This document shows, piece by piece, positions 1 through 35,552 of a stretch of DNA of 35,552 nt. The DNA is from a virus. The stretch covers positions 1 to 35,552 of IMG/VR virus record IMGVR_UViG_3300018041_000024, one strand, 5' to 3'. Each line of letters opens with the position of its first letter. Positions within the stretch are counted from its first letter, which is position 1. A model generated the notes under the pieces. That model had not been told where the DNA came from, did not search any database, and saw only the letters and a program-made list of their open reading frames with translations. Position numbers and translations under genes: made by a program.

Positions 1-3000
1 CGATTCGGCCCTGCCAGAAAACCAGACATCCCTTGCTAGAGGATTTGGCAGTATTTGTAGAATGTCGCCCTGGAAGAGGAATGCAGGGATGTAGTTCATC
101 TCAGCCAGCTGCTCTGCTATCTGCTTGTTGCCTAGTGCAGCGTAAACTTCCTGCCCACCAACACGCTTCATTGGAGTCGCAGATGGGACTACCCCACGAA
201 GCAGCATGTAGGTCTCTTGAATCCTCATAGCGTGCAAAGTTAGGTCTTGGATTGCAGCATCCTTATTAGGGATATTTGACTTTTCTACGTAGTCTTTGAC
301 TCTTGTGATTAGCTGACCAAAGCCTGTGTACTGGCTAAGGATTTCGTAGCTTTCCTTGATTCCAATCTTCTTGTCGCCCTGCTCAATAATCTTTGTGGTT
401 GTTCCGTACAGGTCATCGTGGTAAACCTTGACCGCATTCTGCCGCTCAACAAAGAAGTTCCTGAAGCCAGGGCCAAGTGATACCAAAGCCTCGTCTACAA
501 GCCAGCCGTAGCCACGAGCGTGTGCGAGAGAGATTAGGTCTTCGTACTGAGCCTTAAAGTTATTGAGGAACTCAAGGCGGTCTTCCCTAGTAAGCTGAGC
601 AAGAGCTTGGATTGTTTCGTCTGCATCTGTTGGATGGAAGCCAGCACGAGCGATTGCATTATCCTGCTCCATAAGCTGCTTCTCAGCTTGAGTGATTAGT
701 TCTTCAGTCTTACGAACCCAGTTCCGCAGGTTCCTGTCATTTGGAATTGTGCCTGCTTTGGCAGCTGCCACAGCTGGCCCGTAATTGTAATTGGCAAGCA
801 CGTTTCTAACTTGCTCTGCGGTTACTTCAGAAGAACGCTGCTTGAAAGCCTCGATAACATCAACGCCCCTCTTGAAAGGAGTCTTACCGCCTTCTATTCT
901 GCGCTTCAGCAGCTCATTGACCAGCAGTCCCCAGTCGCCAATTTCTTCGTCGGCAACGACTCGCATTGTCGCAATCTTGCGCAGCAAGTCTCTGGGGTTT
1001 TCGCTGACAATTACATCGGCAACTTCAAGGTTCTCTACGCCTTTCTTTGGACGCTTAAAGCCCTTCTTGGCTAGCGAAGCATCAACCTTCTTAAGGGTTG
1101 CTTCAAATGCCTGCTTCTCTTTCTGAAGACCGTCGGCAGTCTTAAACCTAGTGGTCTGCAGCTGAGCTTCTTTTAGCAGTCGGGACTCAATGTCCCTACC
1201 GACTGTAAACCTAGCCATGATGGCTTCTGCGAACATGGCAGAACGAGCTTTTTCTGGCGAAGTACGGGTGGCAACCTCTGCAGCACCTTCCTTTGTCAGC
1301 CTTGCTGGCCAAATGGCATCTAGGAACTCTTCGGCTCTCTGCCTTGTAGCGCCCTTCTTACCAAGCACTTGAGCTTGCCTAGATACGCCCTCTGTGTACT
1401 TCTTTAGCGCACCACCAAGAGGAACGCCAGCATTCTTTAGCTCTTGTGCCCAAGCGTACTTAAATCGGCGCTCGCTAGCTGGGGCCTTAAGCAGGGCCTC
1501 AACTCGCTTTCTAGCGTTCTGGTTAGCGAGGGTAAGCTCGTTACCTTTTAGATTTGGGCTAATCTTTGGCACAACGCCCATTCTGCGAAGAAGTGGAAGT
1601 TCTAGTTTGTATAGCCCTGCTACAACTGCTTTCCATTCTGCATCGTCTTTTACCAAGACGGCTGCTGTGTCATCAATAATGTCATCGGCAAGCTTGAAGT
1701 CAATTCTGTCTTGAATGACAGTAAGCGCCCTATCGCGTTCCTGCTCAATCAAAGCAGCGCTCAGGGTGTTGAAGCCGCGGTTCTTTGTGCCTAGGGCCTT
1801 CTCGCCACCCTTGCTAATGTTGCGGGCTACGTCGGTCAGGAGACCAACAGTAAGCCCCTCCCCGTCCCAAGTGCTGGCTCTGTCTAGCAGCAGTGTTTCA
1901 ATCTCTCCAGGAATCTTGGGCATTTCTGCGCCCTGCAAAACAACTTCGTCTACATAGTCAGCAAAGCGGCCACCATCAATAGAGCCCTTTAGCCTGCTAA
2001 CCCTGTAGGCCTCAGCGATAAATTCAGCTGTGTTGTCTACTTCTAGACCTTCTGGGCCTGTGCTCGTGAGGGTATCACGGATGCCTCGAATCTTGCCAGC
2101 GCTAGAGCCGACAGCCTCTAGACCAGAGTTCTTGACCTCAGCAGGCAAGTCTCTGTATGCGCTTACGTGCGCGGTTAATGCTCCGTCTAGCTCCTTAGCT
2201 AGCTGGTCAATTCTCTTTTTTGACATCTGGCCAAATCCAGGGTAAAGCTGGGCGGCAGTGTCTTCAATCCTCTTAAGGTCAGCAGCGACTTTGTTGGTTG
2301 GGATTTGGATATAGTCTGCGAGATTTAGCTGGCCTAGCCTAGCGTTGAAGGCTTTGGCTGTAACAGCCTTTGAAGAAAGCCTTGCAGACATAAAGGTCAG
2401 CGTTTCTAGCGCCTCTGTAGCCTTTGCCTGCAGCTCCCTATAGGTAAGGCTGTGGATGTCTTTTACGCCAGCCTCTTTGAGTATTGCGACAATCTCTGTT
2501 GGGTAAGCGTCCTCACCAGCATTTGTCAGTCTTCTAACAATGTCAGTACGCCCACCGGAACCTGCCTGTGTCGTAGGGTAGTTGCTGAACAGAGCTGGCT
2601 CTGGCTCAATAGTTATCGGGTTGTAGCCCTCCCTACCAGCTATTTCGAGGTTGCCATAGTCCCTGTTGACTCTTTGGGTTTCCCTGACAGCTAGGATTCG
2701 CAGACGCTCGCCAGCAACCCTAAACTGACCCTGCAGCGCGTCTTCTAGTTTTTTACCATCGACATCATCTGCAGTCATCTTGGCCAGCGGCTTGCCGACC
2801 GCTTCTTCTAGCCTGCCCCTAGCTTCGTCGATTACATCAGCTAGCTCAGTTGGCCTAGCTGCCTCTTCTCCCTTGACACCCTTGCCTTTTGTAGCCTTAG
2901 GAGCGCGACGGGTAAGCTCGCCCTTAACAAGGCCAGACAGCTCCCTGACCTGCTGCGTGGTTAGCCCACCATCCTTGCCAGTTGGCAGAGGAGAGAACAT

Positions 3001-4542
3001 TTCCTTAAGTGCAGCTGTTTTAGTCGTCTTAGAAATAGCCTTTTCGTCTGTTGCTCTAAAGCCATCCCAGAAGCTAGCGACTGAGCCCTCGACATCCTGA
3101 GCTTCTACAAGCCTGTCGCCAAGGTCGTTTACAGCCTCTGTTCTAATAGTTCTTCCTGGCTGCTTTGAAACAACTGGAACCTGATTCCTAATTGTCCTAG
3201 CCGTATCCCTAGCCACCAAGGCACGAAGTCTGGCTGGCTTTTCAGCTTGCGGAACTGCAGCTAGCTCGTCAGCGTACCTCTTGGCCTCAGCCTGCATTTT
3301 TGCGATAGCTTCAGGGGTTAGTTCTGCTTCTCTAATGCCAGCAAATTTTGCCTCAAGTAGCTGCTCTATCTCAGCATCTGTTTGCTTAGCGACCTTACGG
3401 TCTTTAGCCCTTTGTGCTAGCGAGCGCCGACTTTCCCTAAGAATTGACTCGGCTTCGTCATAAAGCATTTTTGCGGTTACATTGGCAGGGTCGATGCCGT
3501 TTTCGGTTAGCTTAAATAGCGATGCCCTGAGTATGTTTGTACCACTCTGTCTGTTTACCCTAGCTACTCGGCGGTTTACGCTTCTTGCCCGCACGGCCTG
3601 GAACGATGACTTGTAGCCGCGTGCCATTTCCTTACCGATAAAGGTAAGTGGGCTAGTGTCTAGAGCATTGTAAGCAACTGCGGCATCAGGGCTTGCTTTT
3701 GCTAAATCTGCAGATGGAACCTGTCTTGCTGGGTCTAGCTCTGGGTACAAAGGCTTAGGGGCAAAAGCCTCCTTTGGAACTCCTGGTTTTGCTTTTTTGG
3801 CAGCAGCAGCAAGCTGCACACCTGACTTCAGCCCTTTAGCCGCACCACCCAGTCCAATAGGCAGGAAGCTAATTGGGTCTGTCAGTACATCGAAGCCAAA
3901 TGAGTACAGGCCAGCTTTTGTAAACTCCAGGCCTTTGCCCTTTTCGATACCAAGGAACGGCACATCAAAGCCAATCCATTCGTCGGGGATGCCCCAGCCT
4001 ACGCCCTCTTCTTTAGTGGCCTCTGCTAGGAACGGTAGGTTCTTTGAAGCATCCTGAAAGTCCTCGGACTTGAAAAGCTCGTAAGCACCCTCGTAGGTGT
4101 CGCCGCCAAAGATGCTGTTTAGCTGGTTGCGGCTCTCCTGAGTGGGGGGCATGAATGAGTAAGCAAAGCCCTTAGCGAAGCCCCCTAGCCCACTCCAGGT
4201 GGCATTTGCGGCTGCACCAAATACCTTGGGCAAGTCATCTGGCTGAATGCCGTCTTCTAGGTTGTCATAAATCTGATTGGCGTACGGGAGGACGTTACCC
4301 GCATAGTTAACGATTCCTCTGCCTAGGCTTGTCAGGCCACGCATGAACCCGCCAAAAATATTGACGGCACCGATAGCAGGGTCGCCTATACCGGTAGGGA
4401 CTGCAGTGGTTTGATAGCGGGCTTCTCCAGGAATCGGAGCAATAGAGGAAACTCCAGCAGTAGGCGCAGTAAGCCCAGTAGAAGTCCGAGCAGATTGCAC
4501 GGTTTCTAGGAGCTTACGGATATCCTCGCTCTTGCTAGCCAC
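1..4542 (-). CDS. Giant virion protein, probable internal/DNA-ejection type (C-terminus outside window)
   Basis: An uninterrupted minus-strand frame of 1514 codons runs from a GTG at 4542 off the left edge. The start (V-A-S-K-S-E-D-I-R) lies 12 bp after the stop of the preceding gene and lacks a clear Shine-Dalgarno. The first ~250 residues are Gly/Ala-rich with hydrophobic stretches such as GFDVLTDPISFLPIG. The rest is charged, mostly helical-looking and rich in Ala, Glu, Lys and Arg. No catalytic motif was recognised in the visible part. It is the last visible gene of the head/tail operon and by far the largest. In short-tailed phages such giants are often internal virion (T7 gp16-like) or polyvalent proteins ejected with the DNA. 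That role is inferred from size and position only. Many plus-strand frames here are shadows. Confidence 0.8.
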   Translation of the reverse strand, partial: MASKSEDIRKLLETVQSARTSTGLTAPTAGVSSIAPIPGEARYQTTAVPTGIGDPAIGAVNIFGGFMRGLTSLGRGIVNYAGNVLPYANQIYDNLEDGIQPDDLPKVFGAAANATWSGLGGFAKGFAYSFMPPTQESRNQLNSIFGGDTYEGAYELFKSEDFQDASKNLPFLAEATKEEGVGWGIPDEWIGFDVPFLGIEKGKGLEFTKAGLYSFGFDVLTDPISFLPIGLGGAAKGLKSGVQLAAAAKKAKPGVPKEAFAPKPLYPELDPARQVPSADLAKASPDAAVAYNALDTSPLTFIGKEMARGYKSSFQAVRARSVNRRVARVNRQSGTNILRASLFKLTENGIDPANVTAKMLYDEAESILRESRRSLAQRAKDRKVAKQTDAEIEQLLEAKFAGIREAELTPEAIAKMQAEAKRYADELAAVPQAEKPARLRALVARDTARTIRNQVPVVSKQPGRTIRTEAVNDLGDRLVEAQDVEGSVASFWDGFRATDEKAISKTTKTAALKEMFSPLPTGKDGGLTTQQVRELSGLVKGELTRRAPKATKGKGVKGEEAARPTELADVIDEARGRLEEAVGKPLAKMTADDVDGKKLEDALQGQFRVAGERLRILAVRETQRVNRDYGNLEIAGREGYNPITIEPEPALFSNYPTTQAGSGGRTDIVRRLTNAGEDAYPTEIVAILKEAGVKDIHSLTYRELQAKATEALETLTFMSARLSSKAVTAKAFNARLGQLNLADYIQIPTNKVAADLKRIEDTAAQLYPGFGQMSKKRIDQLAKELDGALTAHVSAYRDLPAEVKNSGLEAVGSSAGKIRGIRDTLTSTGPEGLEVDNTAEFIAEAYRVSRLKGSIDGGRFADYVDEVVLQGAEMPKIPGEIETLLLDRASTWDGEGLTVGLLTDVARNISKGGEKALGTKNRGFNTLSAALIEQERDRALTVIQDRIDFKLADDIIDDTAAVLVKDDAEWKAVVAGLYKLELPLLRRMGVVPKISPNLKGNELTLANQNARKRVEALLKAPASERRFKYAWAQELKNAGVPLGGALKKYTEGVSRQAQVLGKKGATRQRAEEFLDAIWPARLTKEGAAEVATRTSPEKARSAMFAEAIMARFTVGRDIESRLLKEAQLQTTRFKTADGLQKEKQAFEATLKKVDASLAKKGFKRPKKGVENLEVADVIVSENPRDLLRKIATMRVVADEEIGDWGLLVNELLKRRIEGGKTPFKRGVDVIEAFKQRSSEVTAEQVRNVLANYNYGPAVAAAKAGTIPNDRNLRNWVRKTEELITQAEKQLMEQDNAIARAGFHPTDADETIQALAQLTREDRLEFLNNFKAQYEDLISLAHARGYGWLVDEALVSLGPGFRNFFVERQNAVKVYHDDLYGTTTKIIEQGDKKIGIKESYEILSQYTGFGQLITRVKDYVEKSNIPNKDAAIQDLTLHAMRIQETYMLLRGVVPSATPMKRVGGQEVYAALGNKQIAEQLAEMNYIPAFLFQGDILQILPNPLARDVWFSGRAES

Positions 4543-4554
4543 AGTACTATTCTA

Positions 4555-5682
4555 CTATGAGCGAGGTGGGTTGATGCCCAAGATTTCAGCCAAAACGGTT
4601 TCATCCGCGCTCAATCCGCCAGTAGTTGAAATAGCGCTTGCGACACCGCGCTGCCCGGCTACGTTCATGTACTCGTTAATTCGGCTAATCATGTCCTGAA
4701 TTTGAGTAGCGTTGTAATTCTTACCAATTTCAGCAAAGTATTGCTTAGCGCCTTGAACTGTTTCTCCAAAGGGACTCATAGCAGCTTGCTCTCCAGGCCC
4801 AAAGATTTCTGGAGCAACTCCCTGTAGCTGCCTTAGCTGCTCACCAAACATGGCGGGCTGTGCAAACTTACCAAAGTCAGTTAGCTCTTGAGTCGGGGTT
4901 TTCATGCGCTCCATGGCAATCTGAGAGTCAATAGCTTGAGTCTGAGCGTCAAGGTAGCGCTTCATTGCCATCAACTGGTCAGCTTGCGTGGCTTTTGCGC
5001 CAGCGACCTGCCTACCCGTAGAAGCGTCAGCAAGAAGCTTGTTGGCCTTGAACAGGTTCTCCCAGTTGCCTGCTGCTGCGGAGGACAATCCTGCAATCTC
5101 TTGAATTGCCGAGCTTTGGGGTGTTTGCACATCCTCAGCGCCAATTCCCAAAGAAGCTGCGACCTCTGCCCTAGTGGTGTCACGCTGAGCTTGCAAGTCT
5201 GCAAGCCCCTGCTGCCGCTCTGCCTGAGTGGTCGCCATTCCCTCAATGTCTGTAGTGTAACGCTGCTGAAGCCCTGCGCCATAGGTCTCAATGTCAGTGG
5301 AAAGTTGACCGTATAGATTGTTGGCGTCAGCTTTGTTCTGCGAGTAGTTTTGCTGCAGCTGTTGCTTCTGTGCGTTGTACTGCGCAATCATAGCAGCGTT
5401 AGGGCCACCTGCTGTACGGTACATCTGGTCAAGAACTAGGTCTAAATTAAAGGGAGGCTGCTCTTGTCTTGGAGCAGGGGCTTGGCGGCCTGCTGCTGCC
5501 CTTTCCTGAATTTGCCCAGGAAGCTGTCCAGCCATGCCTTCGCCTCTGCTTGTGTACTCAGCTACAATGGCATCGAGATTTTCCCGAACCTTTCCACCAT
5601 AGCCAGGAGCAGCAGTTCCATACTTTTGGCCAGTGTAAGCATTTTCACTTTCGGCCATTCCCTGCCAATCAAAAATCCCCAC
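4555..5682 (-). CDS. Gln/Ala-rich coiled-coil virion protein
   Basis: The product is 375 residues. The chosen start is a GTG at 5682, directly after the TAA of the upstream gene (one base between) and 6 nt behind a GGGAG. A longer TTG-initiated frame from 5748 would overlap the neighbour by 65 bp and has no ribosome binding site. The N-terminus reads V-G-I-F-D-W-Q-G. The body is rich in Gln, Ala and Glu with long heptad-like helical stretches at about residues 110-270, and no enzymatic motif. It sits between a Thr/Gly-repeat protein and the giant virion protein, where short-tailed phages keep internal core or ejection proteins (T7 gp14/gp15 position). Function is inferred from context; the family is not recognised. 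Confidence 0.75.
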   Translation of the reverse strand: MGIFDWQGMAESENAYTGQKYGTAAPGYGGKVRENLDAIVAEYTSRGEGMAGQLPGQIQERAAAGRQAPAPRQEQPPFNLDLVLDQMYRTAGGPNAAMIAQYNAQKQQLQQNYSQNKADANNLYGQLSTDIETYGAGLQQRYTTDIEGMATTQAERQQGLADLQAQRDTTRAEVAASLGIGAEDVQTPQSSAIQEIAGLSSAAAGNWENLFKANKLLADASTGRQVAGAKATQADQLMAMKRYLDAQTQAIDSQIAMERMKTPTQELTDFGKFAQPAMFGEQLRQLQGVAPEIFGPGEQAAMSPFGETVQGAKQYFAEIGKNYNATQIQDMISRINEYMNVAGQRGVASAISTTGGLSADETVLAEILGINPPRS

Positions 5683-5683
5683 G

Positions 5684-6511
5684 TTATGCTCCCATCGCTG
5701 GGCCGAGTCTGCCCGAAATGTAGTCCTGGAACGCTTGACTCTTGCCAAGGTTGGTGCTGGCCTGCTCTAGGTTGCCAGTAAGTTTTAGCTCGTTCAGGAA
5801 GTCCGTAACGGCCTGCGTAGCCTCGCCTACAGCCCTGTCACGCTCGTCGATTGCTTTCTGCTCAGTCTGCAGTTTGCCACCGCTTCTTGCTAGGCCACGT
5901 GCTGCATAGTCCTCAGAGATACCCTTGTACTGCTCAATAGCAGCACGGTCAATCTTTCCAAGGACTTGCTGCAACTGCATCTTTGCTTGATTCTCTTGGA
6001 AGGTTCGAAGAGCATCAGCAGCTTGCTGTGCAGCGTCCATTTCTTCTTGGTCTAGGACAACCTGTATTGGCTTTTCAGCAGCAGACTCAGTAGTACCACC
6101 GCCAGTGGTACCACCGCCAGTAGTACCACCGCCAGTAGTACTACCGCTGTCGGTTTTAGGGGTAGGGGCAGTTTTAGTCTCAATACTGCCAGTGCCCAGC
6201 GTGCTCTTTTTTGGCACGATAGCTTGGTTAATCTTTTCTGCCATGGCAATACTTGCTGGGCTTACTGCGCTACCGTCTTTGCGGTACGCTCCTGCGGGGA
6301 TGTACACGCCTCTTTCGGTTACCGGGGCTGGCTTAACTGCCGGCTGCTTTGCTGCCGCCTCAGCTGCGGCGCTCTTTCTTACATTTGAAAGAAGATTTGC
6401 GAACCTGTTTGTTTCCCCTACGGACGTGCTCTTAGATGAGGTCGGCTTTGCTGGGGTAGCCTTTTCTGGGGGCAGGCCAGGAATATAAGGGCCGCCTGTG
6501 TAAAGCACCAT
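5684..6511 (-). CDS. Virion-associated protein with TTGGG repeat linker
   Basis: The product is 275 residues. Its ATG at 6511 overlaps the upstream TAA by one base (TAATG), implying translational coupling. The N-terminal half is low-complexity (Pro, Ala, Lys, Thr, Ser) and ends in a three-unit Thr-Thr-Gly-Gly-Gly linker encoded by a 15-bp tandem repeat. The C-terminal ~130 residues are helical and rich in Gln, Ala and Glu (DAAQQAADALRTFQENQAKM). This disordered arm plus helical body suits a structural or ejection protein. No known domain is recognised; the assignment to the virion rests on its place in the head/tail operon. Confidence 0.75.
   Translation of the reverse strand: MVLYTGGPYIPGLPPEKATPAKPTSSKSTSVGETNRFANLLSNVRKSAAAEAAAKQPAVKPAPVTERGVYIPAGAYRKDGSAVSPASIAMAEKINQAIVPKKSTLGTGSIETKTAPTPKTDSGSTTGGGTTGGGTTGGGTTESAAEKPIQVVLDQEEMDAAQQAADALRTFQENQAKMQLQQVLGKIDRAAIEQYKGISEDYAARGLARSGGKLQTEQKAIDERDRAVGEATQAVTDFLNELKLTGNLEQASTNLGKSQAFQDYISGRLGPAMGA
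6091..6135. repeat. Three tandem 15-bp repeats inside a coding region
   Basis: Three consecutive 15-bp units (tagtaccaccgccag, with one base changed in the second) are followed by a decayed partial fourth. On the minus strand they encode T-T-G-G-G repeats. Unit length is a multiple of three, so slippage would lengthen or shorten the linker without a frameshift. Confidence 0.9.
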
Positions 6512-6735
6512 TATTTCATACCTATCTGTCCCGAGGGCTTAGCAAAGTAGCGAGCGCCGCGCTTGCCCTGTACCCATTTTAGCATTGCAGCGTTCTTTGC
6601 ACGTTGCTGGGCGCTTCTTTCCATGTATCCTTCTTTTTTAAGCTTCATGCCCGTATTTGGGCCAACAATTCCCATTCCGTAGCGCTTCGCCCCAGCAGCG
6701 TATTTGTTAAACCCAGCTCCACCGATGTTAGCCAT
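6511..6735 (-). CDS. Small basic protein, unknown
   Basis: The product is 74 residues and strongly basic, with many Lys, Arg and Gly and a C-terminus rich in Lys, Arg and aromatic residues. Its ATG at 6735 follows on from the nozzle-like gene and its TAA overlaps the next ATG (TAATG). No domain is recognised. Its place among tail genes suggests a minor virion or assembly protein, and its charge would allow DNA or RNA contact, but this is not shown. Confidence 0.7.
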   Translation of the reverse strand: MANIGGAGFNKYAAGAKRYGMGIVGPNTGMKLKKEGYMERSAQQRAKNAAMLKWVQGKRGARYFAKPSGQIGMK

Positions 6736-8297
6736 TAGGCAGTCCTTCCTTGTGCCATACGGCGACCGTTTGTTATGTAAAGAACGATTCCGTCAAGACG
6801 GCTAGGTGCCGTGTCTGCCGTGCCATCGTTCTGGAATCTAATGGTGAAGTAGCCCCTCTTGAAGGTTTGCTTGCCGCTAATCTTCACTACTCGCGGGCGA
6901 GGGTTGCTGCTTCTAAAGCCAGTTACGATAACTGGTTCGATTGCACCTTCAGGGAGCCATGCAATCTCAGCCGCTTCTGCGCCTGCCCATGTATAGGTTT
7001 CTAGCTCACCCCATGTAATCTGCTCTTCGATGTCCCGAAAGGCGTCAATTGGAGTTAGTCCACCTTCAAGCCAGTTAACGGCAACTACTAGCAGCTCCCA
7101 GCCGAAGAGCCTCTTGAAGAGCGATGGTTGACCAATGTCGTACGTTCTAGTGACGACTTGGCACCTAATTGTCTCCGTGCCCGTTTCTGGGTACTCAATA
7201 GCAAGCTTAAGGACTCCCTGATTAGCGTAATCAGTATGAGGGACGCCGTACGCTGTGGGGACAGCAGCAGAGTCCAGAAAGGTTCCACGGGGAGCTTCAA
7301 TAAAGTGAGCCGCACCAGTGTCTGACTCCCACTCAGACCATAGACCAGTTTCAGTGTCGTAGCAGTACATGTACCCGTGGTGCCACACCAAAAGGTACTG
7401 GCCAATCTTTGTGACGCCCTGCTTTTGCCCTGTAAAGCCAGCCTTTACTTTAAATTCAACTTTGTTAGATGGGTTGTACGGGTAAAAGTTATATCCCGCA
7501 AACTGGTATAAAGTGCCCGCATGAAGCACCGCCAGCGTGTTCTCGAACTCCACCACGCTACGAGAACAGTCAGCGCCAATGTTCTGAGACATCGCTGTTA
7601 AGGTTCCTAGCGAGGGGTCGGCGGAGGCGCTGTACGCTAGTCGATACGTCGAGTTAGAACGGAAGAGAAAAAGCTCGCTATTGCCCTCGATAATCTTAAT
7701 GAGTTCGTCTCCATCACCCTCATTAATGTCAATATAATTTTCGCTAGGCCAATCATTAATAGTGGTGCCAAGACCAATGCTGTCAATAGCACTGTATCTA
7801 AGGGTTGAAGTGTTACCGTTTGCACGACTGGAGACATACAGTCTTCCCTTTGTAAAGTGAATTTGGTTGCCTTCTGGCATTGCAGCTACGTCAGTCCATT
7901 GGTATGTGCCAGAAACTTTCGACCAATAGCCGCCACCTTCTGCGCTGTTAACTAGATAAAGGCGCTCAGCATAAGCCGCCATATCCTCAGCCTCGTAAGC
8001 CCAGACCTGAGTCCAGGTATCTCCAACAAGGTCATAAATGTAAGTAGCAGAGTTTGTGGCTACAACTAAGAACACAACGGAATCTTCATTCCGGTAGTAG
8101 CCCAGTGCTTTTGCTGACGTGATGGCGGCTGGGTAATCTGCAATTTTGTAAATTGGCGGGCGGCTGATTAGCTTGCCCGTTCTAGAAATAACTAGGTTGC
8201 GAAGGTCTGCGACCTCGTTCTCTTCAATAAGAGACGGGTCTACAACATTATTGAGACCGCCCGAGAAGTCGTCAATTACTAGGCCTTCTCTAGCCAT
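6735..8297 (-). CDS. Tail nozzle / tubular protein B-like
   Basis: The product is 520 residues. The N-terminus (VIDDFSGGLNNVVDPSLI) carries the D-F-x-G-G-L-N pattern with a conserved N-L about 20 residues on, typical of phage tail-nozzle or stabilisation proteins (T7 gp12 or P22 gp10 type). The remainder is beta-rich with many Trp/Tyr repeats, as expected for a propeller platform. It lies directly downstream of the adaptor gene with a TAATG overlap, the usual adaptor-nozzle order. It probably closes the tail tip and carries fibres. The N-terminal family likeness is fairly clear; the exact homologue is inferred. Confidence 0.65.
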   Translation of the reverse strand: MAREGLVIDDFSGGLNNVVDPSLIEENEVADLRNLVISRTGKLISRPPIYKIADYPAAITSAKALGYYRNEDSVVFLVVATNSATYIYDLVGDTWTQVWAYEAEDMAAYAERLYLVNSAEGGGYWSKVSGTYQWTDVAAMPEGNQIHFTKGRLYVSSRANGNTSTLRYSAIDSIGLGTTINDWPSENYIDINEGDGDELIKIIEGNSELFLFRSNSTYRLAYSASADPSLGTLTAMSQNIGADCSRSVVEFENTLAVLHAGTLYQFAGYNFYPYNPSNKVEFKVKAGFTGQKQGVTKIGQYLLVWHHGYMYCYDTETGLWSEWESDTGAAHFIEAPRGTFLDSAAVPTAYGVPHTDYANQGVLKLAIEYPETGTETIRCQVVTRTYDIGQPSLFKRLFGWELLVVAVNWLEGGLTPIDAFRDIEEQITWGELETYTWAGAEAAEIAWLPEGAIEPVIVTGFRSSNPRPRVVKISGKQTFKRGYFTIRFQNDGTADTAPSRLDGIVLYITNGRRMAQGRTA

Positions 8298-8956
8298 TAC
8301 TCATCCTCTGGCAGAACTACCTTTGTGGGGTAGAACTGACTATCTACAATGTCTTCCTTTGCAAGATGTCTGTTCATTGAGTCACGGAACCGTGCGTCCT
8401 GGTATGCAGTGGCCTGCCAGTTCTCGTCCAAGCGGTACGCCTGAGCTAGCACGTAATCAACTATTTGGTTGTAAAAACGGTCTGGAACCTTAAGGGTTTC
8501 GCTAAGCGCTGCAAGGTTTGCTGGGTACGCAAGATAGAAAATCTCTAACCCATCAGTCTTTGACTCTGCAGGAGCTGGGTAAATGTACAGGTCGCCGTCC
8601 CACTCGTACCACATTCGTGGTTCGCCTGAGCTTTTTAGCCCTGGGTCGTCTCTAAGTATCTGCTCCTGTGCTTCCTGAAAAGCCACAGCTTTTAGAGGCT
8701 TGCCCTCTACGTGTACTCCCTTTACCTGTGCTACGGGGCTGCCTAGCGGAAGAGTGTAAAGGGTTTGTTCCGCAACTAGGTTGTGACTTGCCTTGCCCTT
8801 AAGGACAGTGTGGCTAGTCGAGATTTCACGCTGGGCAGCGTTTGTCCAGCGAAGAAGGTCTGTGTTCTTTAGCTCTACAAGGGCTTCGTCACCAAAGATG
8901 CGCTTTACATCTGTGGCTACGTCATCGCCAGTCTTTGTGTAATAATCTCTAGGCAT
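8297..8956 (-). CDS. Tail adaptor / tubular protein A-like head-tail connector
   Basis: The product is 219 residues. An N-terminal helical half (DLLRWTNAAQREIS) is followed by a beta-strand middle with W-Y-E-W-D-G-D-L-Y-I-Y-P-A-P. It then has a helical end with P-D-R-F-Y-N-Q-I-V-D-Y-V-L-A-Q-A-Y. This layout is typical of T7 gp11-like adaptors that ring the portal. The ATG at 8956 overlaps the upstream stop by 8 bp, and the stop overlaps the nozzle ATG. Its place between capsid and nozzle genes supports the call. Confidence 0.65.
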   Translation of the reverse strand: MPRDYYTKTGDDVATDVKRIFGDEALVELKNTDLLRWTNAAQREISTSHTVLKGKASHNLVAEQTLYTLPLGSPVAQVKGVHVEGKPLKAVAFQEAQEQILRDDPGLKSSGEPRMWYEWDGDLYIYPAPAESKTDGLEIFYLAYPANLAALSETLKVPDRFYNQIVDYVLAQAYRLDENWQATAYQDARFRDSMNRHLAKEDIVDSQFYPTKVVLPEDE

Positions 8957-9416
8957 TTGGGTCGAATAGCAACTTTCCGTTATGGCGAGCGTAGTTCTTC
9001 GTAAATCCTAGTTTAGCAACATCTTTGGCCAATTCCCTGCGCTCTGCGTCGAGTTCTTCTCGCTCTTTAGCCTTCATCATGGCGTTTGCAGCGTTCAGGG
9101 CCTCTATGTCGCTAATGGACATTCCGGCATTTGTAACATCTGACTGGATAATTTCAGCCATGATTCTCTCGTCTAGCTGCCACTCTGCGAAGTTCTTTAG
9201 CACGTAGCGGTCTTTATCTCCCACTACAACAATGCTGTATGGGCGGTCTTTATCAAACTGAGGGTGTCCTGGCCCAAGCTTTTTGATGTAGATAGATGGG
9301 TCATAATCAGCCAGCATTCTCGCTAGTCTGTATGCCTTTGGCGGTACGTCTCGAAGCCTGTCCAATTCGGTCAGGTCTGGGATGCTGCTTCTTTGGTTTA
9401 GGTACTCAATGGCCAT
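8949..9416 (-). CDS. Conserved small head/tail-joining protein, unknown
   Basis: The product is 155 residues. The ATG at 9416 is preceded by a good AAGGAG with 4 nt spacing. Its first half is mixed alpha/beta and the second is a charged helix (MKAKEREELDAERRELAKDV). It sits between capsid and adaptor genes, where phages keep completion or decoration proteins. No domain was recognised. A hairpin just upstream separates it from the capsid gene and probably lowers its expression relative to capsid. Confidence 0.75.
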   Translation of the reverse strand: MAIEYLNQRSSIPDLTELDRLRDVPPKAYRLARMLADYDPSIYIKKLGPGHPQFDKDRPYSIVVVGDKDRYVLKNFAEWQLDERIMAEIIQSDVTNAGMSISDIEALNAANAMMKAKEREELDAERRELAKDVAKLGFTKNYARHNGKLLFDPNA

Positions 9417-9433
9417 TTCTCTCCTTATGAGTA

Positions 9434-9463
9434 AAGGGGCGCAGGTATTATCCTACGCCCCTT
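9434..9463 (-). terminator. Hairpin after the capsid gene (partial terminator or processing site)
   Basis: An inverted repeat of AAGGGGCG and CGCCCCTT (8 bp), extended inward past one C-A mismatch by 3 bp (AGG/CCT) with a short AT loop, lies in the gap after the capsid stop. In the direction of transcription only a short T-run (CCCCTTTACT) follows. It fits a leaky terminator or an mRNA-stabilising hairpin that raises capsid over downstream genes. Confidence 0.6.
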
Positions 9464-9476
9464 CGCTGGTTATCTT

Positions 9477-10721
9477 CTAGATACCTGAAGCGATACCCGT
9501 GATGCAACCGTGAGTGTTACGACGGTAGGTCGAAATCTCAGAGTAGTTGCGTAGGTAAGCGATAAAGGCGTCACGGCGAGGAACCTGCTTCCACTTGGAG
9601 CCGTCCTCGTCAATCCACTCCCAGCCGCGGTTGGTGTTTAGGTTTATCTTCTTGGAGTTGATAAACCACATCTTTCCGTCTGGAGCGTCGAAGTCAGCCT
9701 TGAATGGCAGGTCACCGAACATGGTTGCGAAACCAAGTCCACGGTTACCACCATCTAGGTCAACCTTGTTTACGTAGCGACGCTTCTCCTCCAGAGCCTT
9801 CCAGTATCCGTTCCAGGAACCGTGGTCTGTCCAGATTACGTCTGGCTTGTCGCCATCCTCGGCAATGTCGGTAACCATACCAATCATGTCCTCTTCGGTA
9901 ATCTGCTGAGAAACGCCACCAGAAGAGATGTCACGCAAGTGAGCAGCCCATGCTGGGGTGGTTGCTGGGTCGATACCGTGGAGAGCGGAGGTGGCGTCAA
10001 CAATAGCGTCGAAGCCAGTCCACTCCTTGCGCCAGTTGTTTACAACTGAAGCAGCGGTTGAGTTCGAACGGACAAGGGCGTCACCAACAGCAGCAGTTAC
10101 AGCTGCGCTAAGGGTAACAACCTTTGTGGTCTTGTTGATTGCGTTGATGGTTACGTAACCGCTGGTGTTTAGCACGGTTGGGGTTGAGCTGCTTCCAGTC
10201 GCAGAGACGTCTACAACGTCAACGCGCATACCAGTGTGTAGGTACTTTACGCTGTCAACAGTAACCGTGGCTGATGCAGATGCAGCTACCGTGAGGGCAG
10301 CAAGAGTTCCAGTTCCGTCACCGAATACCTGGCGGTTCTGGTCTTTTGCAATGTCATCGCGGATGCGCTCGATTTCCTCTGCAGTTACATCTGCAAAGGT
10401 CTGGTAGTTCTGGCTAGCTTGAGCCATAACCTGTCCAGTAAGACGTACCGAGCCGTAGAAGCTCTTGAGGCCAGTCTGGCCGTCTACGTATTGCTGGTTG
10501 CCAGCCTCTGGAAGGTCTTCGTCCTCAGCGCGAGCACCAATACCAGTGTTACGGCCTACGTGTGCAACGAACTTGACACCGAGACCACCAACCTGAGTAA
10601 TGTTGCGTGCAGTTGACTTGATACCATCTAGAGCTGGAGTTGCGTTGTTAATCTGCTCATTAATGTCGCCGTAGACATCCTTCAGGATGACGTTAGCGAT
10701 GGCGAGATTCTGTCCCGACAT
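9477..10721 (-). CDS. Major capsid protein (HK97-like fold)
   Basis: The product is 414 residues starting at the ATG at 10721, which has AGGAG 5 nt upstream. A GTG two codons earlier lies against the same site and is unlikely. Features include an N-terminal helix, a region like an extended arm (LKSFYGSVRLTGQVMAQA) and an Ala/Thr/Val-rich inserted beta domain at about residues 140-220. The C-terminal half has N-Y-S-E-I-S-T-Y-R-R. Length, its place after the acidic scaffold gene and the hairpin-bounded transcript all fit the main capsid subunit. The fold is inferred from pattern and position; the gene itself is secure. Confidence 0.85.
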   Translation of the reverse strand: MSGQNLAIANVILKDVYGDINEQINNATPALDGIKSTARNITQVGGLGVKFVAHVGRNTGIGARAEDEDLPEAGNQQYVDGQTGLKSFYGSVRLTGQVMAQASQNYQTFADVTAEEIERIRDDIAKDQNRQVFGDGTGTLAALTVAASASATVTVDSVKYLHTGMRVDVVDVSATGSSSTPTVLNTSGYVTINAINKTTKVVTLSAAVTAAVGDALVRSNSTAASVVNNWRKEWTGFDAIVDATSALHGIDPATTPAWAAHLRDISSGGVSQQITEEDMIGMVTDIAEDGDKPDVIWTDHGSWNGYWKALEEKRRYVNKVDLDGGNRGLGFATMFGDLPFKADFDAPDGKMWFINSKKINLNTNRGWEWIDEDGSKWKQVPRRDAFIAYLRNYSEISTYRRNTHGCITGIASGI

Positions 10722-10772
10722 TAACACTCCTAGTGTTTTAGGTAATAAAAGGTCTTCACTTCGTTCGCCCTA

Positions 10773-10807
10773 GCCATAGATGGCCGTACTCACTACTGCT
10801 CAGCAGT
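10773..10807. promoter_or_regulatory. Two dyads in the scaffold-capsid gap
   Basis: The 111-bp gap between scaffold stop and capsid start holds GCCAT-AG-ATGGC (10773-10784) and the perfect 13-bp palindrome ACTGCT-C-AGCAGT (10795-10807). They may be operator-like sites or RNA hairpins in the capsid leader. No convincing -10/-35 pair was seen beside them. Confidence 0.35.
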
Positions 10808-10817
10808 TTACCACACT

Positions 10818-10838
10818 AAAAACTGTAAATGTTTACAG
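10818..10838 (-). terminator. Weak terminator-like hairpin at the scaffold stop codon
   Basis: CTGTAAA and TTTACAG arms include the scaffold TAA and are followed in the transcribed direction by five T residues. The stem is AT-rich with only a 2-nt spacer, so it would be weak. It may produce partial termination before the separately expressed capsid gene. Confidence 0.35.
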
Positions 10839-11702
10839 ATTAAGGGTGCGCTTTACAATCTCTTCAATCGCGCTCACACGGTCTTCTTTAGTCGCAAGCG
10901 TCTTTGGAGGAGCTGCAGGAACCTTGTTTGCGTTGCCACCAGCAACCCTTGGAGCCTTCTTGACGCTTGAGCGCATCTTTTCTAGCTCGTTATTGTACTG
11001 TTCGTAGGCAGCATTAATTAGCTGGTCAATCTCAGCATCTGGGTAATCGTCAGCAAGAAGCATAGCCCTGCGGACAATTGCTTCCTCGTCAACGTCGCCA
11101 GCCTCTTTCTTAATGCTCGCAAGAGACTCTTCAATTTCGGTTTGCAACTGAGACTGATAAGCGGCATCTTCTTGCTCGGCTAGGTTTGACTTTAGGGAGT
11201 CTAGCTCAGCCTTTAGGGCTTTTAGCTCGCTACTGCTCTGGTCGTCATCAGCAAACAGGTCTGATTCCTCAGCATCTTCAATGGCGTCTTCAGTATCCTC
11301 TACTGCTTTCTGAACCATTGCGGATGCTTGCTGCCAGCCATAACGCTCAGCAAGCTCGTCATAGACGGCCTTTGGGTTGCTGGCAACTTGCCTAGCAAGC
11401 TCCATTGACGCTTCAATAACTTGCGGGTTAACGCCGGCTTCTGCGAACTTGCGGTATGGGGCAATCTTCTCAAACTCCGAATCAACGCCCGTTTGCCACT
11501 TCTCGATAACTGGCTGAACCATTCCGTGAAGCGACTTAGGCAGAACTTCATAAAGTTCGTCCCACGCGGGATTGCCCTTTCCAGAATCATCTCCATTCTC
11601 AGCATCTTCCTCAGAATTGTCAACTTCCTCCGGCTCTTCATCGTCTAGTTGAGGCTCAATGTCCTCTGTTACATCGTCTAGTGTTAGCTCGTCGTCAGAC
11701 AT
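10833..11702 (-). CDS. Scaffolding protein
   Basis: The product is 289 residues. The first ~50 residues are extremely acidic (Asp/Glu runs), followed by amphipathic helices and a coiled-coil around residues 155-245. A short basic, Pro/Ala-containing C-terminal segment (SSVKKAPRVAGGNANKVP) ends in a helix. This acidic, helical protein with a basic C-terminal hook, between portal and capsid, is the classic scaffold organisation (P22 gp8, T7 gp9 type). The ATG at 11702 has AAGGGAG 4 nt upstream, overlapping the portal stop region. It directs procapsid assembly and is normally absent from the mature head. Confidence 0.85.
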   Translation of the reverse strand: MSDDELTLDDVTEDIEPQLDDEEPEEVDNSEEDAENGDDSGKGNPAWDELYEVLPKSLHGMVQPVIEKWQTGVDSEFEKIAPYRKFAEAGVNPQVIEASMELARQVASNPKAVYDELAERYGWQQASAMVQKAVEDTEDAIEDAEESDLFADDDQSSSELKALKAELDSLKSNLAEQEDAAYQSQLQTEIEESLASIKKEAGDVDEEAIVRRAMLLADDYPDAEIDQLINAAYEQYNNELEKMRSSVKKAPRVAGGNANKVPAAPPKTLATKEDRVSAIEEIVKRTLNL

Positions 11703-11711
11703 ATTGCTCCC

Positions 11712-13751
11712 TTACTGTTGTGGTTGTGCCTGTTGTGGCGGCATTGCGCCTAGTTGCATCTGCTGTATTTGAGCAGCCTGCAAAGCCGCAAGTGCCATTT
11801 CGTGCATGTCGATGTGCTTGTTCAACTCTGCCTTTTGGCTGTTGCTTAGCAAGTCGTATGCTGGGCTCTTGCGGAAGTTGTCGTGCTCCTGAATGTGGAC
11901 GGCGTGGTTATCCCACTTGTTTACAGGAACAATTGCTGGTGGCTTTAGAGGAGCACCGGTGTCTGGGTTAACCATCTCTGGGTTGCCCATCTCAACACCC
12001 TGCTGCCATCTCTGGTAGTGACGCATTACGTCCATCTCGCCAAGAGACTTGAACATTACGTTCTCACGCTGAGCACGAAGCTCGTCTGGCCTTGTGCCAC
12101 GGTTGTCCGTGTAACGGCTGAGTGTTGCAATGTCAAGAAGCTCTAGCCCCTCCTCTGGCGGAACTAGGCCAAGTCTCATCATGTCCATAACCAAAGCTTG
12201 CTTTGCAGCCTTGGAGGTTGGAAGTGCTGAGCCAGCTTCGATTCTGATGTCGGTGCCTCGCGCTATGTCGGCACCGCTAAACATTTCAGCAGAGAAGCCG
12301 TTGTTGTCACCGACTACCTTTACCGTGCGCTCGCCGCTCCAGTATTCTGCAGCTAGCATTAGTGCGCATCTTGCGACTCTTGACAGGCCCTCTTCTACCG
12401 AAGCAAAGGTTGGAGCCATGTAGCTGTCGTCACGCTCTTGCAAGTAAGCAATCGCAGTAGCCGCCTCAACGCCTGGAGGCGTGCTTCCCCTTGAGACTTC
12501 GTGCTGACCAGAGATGTTCTCTAGGTCTGTGTCTAGTGCCTGCAGCTCCTCTGATACGTAAGGAGGTAGCTGAGGCATTGGGGCGGCTGCTGGATATTCG
12601 AATCCAGGACGCACCCCGATGTACTGTCCTGGAGACGTGTTTATCTTGGACACGGTTAGCGAACCTTCGCGGTAGTAAACCTGAGGCTTTGCCATCATGT
12701 TCTTAGCCTGGATGCGCTGAGAGCGGGTTCTGTTTACCTCACGCTGCAGCGGGATTACATCGTCAATAACACAAGCTGGGTAGTACTGCCCGCTTGGGAT
12801 GTGCTCAAACTTAACGATTGGGTAGCCCTTGTATCCAGCAGGGAATCCTGTTAGTGAAGCCTCGACAATAACGTCGTCAACAATCGTGACGTAGCCACCC
12901 TGCGGCAACAGGTTGGTAGTTCCTGGCTTTACCCAAGCCTCGATAACCAAGCTGGCATCTGGCTTGCTGTTGTTTTCCCTGATGTCAAGAGCAGAAGAAA
13001 TATCTGCAATTTCTGTTGCGGCTACTACGGTCGGCTGCTTGTCCTTAGGGATAAGGTCGCCGTAGGTCATCTTTAGCCACTCAATAGTCTTTGTATAGAC
13101 GTGGAGTACATACGGCTGGTCTTCGTGCTCAACGATTGACAGGTCTGGGACAAAGACGTTGAAGGGAGAAATGTGGTCTACGCAGACGTCACCCTCTTGG
13201 TCGCTCCATTCGTCATACTTCCCAGAGTCCCAATAGACCTTCATATATCCCAAACCAAGAACAGATATATCACGGGCTACTAGGCGCATTGTGCGTCCTA
13301 CGCTGAGGCGGTCATAAAGACTGTCCCAGACCTGTGTCGCTGCAGTTGCGGCAAATACATCTTCTACATCATTGGATGCTGGCAAACAGACGGCCGATGG
13401 CTTCTGGGATGTCAGCTTTGCAATCTCAGTCCTGACGATAGGACGGATTTTGTTAATGCTAATGCGAGGGGTGTTCTTGTCTCCACGGGGGAGCTGAGAC
13501 AACCCACTCTTAGTTGAGTCCCAAGCTACGTACTGCTTGCCACGCTCAAACGACATGTTCATGTACCACTGGCGAACACGCCACTGCTTGGCGTCCTTGG
13601 ACTTCTGGTATTCCTTCTTTAGGTAATCAACGAGCTTTTTTCCCTTGTCCGACTTCTGGAGCTTCTTTAGCTCAGCGTCATCAAGTAGCCCAGTATTTGC
13701 AGTCTCTTCGACTTCAATTTCAAGTTCAGCGACTGCGTTACTGGATGCCAT
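11712..13751 (-). CDS. Portal protein (P22-like family)
   Basis: The product is 679 residues from the ATG at 13751 (M-A-S-S-N-A-V), 14 bp inside the end of the preceding gene. In-frame ATGs at 13778, 13784 and 13790 are alternatives: GAGG lies 9 nt before 13784, whereas AAAGGAA lies very close to 13751, so the start is uncertain. Portal hallmarks include W-R-V-R-Q-W-Y-M-N near the N-terminus, RISINKIRPIVRTEIAKL, the long beta-rich wing, and a stem helix segment with D-D-V-I-P-L-Q-R-E-V-N-R-T-R-S-Q. A Gln-rich barrel-like C-terminus (QQAQPQQ) follows. It sits after TerL and before scaffold. It forms the dodecameric DNA channel and the terminase dock. Confidence 0.9.
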   Translation of the reverse strand: MASSNAVAELEIEVEETANTGLLDDAELKKLQKSDKGKKLVDYLKKEYQKSKDAKQWRVRQWYMNMSFERGKQYVAWDSTKSGLSQLPRGDKNTPRISINKIRPIVRTEIAKLTSQKPSAVCLPASNDVEDVFAATAATQVWDSLYDRLSVGRTMRLVARDISVLGLGYMKVYWDSGKYDEWSDQEGDVCVDHISPFNVFVPDLSIVEHEDQPYVLHVYTKTIEWLKMTYGDLIPKDKQPTVVAATEIADISSALDIRENNSKPDASLVIEAWVKPGTTNLLPQGGYVTIVDDVIVEASLTGFPAGYKGYPIVKFEHIPSGQYYPACVIDDVIPLQREVNRTRSQRIQAKNMMAKPQVYYREGSLTVSKINTSPGQYIGVRPGFEYPAAAPMPQLPPYVSEELQALDTDLENISGQHEVSRGSTPPGVEAATAIAYLQERDDSYMAPTFASVEEGLSRVARCALMLAAEYWSGERTVKVVGDNNGFSAEMFSGADIARGTDIRIEAGSALPTSKAAKQALVMDMMRLGLVPPEEGLELLDIATLSRYTDNRGTRPDELRAQRENVMFKSLGEMDVMRHYQRWQQGVEMGNPEMVNPDTGAPLKPPAIVPVNKWDNHAVHIQEHDNFRKSPAYDLLSNSQKAELNKHIDMHEMALAALQAAQIQQMQLGAMPPQQAQPQQ

Positions 13752-14061
13752 ATTCCTTTCGGACGGCGTCGAAATCATACTCATCTTCATCTACCTCAGG
13801 ATAGTTATCGTTTACCAGAACTGCTTGCTCTGGGTTTGGTGCTGTTGGTACTCCGCTTGCCGCCATTATCTGTTGGAACGCTAGCGGGTCTCTCGACGAC
13901 AGCAGGTTCACTGTTGTCTTCAAGAGGTTGGTCGTCTCCAAAGTGGTCGAGATTAGCCCCTGAGTTGCTTTGTTCAGGCTTTTCGTCATTAGCCAGAACG
14001 ACAGGGGTAGGCTCACTAAGAAGGTCAGCAGTAACACTAATAGAGATGTCTCTAATGTCAT
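13738..14061 (-). CDS. Small membrane protein overlapping its neighbour in another frame
   Basis: The product is 107 residues. An N-terminal transmembrane helix (LLVLLLTFLVSLPLSFWLM, about residues 7-25) is followed by a helical segment and an acidic tail ending D-F-D-A-V-R-K-E-Y-G-I-Q. About 257 bp lie inside the upstream gene in a different reading frame. The reading is supported by an AAAGG 7 nt before its ATG, the hydrophobic helix, and a stop that runs into the portal start. Small membrane proteins at this site could be holin-like or membrane-anchored assembly factors. Neither can be decided here. Confidence 0.65.
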   Translation of the reverse strand: MTLETSLLVLLLTFLVSLPLSFWLMTKSLNKATQGLISTTLETTNLLKTTVNLLSSRDPLAFQQIMAASGVPTAPNPEQAVLVNDNYPEVDEDEYDFDAVRKEYGIQ

Positions 14062-14335
14062 TTACAAGCCTTTCCGTCACCGCAGGTATGCGGTCTAGTC
14101 TCTTTTTGAGTTGTTCGTTTTCTGTGCGTAGCGCATTTGTTACATCCGGCGTTGCAAAACCCATTTGTTCTGCGAGCGCCGCAAAGATGCCGTAGCTTAA
14201 ATATACTCTTCCGTAATACTCAGCTTCAGCACCCAAGTCAATCAGTGGAGCGTCGGGCTTACCCGTAACTCCCGTGACAATACAGCGATGCGGGGCATAT
14301 TGCCCTCGCTCTACTATTCTAAATGTTCTAGCCAT
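13805..14335 (-). CDS. Conserved phage protein of unknown function, between TerL and portal
   Basis: The product is 176 residues from the ATG at 14335, which overlaps the TerL TAA (TAATG) and has AGGA 8 nt upstream. The earlier ATG at 14344 sits directly against AGG. Residues 1-55 look folded and conserved (RTFRIVERGQYAPHRCIVTG). A coiled-coil follows at about residues 70-105, and the last ~70 residues are disordered and Ser/Pro/Asn-rich. That disordered tail is exactly the part overlapped by the membrane-protein gene in another frame. Function unknown; its location suggests packaging or portal assembly. Confidence 0.75.
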   Translation of the reverse strand: MARTFRIVERGQYAPHRCIVTGVTGKPDAPLIDLGAEAEYYGRVYLSYGIFAALAEQMGFATPDVTNALRTENEQLKKRLDRIPAVTERLVNDIRDISISVTADLLSEPTPVVLANDEKPEQSNSGANLDHFGDDQPLEDNSEPAVVERPASVPTDNGGKRSTNSTKPRASSSGKR

Positions 14336-15849
14336 TATTCCCATCCTACAGCATCATCGGAGGATGACCGGAACTTCCAGCCCGAATATCCAGGGTCTTT
14401 TCGATTATCGAACTGAGCAATCGGAGGCGTATCATCAAAGTCCATAAGCCTCTCCTTTAGTCCCTTGATTGTTTCTGGAGTTAGGTCATCCATTAGTGTG
14501 AAAAAGTATCTCGACGAATCGAAAGCGTGATTGTCCTTATCTTGTATCTCCTCTAGTTTGTTTAGTGTGAACTCTTGTTGCCTGTTGGCACGCCGCTTGT
14601 ATTTAAGTTTAGAAAGCTCGGAAATCAGGTTAGGACAGTCGTCAGTTACCTGCCACCAAGGTCTGCCCGTGTCTGGATTTGGCTTCATGTATTGCTGCAT
14701 CTTGTTCAAACCTACACCTATTTGTCTAGGAATGATGTCAATTATGATATTCATTCCGTGGAGGTTGAACTCCTGCTGATAGCTTGTGCCTTTTACGCCG
14801 TTTGTCTGCGAAAGAGCAGGGTCGCCTACAACCAGATACGGCTCTACACCTAGCTCTTTGTTCTTTCGGTGGAAGACCTCAGCGTGCTCAGCAATGGTCA
14901 TTTGGGACTGGTAGTGCTCAGCAAAGGTAACGATGTGTCCATCAGGTGCAACGGCGTGCCACAAGATTGCAGTGGGGTCTCGCCAGCCGTAATCAACGCT
15001 GACATAAATCCTGTGCTTTCTGGACAGCTTAAATTTCTCAGGGGGAATAGTGTGCGTCAGCTGATTGAACTCTTTGAAGACTGCACCACCTACCTGAATG
15101 AACTGACCCTTTTCACGGATAGCTCGCTGCTCTGGAGTCAGAGAGGACAGGTAGTCCTCAATAGCTCCAGGGTCTAGGTAGGGGTTGTCCGACATCTCAA
15201 CTTCGGTTACGCCGAACTGAGGGTGACCTTCCTTGCCAGGCAGATAGACCTGCTCGTAGATGTACTCCATGCCCTCAACTGGAGTCAGCGTCATCCACCA
15301 ATCTCCGTTTGTGTCAACTAGACGAGCACGGCATTCGTCGTACACTAATTCTGGCGGCTCCTCGTCGAAGTGGACGAAATGCCTAGATGTTCCGGCGAAC
15401 TTCTGCAAGTCCTGGTCGTAGGACATAAACTCGACGAAGGAGCCGTTCTCAAGCTTGAGGACTCTTCGTTCTTTGCTATAGCTGTCTTCCCATGAGCCGT
15501 TAACTAACAGGCTTTTAGGCATCCACTGAGCAAACTGAGGCAGAAGAATTTTGTCGATACCAGAGGCAAAGTCAACGCCGACGACACGCCCACGCACTGG
15601 TACCTCTGGAACTTTGCGGTGTGGATGCTCGCCTTTTAGATAACGGATATCCTCCACCACCCCAGCGACTGTCTTACCGGAACGGTTACCGCCAATGTAA
15701 AGGCGGTGCTTGTGCTGGTCTTTTGCGAAGTCTTCTTGCTTCTGGTGCGGCTTGTACCTGTTTAGGTTAGGCATGATTGACGTCGTGCGAATCTGCTCCG
15801 ACATTCGGTACAGAACCTCGGCTGGGTTTATCTGCTTTTGCCTAGCCAT
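14335..15849 (-). CDS. terL: Terminase large subunit
   Basis: The product is 504 residues. The ATPase domain has Walker A GGNRSGKT (53-60), Walker B HFVHFDEE (157-164) and the coupling motif T-L-T-P (187-190). The RNase H-like nuclease domain has Asp286 (VSVDYGWRDPT), Asp343 (VVGDPA) and Asp444 (DNHAFDSSRYF). It cuts concatemers and pumps DNA through the portal. The ATG at 15849 overlaps the resolvase gene by 8 bp and the TAA overlaps the next ATG. The small subunit is not adjacent; a candidate HTH protein lies at 20792 on the other strand. Complete and of usual length. Confidence 0.95.
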   Translation of the reverse strand: MARQKQINPAEVLYRMSEQIRTTSIMPNLNRYKPHQKQEDFAKDQHKHRLYIGGNRSGKTVAGVVEDIRYLKGEHPHRKVPEVPVRGRVVGVDFASGIDKILLPQFAQWMPKSLLVNGSWEDSYSKERRVLKLENGSFVEFMSYDQDLQKFAGTSRHFVHFDEEPPELVYDECRARLVDTNGDWWMTLTPVEGMEYIYEQVYLPGKEGHPQFGVTEVEMSDNPYLDPGAIEDYLSSLTPEQRAIREKGQFIQVGGAVFKEFNQLTHTIPPEKFKLSRKHRIYVSVDYGWRDPTAILWHAVAPDGHIVTFAEHYQSQMTIAEHAEVFHRKNKELGVEPYLVVGDPALSQTNGVKGTSYQQEFNLHGMNIIIDIIPRQIGVGLNKMQQYMKPNPDTGRPWWQVTDDCPNLISELSKLKYKRRANRQQEFTLNKLEEIQDKDNHAFDSSRYFFTLMDDLTPETIKGLKERLMDFDDTPPIAQFDNRKDPGYSGWKFRSSSDDAVGWE

Positions 15850-16276
15850 TAATTAGTTCTACTAGCTCCCTAAGAGTAAGCCTAACGACATAGGGGTAAA
15901 GACCAGCACTACCATGGCATAGACGGAGTATGTCATCCAGTCTGGCATACGCCCACCATTCGCCAGCACGTGGGTAACCCACACCAGCCCGCTGAGTAAC
16001 AAGAAAGCCAAAAGCGGCTTGAGCATTACTTCTCTCCCTCTCGGCTTCTTCGAGCCATTTAACACATTGTTCGTAGCTGGCGTTCTTGGCCATCTGACCG
16101 CCTTTGACCTCAAAGACAATCAGCCCTCTTGTCGCTTCTCTTAGCCAGACGTCACCTTGGTCGTCTGCTCCAGTGAGCACGTTCCTGTGAGCATCCAGCT
16201 CTGAGTAACCAAAGGACAGCAAGTAATTACGTACAGCTGTTTCTGCTTTAGTACCTATTGCTTTAGCCTTACTCAT
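15842..16276 (-). CDS. Holliday-junction resolvase-like PD-(D/E)XK nuclease
   Basis: The product is 144 residues. The nuclease pattern is Glu12 (GTKAETAVRNYL), Asp42 (GADDQGDVW) and E-V-K at 56-58 (LIVFEVKGGQ), as in archaeal-type or phage resolvases. It probably trims or resolves branched DNA before packaging, in keeping with its direct overlap with TerL. The ATG at 16276 has GAGGAG 4 nt upstream. It is the first gene of the leftward late operon. Confidence 0.8.
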   Translation of the reverse strand: MSKAKAIGTKAETAVRNYLLSFGYSELDAHRNVLTGADDQGDVWLREATRGLIVFEVKGGQMAKNASYEQCVKWLEEAERERSNAQAAFGFLVTQRAGVGYPRAGEWWAYARLDDILRLCHGSAGLYPYVVRLTLRELVELING

Positions 16277-16300
16277 GGTCTCCTCTGCTAAAGTTGTGGT
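16277..16300. promoter_or_regulatory. Divergent 24-bp gap between the two late operons
   Basis: Only 24 bp separate the start codons of the leftward resolvase-TerL operon and the rightward fibre operon. The gap holds the GAGGAG of the leftward gene but no readable -10/-35 pairs for both directions. Promoters must overlap the coding ends, or one side uses a very short leader. Confidence 0.4.
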
Positions 16301-16891
16301 ATGCCAATCCTACCTAGAGACCGAGACCTGCAGCAAACTAGCGAGCCGCTGGTAACAGATGTAGATAGTGGCATTACTGCTATACATCATACACTAGGCC
16401 CAGAAGCTTTTCAGGCTAGCCCTGGAAGTCACCGTCATGATGGTAGGGACTCCCACAAGATTAACGTTGGCGACCTTGATGCTGACAGCGGAGATGTTGA
16501 TTACCAGCCATTGGGCGGCACAGACGGAACCCAGCCGACCTTTAGTGGCGACCCCTTAATCACCGGAAGCTACGTTAAGTTCGGGCCGCTGTGCCACTTT
16601 CAGATTGATGTGGACTTTGACAACATCACTAGCTTTGGTAGCGGTCAGTATTACCTGACCCTACCCTTTGCAAGCGAGCACGCCTTCATAGTTCGCGACG
16701 GTTGCTTACATGACATTTCTGGCAGCGACCAGTACTCAATCAGTGGGCACTGTGATGCTGGCACCAATGTTCTGCAGCTTTATAGCACCGCTTCTAATGG
16801 TCGCGACGTGCCATTTACCCCCAGCACTCCCGTTGGACTTGCTACCGCAGATAATTTTCACATAGCGGGCACATACCACATAGAGCACTAA
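16301..16891 (+). CDS. Minor tail / fibre protein with jelly-roll-like C-terminus
   Basis: The product is 196 residues. The N-terminal part contains ITAIHHTLGPEAFQASPGSH followed by R-H-D-G, a pattern seen in actinophage minor tail proteins. The C-terminal ~110 residues are beta-strand-rich (FQIDVDFDNITSFGSGQYYL; D-G-C-L-H-D; Q-Y-S-I-S-G-H) and suggest a receptor-binding beta-sandwich. No clear Shine-Dalgarno precedes the ATG, so a leaderless or short-leader transcript is possible. It is the first gene of the rightward fibre block. Confidence 0.7.
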   Translation: MPILPRDRDLQQTSEPLVTDVDSGITAIHHTLGPEAFQASPGSHRHDGRDSHKINVGDLDADSGDVDYQPLGGTDGTQPTFSGDPLITGSYVKFGPLCHFQIDVDFDNITSFGSGQYYLTLPFASEHAFIVRDGCLHDISGSDQYSISGHCDAGTNVLQLYSTASNGRDVPFTPSTPVGLATADNFHIAGTYHIEH

Positions 16892-16909
16892 GTAAGGTAG
16901 AATAATTGC

Positions 16910-17341
16910 ATGCCAGCTGACATCGTAATTAAGATTCGCAGAGGCACCGCTGCTGAGTGGACTTCTGCTAACCCGACGCTCGCCGCAGGTGAGCTTGGCT
17001 TTGAAACCGACACCGCTCGCTCGAAGCTTGGTGACGGCACTACTGCCTGGACTAGCTTGGGCTATACGGTCGGTGACTCTTCTGGCGTTGGAACCGTTGA
17101 ATGGACTTCGGTTGTCGACAAGCCCACAGAGTTCCCCCCTGCTGCTCACACTCACACCAAGAGCGAGATAACGGATTTTGCGCATACTCACGTGATAAAC
17201 GACATCACGGACTATGATGTTACAGCAGGGACGATTTTGTCCGACACTGCCCCAGGCTCTCCCGTTGCGGGATTGAAGTGGGTCAAGACGACAACAATGC
17301 AGCAATATATTTACTTTGACTCAACTTGGGTGGAGATTTAA
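16910..17341 (+). CDS. Tail fibre with Mtd-N-like anchor and His-rich segment
   Basis: The product is 143 residues. Residues 4-55 (IKIRRGTAAEWTSANPTLAA, then G-E-L-G-F-E-T-D, K-L-G-D-G-T-T-A-W) match the Mtd N-terminal-type repeat found at the base of many phage fibres. Residues 78-95 carry HTHTKSEITD and AHTH. In other fibres such H-x-H segments bind metal inside trimeric needles. A short C-terminal beta segment (MQQYIYFDSTWVEI) ends the chain. It is short for a whole fibre and probably assembles with the next gene, 2 bp downstream. Confidence 0.75.
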   Translation: MPADIVIKIRRGTAAEWTSANPTLAAGELGFETDTARSKLGDGTTAWTSLGYTVGDSSGVGTVEWTSVVDKPTEFPPAAHTHTKSEITDFAHTHVINDITDYDVTAGTILSDTAPGSPVAGLKWVKTTTMQQYIYFDSTWVEI

Positions 17342-17343
17342 AC

Positions 17344-18411
17344 ATGGCTCTTACTTTCCCAGCTAGCCCTACAATTGGCGATGAATTTACAGGCGGCGGA
17401 TTTACATGGACTTGGACTGGCGCAAGCTGGGACAAGGTTACCGCCAGCGGCGGTGGCGGTGGAGCAAACGGGTTTTACCTATCCCTCGGCACCGCCGGAA
17501 ACACAAACTTTGAGCTAGTTTCCCCACAGCCTGCTGGCGTTTACTACATTTCAACTGAGCTTAGCGACACTACTTACGACATCTATGCAATAAACAGCTC
17601 TGGTGACTTGGTTGGCTATACAACTGGAGACAGGCTTGTTGCTACAGACGAAATTACTGATGTTGTTGTAATTGGCGGAACTAGCGATGATGTTGTTAAG
17701 TTTGAGACTCGCAGCACTACATTTACGACCTCAAAGAGCAACATTGACGATGGCGCACCAGCATTCATCACCAGCGTTAGCGTCAGCGAGCTTGAGAGCT
17801 TTGATGACACCACGGTTGTTACTGGTGGAAACTTTGCAACCGATGTCGAGGTTTACTTCGTAGGCACTGACGCCACAGACCGTGCAGCCAAGGTCATTGT
17901 ACGCAACTCTTCGACTGAGCTTGTAGTGACCAGGCCAGACGACATGCCTCCTGCCTACAACCCATACGACGTAAAGATTATCAACCCAGGCATCAACATC
18001 CCTGTCGAGGCTTCGACTCAGCACATTTTGGATGATGCAGTAACTTCTGGAACAAACCCAAGCTGGGTTACCACTTCTCCAATTTTCTGGGAGCAGGGGG
18101 CAACTACTGAAATTACCCTAGTTGCCGAAGACACTGAAGCGTCTGACATTGACTACGCTATCGTCTCAGGCTCCCTGTGGGCTGGGTTTTCGTTAGACGG
18201 AGAGACGGGAGTTATCACTGGTGACGACTCTGCGCTGAACTCTGGCGACTTGATGACCTTTACAGTTCGTGCAACAGACACAGCAGGAAACACTTCAGAC
18301 AGGTCGTTTGACGTCTATCTAAACAGCTATCCTGTTAACAGCTTCTACTTTGACCCATTTGCAGCAGCTGGGGACTTAGAAGATTTGTTGCTGTTTGACA
18401 TGAACCTGTAA
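17344..18411 (+). CDS. Tail fibre with TIG-like and cadherin-like Ig domains
   Basis: The product is 355 residues from the ATG at 17344 (M-A-L-T-F-P), with GGAG 8 nt upstream; an upstream in-frame ATG would overlap the previous gene without a binding site. Residues ~1-35 are a small fibre-attachment module (F-T-W-T-W-T-G-A-S-W). Residues ~140-225 resemble an IPT/TIG Ig fold. Residues ~235-335 resemble the bacterial He_PIG/cadherin-like type (FSLDGETGVITG; FTVRATDTAGNTSDRSFDVY). Phages display such Ig domains on the virion for weak binding to surface glycans. A short acidic hydrophobic tail ends the protein. Confidence 0.7.
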   Translation: MALTFPASPTIGDEFTGGGFTWTWTGASWDKVTASGGGGGANGFYLSLGTAGNTNFELVSPQPAGVYYISTELSDTTYDIYAINSSGDLVGYTTGDRLVATDEITDVVVIGGTSDDVVKFETRSTTFTTSKSNIDDGAPAFITSVSVSELESFDDTTVVTGGNFATDVEVYFVGTDATDRAAKVIVRNSSTELVVTRPDDMPPAYNPYDVKIINPGINIPVEASTQHILDDAVTSGTNPSWVTTSPIFWEQGATTEITLVAEDTEASDIDYAIVSGSLWAGFSLDGETGVITGDDSALNSGDLMTFTVRATDTAGNTSDRSFDVYLNSYPVNSFYFDPFAAAGDLEDLLLFDMNL

Positions 18412-18465
18412 AGAAAAACTGAATACTATCCGCTACAATAGAAACTAACTGAGCTAAGGAAAAAA

Positions 18466-18798
18466 ATGGCTTCTACATACAAGGTACTGGGTCAAACAAG
18501 GCCCGCCGACACATCTGTGGCTGACTTGTACACCGTACCAGCTGGTGGACAGGCAGTCATTTCAACCATCATCGTGGCGAACACTACTGCTACTGATGCA
18601 ACCTTCGACCTATACGTGCGCCCAGATGGCGCTACTGCAGATGAAGGTACCGCAATTGCTTTTGGCACAACCGTCAAGGCAAACACCTCGCAGTCAATCA
18701 CCGTTGGTGCAACTGCAGACGCTGCTGATGTTATCTCTGTTAAGTCTGGCACTGCAAGTGCAGTGACCTTTACTGCATTCGGATTGGAGATTGCATAA
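18466..18798 (+). CDS. Small beta-rich virion protein
   Basis: The product is 110 residues. The start Y-K-V-L-G-Q-T-R-P with L-Y-T-V-P-A-G-G-Q-A-V-I-S-T is a recurrent pattern in small phage structural proteins. The chain is almost all beta-strand, rich in Ala, Thr and Val. AAGGA lies 7 nt before the ATG. The stop overlaps the next ATG (ATAATG), so it is coupled to the propeller protein and may be a tail-fibre collar or decoration component. A TACAAT at 18434-18439 in the 54-bp leader could be a -10 box, but no matching -35 is seen. Confidence 0.65.
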   Translation: MASTYKVLGQTRPADTSVADLYTVPAGGQAVISTIIVANTTATDATFDLYVRPDGATADEGTAIAFGTTVKANTSQSITVGATADAADVISVKSGTASAVTFTAFGLEIA

Positions 18799-20255
18799 TG
18801 GGTATCGGTACAATTGGAGCGGTTTCCGCTTCAAGCTCTTTTCAGCCAGCTGGTTCAGCTGAGCTTGTCACCAGCCTCAAAGTCAAAGGTTTTGAGAAAT
18901 TTTCTCTAAGCGCTGGAAATTACGTTGTACATGCAGACCAGGAAATGGCTTTTTTTGACAATGGTAAATTTCTTGGCTACATTGAAAAAAATGGCTCTGG
19001 AGCAATTTCATTATCTGCAAGTTCTTCTAACGTTACCGCCGAAGCCTGCAGTATTAATTGGGAAAGAGTCGATACAGGCGGCGGGACATCAGTTCCAGCT
19101 TCTAGCCTTTACTCGTATAGGCCATATTCTTTTTCTACTGATGGGCAAACTGTTTGCGAGCTTCACACCAATAGCAACCTTTACGTTTCTACCGACGGCG
19201 GAGAGACGTACGGTTCTGCAATAGGTTACAACACCGTTTGGCCGAACGGCAACTCAAGTGGTTATCATGCTTGTAGTCCAGCTGTTGCTCCAAACGGAAC
19301 AATTTATGTTGCGCCGTATGCTCCACAGGGCGGCAGCAACAGGGTTTCATTCAGTACTGATAACGGAGCAACCTGGGGCACCATCGGCCGGCCAGACGCT
19401 AGCTACGATTACGGGGCGGCGGTAGGTCGTGTGGGGGACAAGATAGTTGTCGTATACTCATACAACAGCAATCAGTCTCAATCAATGATAGCAATTTTTG
19501 ACCCCTCTGTATCCACCTCAACTCCTCAACACTACTTTTACGTGACCGGTATTCACCCCAGTGGTTTCAACTTTAGTAGTGCAAGTTATTACATGGGTAT
19601 TGCTCCGATACCGGGGTCAAACCGAGCAAGAGTACTCTGGTATGACAACACATCTAGCACTAGCTATACATATAGGTACTACGACTTAAATCTAGACTCC
19701 ATGCCTAGCAATGCCAGCAGCGGTGGCTACACTGGCAGCACCTACGGAATAGATAGCCAGCCGCAGCAAAACGCGTACTATTTTGGTGAGCCAGAAAAGC
19801 AAAAAGTGTTTTTCCCATATCACACACAGGCTACTTACGCCGCTGGTTACGTAGGGAGTGCCTACCTTGATGGCACAGGCGCACACTGGACTTATTGGGC
19901 GCATTACTCGCATCAAGGAGAAGGAAGTTATAGCACTGCTTATTCGTCAACAAATTCAGCTTTTGGACTAAATAATGCTTTTGTTCCAACTTCGAGGACA
20001 AATGTTAGGGCTGGCGATACTGCCAATGTGAGTACCTTTTATGCAACTACATTTATATTCGACCAATATACTAACTCAGCGGCAAACATGTATAGCATAA
20101 ACCGTGATGTTAACACTCACAGGATTTCTCCAGAGCCAAAGGAGGGCAGCTCGAGTTACCGTGCAAAGAAATTGCCTAGTGGTGACTATATTCTGCCTGG
20201 CAGAAACTTCAAAGCAAAACCTGCTAGTGTTTACATTTACTCGGAGGTCGCATAA
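18798..20255 (+). CDS. Asp-box beta-propeller, sialidase-like receptor-binding protein
   Basis: The product is 485 residues. After a ~100-residue beta-rich anchor it carries two Asp-box motifs, STDGGETY (131-138) and STDNGATW (186-193), the signature of sialidase/BNR-type propellers. The rest repeats strand-turn units rich in Tyr, Ser, Asn and Gly. The arginine triad of true sialidases could not be assigned by eye, so it may bind rather than cleave glycans. It is the largest protein of the rightward fibre block and the best candidate for host recognition. Confidence 0.6.
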   Translation: MGIGTIGAVSASSSFQPAGSAELVTSLKVKGFEKFSLSAGNYVVHADQEMAFFDNGKFLGYIEKNGSGAISLSASSSNVTAEACSINWERVDTGGGTSVPASSLYSYRPYSFSTDGQTVCELHTNSNLYVSTDGGETYGSAIGYNTVWPNGNSSGYHACSPAVAPNGTIYVAPYAPQGGSNRVSFSTDNGATWGTIGRPDASYDYGAAVGRVGDKIVVVYSYNSNQSQSMIAIFDPSVSTSTPQHYFYVTGIHPSGFNFSSASYYMGIAPIPGSNRARVLWYDNTSSTSYTYRYYDLNLDSMPSNASSGGYTGSTYGIDSQPQQNAYYFGEPEKQKVFFPYHTQATYAAGYVGSAYLDGTGAHWTYWAHYSHQGEGSYSTAYSSTNSAFGLNNAFVPTSRTNVRAGDTANVSTFYATTFIFDQYTNSAANMYSINRDVNTHRISPEPKEGSSSYRAKKLPSGDYILPGRNFKAKPASVYIYSEVA

Positions 20256-20503
20256 TGACACAGAAAAAAATTACAATTATTGAAACAGAAAATGGCAGTC
20301 ACTACGTTGAGCAAGAGGGTTCAATGCCCTTGACAAATCTTCCTTCAGATTTGGAAGAAACTCTCAGCATAATTAAGCCAACAACCGATGGTGAGATTGA
20401 GCTTCCAGATGGTTCGGTAATTACTGGCACTATGAATGATTTCATAATTCCAGAAGTTACAGTAGAAGAGCCAGCTGCAATTACTGAGGAGCCAAGTGCC
20501 TAA
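20255..20503 (+). CDS. Small acidic protein, unknown
   Basis: The product is 82 residues with 15 or more acidic side chains (PDGSVITGTMNDFIIPEVTV) and ends in a Glu/Pro/Ala-rich tail. The ATG overlaps the stop of the propeller gene, so it is translated with it. It may be a fibre chaperone or assembly factor by position; there is no recognised domain. Confidence 0.65.
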   Translation: MTQKKITIIETENGSHYVEQEGSMPLTNLPSDLEETLSIIKPTTDGEIELPDGSVITGTMNDFIIPEVTVEEPAAITEEPSA

Positions 20504-20750
20504 GCTAAGAAACGTTGTAACAGGCGTAGTGAAGGACTTGCCCGCCCGCTACGTCGGGCTGTACCCCTACGAGCTTGTTGAGGACGAGCTTGAGGCCGTG
20601 GACGTTAGCGGCTACGTTGAGGGCGCTAAGGACGGCGATGGCGATGGTCTTGTTCAGGACGGCACCCCCTTCCAGCGCGAAGAGGGCGCCGAGCTAAGCG
20701 AAGACGAAAAAGTCGAAGCAGTTAAGAAGTCTAGAAAAAAGTCAAAGTAG
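20496..20750 (+). CDS. Small protein with EF-hand-like calcium loop
   Basis: The product is 84 residues starting at a GTG (20496) 5 nt after GAGGAG, overlapping the previous stop by 8 bp. Residues ~46-57 read DGDGDGLVQDGT, a D-x-D-x-D-G calcium-binding loop as in dockerin/EF-hand-like phage proteins, followed by acidic then Lys-rich ends. The N-terminus (VVKDLPARYVGLYPYELVED) resembles small phage head/tail accessory proteins. Role unknown; calcium binding is inferred from the loop. Confidence 0.65.
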   Translation: MPKLRNVVTGVVKDLPARYVGLYPYELVEDELEAVDVSGYVEGAKDGDGDGLVQDGTPFQREEGAELSEDEKVEAVKKSRKKSK

Positions 20751-20760
20751 CTGTTATAGT
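20732..20760 (+). promoter_or_regulatory. Possible promoter for the HTH-phosphoesterase pair
   Basis: TATAGT at 20755-20760 as -10 and TAGAAA at 20732-20737 as -35 with a 17-bp spacer, in the 41-bp gap before the HTH gene and overlapping the end of the previous gene. Four of six -35 positions match a housekeeping consensus. Eye-based only. Confidence 0.3.
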
Positions 20761-20791
20761 ACATTCAAGCAAACCTTTAAGGAGAACTTGA

Positions 20792-21022
20792 ATGTTAGAA
20801 GGACTTGCACCCAAACAGAGAGAGCATATCTGCTCTTTGATGCAGAAGGCTGCTGAAGAGCTTGACTCAACTGACCTGGAAATCCTTGTAAACGCCTTAA
20901 ACGATAAGCGCTTTTCCAACAACGGCCTGGCTGAGTCTCTTACTGAGAGGGGCTTCAAGGCTACGGAAACGCAAGTTCGCAGGCACAGAGTAAAGAAATG
21001 TGCTTGCCATTATGCTGGGTAG
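20792..21022 (+). CDS. HTH DNA-binding protein (candidate small terminase or regulator)
   Basis: The product is 76 residues with AAGGAG 7 nt before the ATG. The predicted fold is helical with a helix-turn-helix-like second half (NNGLAESLTERGFKATETQV, then R-R-H-R) and a C-terminal C-A-C. The pattern of a short N-terminal helix (LAPKQREHICSLMQ) and a C-terminal R-x-H-R is seen in small phage HTH proteins. As the only such protein in the late blocks it could be the missing small terminase subunit; a transcription factor is equally possible. Confidence 0.6.
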   Translation: MLEGLAPKQREHICSLMQKAAEELDSTDLEILVNALNDKRFSNNGLAESLTERGFKATETQVRRHRVKKCACHYAG

Positions 21023-21989
21023 CCTAAGGCCAGAGCCACAGTGGGACTTGATTCATCAAGCCCAGCCTGTGGTTATCACAGCACCAAAGCCTGCTAAGCA
21101 GGTAAAAACAAAGCACAAAGTCGCCATAGCGTTGCCTGACCCTCAGATTGGGGGCAGGCAGCTCTTTGACGTTGGCTGGGATGCTTTCCACGATGAAGCT
21201 GCCATGGACGTGGCGCTTCAATTGATTTCTTATCTAGAAGAGACAGACAGGGTTGACTGGGTAATAAACCTAGGCGACTTCCTTGACCTTCCATCTCAAG
21301 GCCGATTTGACCAAGAGGCTGGCTTTGCCGGGACAACCCAGAAAGCTATTGACCGCGGACATCTGTTCCTGCAGCAACAGCGTGCAGCCGCTGGCCCTAA
21401 AGCCGATATTGTTCTCATTGAGGGTAACCACGACCGCCGTATGGAGAAGTTTATTCTCTCTAATTCTGCGTCTGCGTGGGGGCTGAAGCGTGCTAACATG
21501 GACGAGCTGCCCGTAATGAGCATTCCCTATCTTTTGCGTTTGGATGAAATAGGAGTCGAGTACATTGACGCATACCCCGCAGGGGCCTTCTGGCTCACCC
21601 CAACATTCAGAGCAATCCATGGAAACAAAGCAAGGTCAAACGGCTCGACAGCGGCGGCTTACACGAATGAGAGTCCCCATATCTCTACCATTTTCGGCCA
21701 TAGCCACAGACTCGAAATCCAATCCCGCACTGTATTTGACGGCAGAGGAGCTATCAGTTCCGTTGCAGTCTCACCTGGATGCCTTTGCCGAGTCGATGGC
21801 GCAGTCCCTTCAGTTAATGGAAGCACTCACACGGACGGAAGCCCAGCGAAACACTTCGAGAACTGGCAGCAAGGCATCACAGTAATCACAGTTGATGCTG
21901 AGGAAAAAGCTTTTGTTGAGCTAGTACAGATACGTGATGGAGAAGCTTGGTTCAGGGGCAAGCACTTTAAGGCTAATCGTCGAGCTTAG
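21012..21989 (+). CDS. Calcineurin-like metallophosphoesterase
   Basis: The product is 325 residues from the ATG at 21012; a GTG at 21000 is an alternative and neither has a clear Shine-Dalgarno. All metal-binding motifs are present: D-P-Q (43-45), G-D-F-L-D (88-92), G-N-H-D (138-141), H203 in I-H-G-N, and G-H-S-H (229-232). Two-metal phosphoesterases of this family act on nucleotides, phosphoproteins, lipids or DNA ends. The substrate is not readable here. It ends in a 17-bp tail-to-tail overlap with the HNH gene and is coupled to the HTH gene upstream. Confidence 0.85.
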   Translation: MLGSLRPEPQWDLIHQAQPVVITAPKPAKQVKTKHKVAIALPDPQIGGRQLFDVGWDAFHDEAAMDVALQLISYLEETDRVDWVINLGDFLDLPSQGRFDQEAGFAGTTQKAIDRGHLFLQQQRAAAGPKADIVLIEGNHDRRMEKFILSNSASAWGLKRANMDELPVMSIPYLLRLDEIGVEYIDAYPAGAFWLTPTFRAIHGNKARSNGSTAAAYTNESPHISTIFGHSHRLEIQSRTVFDGRGAISSVAVSPGCLCRVDGAVPSVNGSTHTDGSPAKHFENWQQGITVITVDAEEKAFVELVQIRDGEAWFRGKHFKANRRA

Positions 21990-22635
21990 GCAATGTGCCG
22001 TGGCGACGAGCCTCATCTCGTCTACGTTTATCTTCAACGTGAACTTCCTCGTCTGGTGCTAGCGTGACCGTGTCGTGAGGGATTGGCTCCATTGGGTTGC
22101 CGTCATCATCTAACGGCCAGAACGGAACAGAAGCATCGACTTTGCCATCCTCTGTGACTGGTCTTTCCCCGTAATACTTATCATTTGCACCATGCCAACG
22201 ATTGTGACATTCAGCGCAAATACGGTGTATGTTTCCCTCAACATTGCGCATCGTGTTTTTATCGGGGCCGTGATGTATAGCCTCTGCAGGATGCCCTGGA
22301 CAGCCAATGATTGGTTCAACACCTCCGCCAGCGTAACGAAGCCAGGCCCACTCGCAGACCATCCCTGCGTTAATAGGAAACTTCTTAGCCGCCTCTTTGC
22401 GTCCAGTCGAAATAGGGTCAGCATATTCATCCAGAGCCTTCGACCCAGTATAGCCTTCGAAGTACGCTTCGATTTCCTCCTCAATGGCATCTACAGGCCC
22501 CTTTCCGCCATCCATAGAGAATGCGCCATTGCAGCAGCAAAAGGCGTCTTCAGCAAGATTATCATCCCACATCTCCTGGCATTCGTCATGATAGCCAGCT
22601 TTGCAGGCGAGGCAAGCTTCTTTAGTCTTCTTCAT
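21973..22635 (-). CDS. HNH endonuclease-like zinc protein
   Basis: The product is 220 residues from the ATG at 22635, overlapping the primase stop by 14 bp; a TTG at 22644 is less likely. An N-terminal Cys cluster (CLACKAGYHDEC, then C-C-C) precedes the nuclease-like core with A-I-H-H-G-P-D-K-N and IHRICAECHNRWHG, which supply HNH-type His/Asn/His and zinc Cys residues. Such proteins nick or cut DNA and often serve in packaging or as homing enzymes. It is the last gene of the leftward replication operon and not beside TerL, so its role is open. Confidence 0.75.
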   Translation of the reverse strand: MKKTKEACLACKAGYHDECQEMWDDNLAEDAFCCCNGAFSMDGGKGPVDAIEEEIEAYFEGYTGSKALDEYADPISTGRKEAAKKFPINAGMVCEWAWLRYAGGGVEPIIGCPGHPAEAIHHGPDKNTMRNVEGNIHRICAECHNRWHGANDKYYGERPVTEDGKVDASVPFWPLDDDGNPMEPIPHDTVTLAPDEEVHVEDKRRRDEARRHGTLPKLDD

Positions 22636-25111
22636 CCCTACCAAATTCTACTTTGTACAGGTAGATTCCCTGATAGGCGCGGCGACCGTGTGCAGCACGT
22701 ATTGGGGATATCGGAAGCCTCATTCGCAGCTCTCGGATGAATGGGGTCATAGCGAGCGCCGTCTCTCCTTCTTCCTGGCACCACTGTCTGTAAGAGTGCA
22801 GCAAGTCGGAGGAGTTGACGGAAGCCAATGCGTTCTGAGCAACACAGTCCTCGATGTACTTGGACATGTGGTCTTCTTCGAAGCGGTATTCTGTGGTTGC
22901 AAGCTTGACCGAGTTAGGCTCAGTAAGTCCTTGTGCAAGAACTCTCTTGGCACCCTCAATCATCCAAGCTAGGACACCTGGCCCCTCTTCTTTTACAATC
23001 TCTTCTGCCAAGCCCTGTTTCTGCAAAGCATCAGGTACTTGGTAGCTAAAGTCAATCTTCCTGAGTCTTCTCCAGAAACCAGAGCCACCAGAACGAACCG
23101 AAGGTAGGTGGTTCAGGGCTAGGAACAGCGTGTGAGACGGCTTGAAGTCAAAGAAGTCCTTGTACATCTTGCGTGCAGAGATGATGTCTCCACCGGTAAG
23201 CATCTTGACCCTAGACTCGTTGAACCTTCCGTCAGGCCTCGTCTCAGAAGCAATTGCCATACGAACACCTCGTAGGTTTGCAATCTCTGTTGAGTGCTGG
23301 ACGCTGTTGCTATCAAGCAGGAAGTTTTCAGGCATTGTCCTGGCGTAAGAGCCCAGAATCTTGGCTGCAATGTCTAGCAGGGTGGACTTACCATTGGCAC
23401 CCACACCTACCAGAACTGGCAGCACGTGCCACCTAACTTCCCCAATAAGGGCCACGCCCAGAAGCTCCTGGATATAAGAGATTCTGTCGTCGTCAGTGAT
23501 GACAAGCTTCAGGAACTCCTCCCATTTGGGCGTGGCTGTTTTGGCTGGCGCTACTGCCGTCTGCATGGTGTTGAAGTCCTCGAAAGGGTCAGCTTCACGC
23601 AAAACGCCAGTGGCCAAATCTACAATTCCATTTGGCGTACAGAGTTCTGTGGGATTGGCGTCGAGAAGATGTGGCTCGACAATGATGTCAGGAACTGCCT
23701 CGGCTAGGCCGACAGCATTGCTGATGGATGCGCGGGATAGTGAGCGCTTAGTCCAGTCAAGCCCAGCTTTTGTGCCGTCTTTTGCACCAAAGGCTAGGGC
23801 TGATTCTGCTGCAAGCCTTTCGACGCCTCTTGAGCTGTCCGATTTGTAGCTGCTGTTCTCCCACTTGTGCCATCCAAGTTCAGGCACGTAAATAAACTTG
23901 CCCCTTGCCACGTCGGCTAAGCGCTCTGCGTTAGCGACATCGGTGTACTTGAACGAGTCCATTGGCAGCACGATTTCTGCTGGCTGAGTGGACAACGCCA
24001 AGCTACCGCTGGTACTTGCTGGCTCGGAGCTGCGCTCTTTTGGGAGGTCAGGTACTGAACTTAGGTGCAGCTTGTGCACGTGATTGCGTACCTCGCTGGC
24101 TACCTTAGCTTCGTCAAAGGTTGAGACGAGCTGCTTGGCCCAGCGGAACGCCGTCTGAACCTCTCCTGGATTCGGTTTACGGCGCTCGCCGGAATCTAAT
24201 AGGTCTAAGAACTTTGCTTCGACAAGACGAGACGCCTCAGCAAACCCATCCTGAGTGAAGCACCCGTGCCTGACAGAAGCGTAGAGTTTAATTGCGGTTG
24301 AAACAAGCCAGGGATGACGCGCCTTTGGTCTTGCCTTATCGATGGAATCCACAAGTGAAAGAGTCCACGTACAGTCCTCTGACGCAACGCGCCAATCTTC
24401 TGGTGGCGATACAACGACAAACTCACCAACAGTCGTGTTGTCAGATACAAATCCGTACGACTCGAGCGCCTCAACAACTTCTGATAGCTGAAGCGGGTAG
24501 GTGTGGTCATTGAACTCAACCTGTACGGGGATGGGGTTGGAAGCATCCTTGTGATTTATTGTACCTGGAGCACGCAAAACACGGGGTAGGTCTGACACAT
24601 TGTCGACCTTGCCACCAAATATCTCAGCGGTTCTCTGGACTAGCTGTCCAAACCTGCGGGAGATTCCAGCAATCATTGAGCGGTTTAGGTCGTCAATGTC
24701 GCCGTCTTCGATAGCCCAGTATGGCTGCAGGCCGTGCCCTGAGTGCACGATTGCAACTGGCTGGCAGTTCAGAATGTCAGATAGGGCGGCGATAACCTCG
24801 CGTGCCGTAGCTTCGTCTCCGATTCCCTCGTCTTTGAAGTCGAGGTCTGCCCATAGGGCGTTAAGTCTTGTGATGTCATTGACATCGCCTCGGGTGTTAT
24901 TCGAGGTAATTGTTGCTTCGTCAACAGAGTTGACCATGGTGTAGACGTTCATGCCGTTGGCAGTTAGCGTCTGTGCAAATATATCCGCATTCGATAGCGG
25001 AAGCATCTTAGAAGTCCACGAATTTTGGGGGCCAAAGTAGCAGACAGTTACCTTGTCTGACTCGGTTTTTCCTAGCCTCGTGAACAGTTCCAGAATGGGT
25101 CTGTCGTTCAC
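22622..25111 (-). CDS. Bifunctional primase/polymerase-helicase (AEP-like + D5/SF3)
   Basis: The product is 829 residues starting at a GTG with AAGGAG 5 nt upstream. The N-terminal ~210 residues look like an AEP-type primase (WADLDFK 87-93, HSGHGLQPYW 123-132, V-L-R-A-P-G-T-I-N-H-K near 178-188). The C-terminal ~300 residues are a D5/SF3 helicase with Walker A GVGANGKST (569-577), Walker B-like V-R-M-A-I-A-S-E (616-623) and sensor A-L-N-H-L-P (665-670). It opens the origin, unwinds and primes. No family-A, -B or -C polymerase was recognised in the window. Confidence 0.9.
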   Translation of the reverse strand: MNDRPILELFTRLGKTESDKVTVCYFGPQNSWTSKMLPLSNADIFAQTLTANGMNVYTMVNSVDEATITSNNTRGDVNDITRLNALWADLDFKDEGIGDEATAREVIAALSDILNCQPVAIVHSGHGLQPYWAIEDGDIDDLNRSMIAGISRRFGQLVQRTAEIFGGKVDNVSDLPRVLRAPGTINHKDASNPIPVQVEFNDHTYPLQLSEVVEALESYGFVSDNTTVGEFVVVSPPEDWRVASEDCTWTLSLVDSIDKARPKARHPWLVSTAIKLYASVRHGCFTQDGFAEASRLVEAKFLDLLDSGERRKPNPGEVQTAFRWAKQLVSTFDEAKVASEVRNHVHKLHLSSVPDLPKERSSEPASTSGSLALSTQPAEIVLPMDSFKYTDVANAERLADVARGKFIYVPELGWHKWENSSYKSDSSRGVERLAAESALAFGAKDGTKAGLDWTKRSLSRASISNAVGLAEAVPDIIVEPHLLDANPTELCTPNGIVDLATGVLREADPFEDFNTMQTAVAPAKTATPKWEEFLKLVITDDDRISYIQELLGVALIGEVRWHVLPVLVGVGANGKSTLLDIAAKILGSYARTMPENFLLDSNSVQHSTEIANLRGVRMAIASETRPDGRFNESRVKMLTGGDIISARKMYKDFFDFKPSHTLFLALNHLPSVRSGGSGFWRRLRKIDFSYQVPDALQKQGLAEEIVKEEGPGVLAWMIEGAKRVLAQGLTEPNSVKLATTEYRFEEDHMSKYIEDCVAQNALASVNSSDLLHSYRQWCQEEGETALAMTPFIRELRMRLPISPIRAAHGRRAYQGIYLYKVEFGRDEED

Positions 25112-25133
25112 TTTAACTCCTTAGGAAGAGAGC

Positions 25134-25169
25134 GACCCCGAGAGGAAAGGAGACGAAACTCTCGGGGTC
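25134..25169 (-). terminator. Perfect 11-bp hairpin before the primase gene
   Basis: GACCCCGAGAG (25134-25144) and CTCTCGGGGTC (25159-25169) form a perfect 11-bp stem with a 14-nt loop in the 75-bp gap between the ssDNA-binding candidate and the primase gene. No T-tract follows in the transcribed direction. A leaky terminator or an RNA-processing/stability hairpin are the main options. Confidence 0.5.
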
Positions 25170-25186
25170 TACCCTAGTGTAGCAAA

Positions 25187-25765
25187 TTAGATTAGCTCTA
25201 GGACTTCCGACTCAACGATGTCCTGAGGTATTTGAGTGGCCAGAGCAATCTGGTCGGCAGATACACCAGAAGCCGCGAGGCTCTTGGCTAGGTCTACCTT
25301 ATCCGCTGGATAGTCAGAAAGTCCTGACTTCCCCTTGGACTTGGCTGGGGACTTGGCAGCAGGCTTCTTCTCTGCTGGAGCATCGAACTGGTCTTGTGCA
25401 AAGTACGCACGTGCAGCCTGAGCGTCGTCCTCAGTGAACGGTGTAAGAATAAACGGTGCTGACTGACCTGGCTTGGATGTGCCACGGCCTAGTCGACCAA
25501 GGACTGGCTTGCTGTTGCCAACAGATGGCTTGAGCGTACCAATCAGAGCAGACTGGAAGAACAGAACATTGTCGTGCTCCTCGTATCCGTTCTCGCCGTC
25601 CAGCACGACTACACGGGCAGCGATAGCGTCGCTCTCGCCATAGTCGGTCTTGATGCCGGTACGGTGTTCCGTAGGCCAAACCAATAGCAGGTGGCCTTGG
25701 TAATCTGCAGGGCGGAACGTGCTACCCGCTGCAGGTTGTGAGAAGTTATCTTCGAAGTAGGTCAC
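25187..25765 (-). CDS. Candidate ssDNA-binding or replication accessory protein
   Basis: The product is 192 residues from a GTG with AGGAG 5 nt upstream. The N-terminal ~110 residues are beta-rich (HLLLVWPTEHRTGIKTDYG; AIAARVVVLDGE; DNVLFFQSALIGTL) and could form an OB-like core. A Lys/Ala/Pro-rich linker (KKPAAKSPAKSKGKSG) and a small helical domain follow. The position between primase-helicase and a Cas4-like exonuclease, plus the basic linker, suggest ssDNA binding. No signature confirms it. Confidence 0.6.
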   Translation of the reverse strand: MTYFEDNFSQPAAGSTFRPADYQGHLLLVWPTEHRTGIKTDYGESDAIAARVVVLDGENGYEEHDNVLFFQSALIGTLKPSVGNSKPVLGRLGRGTSKPGQSAPFILTPFTEDDAQAARAYFAQDQFDAPAEKKPAAKSPAKSKGKSGLSDYPADKVDLAKSLAASGVSADQIALATQIPQDIVESEVLELI

Positions 25766-25773
25766 TTCGTCTC

Positions 25774-26535
25774 CTATCTTTTGTTGTAAGGGGTTGGTTG
25801 GGCAAACATGTCGTCCTCGTAAGGGACTTCCTGCTCGTCCAGCGATGGATAATCATGGCACGAAAAACAATCCTCAGAGGTAGCGCACATCTTTAGGAAC
25901 TCGTTCAGGTCTTTAGCCTGAGAAGCCTCCTCGTAGATTTTATTCACCCTTTCCAGGGCGTCTATTGCTACCTGTTCATCGTACTTCTCGTACCAGAAGT
26001 AGCCTGAGTTCATTGAGATGTCGTTGCGAGGATAAAACTTCACAGCGACTTCGTTGACCTCAAAGCCAAGTTTAGTCCAGCCATACCCGTACAGATGGGC
26101 CTGTATCTTGTAGGTATTGCCTGGGCCTTTTTTGGGAAGCGACTTTAGTTTGGTCGCACCCACAACCTTATGGTCAATGACGGTGCCTGTCTCCTTATCA
26201 AAGAGGTCACAAGAACCCCAGATGTCGACACCACCAACTTCACCAATAGGAAGCTTAGTTTCGATAAGCCAGCGAACTTCTTCCTGCTTATCGTTTGCTG
26301 CTCTAAAGATTTCTTCGAGCTGAGCGTGGACAGCTGTGCCAATGAAGGGAAGCCATGGCATTTCACCAATCGTCTCTATCGGTAGCTTCTCCATGCCCAT
26401 CAGTTTGCGAGCAAGGCAGCGGACGCAATCGGTTCCAATTTCACTTGGCCCGATGGTCTTCTGCAGCGAACGTGGCGCATTTACAATTGCGTCAAAGACG
26501 ACATCGTCAATCGCCTTATTCGTCGGGTGTATCAC
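25774..26535 (-). CDS. Cas4/RecB-like Fe-S exonuclease
   Basis: The product is 253 residues from a GTG at 26535 with AAGGAG 4 nt upstream; a TTG further upstream has no binding site. The PD-(D/E)XK core is visible as H70 (GTAVHAQLEE), D110 (WGSCDLFD), D121-x-K123 (VIDHK) and Q-A-H-L-Y-G-Y-G. Cys37 and Cys40 near the start and Cys217, Cys223 and Cys226 near the end fit the 4Fe-4S clasp of Cas4/AddB nucleases. Phage members resect DNA ends for recombination. There is no CRISPR locus, so a replication/recombination role is favoured. Confidence 0.8.
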   Translation of the reverse strand: MIHPTNKAIDDVVFDAIVNAPRSLQKTIGPSEIGTDCVRCLARKLMGMEKLPIETIGEMPWLPFIGTAVHAQLEEIFRAANDKQEEVRWLIETKLPIGEVGGVDIWGSCDLFDKETGTVIDHKVVGATKLKSLPKKGPGNTYKIQAHLYGYGWTKLGFEVNEVAVKFYPRNDISMNSGYFWYEKYDEQVAIDALERVNKIYEEASQAKDLNEFLKMCATSEDCFSCHDYPSLDEQEVPYEDDMFAQPTPYNKR

Positions 26536-26899
26536 CTGTCTCCTTATTCGCAATGTCCTCAAGGTTTGAAATGCCTTGGGTGACTACTGCTGCTGCATCG
26601 TCAATCTCTTCAGCGAAAGCTATCTGAACCATGTCTTGGATGTTGGGAGAAATCCAAGCTTCGACAACGGTCTTAGCCATCTCGATGTCTTTAGACTCTA
26701 CCACCTTTACCAAGAACATTGCAAAGACAGTCAGCAAAGTATTAGCTTTCATGACGATAACTACATCTTCATCTGAAAGTCTCTTATTTTCTAGCAGTGT
26801 CGATTCGGCTTCGCCGTACCGAACTACTTCAGTTGCAAGCGTGCTTACAAGTGCAAGCAACGCATCGTCTGATAAGAAAAGCTCGTTCTCGTCTGACAT
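26516..26899 (-). CDS. Acidic helical protein, unknown
   Basis: The product is 127 residues, acidic and almost entirely helical (VVIVMKANTLLTVFAMFLVK), with no recognised motif. The ATG at 26899 immediately follows the helicase TAA and its AAGGAG lies in the helicase end. It overlaps the exonuclease start by 20 bp. Tight coupling to helicase and exonuclease suggests an accessory in DNA metabolism. Confidence 0.7.
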   Translation of the reverse strand: MSDENELFLSDDALLALVSTLATEVVRYGEAESTLLENKRLSDEDVVIVMKANTLLTVFAMFLVKVVESKDIEMAKTVVEAWISPNIQDMVQIAFAEEIDDAAAVVTQGISNLEDIANKETGDTPDE

Positions 26900-28411
26900 T
26901 TATCTCCTTAGTTGAGCAAGTATCTGTCGTGCAAAGTCAACGCCCCTAGAGCCGTCAAGCAGTTCACGAGAGATTGCAAATCGCTCTGAGTTTTCGCCAG
27001 CTATGGCGAGGTCGATACTGTCGCTTGACAGCAACCACCAAATGGTTACACGGTGGATTCTGGACAGTCGGTCAATGCGGTCTTCTACCTGTTCTGCATC
27101 GTCAGATGAGTAAGGCACATCAAAGAACACTAAATCGTCTGCTGCGTCTAAGTCAATGCCAACTCCCATATTCATGGATAGTAGCACCACCCTCAGACTA
27201 TTTTGAGGGTCTTGAAACTCGGATTGTATGCGAGCACGCTCTGTCTGGGACGTGGAGCCGTCGAGTATCTCGACCTGGATACCCAGCTTAGTCAGCTCTC
27301 GCTTGAGCCAGTTGAGTACTGCAACGAAGCTAGAGGCTACTACCACCTTTGACGGGAAAGAGATGTCGCCATCGGATTGGGAAGAAGCAACGGATTCCAT
27401 GTAGCCTCTAGCTTCGAGCCATTCAACTAACCAGTTGAACTTGTTGCTGGAGAAGGAATCGCCAATACGGTTATTGTCGAAGTCCCATCCAGAAGTTATA
27501 GCCAGCTGTCTGCTGCGCAATGCTGTGACTGCTGCTGACTGCTTATCCCTACCGGCAAAGAAAGCCTTGACCATGTCCATGTAGGACTTCTTCTGTGGCT
27601 TCTCCATGTCAATGTTGACATTGATGTACTGCTTGGGCGGTCTGCCCTGCTGTATCTCTGCCTTGGTACGGCGGATAAGGTAAAGCTTGTCCCTGGCGAC
27701 CCAGTCCGAGGGGGAGCGGAGCTGCTGGGGAACAACAATGTCCCTAGTACGGCCGCCAGGAAGTCTGATTGTCTGATTTTGCATAATGAAGTTTGTGTAC
27801 ATCCAGTACTGATGATTGGTGTACACCTCTGGGAAAAGAAACTTGAGTGTGCCGTAGCGGTTTTCTAGCTTGCTACGGTCTGGCGTTCCACTCACGGCAA
27901 GCCTGAGCGGGTCTTGCGATGTCTTGAGCTTCTTCAGCCCACGCCAGAACTGTGTCATGTTGTAAGTCGAGTCTGTCGACGTTGGCAGAACTCTGTGGGA
28001 CTCGTCGATGACAATTGCATCGTACGTGAAGTCAAACAGCGCAGGTACACGGCGCTCGCCGCTAGGTGAGATAGCTAGAGCGTCGTGATTAGCGATAACT
28101 ATTGCAGGAGAAAGCAGGCCTGCGAGCCTATCGTTTTTTACCTGCGCTGAGCCTGTTGTCAAATCGTAAATGTTGACACCCAATGGGGCCACAAACCGCA
28201 TGACATGGTCTTTTAGCCATGTGGTTTTAGCTGGGAACTTTGGAGCTAGGATAAGGCTCACACCATTCGTGAAGCACCCATCAACCTCGAGGGCTGCCAG
28301 GCTCATCAAGGTTTTACCGCTGCCAGGCTGGTCTGCTAGCAAAACCCGCCTGTTGTCAACGATGAAACCAACAGCTTCTTTCTGTGGCTCCCAAAGGATG
28401 TCAGTAATCAT
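26900..28411 (-). CDS. SNF2-family SF2 helicase
   Basis: The product is 503 residues. Motifs in order: Walker A DQPGSGKT (27-34), D-E-S-H (136-139), S-G-T-P (174-177), the C-terminal RecA lobe with V-V-L-L-S-M-N-M-G-V-G-I-D-L, and motif VI Q-V-E-D-R-I-D-R-L-S-R-I-H (441-453). Phage SNF2-type ATPases move along duplex DNA, act in recombination-dependent replication or clear proteins from DNA. The start shares TAATG with the upstream stop. Confidence 0.88.
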   Translation of the reverse strand: MITDILWEPQKEAVGFIVDNRRVLLADQPGSGKTLMSLAALEVDGCFTNGVSLILAPKFPAKTTWLKDHVMRFVAPLGVNIYDLTTGSAQVKNDRLAGLLSPAIVIANHDALAISPSGERRVPALFDFTYDAIVIDESHRVLPTSTDSTYNMTQFWRGLKKLKTSQDPLRLAVSGTPDRSKLENRYGTLKFLFPEVYTNHQYWMYTNFIMQNQTIRLPGGRTRDIVVPQQLRSPSDWVARDKLYLIRRTKAEIQQGRPPKQYINVNIDMEKPQKKSYMDMVKAFFAGRDKQSAAVTALRSRQLAITSGWDFDNNRIGDSFSSNKFNWLVEWLEARGYMESVASSQSDGDISFPSKVVVASSFVAVLNWLKRELTKLGIQVEILDGSTSQTERARIQSEFQDPQNSLRVVLLSMNMGVGIDLDAADDLVFFDVPYSSDDAEQVEDRIDRLSRIHRVTIWWLLSSDSIDLAIAGENSERFAISRELLDGSRGVDFARQILAQLRR

Positions 28412-28767
28412 TAGGTGAGTGACCTCGCCTCTTTGGTGAGTCGAAGCACGGTCACTTCATTATCTACATAGAAGTCCGAGAACTTCTCGTAGGGGAAGCT
28501 CTTCTTGATAAGAGCTGTGTTGAGAAGGGTACGGTTCTCCTTTGCGAGCGTCGCATAGGCTTTCTTGCCTACGACTAGCTCGCCCGTACCCTCCTCAAAC
28601 ATATTTACCAGCATCTCGCGCACTGCAGCGCGAGACTCCTGAATCTTGGTCTCTTCCTCGCCAAGCTGCTTGTACTGCTTGATGAGGTTCCTGACCATAG
28701 AAGCCTTAGCGGTTGGAACCACTGTCTGTGGGCTTGTCACCTCTTGTATTTGTTTTACGGCTGGCAT
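28411..28767 (-). CDS. Small helical protein, unknown
   Basis: The product is 118 residues from the ATG at 28767 with AAAGGAG 4 nt upstream; the longer TTG frame would place the binding site inside the gene. A central coiled segment (NLIKQYKQLGEEETKIQESR) is followed by an alpha/beta end (G-K-K-A-Y-A-T-L-A-K-E-N-R-T-L-L-N). It is coupled to the helicase gene by TAATG. Possibly a replication accessory; no known family. Confidence 0.7.
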   Translation of the reverse strand: MPAVKQIQEVTSPQTVVPTAKASMVRNLIKQYKQLGEEETKIQESRAAVREMLVNMFEEGTGELVVGKKAYATLAKENRTLLNTALIKKSFPYEKFSDFYVDNEVTVLRLTKEARSLT

Positions 28768-29086
28768 CTTTCTCCTTTCCGTCAACCGTGGACAGAATCT
28801 CTTTCATCACACCAGCATAGCCAACAAGGTTGGCGATGTCATCTAATTTAGCTAGGCGTGACTTTACCATCTGCTCTCCATTCATCTCCAGCGAGATTAT
28901 ATAAGTATCTTTCTGAAGCTTTAGTGGCATGACTGTTAGTAGTGCAGCCATACCGTAGTCGTCATTCTGGGACTTGACGCTACCGATGAACTCATAGGGT
29001 CTACCGTTTATTGCCTTGAACCCCATCTCGCTTAGACTGTCTGAAACGAATTGCGATATTTTGGGAAGCTTCCCTGTATGACCCAT
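28706..29086 (-). CDS. Small alpha/beta protein, unknown
   Basis: The product is 126 residues. Residues ~20-75 look like a compact beta domain (FKAINGRPYEFIGSVKSQND; Y-I-I-S-L-E-M-N-G-E-Q). The last ~25 residues are disordered and charged and overlap the next gene by 62 bp. The start, with a weak GAGA site, lies 86 bp inside the WhiB gene in another frame. Function unknown. Confidence 0.6.
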   Translation of the reverse strand: MGHTGKLPKISQFVSDSLSEMGFKAINGRPYEFIGSVKSQNDDYGMAALLTVMPLKLQKDTYIISLEMNGEQMVKSRLAKLDDIANLVGYAGVMKEILSTVDGKEKDASRKTNTRGDKPTDSGSNR

Positions 29087-29378
29087 GGTCTCTGCGTAAC
29101 TTCTTTCTGTCTAGTGGGGTAAGTCCACCCCAAACTCCGTACTCTTCTTCGGCCTCTAGGCCATAGATTGCACACTGCAACATAATAGGGCAGCGTCTGC
29201 ACATGTTCTTTGCCATGCGCAAGTCAGAGATGGCAGCGTTCCAATCATCACCAAAAAACAAATCAGGATAGCTGGTGCATGGCACCTGCTCATCTGCTTC
29301 GTCAATGGCATCCTGAAGTTCTTGCCACAGCTCGTAATGCTTGCGTGTGCGTAAGAAAGCCTTAGCTATCTTGGGCAT
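29001..29378 (-). CDS. WhiB-family Fe-S transcription factor
   Basis: The product is 125 residues from the ATG at 29378. The four cluster cysteines are Cys34, Cys60, Cys63 and Cys69 (C-R-R-C-P-I-M-L-Q-C), followed by EEEYGVWGGLTPLDR, the WhiB beta-turn, and basic R-K-K-L-R-R. WhiB proteins bind a 4Fe-4S cluster and work with the principal sigma factor. They occur in actinobacteria and their phages, where one can repress host whiB genes and block superinfection (mycobacteriophage TM4 WhiB). The C-terminus extends ~30 residues beyond the basic segment and overlaps the next gene by 86 bp. Confidence 0.93.
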   Translation of the reverse strand: MPKIAKAFLRTRKHYELWQELQDAIDEADEQVPCTSYPDLFFGDDWNAAISDLRMAKNMCRRCPIMLQCAIYGLEAEEEYGVWGGLTPLDRKKLRRDHGSYREASQNIAIRFRQSKRDGVQGNKR

Positions 29379-29628
29379 GGGACTCTGCCTTGGCAATGCC
29401 GTCAATCAGTTCCATATGTTCCCTGAACGATGGCATAACCGTGACCATGCACTTCTCTACCTGTTGGCCAATGCGCAACACAAGCTCATCGTCCTCAACA
29501 TCGCGTCTTATTGCAATTGTCGATAGCATTTTGTCGGTGTCCATGTCATAGGTCACAGCAATCTCTGCAACTATTTTCATAGAAGCATCGCTGTCCTTAC
29601 GACTAAGTTTGTACTTGTTCTTGCGCAT
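29362..29628 (-). CDS. Small protein, unknown
   Basis: The product is 88 residues with a basic N-terminus (MRKNKYKLSRKDSD) and an alpha/beta body (MKIVAEIAVTYDMDTDKM; ELVLRIGQQVEKCMVTVMP). It overlaps the WhiB start by 17 bp, so the two are probably co-translated. No recognised domain. Confidence 0.65.
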   Translation of the reverse strand: MRKNKYKLSRKDSDASMKIVAEIAVTYDMDTDKMLSTIAIRRDVEDDELVLRIGQQVEKCMVTVMPSFREHMELIDGIAKAESHAQDS

Positions 29629-29636
29629 CTGTCTCC

Positions 29637-29816
29637 TTATTTAGTTGGAATCGTGTGTGAAGTCCGGTAAAGCTCCACATCTTTCTTGTCGTATCGAACG
29701 GCAGCACTGTTGGCACCGCCGTATTTGAAGTATTTGGGGCCACGGTTACGGCTACGCCACTTTTGTAGCGTGTTGAGCGTGACGCCTAGGTAGGCACTGA
29801 CTTCGGCTGAGGTCAT
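29637..29816 (-). CDS. Excisionase/MerR-like HTH protein
   Basis: The product is 59 residues from the ATG at 29816, which overlaps the upstream TAA (TAATG); a TTG at 29873 would add 19 residues. The winged-helix pattern is clear: MTSAEVSAYLGVTLNTLQKW, then R-N-R-G-P-K-Y-F-K and V-R-Y-D-K-K-D-V-E-L-Y. Such proteins are excisionases or small regulators. No integrase was found in the window, so a regulator of early genes is as likely as an excisionase. Confidence 0.8.
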   Translation of the reverse strand: MTSAEVSAYLGVTLNTLQKWRSRNRGPKYFKYGGANSAAVRYDKKDVELYRTSHTIPTK

Positions 29817-30079
29817 TAGCTCATGCTGTACCTCGCCAGCTCCCACTTCGCTAGGGTGTTGTTCCATATCCAATGTCTCTCACCTCCGTCTGGTACTTCC
29901 TCAATCCTGCGGACAATTTCTTGAGCAATGATTATCTGGTCAGTAAAGATTTGTTTATCCCTGGCATCTTCGAACAGCTTGTCAGCTGTCCTGCCATCAT
30001 CGGCGTGAACAGAGTAAATGGTATTTACTGAGTACTCAAACCTTTTTGGGGAGGTAGTCGTAAGCTCTGACTCGTCCAT
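29816..30079 (-). CDS. Small protein, unknown
   Basis: The product is 87 residues with AAGGAG 7 nt before the ATG. Pattern: beta-strand (FEYSVNTIYSVHADDGR), a long helix (FTDQIIIAQEIVRRIEEVPD) and an aromatic end (HWIWNNTLAKWELARY). The stop overlaps the HTH gene start. No known family. Confidence 0.6.
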   Translation of the reverse strand: MDESELTTTSPKRFEYSVNTIYSVHADDGRTADKLFEDARDKQIFTDQIIIAQEIVRRIEEVPDGGERHWIWNNTLAKWELARYSMS

Positions 30080-30191
30080 CTTCTTTCTCCTTATAGCCTG
30101 TGAGAATGATTATCTCACCATCTGAGTCGGTAGTCAAAATTGCATCTGGGAAGATGTACTTGACCGCACGCTCTAGCGTGCTGTATCGCAT
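30036..30191 (-). CDS. Small alpha/beta protein, unknown
   Basis: The product is 51 residues if started at the ATG at 30191, 4 bp after the upstream stop (MRYSTLERAVKYIFPDAILT, then D-S-D-G-E-I-I-I-L-T-G-Y). The first in-frame ATG at 30239 would add 16 residues and overlap the neighbour by 44 bp; CAGGAG lies one base before it. The start is undecided. Confidence 0.5.
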   Translation of the reverse strand: MRYSTLERAVKYIFPDAILTTDSDGEIIILTGYKEKEDGRVRAYDYLPKKV

Positions 30192-30195
30192 GAAG

Positions 30196-30393
30196 CTAGC
30201 TGTAGGCTTCTTCGTCTTCGAGTTCTTCAATGTGGGCATACTCCTGAAACTCCGAATCGTCTGACTTGAACTTGTCCTTACCTTCAGTCTGCATTATCTT
30301 CCATGCCATGTCAGCAGCCACGCTCTTGGTGGCTGCCTCCACGACAATGGTGTGGTAAACATCTTCGGTAAGGGTTACCTCATACCTTGGCAT
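30196..30393 (-). CDS. Small protein resembling DpnD/PcfM type
   Basis: The product is 65 residues with the pattern Y-E-V-T-L-T-E-D-V-Y-H-T-I-V-V-E-A-A-T-K-S and an acidic end, reminiscent of the small DpnD/PcfM-like proteins of mobile elements. The ATG overlaps the upstream TAA. The likeness is weak and no function is known for the type. Confidence 0.6.
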   Translation of the reverse strand: MPRYEVTLTEDVYHTIVVEAATKSVAADMAWKIMQTEGKDKFKSDDSEFQEYAHIEELEDEEAYS

Positions 30394-30608
30394 TAGATAG
30401 ATAGCCTACGGTCTGAAGTGGTGTAGTAGGTGTCGTCCTCAGCCTTGAGTACGCTGATGCCGTCCTTACTGGTGAACATAATCTTGACAGGTCGAACACC
30501 GCTAATAATTGCCAGGGTCTCTGCCTTGCCAACCTTGCGGTGACCTAGGTGCCAAATGTCCGGTAGCTCAATGTTGAATCTAGCTACCTTCTTGTATCCC
30601 TTTGTCAT
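30393..30608 (-). CDS. Small basic protein, unknown
   Basis: The product is 71 residues, basic and beta-rich (VARFNIELPDIWHLGHRKVG; V-K-I-M-F-T-S-K-D-G-I-S-V-L-K). A strong AAGGAG lies 6 nt before the ATG, which overlaps the upstream TGA (ATGA). No recognised domain. Confidence 0.65.
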   Translation of the reverse strand: MTKGYKKVARFNIELPDIWHLGHRKVGKAETLAIISGVRPVKIMFTSKDGISVLKAEDDTYYTTSDRRLSI

Positions 30609-30862
30609 TTGTATCTCCTTGTGTCGCTATCAATAAAATCGGATGCTTGAGCGACCCACGCACATCCGAGTTCTTCTTCAAAGGTTGGTGAGTATACTGC
30701 CAGCTCACCAGCCCTCGTGTCAATATCAAACTTTTTGTTGAAGTCTTCGCCAAAGGCAAAGAATAATTGTGAGGTGTTAACTGTCTTGACTAGCTCACGA
30801 TTATGGATGCACTCGACCTCGACAGGCCCGTCATCTATCTTGGGGTACACAAATCTATGCAC
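30605..30862 (-). CDS. Small protein, unknown
   Basis: The product is 85 residues from a GTG at 30862 that overlaps the upstream TAG (TAGTG), with GGAGGAG just upstream. A TTG start at 30907 is unlikely. Beta-rich N-terminus (VYPKIDDGPVEVECIHNREL) and acidic C-terminal half. Unknown function. Confidence 0.6.
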   Translation of the reverse strand: MHRFVYPKIDDGPVEVECIHNRELVKTVNTSQLFFAFGEDFNKKFDIDTRAGELAVYSPTFEEELGCAWVAQASDFIDSDTRRYK

Positions 30863-31026
30863 TACTCCTCCTCTGTTATCGAGAGCTTGATGTCGCCGTC
30901 TGTCCAATTGGTTACGCCTTCATACCAAAGCTCTCTGGCTTTATCCTTTGCTTCTTGTCGTGAGTCTGCCTCTACGACAACAAAGCCGTTGTCAATCTGC
31001 TCAATCTTGATTGTGAACGCTGCCAT
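30862..31026 (-). CDS. Small protein resembling DpnD/PcfM type (second copy)
   Basis: The product is 54 residues from the ATG at 31026, which overlaps the upstream TAA and has AGGAG 5 nt before it. The sequence FTIKIEQIDNGFVVVEADSR, then Q-E-A-K-D-K-A-R-E-L-W-Y, has the same strand-helix plan as the product at 30196-30393. The two may be distant paralogues or share only the fold. Confidence 0.6.
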   Translation of the reverse strand: MAAFTIKIEQIDNGFVVVEADSRQEAKDKARELWYEGVTNWTDGDIKLSITEEE

Positions 31027-31268
31027 TATTTCTCCTCTCCCCACAAGATGTAATGAAACTGTGGGTCTTGGTCGTATACCCACCAATCGTCATCGTCCGT
31101 TATCTCTAGATAGCGGGCGACACGCTCGGGGGTAGCTTCTACTCTTAGCCATGTATCTGAATCTGTGTGGCCGTCATAATCGGGATAGACAGCCATCAGC
31201 CACAGAGGCGGCTCATGGGCAGGGGAGTCATCCCAGACGTTGAGGCCAAAGCCTGTGATTTTTTTCAC
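31026..31268 (-). CDS. Small acidic Trp-rich protein, unknown
   Basis: The product is 80 residues from a GTG at 31268 with GGAGGT 6 nt upstream, sharing GTGA with the upstream stop. Very acidic and aromatic (DDDDWWVYDQDPQFHYILWG), pI clearly low. Acidic aromatic phage peptides can act as DNA mimics, but nothing here proves that. Confidence 0.6.
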   Translation of the reverse strand: MKKITGFGLNVWDDSPAHEPPLWLMAVYPDYDGHTDSDTWLRVEATPERVARYLEITDDDDWWVYDQDPQFHYILWGEEK

Positions 31269-31483
31269 TGCTTTACCTCCATCCACATGTGTAGTTCTTC
31301 ATTTAGCTCCATTGGGTTGGAGCTCATTAGGTGGAAATCCCATTCGGTGTCTTTGAAGCGGTCGTAGGACTTGTAGTTATTTAGCCTAGCTTCAAGTGTA
31401 TTTAGGGCATCATCGTAATTCGCTCCACTTATGTCCTCTAAGAGGACGGTCGTCCTGATTACCTTGAAATGAAACATTTGCAT
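31265..31483 (-). CDS. Small protein, unknown; first of the tiny-gene train
   Basis: The product is 72 residues from the ATG at 31483 with AGGAG 8 nt upstream. Alpha/beta pattern (MQMFHFKVIRTTVLLEDISG; LNTLEARLNNYKSYDRFKDT). Its leader holds the C-tract element and two hairpins, so it probably begins a transcript or follows a processing site. Confidence 0.6.
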   Translation of the reverse strand: MQMFHFKVIRTTVLLEDISGANYDDALNTLEARLNNYKSYDRFKDTEWDFHLMSSNPMELNEELHMWMEVKQ

Positions 31484-31497
31484 TGCTAGCACTCCTG

Positions 31498-31513
31498 TTC
31501 TACTCGGGGGGGG
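31498..31513 (-). promoter_or_regulatory. C-tract leader element A
   Basis: In the transcribed direction it reads eight C then GAGTAGAA, 15 nt before the ATG of the next gene. The same element with one change (GAATAGAA) precedes the amidotransferase gene and a shorter form (CCCTCGAGTAGAA) the amidoligase gene. Function unknown; it may be a promoter part, transcript start or RNA-binding site. Confidence 0.5.
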
Positions 31514-31514
31514 T

Positions 31515-31600
31515 GCCCCTATCGCAAGGAGAAAAGGATAAATAACTTGCGATAGGGGCTGGCAACTACACCTGCTAATCCAAGTGAAAGCGGTAGTTGC
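31515..31600. other. Two tandem hairpins after the amidotransferase gene
   Basis: A perfect 14-bp inverted repeat, GCCCCTATCGCAAG (31515-31528) with CTTGCGATAGGGGC (31546-31559) and a 17-nt loop, is followed by GCAACTAC (31562-31569) with GTAGTTGC (31593-31600). They fill the 119-bp gap up to 31602. No T-tract follows either stem. The second may act as a weak terminator; the first abuts the C-tract and may be an RNA structure or a protein-binding dyad. Confidence 0.6.
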
Positions 31601-31602
31601 GG

Positions 31603-32652
31603 TTAGAACACATCGCTATACGTGTGTTTAGTAGACACTAAGTCGCCCGACTTAGTGACATTGCCATAGTCCAACAGGCTTACGCCTGGCTCTTGGGCTA
31701 TGAAGTATAACTCGTTGACCCACCACTCTCTATCTTCTTCTGGATAGTAGAGAAAGTTGCTGGCCTGCTCGATGTCTTCCTTGACCTCTATCCAATACTT
31801 GTTGGGAGGACTAGAGACCTCGGGGGTAGCCAATGCTTTTGGGAACTCCCAATCCTCCTCATCGTCCCATACATCGAACTCGTCAAGGTAGACATTAGTT
31901 GAGTCTTTGGCACCGGAAGTCTGGTGACGGTAGTAGTTGTAGTTGTAGGCACCGTAACCTGAGTTCTGTGGCTCGGGTAGCATCTGTGTACTGTTGATAA
32001 TGCCGTGCTTGATTGTGTAGTAGTCAAGCTCGCTAGGCTCGTGCATCCATGTGGGCACGAGGTCAAGCTGAATAAGTACACGCCATAGCAACTGCTCGGT
32101 ACTAGCAAAGACGAACGAGCCGTCCTCGATGTGTGCAACACATAGCGGTGAGTGCTGATACCTAGCAAGGTGCAAGGTGTCAGGGTCACGGCGGTCAAGC
32201 CATGCAATAGCGGCATCGCCGTCAAGACGGTCAATGCTGGCAATACCGTGTTGCTCGATAGTAGCTGGAATAACACTGGTGTCAACAGCTGGCAACTGGC
32301 ATGAGATAGTCGTACGCACTTGGTCGTGGTTGTAGATGACACCGTTGTGTACGAGTGCAATGTTGCCGTCAGGTGAGATAACTGGATGATTGTTGCGGTT
32401 GTCGTGGACTGAACCGTGGGTAGCAAGACGGGTATGCAAGATAACCGTGCGTGCTTTGCGAGGCAGGAACTTGAGTGACAAGCTACTGCCGGGCTGTGGT
32501 GCTGAGTGGTAACCCATAGCACCGTCATGTGAATAGGCAAAGCCAGATGCCATGTAGCCTCTGTCTTCGATAGCCGTCAACATAGCGTTAGCTAGCTGGC
32601 GGGACTTGACTTTGGAATTGGGTGTCAAGCTGAACCCTGCAATACCACACAT
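31603..32652 (-). CDS. Class-II (Ntn) glutamine amidotransferase
   Basis: The product is 349 residues. Glutaminase-domain features: catalytic Cys2 (M-C-G-I-A-G-F), RGYMASG (31-37), HTRLATHG (73-80), NNHPV (87-91), H-N-G (102-104), Asp124 in V-D-T-S, and GDAAIAWLD (145-153). These are as in the GlmS, PurF and YafJ groups. It frees ammonia from glutamine; the initiator Met must be removed to expose Cys2. The C-terminal ~130 residues are acidic and aromatic with no known synthetase domain, so the acceptor enzyme is separate. The amidoligase gene directly upstream (66-bp gap) is the likely partner. AAAGGAG lies 8 nt before the ATG. Confidence 0.88.
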   Translation of the reverse strand: MCGIAGFSLTPNSKVKSRQLANAMLTAIEDRGYMASGFAYSHDGAMGYHSAPQPGSSLSLKFLPRKARTVILHTRLATHGSVHDNRNNHPVISPDGNIALVHNGVIYNHDQVRTTISCQLPAVDTSVIPATIEQHGIASIDRLDGDAAIAWLDRRDPDTLHLARYQHSPLCVAHIEDGSFVFASTEQLLWRVLIQLDLVPTWMHEPSELDYYTIKHGIINSTQMLPEPQNSGYGAYNYNYYRHQTSGAKDSTNVYLDEFDVWDDEEDWEFPKALATPEVSSPPNKYWIEVKEDIEQASNFLYYPEEDREWWVNELYFIAQEPGVSLLDYGNVTKSGDLVSTKHTYSDVF

Positions 32653-32672
32653 AGGCGGCTCCTTTCTATTAT

Positions 32673-32688
32673 TTCTATTCGGGGGGGG
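32673..32688 (-). promoter_or_regulatory. C-tract leader element B
   Basis: Eight C then GAATAGAA in the 66-bp gap between amidoligase and amidotransferase genes, 20 bp before the ATG. It differs from element A by one base. Just upstream, GTGCTA and TAGCAC arms could pair around the amidoligase stop region. Confidence 0.5.
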
Positions 32689-32718
32689 CTAGTGCTTGTG
32701 CTATTTACGCACCCACAC

Positions 32719-34422
32719 TTAGCACTCGGTTGCGCTCATGTCATAGTAAGTAAGCGACTTGTCCGCAAACAGCTGGTTGCTGGGCATCTCGGTACCGTAC
32801 TTGCGGAGTAGGGCAATGACATCATCGAGTTGACGGCAAGCAGTCCATTCGCGTTGGGCAATACCTAGTTTGGATACATTGACCATTTCACGAACGAACC
32901 ATGCCCACCTAACGAGATAGTCATAGTCATACCATGGCCCCATAGCACGGAACTCGATAGTGCCGTGGTGTCTGAGGGCATGGAGATTTACATCAGAGTA
33001 CCTGTCTTGTGGCGAGTCATTGACTAGGTCACGAGGACTAGGTACTGAGTCGGGGTGGAGGTTGCGATACTTGCGTACCTGTTGTAGCCACCACCTGAGA
33101 GTGTCAACAGTAGTTGGCCTGCAATAGTTGCGTACTTGCCTACGATAGATAGGCTCGAGCAACTTCTCGATGATTGAGTAGTTGAGTAGCAACCTACTGA
33201 CATCAGCAATACTGAGGTCACCGGCACCGACATGGACATGGATACCCGGCGAGGTATCTTCGTCCTCTCTGGCACCTAAGTCACCGCATAGCTTGCGCAA
33301 GCCACGACTGTTGTAAGACTCGAGGATAGGTGAGACATACTCACGGCCAGACATACTGTTCGTGCAATCGTCATACTCGCAATGTTCGCCGTTGTAGCAA
33401 TCATCGCAATCGCAATCGCAACCGCATGACAATGAGCCGTCATCTTTGTCTTCCCAACCTATTGGCCTAGATGTCTCGTTGGCACGGACAGTCTCAATCT
33501 CTATACCCCATGTGCGACTGGCATCGGTGCCAGTGTCAGCAAGTGGGATAGCTTGCCATGAGGCATAAGCCGCATCAGCAGGCTGAGGTGTAGTGGCCTT
33601 GATTGTCTCCCAGAACTTGGTAAACCGCTCGCCAGACTGTTGTAGTTTGAGCCTGTCAATGCGTGCTTGCCTAGTAGTCTGCTCTGACAGCAGTTGACTG
33701 CGTAGTGAGAAGATGTCACTGGTATCTAGCTTGATAGCAGAGCCACGAGCATACTGCTCGAGTATCGTATTGACACGAGCAATAGTCAGGTGCTGAGTCA
33801 GCCCCAATCGAATGTCCCATTGGTAATTCTCGTGGTTACTCGCAAAGCTAATGCCGTAAGCATCAGATAGCTTGTCACGAAGTGAATCCATGACGTTCTG
33901 CCGTCTGCTGAGCCAGACAGCGCGGTCGACAATGCCAACTGATGGATTGCCGGTATGTTCGTTGCGTAGCTTGGGCTCGGTAAAGACAAGAGGCAGATAG
34001 GCTTGGTCGTCCTCGTAGCCAGGAACAGGCGATAGTATCTCTGATAGCTCGCGAACAACTGATTCACGAGATAGCTTGTAATACCGACCGAGGTACTGAC
34101 TAGGGAACTTGATGTCAAGGCCCGAGTGCTTGTATCTGCCGTCCCAACTACTGTCAACGATAAGCCGTGGCAATGCTTTCATAAACGCTTGCGTCCATTG
34201 GTAGCTACGCAAGATGTACTTAGCAGTTGCCTCTGCTTGCTCGAATGACTCTATTGAGTCCATGAGCTTGATATTGTCAATGTCAATAGGCCGAGTGCCG
34301 TAACTGCGAACAGCATCGTCGGAATAACGATAGCGATTGCTAAGAACATTGTTGAGACGCTCGAGGCAATCTGCTGAGTTGCTGGCATCGTCATAGATAG
34401 TGACATCATCAACGGTGAACAT
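32719..34422 (-). CDS. Amidoligase (COOH-NH2 ligase family) with Cys-rich insert
   Basis: The product is 567 residues from the ATG at 34422 (M-F-T-V-D-D-V), with GGAGG 6 nt upstream. A longer frame from 34503 would start inside a repeated control element. Family motifs: W-G-I-E-I-E (305-310), D-D-G-S-L (327-331), G-R-E-Y-V-S-P (359-365), G-I-H-V-H-V-G (393-399) and H-G-T-I-E-F-R (486-492). These match the glutamine-synthetase-like COOH-NH2 ligases (Amidoligase_2 type), which join a carboxylate to an amine using ATP. Residues 333-353 hold seven Cys (333, 335, 337, 339, 342, 348, 353), a probable metal-binding insert. The N-terminal 300 residues match nothing recognised and may choose the substrate. 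Confidence 0.85.
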   Translation of the reverse strand: MFTVDDVTIYDDASNSADCLERLNNVLSNRYRYSDDAVRSYGTRPIDIDNIKLMDSIESFEQAEATAKYILRSYQWTQAFMKALPRLIVDSSWDGRYKHSGLDIKFPSQYLGRYYKLSRESVVRELSEILSPVPGYEDDQAYLPLVFTEPKLRNEHTGNPSVGIVDRAVWLSRRQNVMDSLRDKLSDAYGISFASNHENYQWDIRLGLTQHLTIARVNTILEQYARGSAIKLDTSDIFSLRSQLLSEQTTRQARIDRLKLQQSGERFTKFWETIKATTPQPADAAYASWQAIPLADTGTDASRTWGIEIETVRANETSRPIGWEDKDDGSLSCGCDCDCDDCYNGEHCEYDDCTNSMSGREYVSPILESYNSRGLRKLCGDLGAREDEDTSPGIHVHVGAGDLSIADVSRLLLNYSIIEKLLEPIYRRQVRNYCRPTTVDTLRWWLQQVRKYRNLHPDSVPSPRDLVNDSPQDRYSDVNLHALRHHGTIEFRAMGPWYDYDYLVRWAWFVREMVNVSKLGIAQREWTACRQLDDVIALLRKYGTEMPSNQLFADKSLTYYDMSATEC

Positions 34423-34485
34423 ACTCACCTCCTTTTTCTTCAGATAGTTATTGGACATCGCCGTCAAACAACAGCGACACATAGT

Positions 34486-34535
34486 AACGAAATTTGCCAG
34501 CACCTAGTTCTACTCGAGGGCAGGGCTGTGGTGCT
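34486..34535 (-). promoter_or_regulatory. Amidoligase leader: repeated element C
   Basis: AACGAAATTTGCCAGCACCT (34486-34505, plus one more A) is exactly repeated at 35206-35226. AGCACC (34499-34504) can pair with GGTGCT (34530-34535) around a loop holding the short C-element CCCTCGAGTAGAA (34508-34520, minus strand). It lies between the LexA box at 34549 and the amidoligase start. Confidence 0.6.
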
Positions 34536-34548
34536 AACCATTCCGTAA

Positions 34549-34564
34549 TCGAACAAATGTTCGA
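34549..34564. promoter_or_regulatory. LexA/SOS box 1
   Basis: TCGAACAAATGTTCGA: perfect 7-bp arms around AA, matching the Gram-positive/actinobacterial SOS box CGAAC-N4-GTTCG. It is identical, on the opposite strand, to box 3 at 35284-35299. Upstream of the amidoligase leader and at the edge of the origin-like region. A phage repressor using the same site is an alternative to host LexA. Confidence 0.75.
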
Positions 34565-34610
34565 AACCTGTGGATAACTTGGCTGTCATCACGACATAGC
34601 TGTACATAGA

Positions 34611-34893
34611 CGACATAGCTGACAAGCCTGTGGATAACTCTGTCATCAAAAAGGTACTTATCCACAGCCTGAAATGGGCACTTTGCCCAGTACTGTAGCC
34701 AAAGCTTGACAGCATGACAGCGTTGACAGCGAATTTATAAACTTTTTCTAAATGCAAGATGCTATGCATGAGTATCCAGAACTTTTTCTAAAATGCCGTT
34801 TTGCTGTCACGCTGTCACTTTATACCGAAACGGCTAGTAATGGCAAGTTATGTCGTCACGACATAGCTGACAGCCCTGTGGATAAACCTGTCA
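34611..34893 (+). repeat. Direct 35-bp repeat pair carrying DnaA boxes
   Basis: Copies at 34611-34645 and 34859-34893 match at 31 of 35 positions (CGACATAGCTGACA, then CCTGTGGATAA and CTGTCA). Each contains one DnaA box and a terminal CTGTCA. They bracket the AT-rich core. A third partial copy of CGACATAGCTG starts near 34592. Confidence 0.85.
34740..34792 (+). repeat. Two AT-rich 13-mers exactly 40 bp apart
   Basis: AACTTTTTCTAAA at 34740-34752 and 34780-34792 are identical. They lie in the most AT-rich part of the origin-like region, as duplex-unwinding 13-mers do next to DnaA boxes. The 40-bp period is near four helical turns, so both face the same side of the DNA. Confidence 0.75.
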
Positions 34894-34911
34894 CCCTCGC
34901 TGTCACCTGTT

Positions 34912-34925
34912 CGAACACTTGTTCG
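34912..34925. promoter_or_regulatory. LexA/SOS box 2
   Basis: CGAACACTTGTTCG fits CGAAC-N4-GTTCG. It lies immediately after the zinc-ribbon gene stop and next to the outermost CTGTCA hexamer of the origin-like region. Confidence 0.65.
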
Positions 34926-34926
34926 C

Positions 34927-35082
34927 CTACGATAAGACTCTTACGCCACAAGTTGGGCAATAGGCATAGTGGCTTACCCACGACAATTCATAGGACATAC
35001 CGGCCTCTAAAGCACAGTTGTCGCAGTAATACTCCCCGAAATGGGGGTGCTGCTCGTCCTGATAATAAAACCTGATTTGCAT
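34927..35082 (-). CDS. 51-residue zinc-ribbon protein (overlooked small gene)
   Basis: The ATG at 35082 has GGAG 8 nt upstream and overlaps the stop of the membrane-peptide gene (TAATG). The product has two Cys pairs, Y-C-D-N-C (Cys20, Cys23) and Y-C-P-T-C (Cys42, Cys45), 18 residues apart, the layout of a zinc ribbon. The N-terminus is aromatic (MQIRFYYQDEQHPHFGEYY). Phage zinc ribbons of this size are usually regulators or partners of host RNA polymerase or replication proteins. The exact role is unknown. Confidence 0.7.
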   Translation of the reverse strand: MQIRFYYQDEQHPHFGEYYCDNCALEAGMSYELSWVSHYAYCPTCGVRVLS

Positions 35083-35153
35083 TAGGTCGCTCCTAACATC
35101 ACAAACACTAGGCAGATAACGAAAATTGCCCAGACAGTAATCAATGGGTTCAT
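35082..35153 (-). CDS. 23-residue single-helix membrane peptide (overlooked small gene)
   Basis: The ATG at 35153 has GGGAGAG about 4 nt upstream. The product is essentially one transmembrane helix (M-N-P-L-I-T-V-W-A-I-F-V-I-C-L-V-F-V-M-L-G-A-T). It is coupled by TAATG to the zinc-ribbon gene. SOS-controlled membrane peptides are known in bacteria (for example TisB, SidA), which makes the nearby LexA box notable. A lysis-, toxin- or division-related role is possible but unproven. Confidence 0.6.
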   Translation of the reverse strand: MNPLITVWAIFVICLVFVMLGAT

Positions 35154-35205
35154 AATCTCTCCCTGCTAGTAATGGGTTATTTCGTCCCCGTCAGGGACAA
35201 TCAAC

Positions 35206-35245
35206 AACGAAATTTGCCAGCACCTAATTCCATTCGCGGTGCTGG
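35206..35245 (-). promoter_or_regulatory. Membrane-peptide leader: repeated element D
   Basis: Exact 21-bp copy (35206-35226) of the element before the amidoligase. Here CCAGCACC (35217-35224) and GGTGCTGG (35238-35245) form a perfect 8-bp stem around a 13-nt loop with a diverged C-element (GCGAATGGAA, minus strand). A partial third copy, AACGAAATTTG, is at 35370-35380. The rest of the 344-bp gap 35154-35497 holds box 3 and a terminator but no supported gene. Confidence 0.6.
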
Positions 35246-35283
35246 TGGTGGTGCTATGCCCCACGCCCCTGCCCAAGAACCAT

Positions 35284-35299
35284 TCGAACATTTGTTCGA
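35284..35299. promoter_or_regulatory. LexA/SOS box 3
   Basis: TCGAACATTTGTTCGA, a perfect match to CGAAC-N4-GTTCG, lies 58 bp upstream of repeated element D, much as box 1 lies 43 bp upstream of element C. Between box and element both leaders share GAATGGTT and TAGCACCAC. Confidence 0.75.
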
Positions 35300-35439
35300 T
35301 AGCTCAATGGCACGGGCTATGGGCCTTGCTATTGCCTATGCACAAGGGCATCGGCATTGACACAGTAAGAACGAAATTTGGATGGGCCGGGGCTAGGGAG
35401 TAATAGTTTTTTCCACTCGTTTCCTTCTATGCGGCGGAC

Positions 35440-35490
35440 AAAAAAAGGGCCACGGCCCAGCCCCGTGGTGGGAACTGAGCCGTGGCCCTT
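35440..35490 (-). terminator. Strong intrinsic terminator
   Basis: A perfect 12-bp GC-rich stem, AAGGGCCACGGC (35445-35456) with GCCGTGGCCCTT (35479-35490), is followed in the leftward direction by seven U (A-run 35440-35446). It ends the transcript of the gene entering from the right edge and isolates the control region. Confidence 0.9.
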
Positions 35491-35497
35491 AGTGTGG

Positions 35498-35552
35498 CTA
35501 GGCTACTTGAGCCATGAAGGTAGTGGCATCACGCTTGGCCTTCTGGAAGAAG
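35498..35552 (-). CDS. C-terminal fragment of a gene entering from the right edge
   Basis: Seventeen codons (F-F-Q-K-A-K-R-D-A-T-T-F-M-A-Q-V-A) end at a TAG at 35500-35498, just before the strong terminator. The short helical, basic end is too small to assign. Coding status is supported by its position before the terminator. Confidence 0.6.
   Translation of the reverse strand, partial: FFQKAKRDATTFMAQVA

Follow-up and report, generated by a model that had tools for sequence, protein, structure and literature searches.

An embedded gene with a predicted membrane-tethered product between the large terminase and portal genes of podovirus-type phages

In one virus genome, a first-pass annotation pointed out a 107-aa frame that lies largely inside another gene, between the genes for the large terminase (TerL) and the portal protein, and that encodes a membrane helix. 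Is this frame a gene, and if so, what might a membrane protein be doing among genes for head assembly and DNA packaging? By the window we mean the whole stretch analysed, a virus record of 35,552 bases whose minus strand carries a head block of podovirus type. Besides the genes listed here, the block holds an acidic ORF, which may be the scaffold, the major capsid protein and an SU10-type adaptor. We call the two overlapping genes up (the upstream member) and mem (the embedded one).

14335..15849, minus strand: TerL gene, large terminase (ORF list; Pfam Terminase_6N)
13805..14344, minus strand: up gene, 179 aa, upstream member of the pair (ORF list)
14069..14075, minus strand: Shine-Dalgarno sequence of mem, GGAAAGG, with a 7-nt spacer to the ATG, within the conserved up motif TERLVNDIR
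13738..14061, minus strand: mem gene, 107 aa, with an N-terminal transmembrane (TM) helix, a helical linker with the motif SRDPLAFQQ and an acidic C-terminal tail
13805..14061, minus strand: dual-coding overlap of up and mem, 257 bp, with mem in the +1 frame of up
13754..13760, minus strand: likely Shine-Dalgarno sequence of the portal gene, GAAAGGA, within the conserved mem C-terminus RKEYGI
11712..13790, minus strand: portal gene, P22-like, ORF as listed (Pfam P22_portal)

Layout of the locus and its relatives

The first-pass annotation had the length of the frame, its coordinates, the extent of the overlap and the difference in frame right; the strand, which it left unstated, is minus. It had also placed the pair between TerL and portal, and the two Pfam families flank it there. 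Since the mem start is 283 nt into up (283 mod 3 = 1), mem is in the +1 frame, and the ribosome site of its own that had been claimed for it lies 7 nt 5' of its ATG. Translation of up likely starts at the ATG at 14335, giving a 176-aa version that overlaps the TerL stop as TAATG, and that of the portal gene likely starts at an ATG at 13751, inside the end of mem. Because the ribosome binding sites of mem and of the portal gene each fall within the previous gene, up, mem and portal form a chain. For the same reason the conservation of TERLVNDIR, which holds the Shine-Dalgarno sequence and start of mem, and of RKEYGI, which holds those of the portal gene, is not attributable to protein function alone. 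In 66 of 96 loci mem and the start predicted for the portal gene overlap; in 11 the two are at most 50 nt apart, and in 19 farther.

Direct tblastn searches of annotated phages with the window's mem and up gave no matches, so we collected related loci through TerL, with which both IMG/VR and annotated phages were searched. In a profile scan of 162 loci, TerL was found in 161, up in 152 and mem in 134, and the frame offset was +1 in all 134 profile-matched up/mem pairs. With the mem profile left unused, 149 of 149 eligible loci, that is, loci with a related TerL, a matched up and enough sequence, had a +1 frame that, read from stop to stop, shares 100 nt or more with the end of up; duplicate fetches are counted here. 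The count covered 166 loci. Seventeen were ineligible: nine without a matched up (six with less than 100 nt after TerL, and L113, L114 and L157 with another neighbourhood), three ending inside the overlap, and five weak relatives from a genome scan with TerL for prophages, which stood outside the TerL profile search. L032 (the window's own TerL) and L163 and L164 (whole genomes of phages already counted) were omitted. Because the same contig was sometimes fetched twice, the numbers of distinct sequences are below the locus counts: 96 mem proteins, 97 up proteins and 113 TerL sequences in the tree. Both frames are conserved in homologous loci, very distant ones among them; this was a check that the first-pass annotation had proposed. 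Stops in the 107-aa frame of close relatives, which it had named as evidence against the gene, were looked for and none was found; the frame is open.

In none of 87 sequences does the remaining third frame stay open throughout the overlap. Codon resampling of 84 of these 87, using the up protein and TerL codon usage, gave a median probability of 0.065 that mem stays open when up is fixed; with mem fixed, the probability for up was 0.03. At a median of 0.065, a single genome taken alone would be weak evidence.

The first-pass annotation considered the position of such a gene unexpected. The slot is standard in a large phage group and not peculiar to the window genome. The distant TerL relatives EBPR podovirus 1, PaP3, HTVC115P and ctype202 have no up or mem between TerL and portal; in these four the interval contains nothing annotated, or small genes that are seemingly unrelated. 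In one subclade (L016, L018, L019, L020 and L022), an extra gene of about 104-106 aa, starting MGIMA(S/T)GAWQR, lies between TerL and up.

Database records mostly miss the embedded gene. In the records of Brad, Adat, DS1 and Jasmine (two records) the embedded frame carries no CDS, and the record of Casserole has none for the embedded gene, as judged from its annotation and not from the frame itself. In Shocker, mem is annotated as gp19, whose start is placed 99 nt into the full ORF (5874 versus 5775 in L035), and in ctEqG8 the CDS begins 141 nt into the mem frame (6023 versus 5882) and up is unannotated. In both Jasmine records (KU160650.1, L179; NC_041875.1, L176) the gene numbering passes from 13 to 15 exactly at the embedded gene, as though a called gene 14 had later been dropped. 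We did not find this overlap arrangement described in the literature searched, whose coverage excluded most subscription journals. To our knowledge, head operons of tailed phages offer few documented cases of a long out-of-frame overlap that has persisted over deep time. For spanin genes, PMC6139136 states that gene callers are biased against overlapped genes.

Elsewhere in the window, on the minus strand, positions 1-4542 hold an incomplete ORF of at least 1514 aa; the matching frame in a relative, G001, has 2768 aa, with endolysin-like genes nearby. An amidoligase-like gene (32719-34503, minus strand; Pfam Amidoligase_2, E 2.3e-13) adjoins an ORF with an MCGIAGFS start (31603-32652, minus strand), which we take to be a glutamine amidotransferase from its appearance.

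Selection on the two frames

Within the overlap, position 2 of a mem codon is position 3 of an up codon, and position 3 of a mem codon is position 1 of an up codon, so the two frames predict opposite patterns of substitution. We compared divergence by codon position in three clades with the TM helix (12, 12 and 8 sequences, the sequence pairs being non-independent) and in one clade of 7 sequences whose embedded protein is without it. From the part of up before the overlap to the part inside it, divergence at up third positions falls from 0.582 to 0.22, from 0.608 to 0.372 and from 0.581 to 0.23 in the three TM clades, and from 0.58 to 0.239 in the TM-less clade. The mem protein is conserved at its own first and second codon positions. 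Its third positions in the overlap diverge by 0.368, 0.489, 0.429 and, in the TM-less clade, 0.452, and those of TerL in the same four clades by 0.492, 0.518, 0.524 and 0.52. Since the mem third positions are below those of TerL, up is constrained there too, though only mildly in the L025 clade (0.489 versus 0.518).

A comparison of the window with L005 gives an example. TerL differs at 226 of 1515 nt (15%), the up-only part at 35 of 283 and the overlap at 10 of 257. Every one of these 10 changes is at a third position of mem, leaving mem identical and the tail of up changed.

Judged by these patterns, purifying selection is acting on both frames across the overlap, and mem is the more constrained of the two. 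On this comparative evidence the observation is confirmed: mem behaves as a real gene, and dual coding of the 257 bp is supported.

The two proteins and the lineage without a membrane helix

The membrane helix reported for the window's mem is clear, with a best 19-residue Kyte-Doolittle mean of 2.38, starting from residue 7. The predicted structure has a helix at residues 2-55 followed by short second and third helices, with a low-confidence stretch between those two, so that the model is essentially a single helix. Lysine and arginine together average 0.01 before the TM helix and 2.23 in the 15 residues after it, and in 86 of 87 sequences the final 50 residues are acidic. The predicted topology is N-out/C-in, with a cytoplasmic helix and acidic tail, although the charge rule is weak evidence here because few residues precede the helix. 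A recognisable form of the motif SKDPxxFQQ is found widely across mem proteins. Of the 96 distinct mem proteins, 83 start with ATG; a Shine-Dalgarno match of at least 4 nt precedes 87 of the 96, against 17.7% of 4939 sampled ATGs, a comparison biased by the use of this signal in picking the starts. A programmed frameshift fusion of mem was considered and rejected: 64 of the 96 picked starts are at most 5 codons from an in-frame stop, and the helix begins nearby.

The model of up has a small beta domain and then a long helix, confident to about residue 105, followed by a tail predicted to be disordered. The overlap corresponds to the end of this long helix and to the tail, whose pLDDT of 51-57 from about residue 111 to 179 agrees with the disorder that the first-pass annotation had suspected in the overlapped part. 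In 82 of the 97 distinct up proteins two CxxC pairs mark a zinc-ribbon-like domain. The pairs have been lost, with the reading frame kept, in the other 15, from several lineages that include the window with its nearest kin and the Jasmine group; the window's own up is therefore without the zinc-ribbon signature.

Neither protein acquired a family name, as no convincing match to up or mem was found in Pfam, PHROGs, NCBIfam or PADLOC. Most up proteins share the CxxC...CxxC spacing of the ClpX C4-type zinc finger (PF06689), but the best member scored 18.8 bits (E 0.0015), below the curated cut-off of 27; the ATPase of ClpX is absent from up, and the cysteines are gone in the window lineage. Sequence searches of the PDB returned weak matches only, for up chiefly to coiled-coil proteins. 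A fold search with the up model gave no PDB match at E up to 0.001, a best VIA Z of 3.2 and one unnamed viral protein of 175 residues at E 4.3e-5.

In 14 loci the same embedded +1 place holds a protein without a strong hydrophobic helix, in most cases with a glutamine-rich heptad-like stretch and an acidic tail.

TM-less loci: L036, L098, L099, L128, L129, L134-L137, L139, L146, L150, L152, L158

These proteins are likened to mem by position, frame and their homologous up genes; a profile comparison of the TM and TM-less embedded proteins was not significant (probability 0.4%). In a quick TerL tree a single branch (SH-aLRT 99) separates the 13 distinct TM-less rows from 100 TM rows, so one change of the trait suffices. 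L070, whose helix scores 1.55, was counted as without TM in the 166-locus count. Ten of the 96 mem proteins have no strong helix, several of these being internal starts picked by rule; when frames are read from stop to stop, values below 1.6 are confined to L070 and the 14 TM-less loci. The TM-less lineage argues that the essential part is the cytoplasmic one, and not a membrane lesion.

The outlying relative L157 (35% TerL identity to L031) has no up gene. An 81-aa ORF (3999-4283 region) begins at its TerL stop, with a hydrophobic helix (1.78) at the N-terminal end and an acidic tail; after it comes a long portal-looking ORF, beginning 229 nt after TerL. The small ORF does not match the mem profile significantly (E 0.96), but may be an analogue of mem, and L157 is a caution that the TerL-portal slot can hold a mem-like gene by itself.

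This bears on the order of origin, where the first-pass annotation took up for the older frame. Of 84 sequences, 72 have overlap codons closer to TerL usage when read as up than when read as mem, and the share of T at third positions of up climbs from 0.31 to 0.60 over the stretch encoding the TM helix; these TerL-like codons and the doubling of T fit an origin of mem by overprinting on up. Against an up-first origin stand the stronger constraint on mem, the small TM gene found without up in L157, and the distant TerL relatives that have neither gene. Codon usage speaks for the claim, and these other observations speak against it.

Possible roles of the embedded protein

We hold with good confidence that the 257-bp overlap belongs to a dual-coding gene whose product has a membrane-tethered cytoplasmic domain; this confidence covers the gene and the domain, and is separate from any partner or role. 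Its translation and topology we infer from sequence. As we picture it, up and mem would be made by separate initiation, mem from the internal Shine-Dalgarno sequence and ATG in the +1 frame. The product would have an N-out/C-in anchor, a helix or coiled coil in the cytoplasm and an acidic tail, and would tether or recruit a partner encoded beside it, either the portal, TerL or the zinc-ribbon protein, for head initiation or packaging at the membrane. In the anchor-less lineage an oligomeric coiled coil would do the recruiting. A tether or adaptor of this kind is our best explanation because of the location in the head block, the adjoining or overlapping portal start, and the cytoplasmic coiled region with its acidic tail; we put it forward tentatively, partly by analogy. 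The small phi29 protein p16.7 is N-terminally anchored, has a coiled coil facing the cytoplasm and binds DNA. The mem protein resembles it in size, anchor and coiled coil, and differs in its acidic tail and its place in a head operon. T4 gp40 is described (PMC9958956) as a chaperone for the membrane-bound portal initiator gp20. It is thus a phage factor tied to membrane-associated portal assembly, an analogy to mem by description only; unlike gp40, mem is embedded in another gene and adjoins the portal gene.

Among the other explanations, the most credible, if still doubtful, is that mem, instead of serving in assembly, is a membrane protein of the virion or one that is ejected, or else acts in superinfection exclusion. 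A membrane anchor and a gene within the structural block would suit such a protein; the acidic, probably cytoplasmic tail with its coiled coil and the existence of the TM-less lineage would not, and nothing specific favours it.

The first-pass annotation had mentioned a holin-like or a membrane-bound assembly protein; the assembly protein remains the best guess, while the holin finds no support. A holin or antiholin that happens to sit in a head operon would, like mem, be small, with one hydrophobic helix and a charged C-terminus. However, the helix is missing in a whole lineage with an embedded gene in the same place, orthology being judged by position, and relatives have separate lysis genes, which together make a holin unlikely. 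Brad has an annotated holin, gp28, beside lysin A, gp27, and in the window relatives G001 (M23 peptidase) and G003 (CHAP protein) small TM ORFs, without a Pfam family match, adjoin the endolysin-like genes; mem is not located with the endolysin in any of the three. phiX174 is an ssDNA phage. Its D/E pair offers the likeness of a hydrophobic, leucine-rich protein read in another frame, but E is the lysis protein of a small phage (PMC8227390), and mem belongs to the packaging operon of a tailed dsDNA phage.

Somewhat less probable still is a mainly regulatory overlap, in which +1 translation sets the level of portal or up and the mem protein itself is minor. The Shine-Dalgarno sequence and start of mem inside up, and the likely portal signal inside mem, would allow this; the conservation of mem at first and second codon positions, and its identity at 15% TerL divergence, tell against it.

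It is very improbable that the two genes are spanin-like, a two-component lysis pair of the embedded type known from Rz/Rz1. In inner-membrane spanins the charges are arranged in the opposite way to mem, where positive charges follow the helix. None of the 96 mem and none of the 97 up proteins has a lipobox-like motif, and this absence of a lipoprotein signal contradicts a spanin pair. The window's up has no strong hydrophobic helix (best score 1.19), and the pair does not adjoin the lysis genes in Brad or in G001 and G003. An embedded or overlapped +1 layout is known for spanins, and the Rz/Rz1 genes of lambda, T7 and P2 (PMC6139136) resemble mem in encoding a small envelope protein in a +1 frame that gene callers often miss. 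They differ in that up and mem carry no lipoprotein signal and lie outside a lysis cassette, that the host gene of mem encodes a soluble protein of zinc-ribbon type, and that TM-less versions of mem exist. Least credible of all is a frame left open by chance through the codon bias of up, which the per-sequence open-frame probability given above would permit in a lone genome, but which the substitution pattern and the conservation in 149 of 149 loci contradict.

Returning to the tether or adaptor, we can suggest, as a more speculative extension, that the overlap itself is functional. The up, mem and portal proteins would then be made in a fixed order and ratio and would assemble co-translationally at the membrane, as a so far unrecognised portal- or packaging-initiation module of these podoviruses in which the anchor is exchangeable for a coiled coil. 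The overlap is present in every eligible relative, yet is mostly omitted or 5'-shortened in annotations. As cultured phages carry the pair, the role of a membrane-tethered protein in portal or packaging assembly would be directly testable.

What the first reader, a model, noticed from the sequence alone, without database searches (positions are those of the whole stretch)
34565..34911. Host-type origin in a phage: four perfect DnaA boxes, paired 13-mers and ten hexamers
Seen directly: four TTATCCACA boxes, two AACTTTTTCTAAA 13-mers exactly 40 bp apart, ten CTGTCA hexamers and 35-bp direct repeats bracketing an AT-rich core, all in one gene-free stretch. Known: DnaA boxes plus AT-rich 13-mers and iteron-like repeats define theta origins of chromosomes and plasmids. 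Inferred: the phage recruits host DnaA and may replicate like a plasmid at some stage. Clustered DnaA boxes of this quality are not typical of phages with their own replication initiator.
Basis: partly seen in the sequence, partly recalled or inferred. Interest (0 to 1): 0.82.

Follow-up and report, generated by a model that had tools for sequence, protein, structure and literature searches.

The report
Phage replication origin with DnaA boxes
A group of uncultured, probably actinobacterial viruses carries a compact replication origin built like a plasmid's, with landing sites for the bacterium's own start-of-replication protein DnaA kept in every relative that reaches the spot; it is most likely where these viruses start copying their DNA, but nobody has tested it.

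Summary
Chance is negligible.

The new evidence is conservation. All four near-full-length relatives (prim-pol 74-85% identical) carry one such cluster: a DnaA-box pair at exactly 29 bp, TGACAGC repeats facing inward across a weak AT-rich core, a TACCGA block, a TATGTCGTCACGACATA palindrome and a distal TGTGGA box; a truncated sixth member keeps the right part. The core is among the least stable 0.05-0.3% of windows in each genome. The repeat skeleton without DnaA boxes retrieves only these phages from 2.9 million viral contigs.

Best reading: a composite theta-type origin where host DnaA and a phage prim-pol/D5 helicase with a predicted winged-helix tail open the duplex. The plasmid-prophage idea is unsupported: no integrase, resolvase or ParA. 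Three LexA/SOS boxes bracket the origin in this phage only. DnaA-box clusters also occur in at least 14 other terminase-bearing viral contigs, so they are uncommon, not unique.

The parts
34549..34926 (.). whole element: predicted replication origin with the LexA boxes that flank it on both sides
34569..34577 (-). DnaA box 1, TTATCCACA (present at the equivalent outer position in G002 and G008, absent in G004 and G007)
34629..34637 (-). DnaA box 2, left member of the inverted pair with 29-bp start-to-start spacing, same spacing in all 5 records that include it
34658..34666 (+). DnaA box 3, right member of the inverted pair
34877..34885 (-). DnaA box 4 on the far side of the AT-rich core (exact in window, G004, G007 and L072; degenerate TGTGGAAA form in G002 and G008)
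34707..34730 (+). left iteron-like array: TGACAGC at 34707, 34715 and 34724; the last two copies conserved as TGACAGC(A/G)-N-TGACAGCG in 6 of 6
34734..34823 (.). predicted unwinding element: least stable 90-bp stretch of the region
34740..34752 (+). 13-mer AACTTTTTCTAAA, copy 1 (AACTTTT core recurs in pairs 49-50 bp apart in G002, G007 and G008)
34780..34792 (+). 13-mer AACTTTTTCTAAA, copy 2 (AACTTTT here is invariant in all 6)
34803..34817 (-). right iteron-like array, TGACAGC on the minus strand at 34803 and 34811, pointing back at the core (GCTGTCAC invariant in 6 of 6)
34823..34828 (+). TACCGA block, invariant in 6 of 6
34849..34865 (.). palindrome TATGTCGTCACGACATA, one copy per genome, 0-1 mismatch in all 6; further half sites ACGACATA at 34591 and 34610
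34610..34645 (+). direct repeat copy 1 (half palindrome, TGACA, DnaA box)
34858..34893 (+). direct repeat copy 2, 89% identical
34549..34564 (.). LexA/SOS box TCGAACAAATGTTCGA, perfect match, 5 bp from DnaA box 1
34911..34926 (.). LexA/SOS box TCGAACACTTGTTCGC, one mismatch
35284..35299 (.). LexA/SOS box TCGAACATTTGTTCGA, perfect match, upstream of a leftward two-gene unit that reads towards the origin
22622..25111 (-). prim-pol with D5/SF3 helicase and a predicted C-terminal winged helix: candidate phage partner at the origin
32719..34423 (-). amidoligase-like gene, first gene to the left of the origin
35445..35490 (-). strong intrinsic terminator for the leftward gene that enters at the right end of the window

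Best explanation
This is the replication origin of a tailed phage of a probably actinobacterial host. Proposed working: (1) host DnaA binds the inverted box pair on the left and the single box on the right, and so brackets and bends the AT-rich core; (2) a phage protein binds the inward-facing TGACAGC repeats, most likely the prim-pol/D5 helicase through its C-terminal winged helix; (3) together they open the AACTTTT/13-mer core; (4) the D5 helicase domain is loaded there, the prim-pol domain lays primers and the host polymerase extends them. The TATGTCGTCACGACATA palindrome is a site for an unidentified dimeric regulator, either an initiator or a copy-control repressor. In this phage alone, host LexA sits on both shoulders and on the leftward promoter region to the right, so DNA damage would release transcription around and perhaps across the origin. 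Shown: the sequence elements, their conservation, the low stability of the core, the gene content. Inferred: every binding event, the opening, the helicase loading and the SOS link.
For: One cluster per genome with identical 29-bp pair spacing in 5 of 5 records that span it; zero exact boxes elsewhere in those genomes. Invariant blocks in 6 members; the repeat skeleton without DnaA boxes finds only the family in viral contigs. The core is in the least stable 0.05-0.3% of each genome. Same parts as iteron plasmid origins described for RK2 and P1: DnaA boxes, repeats for a second initiator, and an unwinding element with 13-mers (PMC4980987). Prim-pol: D5_N and DUF5906 domains, match to solved D5-type primase-helicases, C-terminal model with winged-helix topology whose best fold matches are RFX winged helices, with ASFV PrimPol also listed. 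No DnaA, DnaB or family A, B or C polymerase of its own. LexA boxes: 3 seen against 0.017 expected, matching the Streptomyces motif tCGAAC-N4-GNNCGa (PMC9380542).
Against: No binding or replication data exist. GC skew does not single out the site: in G004 and G007 it rises rightward from the site, in G002, G008 and the window it shows no clear switch. DnaA sites can sit at a phage origin without being needed: mutating the two DnaA sites near P1 oriL did not reduce RepL-driven amplification (PMC9948254). The prim-pol gene lies about 9.5 kb from the site, not next to it. The C-terminal model has moderate confidence (mean pLDDT 67). All relatives come from one family, so conservation alone cannot tell an origin from another essential regulatory site.
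Confidence: 0.7

Rival explanations
1. Phage-only origin. The prim-pol (P4-alpha-like) or another phage protein initiates by itself on the TGACAGC repeats and the palindrome; the DnaA boxes only tune transcription or timing, as suggested for other phage origins with dispensable DnaA sites.
For: Own primase-helicase with predicted winged helix; the TGACAGC arrays and palindrome are conserved at least as strictly as the DnaA boxes, of which box 1 and box 4 vary; P1 oriL precedent (PMC9948254).
Against: The inverted DnaA pair is exact and at a fixed 29-bp spacing in every genome that spans it, while the sequence between the boxes varies, which argues for strong selection on DnaA binding.
Confidence: 0.2
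2. Transcriptional control region, not an origin. DnaA, LexA and a phage regulator repress or activate the leftward early operon, and the AT-rich core is promoter DNA.
For: It lies directly upstream of a leftward operon, with LexA boxes in the window; host DnaA and LexA co-regulate promoters elsewhere, e.g. uvrB of E. coli (title and abstract of PMC6015884).
Against: No significant promoter excess in the region (2 found, 1.7 expected); paired 13-mers in a symmetric frame of inward repeats with boxes on both sides are origin architecture; no other candidate origin was noticed, but none was searched for systematically.
Confidence: 0.08
3. DnaA-titration decoy (datA-like): the phage mops up host DnaA to stop host chromosome initiation.
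For: Clustered high-affinity boxes and nothing else needed.
Against: Does not explain the 13-mers, inward TGACAGC arrays, palindrome or weak core, all co-conserved.
Confidence: 0.02

Closest known systems
RK2 oriV and P1 oriR (iteron plasmid origins with DnaA boxes; PMC4980987)
   Same: DnaA boxes plus repeats for a second initiator plus an AT-rich unwinding element with 13-mers; P1 likewise has DnaA-box arrays on both sides.
   Different: Here the repeats are 7-8 bp and face each other across the core instead of long same-direction iterons; no plasmid Rep protein was seen among the proteins scanned; there is an extra palindrome; no ParA.
Satellite phage P4 ori/crr with alpha protein (own knowledge)
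   Same: A primase-D5-type helicase with a C-terminal winged helix that recognises short repeats.
   Different: P4 alpha works without DnaA, to my knowledge; the repeat sequence and layout differ; binding here is not shown.
Origins of extrachromosomal mycobacterial prophages (PMC7157519)
   Same: Actinobacterial phages with their own replicon sequence.
   Different: Those use RepA or RNA and sit beside parABS; the paper does not mention DnaA and found no repeated motifs; here integrase and ParA are absent and DnaA boxes are the hallmark.
GIL01, LexA-controlled temperate phage (PMC4551915)
   Same: Host LexA boxes placed in a phage control region.
   Different: Boxes bracket an origin here, in one genome only; no gp7 equivalent was looked for; lysogeny is not shown.
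Actinobacteriophages with phrog_2478 prim-pol (Mycobacterium MacnCheese, Gordonia GMA4)
   Same: Related prim-pol, 37% identity; WhiB genes in MacnCheese.
   Different: MacnCheese and GMA4 carry an integrase gene; MacnCheese has no exact box in the 36 kb read, GMA4 has two near-consensus boxes in the gap after its prim-pol, with no comparable cluster.

Membership tests
iteron plasmid origin (RK2/P1/pSC101 type) | DnaA boxes close to the unwinding element | tested here: met
iteron plasmid origin (RK2/P1/pSC101 type) | AT-rich unwinding element with repeated 13-mers | tested here: met
   the exact 13-mer pair is in the window only, the shorter AACTTTT pair in four of five spanning genomes
iteron plasmid origin (RK2/P1/pSC101 type) | array of long same-direction iterons | tested here: not met
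   only 7-8-bp repeats, facing inward from both sides
iteron plasmid origin (RK2/P1/pSC101 type) | cognate Rep initiator gene | tested here: inconclusive
   none among the proteins scanned; not every gene of the relatives was scanned
bacterial chromosome oriC | dnaA gene in or beside the replicon | tested here: not met
   no Bac_DnaA match in six records
phage-plasmid / extrachromosomal prophage | partition system (ParA) | tested here: not met
   0 of 11 records for PF13614; several records are fragments
phage-plasmid / extrachromosomal prophage | autonomous maintenance of the fragment | not testable with these tools
   needs transformation
integrating temperate phage | integrase | tested here: not met
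   no tyrosine integrase or resolvase-type recombinase
P4-alpha-like primase-helicase initiator | D5/SF3 helicase domain | tested here: met
P4-alpha-like primase-helicase initiator | C-terminal winged-helix DNA-binding domain | tested here: inconclusive
   predicted topology and RFX/PrimPol matches, moderate confidence; weak Pox_D5 hit
P4-alpha-like primase-helicase initiator | binds short repeats at the origin | not testable with these tools
   no binding data
LexA-regulated phage (GIL01 kind) | SOS boxes at the control region | tested here: met
   window only; absent in relatives
LexA-regulated phage (GIL01 kind) | SOS-inducible lysogeny | not testable with these tools
   no host, no culture

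The most novel reading that the evidence does not exclude
An integrase-free phage lineage couples two host switches at one site: DnaA licenses its origin, tying phage replication to the host's replication state, and in this member LexA caps both sides of the origin so that DNA damage releases it. A prim-pol/D5 helicase would then be an initiator that works together with DnaA, a pairing I found no report of in the library searched.
Probability: 0.25. Interest if true: 0.7.

Novelty: new variant of a known kind. Interest (0 to 1): 0.5.

Why it matters
If right, it gives a compact, testable example of a tailed phage that keeps a full DnaA-dependent type of origin although it brings its own primase-helicase, and a sequence signature by which this family can be found. 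It also suggests that DnaA-box clusters recur in several groups of tailed phages and deserve a systematic survey, which would show how often phages tie their replication to the host's own initiation control.

Tried and rejected
Host by prophage search: no relative of the prim-pol in 84,980 genomes with the two peptide patterns used. Origin pattern in genomes: 31 hits, of which the five Corynebacterium hits looked like a promising shared site with the same spacing but lie at conserved genes and lack DnaA boxes, so a coincidence. GC skew: confounded by gene direction and inconsistent between relatives. The ~390-aa protein beside the origin as initiator: no family match, low-confidence model, no fold match; not excluded. 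Left-gene query for relatives: none. DNA-level search in phage records: none. Sigma-70 promoter scan: no excess. Datum dropped: a reading frame I first used for the truncated right-end gene was wrong, corrected.

Full report
What was checked. The window is an IMG/VR virus record of 35,552 bases without end repeats, probably a partial genome: relatives are 43-45 kb, and one of them (G007) has 127-bp direct terminal repeats. Exact DnaA boxes occur only there, and the CTGTCA excess is confined to that stretch.

The phage. Minus-strand genes include portal, major head and terminase proteins, a prim-pol of 829 aa, a Cas4/PD-(D/E)XK-like exonuclease, a SNF2-like helicase, a WhiB-like regulator, and an amidoligase with a glutamine amidotransferase. 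WhiB, the prim-pol's nearest named relatives in Mycobacterium and Gordonia phages and the SOS-box type suggest an actinobacterial host; the host itself was not found. No family A, B or C DNA polymerase, DnaB, DnaA, tyrosine integrase, resolvase or ParA was detected. Absence statements rest on six records for most families, of which the window and L072 are partial.

Conservation. A prim-pol query gave nine relatives at 72-92% identity. The four whose contigs reach the site have one cluster each; the other five have no box, and the prim-pol-oriented loci show less than 8 kb of sequence on the origin side, so they probably end before it. A sixth origin, L072, came from a pattern search. Alignment shows invariant blocks: the repeat pair TGACAGC(A/G)-N-TGACAGCG, AACTTTT-N3-AAAA, GCTGTCAC, TACCGA, TATGTCGTCACGACAT, TGTGGA, and TGTCA...CGCTGTCAC. 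The inverted DnaA pair has the same 29-bp spacing in five of five. As a search that does not assume DnaA boxes, the repeat skeleton alone was run through 2.9 million viral contigs: it returned the five known relatives and nothing else. The core is in the least stable 0.05-0.3% of each genome, although in G004 and G007 the weakest 90 bp lie over or beside the DnaA pair and not over the 13-mers.

Mechanism. The parts are those of DnaA-assisted iteron plasmid origins as reviewed in PMC4980987. What is unusual is the candidate partner. The prim-pol has D5_N/DUF5906 helicase domains, matches solved D5-type primase-helicases by sequence, and its C-terminal 140 residues are predicted as a winged helix at moderate confidence, with RFX domains as best matches and ASFV PrimPol and Cdc6/Orc1 also listed. 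I infer that it binds the inward TGACAGC arrays. The palindrome, one copy per genome, fits a dimeric regulator; the HTH_17 protein at 29637-29873 and the XRE-type protein of the relatives are candidates. None of this binding is shown.

SOS boxes. Three matches to TCGAAC-N4-GTTCGA with at most one mismatch lie within 750 bp, against 0.017 expected in the window; the Streptomyces LexA motif is tCGAAC-N4-GNNCGa (PMC9380542). Two of them flank the origin directly. The regions below boxes 34549 and 35284 share a 51-bp block at 80% identity, so this looks like a duplicated LexA-controlled leader. Relatives lack these boxes, so SOS control is not part of the conserved origin.

How unusual is it. Of these, 27 have four or more boxes in 400 bp; 14 of the 27 records carry a terminase, none encodes DnaA, and in 13 of the 14 the boxes lie outside ORFs of 100 aa or more. 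Such clusters are therefore uncommon but recurrent among viral contigs. I found no paper in the library describing one in this phage group; the library holds only part of the literature.

Verdict. A real, conserved, almost certainly functional site, most likely the replication origin; use of host DnaA is likely but untested; a plasmid-like stage is unsupported.

Noticed in passing
34549-34564, 34911-34926, 35284-35299: Three LexA/SOS boxes around the origin, absent from all relatives examined.
   Followed up: yes
34486-34535 and 35206-35255: A 51-bp block at 80% identity repeated downstream of two of the LexA boxes (both read leftward): looks like a duplicated control region or leader.
   Followed up: partly
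window right end from 35500; L059:18115-19299, L068:1016-2203, L027:3748-4908, L028:1659-2846: Conserved protein of about 390 aa beside the origin in four relatives with no family or fold match; the window seems to hold only its last 17 residues.
   Followed up: partly
34933-35160 (minus strand): Two tiny genes between the origin and the right-hand LexA box: a one-helix membrane peptide (MNPLITVWAIF...) and a small protein with paired CxxC motifs.
   Followed up: no
31603-34423: Amidoligase-like and class II glutamine amidotransferase genes side by side at the start of the leftward operon, conserved in relatives.
   Followed up: no
L137, L152, L160, L170 and other loci: Terminase-bearing viral contigs with 4-7 exact DnaA boxes in intergenic clusters; several share a similar terminase of about 420 aa, so at least one further phage group may carry DnaA-type origins.
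   Followed up: partly
35413-35435: CCACTCGTTTCCTTCTATGCG shared with G004 and G007 to the right of the origin; function unknown.
   Followed up: no
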